DNA of 6,438 nt from Actinomycetota bacterium. GTDB lineage: Bacteria > Actinomycetota > Acidimicrobiia > Acidimicrobiales > CADCTF01. Each line of letters opens with the position of its first letter. Position 1 is the first letter of the stretch. Positions 1-6,438 of this stretch are shown piece after piece. The stretch covers positions 1 through 6,438 of the forward strand of contig JAHWJQ010000124.1 in assembly GCA_019348305.1 (NCBI GenBank). The letters are read 5' to 3'. The notes below the pieces were generated by a model, which worked only from the letters and a program-made list of their open reading frames with translations, was not told the DNA's origin and did not search any database. A program made the translations under genes and the position numbers.

Positions 1-81
1 AACATTGGTACTGACGTGGCAGCGGCCGGTGCCGTGTCGACGTATGCGGCGACGGTTCGCACTGCGGCCGAGCAGGGATAA
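1..81 (+). CDS. possible 3' end of an upstream gene (C-terminal 26 residues)
   Basis: Frame 1 is open from the first base to a TAA at 79-81 and encodes 26 residues rich in Ala, Thr and Val (it contains DVAAAGAVSTYAATV), which would fit a C-terminal helix. About 17 of 26 codons end in G or C, lower than in the neighbouring genes but compatible with coding. I recognise no family. The stretch is too short to exclude a chance open frame, and the start lies outside the window. Confidence 0.3.
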   Translation, partial: NIGTDVAAAGAVSTYAATVRTAAEQG

Positions 82-333
82 CGGGCCAACTGGCGACAGG
101 AAGCTCCTGAAGATCGCCACCGCCGTGTGCCCATACGCCGATGCGGTCCCACTCGGTCCGGAGAGACTGAGGCCGCGCCAGCGAGATGCGCGCCGGTATG
201 TCCTCGACGACCGTATGGCGGGGGCGGGTTAGAGAGCGGACATTATCTGGCGCTTCGGCCGCCCGACGCCGCCGGTTACCGGGCTCCCGCCTGTCCGCGA
301 GCCGGCGTTGGGGGACGCGCCGATCAAGTGACA

Positions 334-352
334 TGTCCCTGGTTTGGGGACA
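334..352. repeat. inverted repeat TGTCCC / GGGACA
   Basis: Perfect 6-base arms at 334-339 and 347-352 are separated by 7 bases. It could be a hairpin or a dyad operator. No T-tract follows, so it does not look like an intrinsic terminator. Confidence 0.35.
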
Positions 353-372
353 CTGCGCAACGGAACTGTCGC

Positions 373-398
373 GCCGAAAGACCTTTCCTTCCTTCGGC
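373..398. repeat. inverted repeat GCCGAA / TTCGGC
   Basis: Perfect 6-base arms at 373-378 and 393-398 flank a 14-base pyrimidine-rich loop. It may be a weak hairpin ending transcription from upstream. There is no clear T-tract on either side. Confidence 0.3.
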
Positions 399-417
399 AC
401 CCCGTGAATCTCAGCCC

Positions 418-433
418 GATGCTTCGTAGCATC
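418..433. repeat. inverted repeat GATGCT / AGCATC
   Basis: Perfect 6-base arms at 418-423 and 428-433 enclose a TCGT tetraloop. The element lies about 115 bases upstream of the TGAGTA promoter block. It could be an operator or simply a stable small hairpin. Confidence 0.35.
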
Positions 434-534
434 TAGCCGGAGCGGCGATGGACCCGCATCGGTGGCTCGTTGGCCTCCTCGAGGACGCTGATGCGCAGGA
501 GAGCACTGTCGGTGCGCAAGTAGCCAAGTCGGAA

Positions 535-591
535 TGAGCATGGCGATTGAGTAATTCGGCGGATGACGAACGCCCGGCAGCTCCCTACCGT
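535..591 (+). promoter_or_regulatory. activator-type promoter of the small ORF and hydrolase (site A)
   Basis: The block has TGAGCA (535-540), seven bases, then TGAGTA-N-TTC-N-GC-N-GATG (548-565), 20 bases, and a -10-like TACCGT (586-591). The same arrangement with the same spacing precedes the O-methyltransferase (4647-4703). Fifteen of the 18 bases at 548-565 match the other copy. There is no -35 hexamer. If transcription starts about 7 bases after the -10, near 598, the motif lies at about -50 to -33, where a class II activator overlaps the -35 position. The predicted start falls just upstream of the Shine-Dalgarno sequence at 605-612. The neighbouring LAL regulator is the obvious candidate to bind here, but that is inference. 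Confidence 0.62.
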
Positions 592-604
592 TGGACCAAC
601 GACG

Positions 605-612
605 AAGGAGGT
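605..612 (+). promoter_or_regulatory. strong ribosome binding site selecting the TTG start at 617
   Basis: AAGGAGGT is an almost perfect anti-16S match and the best in the window. Its GGAGG core ends 5 bases before the TTG at 617. It lies too far upstream (about 140 bases) to serve the hydrolase directly, which is the main reason to believe the intervening small ORF is translated. Confidence 0.65.
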
Positions 613-616
613 CCTC

Positions 617-751
617 TTGTCCACTACGGCAGCTGCCGCTCCCGCGACCGGCTACGCACTCGATCCGACCGGCGCGGGCGCGCCTTTCCGCCGCATCGCC
701 GTCATCGCTATACAGGACCTTGGGCTCATCGTCGAGGGCACAGGAACGTGA
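617..751 (+). CDS. 44-residue small ORF, translationally coupled to the hydrolase
   Basis: I do not recognise this peptide. It begins at TTG, 5 bases after a near-consensus Shine-Dalgarno sequence, and ends in TGA at 749-751, overlapping the hydrolase ATG by one base (TGATG). The first half is Ala/Thr/Pro/Gly-rich. The second half is hydrophobic with a short basic pair (PFRRIAVIAIQDLGLIVEG), and the end is GTGT. It contains no Cys, and the hydrophobic run is interrupted by Gln-Asp, so a membrane helix is unlikely. About three quarters of codons end in G or C, consistent with coding. An in-frame ATG at 563 would extend it by 18 residues, but that ATG lies inside the promoter motif and upstream of the predicted transcription start. 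It may be a coupling leader that sets hydrolase expression, a functional small protein, or the remnant of a larger protein. Confidence 0.55.
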   Translation: MSTTAAAAPATGYALDPTGAGAPFRRIAVIAIQDLGLIVEGTGT

Positions 752-1638
752 TGCAGCAAGGATCCCACACCACCCTCATTGACGGGCGAGCGCAGGCCTT
801 CCACGTCCACGGGCATGGTCCGACCTGCGTAGTCCATCCCGGCGGGCCCGGGGCCGACTGGTCCTACATCCGCCTGCCGGCCCTGGAGCAGCAGTGCACC
901 GTCGTATACCTCGAGCCCCTCGGCACCGGCGCCTCGTTTCGCCTGGCAGACCCCGCGGGGTACACCCTCGTGTGCTACGCCCGACAGCTCGACCAGTTCA
1001 TCGAGCACCTCGGCATTGGACCCGTGCACGTCCTCGGCCATTCCCACGGAGGCTGGGTTGCCCTGACCCTCGCCGTGGAGCATCCGGACACCATCGCAGG
1101 CCTGGTCCTGCTCAACACTGCCGGACGTGCTGGGGATGACTGGCTGAACGAGATGATGGCGGGCCTCACCAGGTTCGCCGGCCAGCACAGCGACCGGCCG
1201 GACATTGCCGACGCCCTCGCCGCTTTCCAAGAAGAAGCGGCTGCCACCACCGACGATGAGCTGACCGCGCTGTACCGCCGGGAATTCCCGATCTTCTTCG
1301 CTGACTATTGGAGCCGCGAGGAAGAGTTCCGCCCAATCCGTGAGTCGGCCAGGAGGTTCGCCGGACCGAACGAGAGCTTCGGCGACACCCTGACCACCTA
1401 TGACCTGCGAGACCAACTCCCGGCGATCGACATACCCACCCTGGTCATCGCCGGTCGCCACGATGTCTTCTCGTCGCCACGGTTCAGCGAAGAGCTGCAC
1501 CAGGCGTTGCCCCTGTCGGAGTTGCTGATCCTGGAACGCAGCGGCCACTTCTCGCCAGTCGAGGAGCCCCAGGTCATCGCAGCCGCCGTCACCCGGTTCG
1601 TCACGCAGCCACGTCACGCCGACACCAGACGCGGCTAG
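751..1638 (+). CDS. alpha/beta hydrolase, proline-iminopeptidase-like
   Basis: This 295-residue protein has a complete alpha/beta-hydrolase catalytic set. The oxyanion-hole motif HPGGPG is at 29-34, the nucleophile elbow GHSHGG holds Ser98, the acid is Asp238 in AGRHD, and the base is His266 in SGHFSP. The lid region (about 125-215) is acidic and helical. The HGGPG-like motif and length fit the S33 peptidase/proline-iminopeptidase group, whose members cleave N-terminal residues or hydrolyse esters, amides and lactones; the substrate cannot be told from sequence. No signal peptide is seen, so it is probably cytoplasmic. I prefer ATG 751 (AGGA at 742-745); GTG 748 directly before it is possible. 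The frame is open back to an ATG at 547, but that extension is Arg-rich, covers the promoter and does not look like protein. The gene follows the small ORF with overlap and probably depends on coupled translation. Confidence 0.93.
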   Translation: MQQGSHTTLIDGRAQAFHVHGHGPTCVVHPGGPGADWSYIRLPALEQQCTVVYLEPLGTGASFRLADPAGYTLVCYARQLDQFIEHLGIGPVHVLGHSHGGWVALTLAVEHPDTIAGLVLLNTAGRAGDDWLNEMMAGLTRFAGQHSDRPDIADALAAFQEEAAATTDDELTALYRREFPIFFADYWSREEEFRPIRESARRFAGPNESFGDTLTTYDLRDQLPAIDIPTLVIAGRHDVFSSPRFSEELHQALPLSELLILERSGHFSPVEEPQVIAAAVTRFVTQPRHADTRRG

Positions 1639-1668
1639 CCGCACCCTCCCGCCTCGCTCTCCAACGTG

Positions 1669-1681
1669 GGGGAGCCTCCCC
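1669..1681 (+). terminator. weak hairpin after the hydrolase gene
   Basis: GGGGA and TCCCC arms with a 3-base loop (GCC) begin 30 bases after the hydrolase stop. The stem is short and no T-tract follows, so this is at best a weak or factor-assisted termination site. Some read-through into the regulator gene is possible. Confidence 0.25.
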
Positions 1682-1769
1682 TGCCGACGGCTGCACTAGG
1701 TCCTTCAGTCGTCAGCTCGCGGTCGTTCTGTGCTGCACTGGTGGCGGAGATGTCTCGCTGGGCCTGGCG

Positions 1770-4649
1770 GTGGAGATGCGTACGGAGCTGTTAGGGCGGG
1801 CACCGGAGCTGGCGGTGCTCACCGAGTGTCTGGCCGCCGCGGTCGAAGGCCGTCCGCAGGTGGTCTTGTGCCAGGGTGAGCCGGGGATTGGTAAGACGCG
1901 CCTCGCCGACGAGCTCGTCGCCTTGGCGGTGACGAAAGGCGCGCTGGGAGCGTGGGGGCTCGCCGCCGACTCGTCCGGTGCTCCCCCGTACTGGCCGTGG
2001 TGGCAGGCGCTGCGGGCCATCGCCAACACCGTCGACCTCGTGACCATATCGAGGGACCGACAGCTCAATGCCGATCTCGGGCGGCTGGCTCCGGATGTCT
2101 TCCAGTCGTCGGAGGCGGATCCCAGGGATGTCAGCTCGGCGGAGGATCGGTTCCGGCAGTTCGATGCCGTGGCGCGCCTGTTGCGACAGGTCTGTCTTCA
2201 GACCCCGCTGGTGATCGTGCTCGACGACGTGCACTGGGCGGACAAGCCCACGCTGCTACTCCTCCAGCACGTCGCCAGAGGCCTGACCGACGAACGGCTC
2301 TTGCTCGTAGTCAATTCACGCGTCACCGAGCAGAGGCACCGTGAGCTTTTCACACAGCTCTTGCGCGAGCCTCTCACGACGTCGATCCACCTTCAGGGCC
2401 TGCCGACGTCCGCTGTCCGCCAGCAGCTCGCATCTGTGTTGGGCCAGGACCTGGGCGACCGGGAGGTCGACGAGGTGTGGTCTCTAACCGACGGGAACCC
2501 CTTCTTCGTCGGGGAGGTCGGCCGGGCGATGGCGGACGCACGCGCCGGAGGGCGTTTTTCACCCGTCACTCCAACCGTACGCGACACCATCGCGGATCGG
2601 CTCGCGCGGCTGTCACCGGAGTGTGTCCGGTTCCTGCGTGCCGCCGCGATCGTGGGCCGGGAGTTCGCCGTCCCAGTCGTGTCGACCATGCTCGAGCTTC
2701 CGGCGGTCTCTGGCCTGGCCCTCGTCGACGAAGCCCGGGATGCCGGTCTCGTGGAGGCGAGCTCGGCGCCCCACGAACATCGGTTTGTGCACGCCCTCGT
2801 GCGCGACGCCATCGAGGCCGGCCTCGCCTCACCCCAACAGGTACGACTCCACCGACTGGCGGCAGATGCCATCGAGCGGCACTACGCCCACCGCCTCGGA
2901 GCCCACCTATTCGACGTCGCCCGGCACTGGGGCGAGGCGGCCGTGGAAGGTGAAGCGGAAACCGCCGCCAGATGGATGACGCGCGCCGCCGAGGAGGCGA
3001 TGCGGCAGCTTGCCTACGAAGAGGGGGCTCGGCTCTTCCGCCAGGCCCTCCAGGTCGGTGGCGCCGTTCTCGGCGACGACCACCGGTGCAATCTGCTGCT
3101 CGCGGCCGGGCGGGCGCTCCACCTTTCAGCCGATCTGAGCGGTCGTCTCGACGCCTGCCTCGAGGCGGCCGAGGTCGCCCGGAGGATGGGTCGTTCCGAT
3201 CTCCTTGCCGAGGCGGCGTTGGTGATGGAGGCTGTCGGCGATCCCTTCGACATCCCGACGAGGCGCTTGTGCGAGGAGGGGCTGGCCTCCCTGGGCCCGG
3301 AACCGACAGCGCTTCGCGCCAGACTGACCGCCAGGTTCGTCGAAACGTTCATCTTCCTCCGGGATATCGAACGCGTTGCCGCGGCGAGTGAGCAGGCACT
3401 GGAGATGGCGGCGCAGTGCGGCGACCGGCGGGCACTGGCCGCCGCCCTGCGAGCCCGTCAGCTCGTGTGCTCGGGGCCCGACGGCCTCGAAGAGCGGATG
3501 CGCCTGGCAGAGCGCATGTTGACCTTGAGCCAACAGACCGCCGACCCGCAGACGGAGATGTGGGCGCGCCTCTGGCAGATCGACGCATCGCTGGAGCGCG
3601 GTGACCTGGTGAGGGCCGGTGCCGACACTGACGCGCTCGCCCTATGCGCGCAGCAGGTGCGTGGACCACTGGCGCGTTTCGAGGTGCTCCGTTGCCGGGC
3701 GGTGCTGGCACAGGCCCAGGGCCGGTTTGCCGACGCCCGCCGCCTCGAGGCTGAGGCGTTCACCGTGCTGGCGCCGACCGATTACGACGTCCGGTTCACA
3801 TTCCGGGGAGCACTGTCGACGTCTCTCGGTCACCACGTCGGCCACGACGCGGCATCGCTGGCCGATGCTGGGTACGCCGACGCCCCGGAGGAGCACGCTC
3901 AGGTGCTCGGGCTCATCGGCCGGGTGGCCGTCGCGTTCGCCTTGGTGTCGGCCGGCAAACTGGACGAGGCGGCGGCCATGTACCGCTCGGCCGGGCCAGT
4001 GAGCAGCTGGCAACCACCGCCACACGTGGTGTTGTGCGCCTACACGTCGGGTCTTGCGGCCGCCGTGGCATTGGCGGAGTCCGCCGACGTCGCCGAACTG
4101 CACGATCTCCTCGAGCCTTACCGCGGCCACCACGTAGCCAGCGGCACCAGTGCCATGGTGTATTGGGGACCCGTCGAGCTGTGGCTCGGGGTGGCGGCGC
4201 ACCACCTGGGCCGGCTCAACGAGGCAGTCATCGACCTCGAGCAGGCCGACCACGCCTGTGCGCGCAACGGGGCTGCTGGATTCAGGGTCGAAGCGCAGTA
4301 CGAGCTCGCCGCGGTCCTCGCCCACCGAACGGGACCGGGCGATCTGCATCGGGCGAGGTCGTTGCTCAGTGCCGCAGGCAGAACGGCCCGCTCCCTGGGC
4401 ATGACACCATTCGTCGCTCGGATCTCCGAACTGACCGGCCAGCTCGACCAGGCGGCCGAGGCGGATCAGCTGACGCGGCGCGAGCGCGAGGTAGCCGAGC
4501 TGGTGGCGCAAGGCTTGACCAACCGGGAGATCGCTGATCGGCTATTCCTGTCCGAACGCACTGCCCAGAACCACCTGCAGCACGTGCTGACGAAGCTCGG
4601 GCTGGCGAACCGGAGCCAGGTAGCAGTCTGGGTCACGACCCGGAAATGA
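1770..4649 (+). CDS. LAL-type transcriptional regulator (AAA ATPase, helical repeats, LuxR HTH)
   Basis: This 959-residue protein has the LAL (large ATP-binding LuxR) layout. An N-terminal AAA-type ATPase carries Walker A GEPGIGKT (36-43), the family-typical SSGAPPYWPWWQALR (68-82), and Walker B LVIVLDD followed by VHWAD (147-158). A long helical, TPR-like middle section (about 350-890) follows. The C-terminus is a LuxR HTH (901-959: LTRREREVAELVAQG, then NREIADRLFLSERTAQNH). Such proteins are usually activators of neighbouring genes; ATP binding and an unknown ligand are thought to control them. GTG 1770 is taken as the start; ATG 1776 is equally possible, since the GGTGGAG before it has no spacer and neither start has an ideal ribosome binding site. 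Codon 8 from GTG (1791-1793) is TTA, the only in-frame TTA I found, suggesting bldA dependence if the host is Streptomyces-like. It stands between the two promoters sharing the TGAGTA motif, which are its likely targets. Confidence 0.97.
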   Translation: MEMRTELLGRAPELAVLTECLAAAVEGRPQVVLCQGEPGIGKTRLADELVALAVTKGALGAWGLAADSSGAPPYWPWWQALRAIANTVDLVTISRDRQLNADLGRLAPDVFQSSEADPRDVSSAEDRFRQFDAVARLLRQVCLQTPLVIVLDDVHWADKPTLLLLQHVARGLTDERLLLVVNSRVTEQRHRELFTQLLREPLTTSIHLQGLPTSAVRQQLASVLGQDLGDREVDEVWSLTDGNPFFVGEVGRAMADARAGGRFSPVTPTVRDTIADRLARLSPECVRFLRAAAIVGREFAVPVVSTMLELPAVSGLALVDEARDAGLVEASSAPHEHRFVHALVRDAIEAGLASPQQVRLHRLAADAIERHYAHRLGAHLFDVARHWGEAAVEGEAETAARWMTRAAEEAMRQLAYEEGARLFRQALQVGGAVLGDDHRCNLLLAAGRALHLSADLSGRLDACLEAAEVARRMGRSDLLAEAALVMEAVGDPFDIPTRRLCEEGLASLGPEPTALRARLTARFVETFIFLRDIERVAAASEQALEMAAQCGDRRALAAALRARQLVCSGPDGLEERMRLAERMLTLSQQTADPQTEMWARLWQIDASLERGDLVRAGADTDALALCAQQVRGPLARFEVLRCRAVLAQAQGRFADARRLEAEAFTVLAPTDYDVRFTFRGALSTSLGHHVGHDAASLADAGYADAPEEHAQVLGLIGRVAVAFALVSAGKLDEAAAMYRSAGPVSSWQPPPHVVLCAYTSGLAAAVALAESADVAELHDLLEPYRGHHVASGTSAMVYWGPVELWLGVAAHHLGRLNEAVIDLEQADHACARNGAAGFRVEAQYELAAVLAHRTGPGDLHRARSLLSAAGRTARSLGMTPFVARISELTGQLDQAAEADQLTRREREVAELVAQGLTNREIADRLFLSERTAQNHLQHVLTKLGLANRSQVAVWVTTRK

Positions 4650-4703
4650 GCAGTGGATCTGAGTAGTTCTGCCGATGCGCGTCGGCCGCCCCTTTCGTAG
4701 GGT
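4647..4703 (+). promoter_or_regulatory. activator-type promoter of the O-methyltransferase (site B)
   Basis: This is the second copy of the block at 535-591. It has TGAGCA (4647-4652), seven bases, TGAGTA-N-TTC-N-GC-N-GATG (4660-4677), 20 bases, then a -10-like TAGGGT (4698-4703). It fills the 60-base gap between the regulator and the methyltransferase. The first TGA of the block is the regulator's own stop codon. No -35 hexamer is visible, as expected for an activator-dependent promoter. The predicted transcription start, about 7 bases after the -10, falls on or next to the ATG at 4710. Confidence 0.65.
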
Positions 4704-4709
4704 CACAGC

Positions 4710-5711
4710 ATGTCCACGATCACAACGACAGAGTTCCCGCACGAGACCGTCTGGAACATCACGACCGCTGGTGCGTCGGCCAGATCGCTGCACGTCGTCG
4801 CCGACCTCGGCGTCGCCGATCACATCTACGAAGCGCCCGTGCCCGTCGCGGAGCTGGGCGCCCGGTGCGGCGTTGACGCCGAAGCGCTCGACAGGGTGCT
4901 GCGACTGCTCGTCGCCCACGGCATCTTCCAACGTCGTGACGATGGCTATCAGCACACGGAGTCGTCTCGGCTGCTGAGGAGTGACAACGCGATGTCGATG
5001 CGTGCCTTCGCTCGTATGTTCGGCTCGCCGCTGTTCTGGGACAGCCTCGGCCGGCTCGACCACTCCGTGCGCACCGTCGCTCCCGCCGCCGAACTGGTGG
5101 AACCGAAGGGCTTCTGGGCCTATCTGCAGGTGCATCCCGAGGAAGCCAGGATCTTCGACGAGGCGATGACCTCCAAGGCGTACGCTGACGTCGCCGCGGT
5201 GGTCGACGCGTACGACTTCCGGGCGTTCCACACGATCGCCGACATCGGAGGCGGGCGGGGGCACCTGCTTGAGGCGGTGCTCGAAGCAACCCCTACCGCA
5301 CGAGGCGTGTTGTTCGATCTACCAAGCGTGATCGAATCGCTGGGCGTCCCGTCGGACCGGCTGACCCACCACATGGGTGACTTCTTCGTCGACCCGCTTC
5401 CCCGGGCCGACGCCTACGTGCTCATGGAGGTGATCCACGACTGGGCCGACCCAGAGGCCTTGGCGATCCTGCGCGGGATTCGCCGAGCTGCATCGGCTGG
5501 GGCGGTACTGCTCATCATCGAGGGCGTCATGTCGGAGGACGAAGCCGACGCGCGCGTCCACACCCTCGACGTCGTCATGTTGACCGTAACAGGGGGACGT
5601 GAGCGCACGGCTCGCGGGCTCGGCGCGCTGCTGCACAGCGCCGACTTCCGCGTCAGCACGGTCATGGAGACACACGGGCCCATCCGAATCGTGGAAGCGC
5701 TCGCCATCTGA
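4710..5711 (+). CDS. SAM-dependent O-methyltransferase, family 2 (acetylserotonin/DnrK-like type)
   Basis: This 333-residue protein has the full length and layout of family-2 O-methyltransferases. An N-terminal winged-helix dimerisation domain (about 12-90) is followed by a Rossmann SAM-binding domain. SAM motif I is IADIGGGRGHLL (176-187). Asp203 in FDLP is placed to bind the cofactor ribose, and GDFF (223-226) is the adenine-side motif. EVIHDWAD (240-247) carries His243 at the position of the usual catalytic base. The family methylates phenolic or enolic hydroxyls, often on aromatic polyketides in actinomycetes; some members have turned to hydroxylation or decarboxylation chemistry. The substrate is not evident here. 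The start at 4710 follows a -10-like hexamer with only 6 bases between, so the mRNA may be leaderless; AGGG at 4699-4702 is an alternative weak ribosome binding site. It probably forms a transcript with the ABM-like gene 58 bases downstream. Confidence 0.96.
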   Translation: MSTITTTEFPHETVWNITTAGASARSLHVVADLGVADHIYEAPVPVAELGARCGVDAEALDRVLRLLVAHGIFQRRDDGYQHTESSRLLRSDNAMSMRAFARMFGSPLFWDSLGRLDHSVRTVAPAAELVEPKGFWAYLQVHPEEARIFDEAMTSKAYADVAAVVDAYDFRAFHTIADIGGGRGHLLEAVLEATPTARGVLFDLPSVIESLGVPSDRLTHHMGDFFVDPLPRADAYVLMEVIHDWADPEALAILRGIRRAASAGAVLLIIEGVMSEDEADARVHTLDVVMLTVTGGRERTARGLGALLHSADFRVSTVMETHGPIRIVEALAI

Positions 5712-5752
5712 CTGAGATCTGGTTCTCCGAGCTTTCCGAAACAGTCCCGACG

Positions 5753-5759
5753 AGAGGAG
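5753..5759 (+). promoter_or_regulatory. ribosome binding site of the ABM-like gene
   Basis: AGAGGAG ends 10 bases before the ATG at 5770. The spacing is slightly long, but the match is good. It contrasts with the methyltransferase gene, which has no comparable site. Confidence 0.55.
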
Positions 5760-5769
5760 TCGAATCCAA

Positions 5770-6036
5770 ATGCACGCTGTGGTGTTCCAAGTCGACATGA
5801 AGCAAGGCTGGGAGGGTAACGCCGAAAAGGAACTCGATCAGCTCGTCGGAATGTTGAAATCGGTGCCAGGGTATGTGCGCGGAACCTGGACGTCCGACGG
5901 CACGACTGGGCTCAGCTTTATCCTCCTCGAGTCCGAGGAAACGGCACGCGGGCTCGCCGACAACGCCTCGATGCCCCCGGACGCCTCCGTGACGTTTCGC
6001 TCCGTCGCCGTCTACGAAGTCCTCCGCGACGCTTGA
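5770..6036 (+). CDS. small ABM-like (antibiotic biosynthesis monooxygenase superfamily) protein
   Basis: This 88-residue protein has the alternating strand-helix pattern of dimeric alpha/beta-barrel (ferredoxin-like) proteins. It runs strand MHAVVFQVDM, helix around 15-31, PGYVRGTW strand, GLSFILLESEE strand and helix, and a final strand VTFRSVAVYEVL. The PG-Y/F-V-G-W segment followed by a hydrophobic strand ending in ESEE is typical of ABM-superfamily members. Some of these are cofactor-independent monooxygenases acting on aromatic polyketides; many others have no proven activity. No residue here lets me claim catalysis. It has a ribosome binding site, lies 58 bases after the methyltransferase and probably shares its promoter, which suggests action on the same or a related compound. 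A stress-related or structural dimeric-barrel role is the alternative. Confidence 0.85.
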   Translation: MHAVVFQVDMKQGWEGNAEKELDQLVGMLKSVPGYVRGTWTSDGTTGLSFILLESEETARGLADNASMPPDASVTFRSVAVYEVLRDA

Positions 6037-6099
6037 TCGATGAAGCCATGGGTTCCGCTTGTCTCGGACACCGGCGCCCATAACGCGCGTCCCAGAACA

Positions 6100-6129
6100 G
6101 CGGGCTCAAGCTGAAATGACGTAGCCCGC
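6100..6129. terminator. hairpin between convergent genes, possible bidirectional terminator
   Basis: GCGGGCT (6100-6106) and AGCCCGC (6123-6129) form a perfect 7-base stem with a 16-base loop. It lies between the convergent ABM-like gene (ends 6036) and the minus-strand gene (ends 6170), where a shared terminator is expected. A second short dyad, GTGCC/GGCAC (6132-6148), follows. Neither has a T-tract, so termination strength is uncertain. Confidence 0.35.
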
Positions 6130-6169
6130 ATGTGCCGGTGTGGGGCACGGCATACGGCACCATCGTGCG

Positions 6170-6418
6170 CTACTGAACGCGTCGACGATAGGTACCCCGA
6201 TCGACGCGAGCCAGGTCGGGGAACACAGTCGCATGGTGGCCCGGAGCGTCGCTGCACATCCGGCTCGTGACATGGGTACGGATGGTTGTCGCCTTGTACT
6301 GCGGGTTTCGGGACAGCGTCTCCCTCACAATTCCGTCGATCCTGAAGTCACGGCGACCATGCCGTCGCTCCAGGCGGGTGAAGGCGTCGAGGACGGCGCC
6401 TCGGCAGATCCGCATCAT
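6170..6418 (-). CDS. small conserved winged-helix-like protein (DUF7669-like), possibly 5'-partial
   Basis: This minus-strand frame encodes 82 residues from paired ATGs (6418 and 6415) to TAG (6170-6172). It has a helix AVLDAFTRLERRHG, a segment FRIDGIVRETL, then TIRTHVTSRMC, APGHHA and DLARVDRGTYRRR. From memory, the T-I-R-T-H-V-x-S-R-M-C segment followed by a D-L-x-R-V-x-R-G-x-Y/F ending is a conserved actinobacterial pattern catalogued as DUF7669. The fold looks like a small winged helix, with TIRTHVTSRMC as a plausible recognition helix, so nucleic-acid binding is likely but unproven. The domain is known to me both alone and attached to nucleases or other effectors. The frame stays open upstream to the window edge and no good ribosome binding site precedes 6418, so the true start may lie outside. 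It converges on the ABM-like gene and is probably not part of the cassette. Confidence 0.7.
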   Translation of the reverse strand: MMRICRGAVLDAFTRLERRHGRRDFRIDGIVRETLSRNPQYKATTIRTHVTSRMCSDAPGHHATVFPDLARVDRGTYRRRVQ

Positions 6419-6438
6419 CGAGCATTCAGCCTGGGTGG

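Follow-up and report, generated by a model that had tools for sequence, protein, structure and literature searches.

LAL regulators are encoded in many actinomycete antibiotic and secondary-metabolite clusters (PMC9628970), and few of them have been given an operator in the parts of the literature covered here. The archetype, MalT of E. coli, combines an ATPase with a LuxR-type HTH and acts on direct repeats (PMC9628970, PMC6099782); its box is given as GGA[TG]GA (PMC9628970), and the boxes stand in direct-repeat pairs (PMC6099782). TpdR of Rhodococcus jostii TMP1, an LAL activator of 788 aa, acts at the P-TTMP operator through two direct repeats of 15 nt with a 13-nt spacing, the nearer of which, at -51 to -37, covers a -35 (PMC6099782). 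LAL activators with direct-repeat operators are therefore already known (PMC6099782, PMC9628970). Two further systems offer a partial comparison. The MilO operator of the mildiomycin cluster serves a LuxR-family activator and consists of imperfect direct repeats, but these are three TGTCN3CGGT units located 142 bp before the start site (PMC11784345). SCO6993 of S. coelicolor is an LAL-class regulator with one LuxR-type HTH that represses antibiotic regulators and is associated with short palindromes, for which a consensus could not be predicted (PMC9628970).

The window, that is, the whole stretch of 6,438 nucleotides analysed here, encodes one LAL regulator between two copies of a tandem direct-repeat element (Table 1). 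The two sites are very probably operators of this LAL, which would act as an activator comparable to MalT and TpdR. The repeated unit is TGAG[TC]A, which sets the element apart from the operators of MalT and TpdR. The nearer TpdR repeat lies close to the place of the half-sites and GGATG block in our sites, and its proposed sequence, TnnAAnnGCGGAnTC, contains GCGGA, as do most sites here; the accessible part of that report describes no TGAGTA half-sites (PMC6099782). Direct repeats of TnnAAnnGCGGAnTC were not found in the two window sites, where a single GCGGA block occurs in site 1 and none in site 2, and the AA and final TC positions of the repeat are missing from site 1. Direct repeats of the MalT type are likewise absent from the two sites: GGATGA occurs once, in site 1 (561-566), site 2 has CGATGC at that place, and the relatives mostly have GGATG or GGATT followed by other letters, whereas the invariant element here is TGAG. 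The consensus of the operator, its placement within the 3' terminus of the regulator gene and its spread across the phylum were not met in a literature search of the open part of PubMed Central.

Table 1. Positions of the operator elements and genes of the window, and of related sites in genomes without an LAL of the same clade
Feature	Position	Strand	Remarks
Operator 1, first half-site TGAGCA	535-540	+	Matches exactly; one of the 24 sites in the alignment
Operator 1, second half-site TGAGTA and GGCGGATG block	548-565	+	
Operator 1, predicted -10 TACCGT	586-591	+	TANNGT columns kept in the site alignment
Short ORF, 44 aa	617-751	+	TTG start after AAGGAGG; no Pfam match
Alpha/beta hydrolase (Abhydrolase_1)	751-1638	+	
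LAL regulator, 959 aa	1770-4649	+	N-terminal AAA_16, C-terminal GerE
Operator 2, first half-site TGAGCA	4647-4652	+	Its TGA is the LAL stop codon (4647-4649)
Operator 2, second half-site TGAGTA and TGCCGATG block	4660-4677	+	
Operator 2, predicted -10 TAGGGT	4698-4703	+	Followed after 6 bases by the O-methyltransferase ATG (4710)
O-methyltransferase (Methyltransf_2 and Dimerisation)	4710-5711	+	
Small protein, 88 aa	5770-6036	+	Second in order behind operator 2; Pfam gave no match
Related sites before a small gene	L255:6054-6116, L256:6473-6537, L258:6961-7024, L259:6625-6685		YiaAB by Pfam in L255, similar elsewhere

The regulator carries two domains expected of the LAL family, an N-terminal ATPase (AAA_16, E 2.6e-23, residues 6-180) and a C-terminal LuxR/GerE HTH (GerE, E 1.1e-18, residues 899-954), and its Walker A sequence GEPGIGKTR is invariant or nearly so across the alignment of LAL homologues. 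It is the only one of the six window ORFs scanned that carries a DNA-binding domain, as the earlier note had supposed. The O-methyltransferase is the likely target of operator 2, and the hydrolase that of operator 1. The short ORF that precedes the hydrolase has a good ribosome site, and its stop overlaps the hydrolase ATG (TGATG); it is possibly a coupling leader. Because the LAL gene follows the hydrolase on the same strand after 131 bp, it may be read from operator 1 as well. We judge the 88-aa protein to be ABM-like by our own reading of it. An ORF on the minus strand (6170-6436) matches DUF7669 (E 1.5e-7) and reads towards this small gene.

The pattern TGAGCA-N7-TGAGTA-N-TTC-N-GC-N-GATG, with 21 fixed bases, matches the plus strand without mismatch at 535-565 and 4647-4677, and no further copy was found in the window even when three mismatches were allowed. 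In 200 dinucleotide shuffles of the window the mean number of matches was 0.00 and the largest 0. In both sites GATG is followed by 20 bases (566-585 and 4678-4697) and then by TA-N2-GT, so that the shared two-part motif with a -10 at exact spacing, as first described in the earlier note, is present twice where none is expected by chance. A profile of 24 operators, whose training set includes both window sites, scores 46.4 bits at 534-600 and 36.4 bits at 4646-4711, and the next place in the window reaches 6.4 bits. A consensus promoter scan of the window returned no sigma-70-type site. The predicted -10 of operator 2 stands so close to the ATG at 4710, with 6 bases between them, that a leaderless message is suggested. 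The two copies diverge in the stretches that separate and flank the blocks, which makes a recent duplication improbable, and the blocks with their spacing recur beside distant LAL relatives; both observations agree with the view that the blocks are selected protein contacts.

At the 3' end of LAL genes whose products are about 35-58% identical to the window regulator, in Kribbella, Lentzea, Umezawaea and others, we found the element TGAGTA-N6/7-TGAGTA-N-TYCGGCGGATK-N19/20-TANNGT. A first contig scan had yielded LAL relatives of at most 43% identity among the matches listed, and a plasmid search distant LALs only; the closer relatives came from genome searches. When an 18-base core was searched in 79 LAL-homologue loci, it matched once with one mismatch and three times with two, and all four matches lie directly 3' of the LAL gene (Umezawaea, two Lentzea and one Kribbella). 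The core is present with more changes in a second Kribbella locus (L001) and was not found after the LAL gene in Actinosynnema (L005) or Pseudonocardia (L049). In each of the five loci with the core, another TGAGTA precedes it by 12-13 bases and a TANNNT follows it after about 20, both outside the searched stretch. An alignment of 24 sites, two from the window and 22 from beside the LAL genes of relatives, places the half-sites among the most conserved columns: TGAG of the first and GAG of the second are invariant. The next most conserved columns are a C, a G and an A within the GGCGGATG block, and TANNGT is kept in most sites; a -10 is absent from some, namely L138, L140 and L141. Two TGAG[T/C]A units thus stand at a kept spacing across the aligned sites, which upholds the proposal of tandem half-sites.

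The surrounding genes are partly conserved. Locus L262 repeats the window order of LAL, operator, O-methyltransferase (53%) and small protein (49%), L237 has the order LAL, operator and O-methyltransferase, and L264 has an extra ORF between operator and O-methyltransferase. In the loci read, though uncounted, the gene 3' of the operator is often a small ABM-like protein or an O-methyltransferase. A glyoxalase-fold gene follows the operator in L232, and the ABM-like protein of L230 matches Pfam ABM below the cut-off only.

Placement relative to the regulator gene was analysed in 48 LALs, a set that leaves out L113, L132, L155 and the ETH group (L143, L144, L148, L150 and L156). An operator lies within -60 to +190 of the LAL stop in 30 of the 48 by a regular expression that missed L111 (26.2 bits), and in 28 of these 30 it overlaps the end of the gene. 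The stop falls in the first half-site in 13 LALs (12 as its TGA and one as TAG), a type to which operator 2 of the window belongs, in the second half-site in four, and further on in 11 (offsets -32 and -50). As the overlaps, at offsets -50, -32, -17, -13, -4 and 0, occur in all three reading registers, it is the DNA and not the peptide that is conserved. The half-sites are spaced by 12 bases in 18 LALs and by 13 in 12. Operators away from an LAL stop are found at site 1 of the window and in L219 (11505), L220, L222 (5563), L228 and L229. In L219 such an operator, at 9721, precedes a FAD/BBE oxidoreductase gene, with similar ORFs in L220 and L222. Divergent operator pairs separate the LAL from an amidohydrolase gene in L229 and from a similar ORF in L228.

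To relate sites to regulators genome-wide, genomes of relatives were scanned with a sequence-only model (R1) trained on the 24 sites; sites with E<=1e-4 were called strong, and genomes with an LAL relative at E<=1e-100 LAL-positive. Such relatives were found in 16 of 38 genomes in the family of the Kribbella locus L053 (genome G006), 29 of 200 in the family of the Umezawaea locus (G004), 2 of 247 in the class of the Acidimicrobiales MAG locus (G009) and 6 of 396 in the phylum sample. Strong sites were present in 14/16 LAL-positive against 1/22 LAL-negative genomes of the first family (15/38 in all; Fisher p 1.7e-7), 16/29 against 3/171 of the second (19/200; p 3e-13) and 4/6 against 4/390 of the phylum sample (8/396; p 1e-6), with the LAL-positive side favoured by the model because its 22 training sites outside the window were picked beside LALs of the same families, and with absences in the G004-family, class and phylum samples of limited sensitivity because only 2-4 LAL and 12-25 site candidates were scored per genome. 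In the class sample, one of the two LAL-positive genomes (G383) and none of the 245 others has a strong site, which is no independent support for presence since G383 is a training genome. The association persists when the LAL-positive training genomes are removed from the first family (4/6 against 1/22; p 0.003) and the second (6/19 against 3/171; p 3e-5), and in the phylum sample without G006, which also belongs to the first family (3/5 against 4/390; p 3e-5). G006 and G248 each stand in two samples, a slight overlap. Strong sites therefore track the LAL gene genome-wide, and the possibility raised in the earlier note, that the motif is scattered without relation to LAL genes, does not apply to them. 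These counts come from the full model only, because the core motif is less specific: with one mismatch allowed, it turned up 43 times in 13 genomes and its reversed form, the control, 12 times, so that it exceeds the control, but most of its matches do not lie near LAL genes; four of the six matches without mismatch are LAL-linked. Weak model matches (E > 1e-4) were not counted; in both families they are found in many genomes, LAL-bearing and LAL-free alike.

The individual genomes add detail to these figures. Two LAL genes accompany two strong sites in each of G021 and G576. Among the four LAL-negative genomes of the two families that have a site, pieces of an LAL stand immediately before the site in G020, an LAL split in two precedes the site in G217, and G130 has an LAL in two frames on another contig; in G183, whose site is weak, no LAL was found at E<=1e-25. 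LAL-positive genomes without a strong site number 2/16 (G027 and G044), 13/29 and 2/6, and several of them have a different helix or a truncated gene. The LALs L119 (in G027) and L128 have an Asn helix without a strong local site, and G027 retains, with its Asn helix, a TGAGCA..TGAGTGGTTGA trace.

In L234 (G044; LAL 9016-6704, O-methyltransferase 6699-6142) the LAL continues into the latter half of the O-methyltransferase, with the HTH and the operator both gone. In L322 (G097), near 4804, the HTH end has similarly been lost along with the operator and the beginning of the following gene. In both loci the region between regulator and target has apparently been deleted.

A comparison with NarL points to the part of the LAL that may read the half-sites. 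The HTH of the LAL aligns without gaps to NarL (1JE8), so that its TA-Q-N-H-x-Q falls on TV-K-V-H-V-K of NarL, in which Lys188, Val189 and Lys192 are base contacts. Of the LALs with Asn at the place of Val189, 34/37 carry the operator, against 2/15 of the others, where an operator means at least 25 bits, so that L128 (16.3), L134 (22.2), L135 (19.6) and L252 (13.6) count as without. The comparison leaves out L113, L132 and L155, which have no intact HTH, the window itself, and second or locus-less LAL copies; for L129, L130 and L151 the score comes from the longer stretches L219, L220 and L233. Mapped onto a 52-LAL tree, the operator label requires six changes, against a mean of 14.0 when shuffled, and none of 500 shuffles was as low. 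After correction for phylogeny, with the HTH columns removed from the tree, four independent pairs gave a mean of 2.7 in agreement and 0.1 against (p 0.25); with the pairs taken the other way, five gave 2.5 agreeing and 0.0 against. With four independent pairs, this association in the sequences is suggestive rather than phylogenetically proven.

The letters of the half-sites vary with the helix. Three non-Asn LALs with ESH or ETH helices (G182, G644 and G323) have TCCGTA at the same place, followed by 6-7 bases, TCCGTG, CCAGTA or TACGTA, and then CGGATG or CGATG. The GGATG block is thus retained although both half-sites change, which is what a helix that reads nothing but the half-sites would produce. 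L135, whose helix is GNH, shows TGAGCA-N6-GGAGCG with an altered block, and the EQH pair L111 and L112 has a weaker operator. No variant of the TCCGTA type was found in the other non-Asn LALs L133, L145, L153, L154 and L266. We also considered GGATG as a third half-site; the same helix is unlikely to read it, since it is kept where the half-sites become TCCGTA-like.

Based on these features, a working scheme can be proposed for the two sites. The LAL would sense a small molecule and, as MalT does, ATP, and oligomerise, upon which the GerE domains of at least two subunits would contact the direct half-sites. From the place of the -10, starts are predicted near 598 and 4710, which puts these half-sites at about -63 and -50. 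The GGATG block (about -40 to -33) would lie over a poor -35 and could help to hold RNA polymerase. Activation is suggested as the direction of regulation, by analogy and because the promoter has no proper -35. Operator 2 would then drive a leaderless message for the O-methyltransferase and the small protein, and operator 1 would drive the short ORF and the hydrolase, perhaps reading into the LAL gene with positive feedback. The LAL operator is best read as controlling a small local regulon. With a consensus whose architecture is fixed and linked to a helix residue, direct tests of binding, regulon and specificity can start from sequence, and the LAL with its operator offers a ready regulator-promoter pair.

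The LAL was named as the reader of the sites in the earlier note, and this part of its proposal is largely supported: co-occurrence and the covariation with the helix speak for it, and related sites in four genomes in which the LAL clade was not found speak partly against it. An unlikely alternative is that the sites are read by another NarL/LuxR-type regulator encoded elsewhere, the LAL being a mere target or neighbour. In G609, G716, G795 and G826 a related site of 28-41 bits precedes a small gene of the YiaAB type (Table 1), and no LAL of the same clade was found in these genomes; the sites have the two-part structure without a TA-type -10. Together with G183, these genomes hold 26-49 HTH matches each at E<=1e-6 (187 in all), and among the 30 inspected a TVKNH helix occurs in three (G716, G795 and G826), in proteins that we judge to be DevR-like, and a TVENH helix in one (G183). 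As such proteins exist there, another protein with an Asn helix could read a similar site, and a TVKNH-helix HTH protein is one candidate for the regulator of the YiaAB-gene sites. For the window and its relatives, however, this explanation has to contend with strong sites that track the LAL gene even without the training genomes, with a helix of the LAL itself that varies with the half-site letters, and with an operator that merges into the tail of its LAL gene in 28 of the 30 LALs with one nearby.

It is very improbable that the element is an LAL-independent promoter for an alternative sigma factor with the GGATG block as its -35. The -10 is conserved in most aligned sites, and the letters GGAT and CGT[TC] presumably resemble those of ECF promoters. 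From GGATG to GTT or GTC, however, there are about 23 bases, and the spacing typical of ECF promoters is shorter; moreover, the upstream half-sites are among the most conserved columns, some aligned sites have no -10, and no sigma factor was found among the six window ORFs scanned. The least probable reading takes the element not for an operator but for a stretch at the LAL 3' end that is conserved as RNA or as coding sequence. The overlap with the coding end would be natural to it, but it is at odds with overlaps in all three registers and at several offsets, with the sites away from LAL stops in the window and five other loci, with an Rfam search of the window that returned no match, and with half-sites that are direct and not inverted repeats.

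The reading of the two sites as operators of the LAL may extend further, to self-contained cassettes across the phylum in which the LAL gene ends inside its own tandem operator, regulator, operator and following promoter make up a single mobile unit, and one or two recognition-helix residues give the half-site letters (Asn with TGAGTA, Ser or Thr with TCCGTA). We advance this tentatively and lean slightly towards doubt; if true, it would provide a usable recognition code for GerE-type domains and predict targets for many unstudied LALs. Because the regulator gene contains the operator in its own 3' end, the regulator, its site and the gene behind it would tend to move as a group. A short GerE-like remnant in L219 (9591-9716; 64% to the LAL HTH) lies directly before a further operator (9721-9778), which suggests a decayed duplicate of an LAL-operator cassette.
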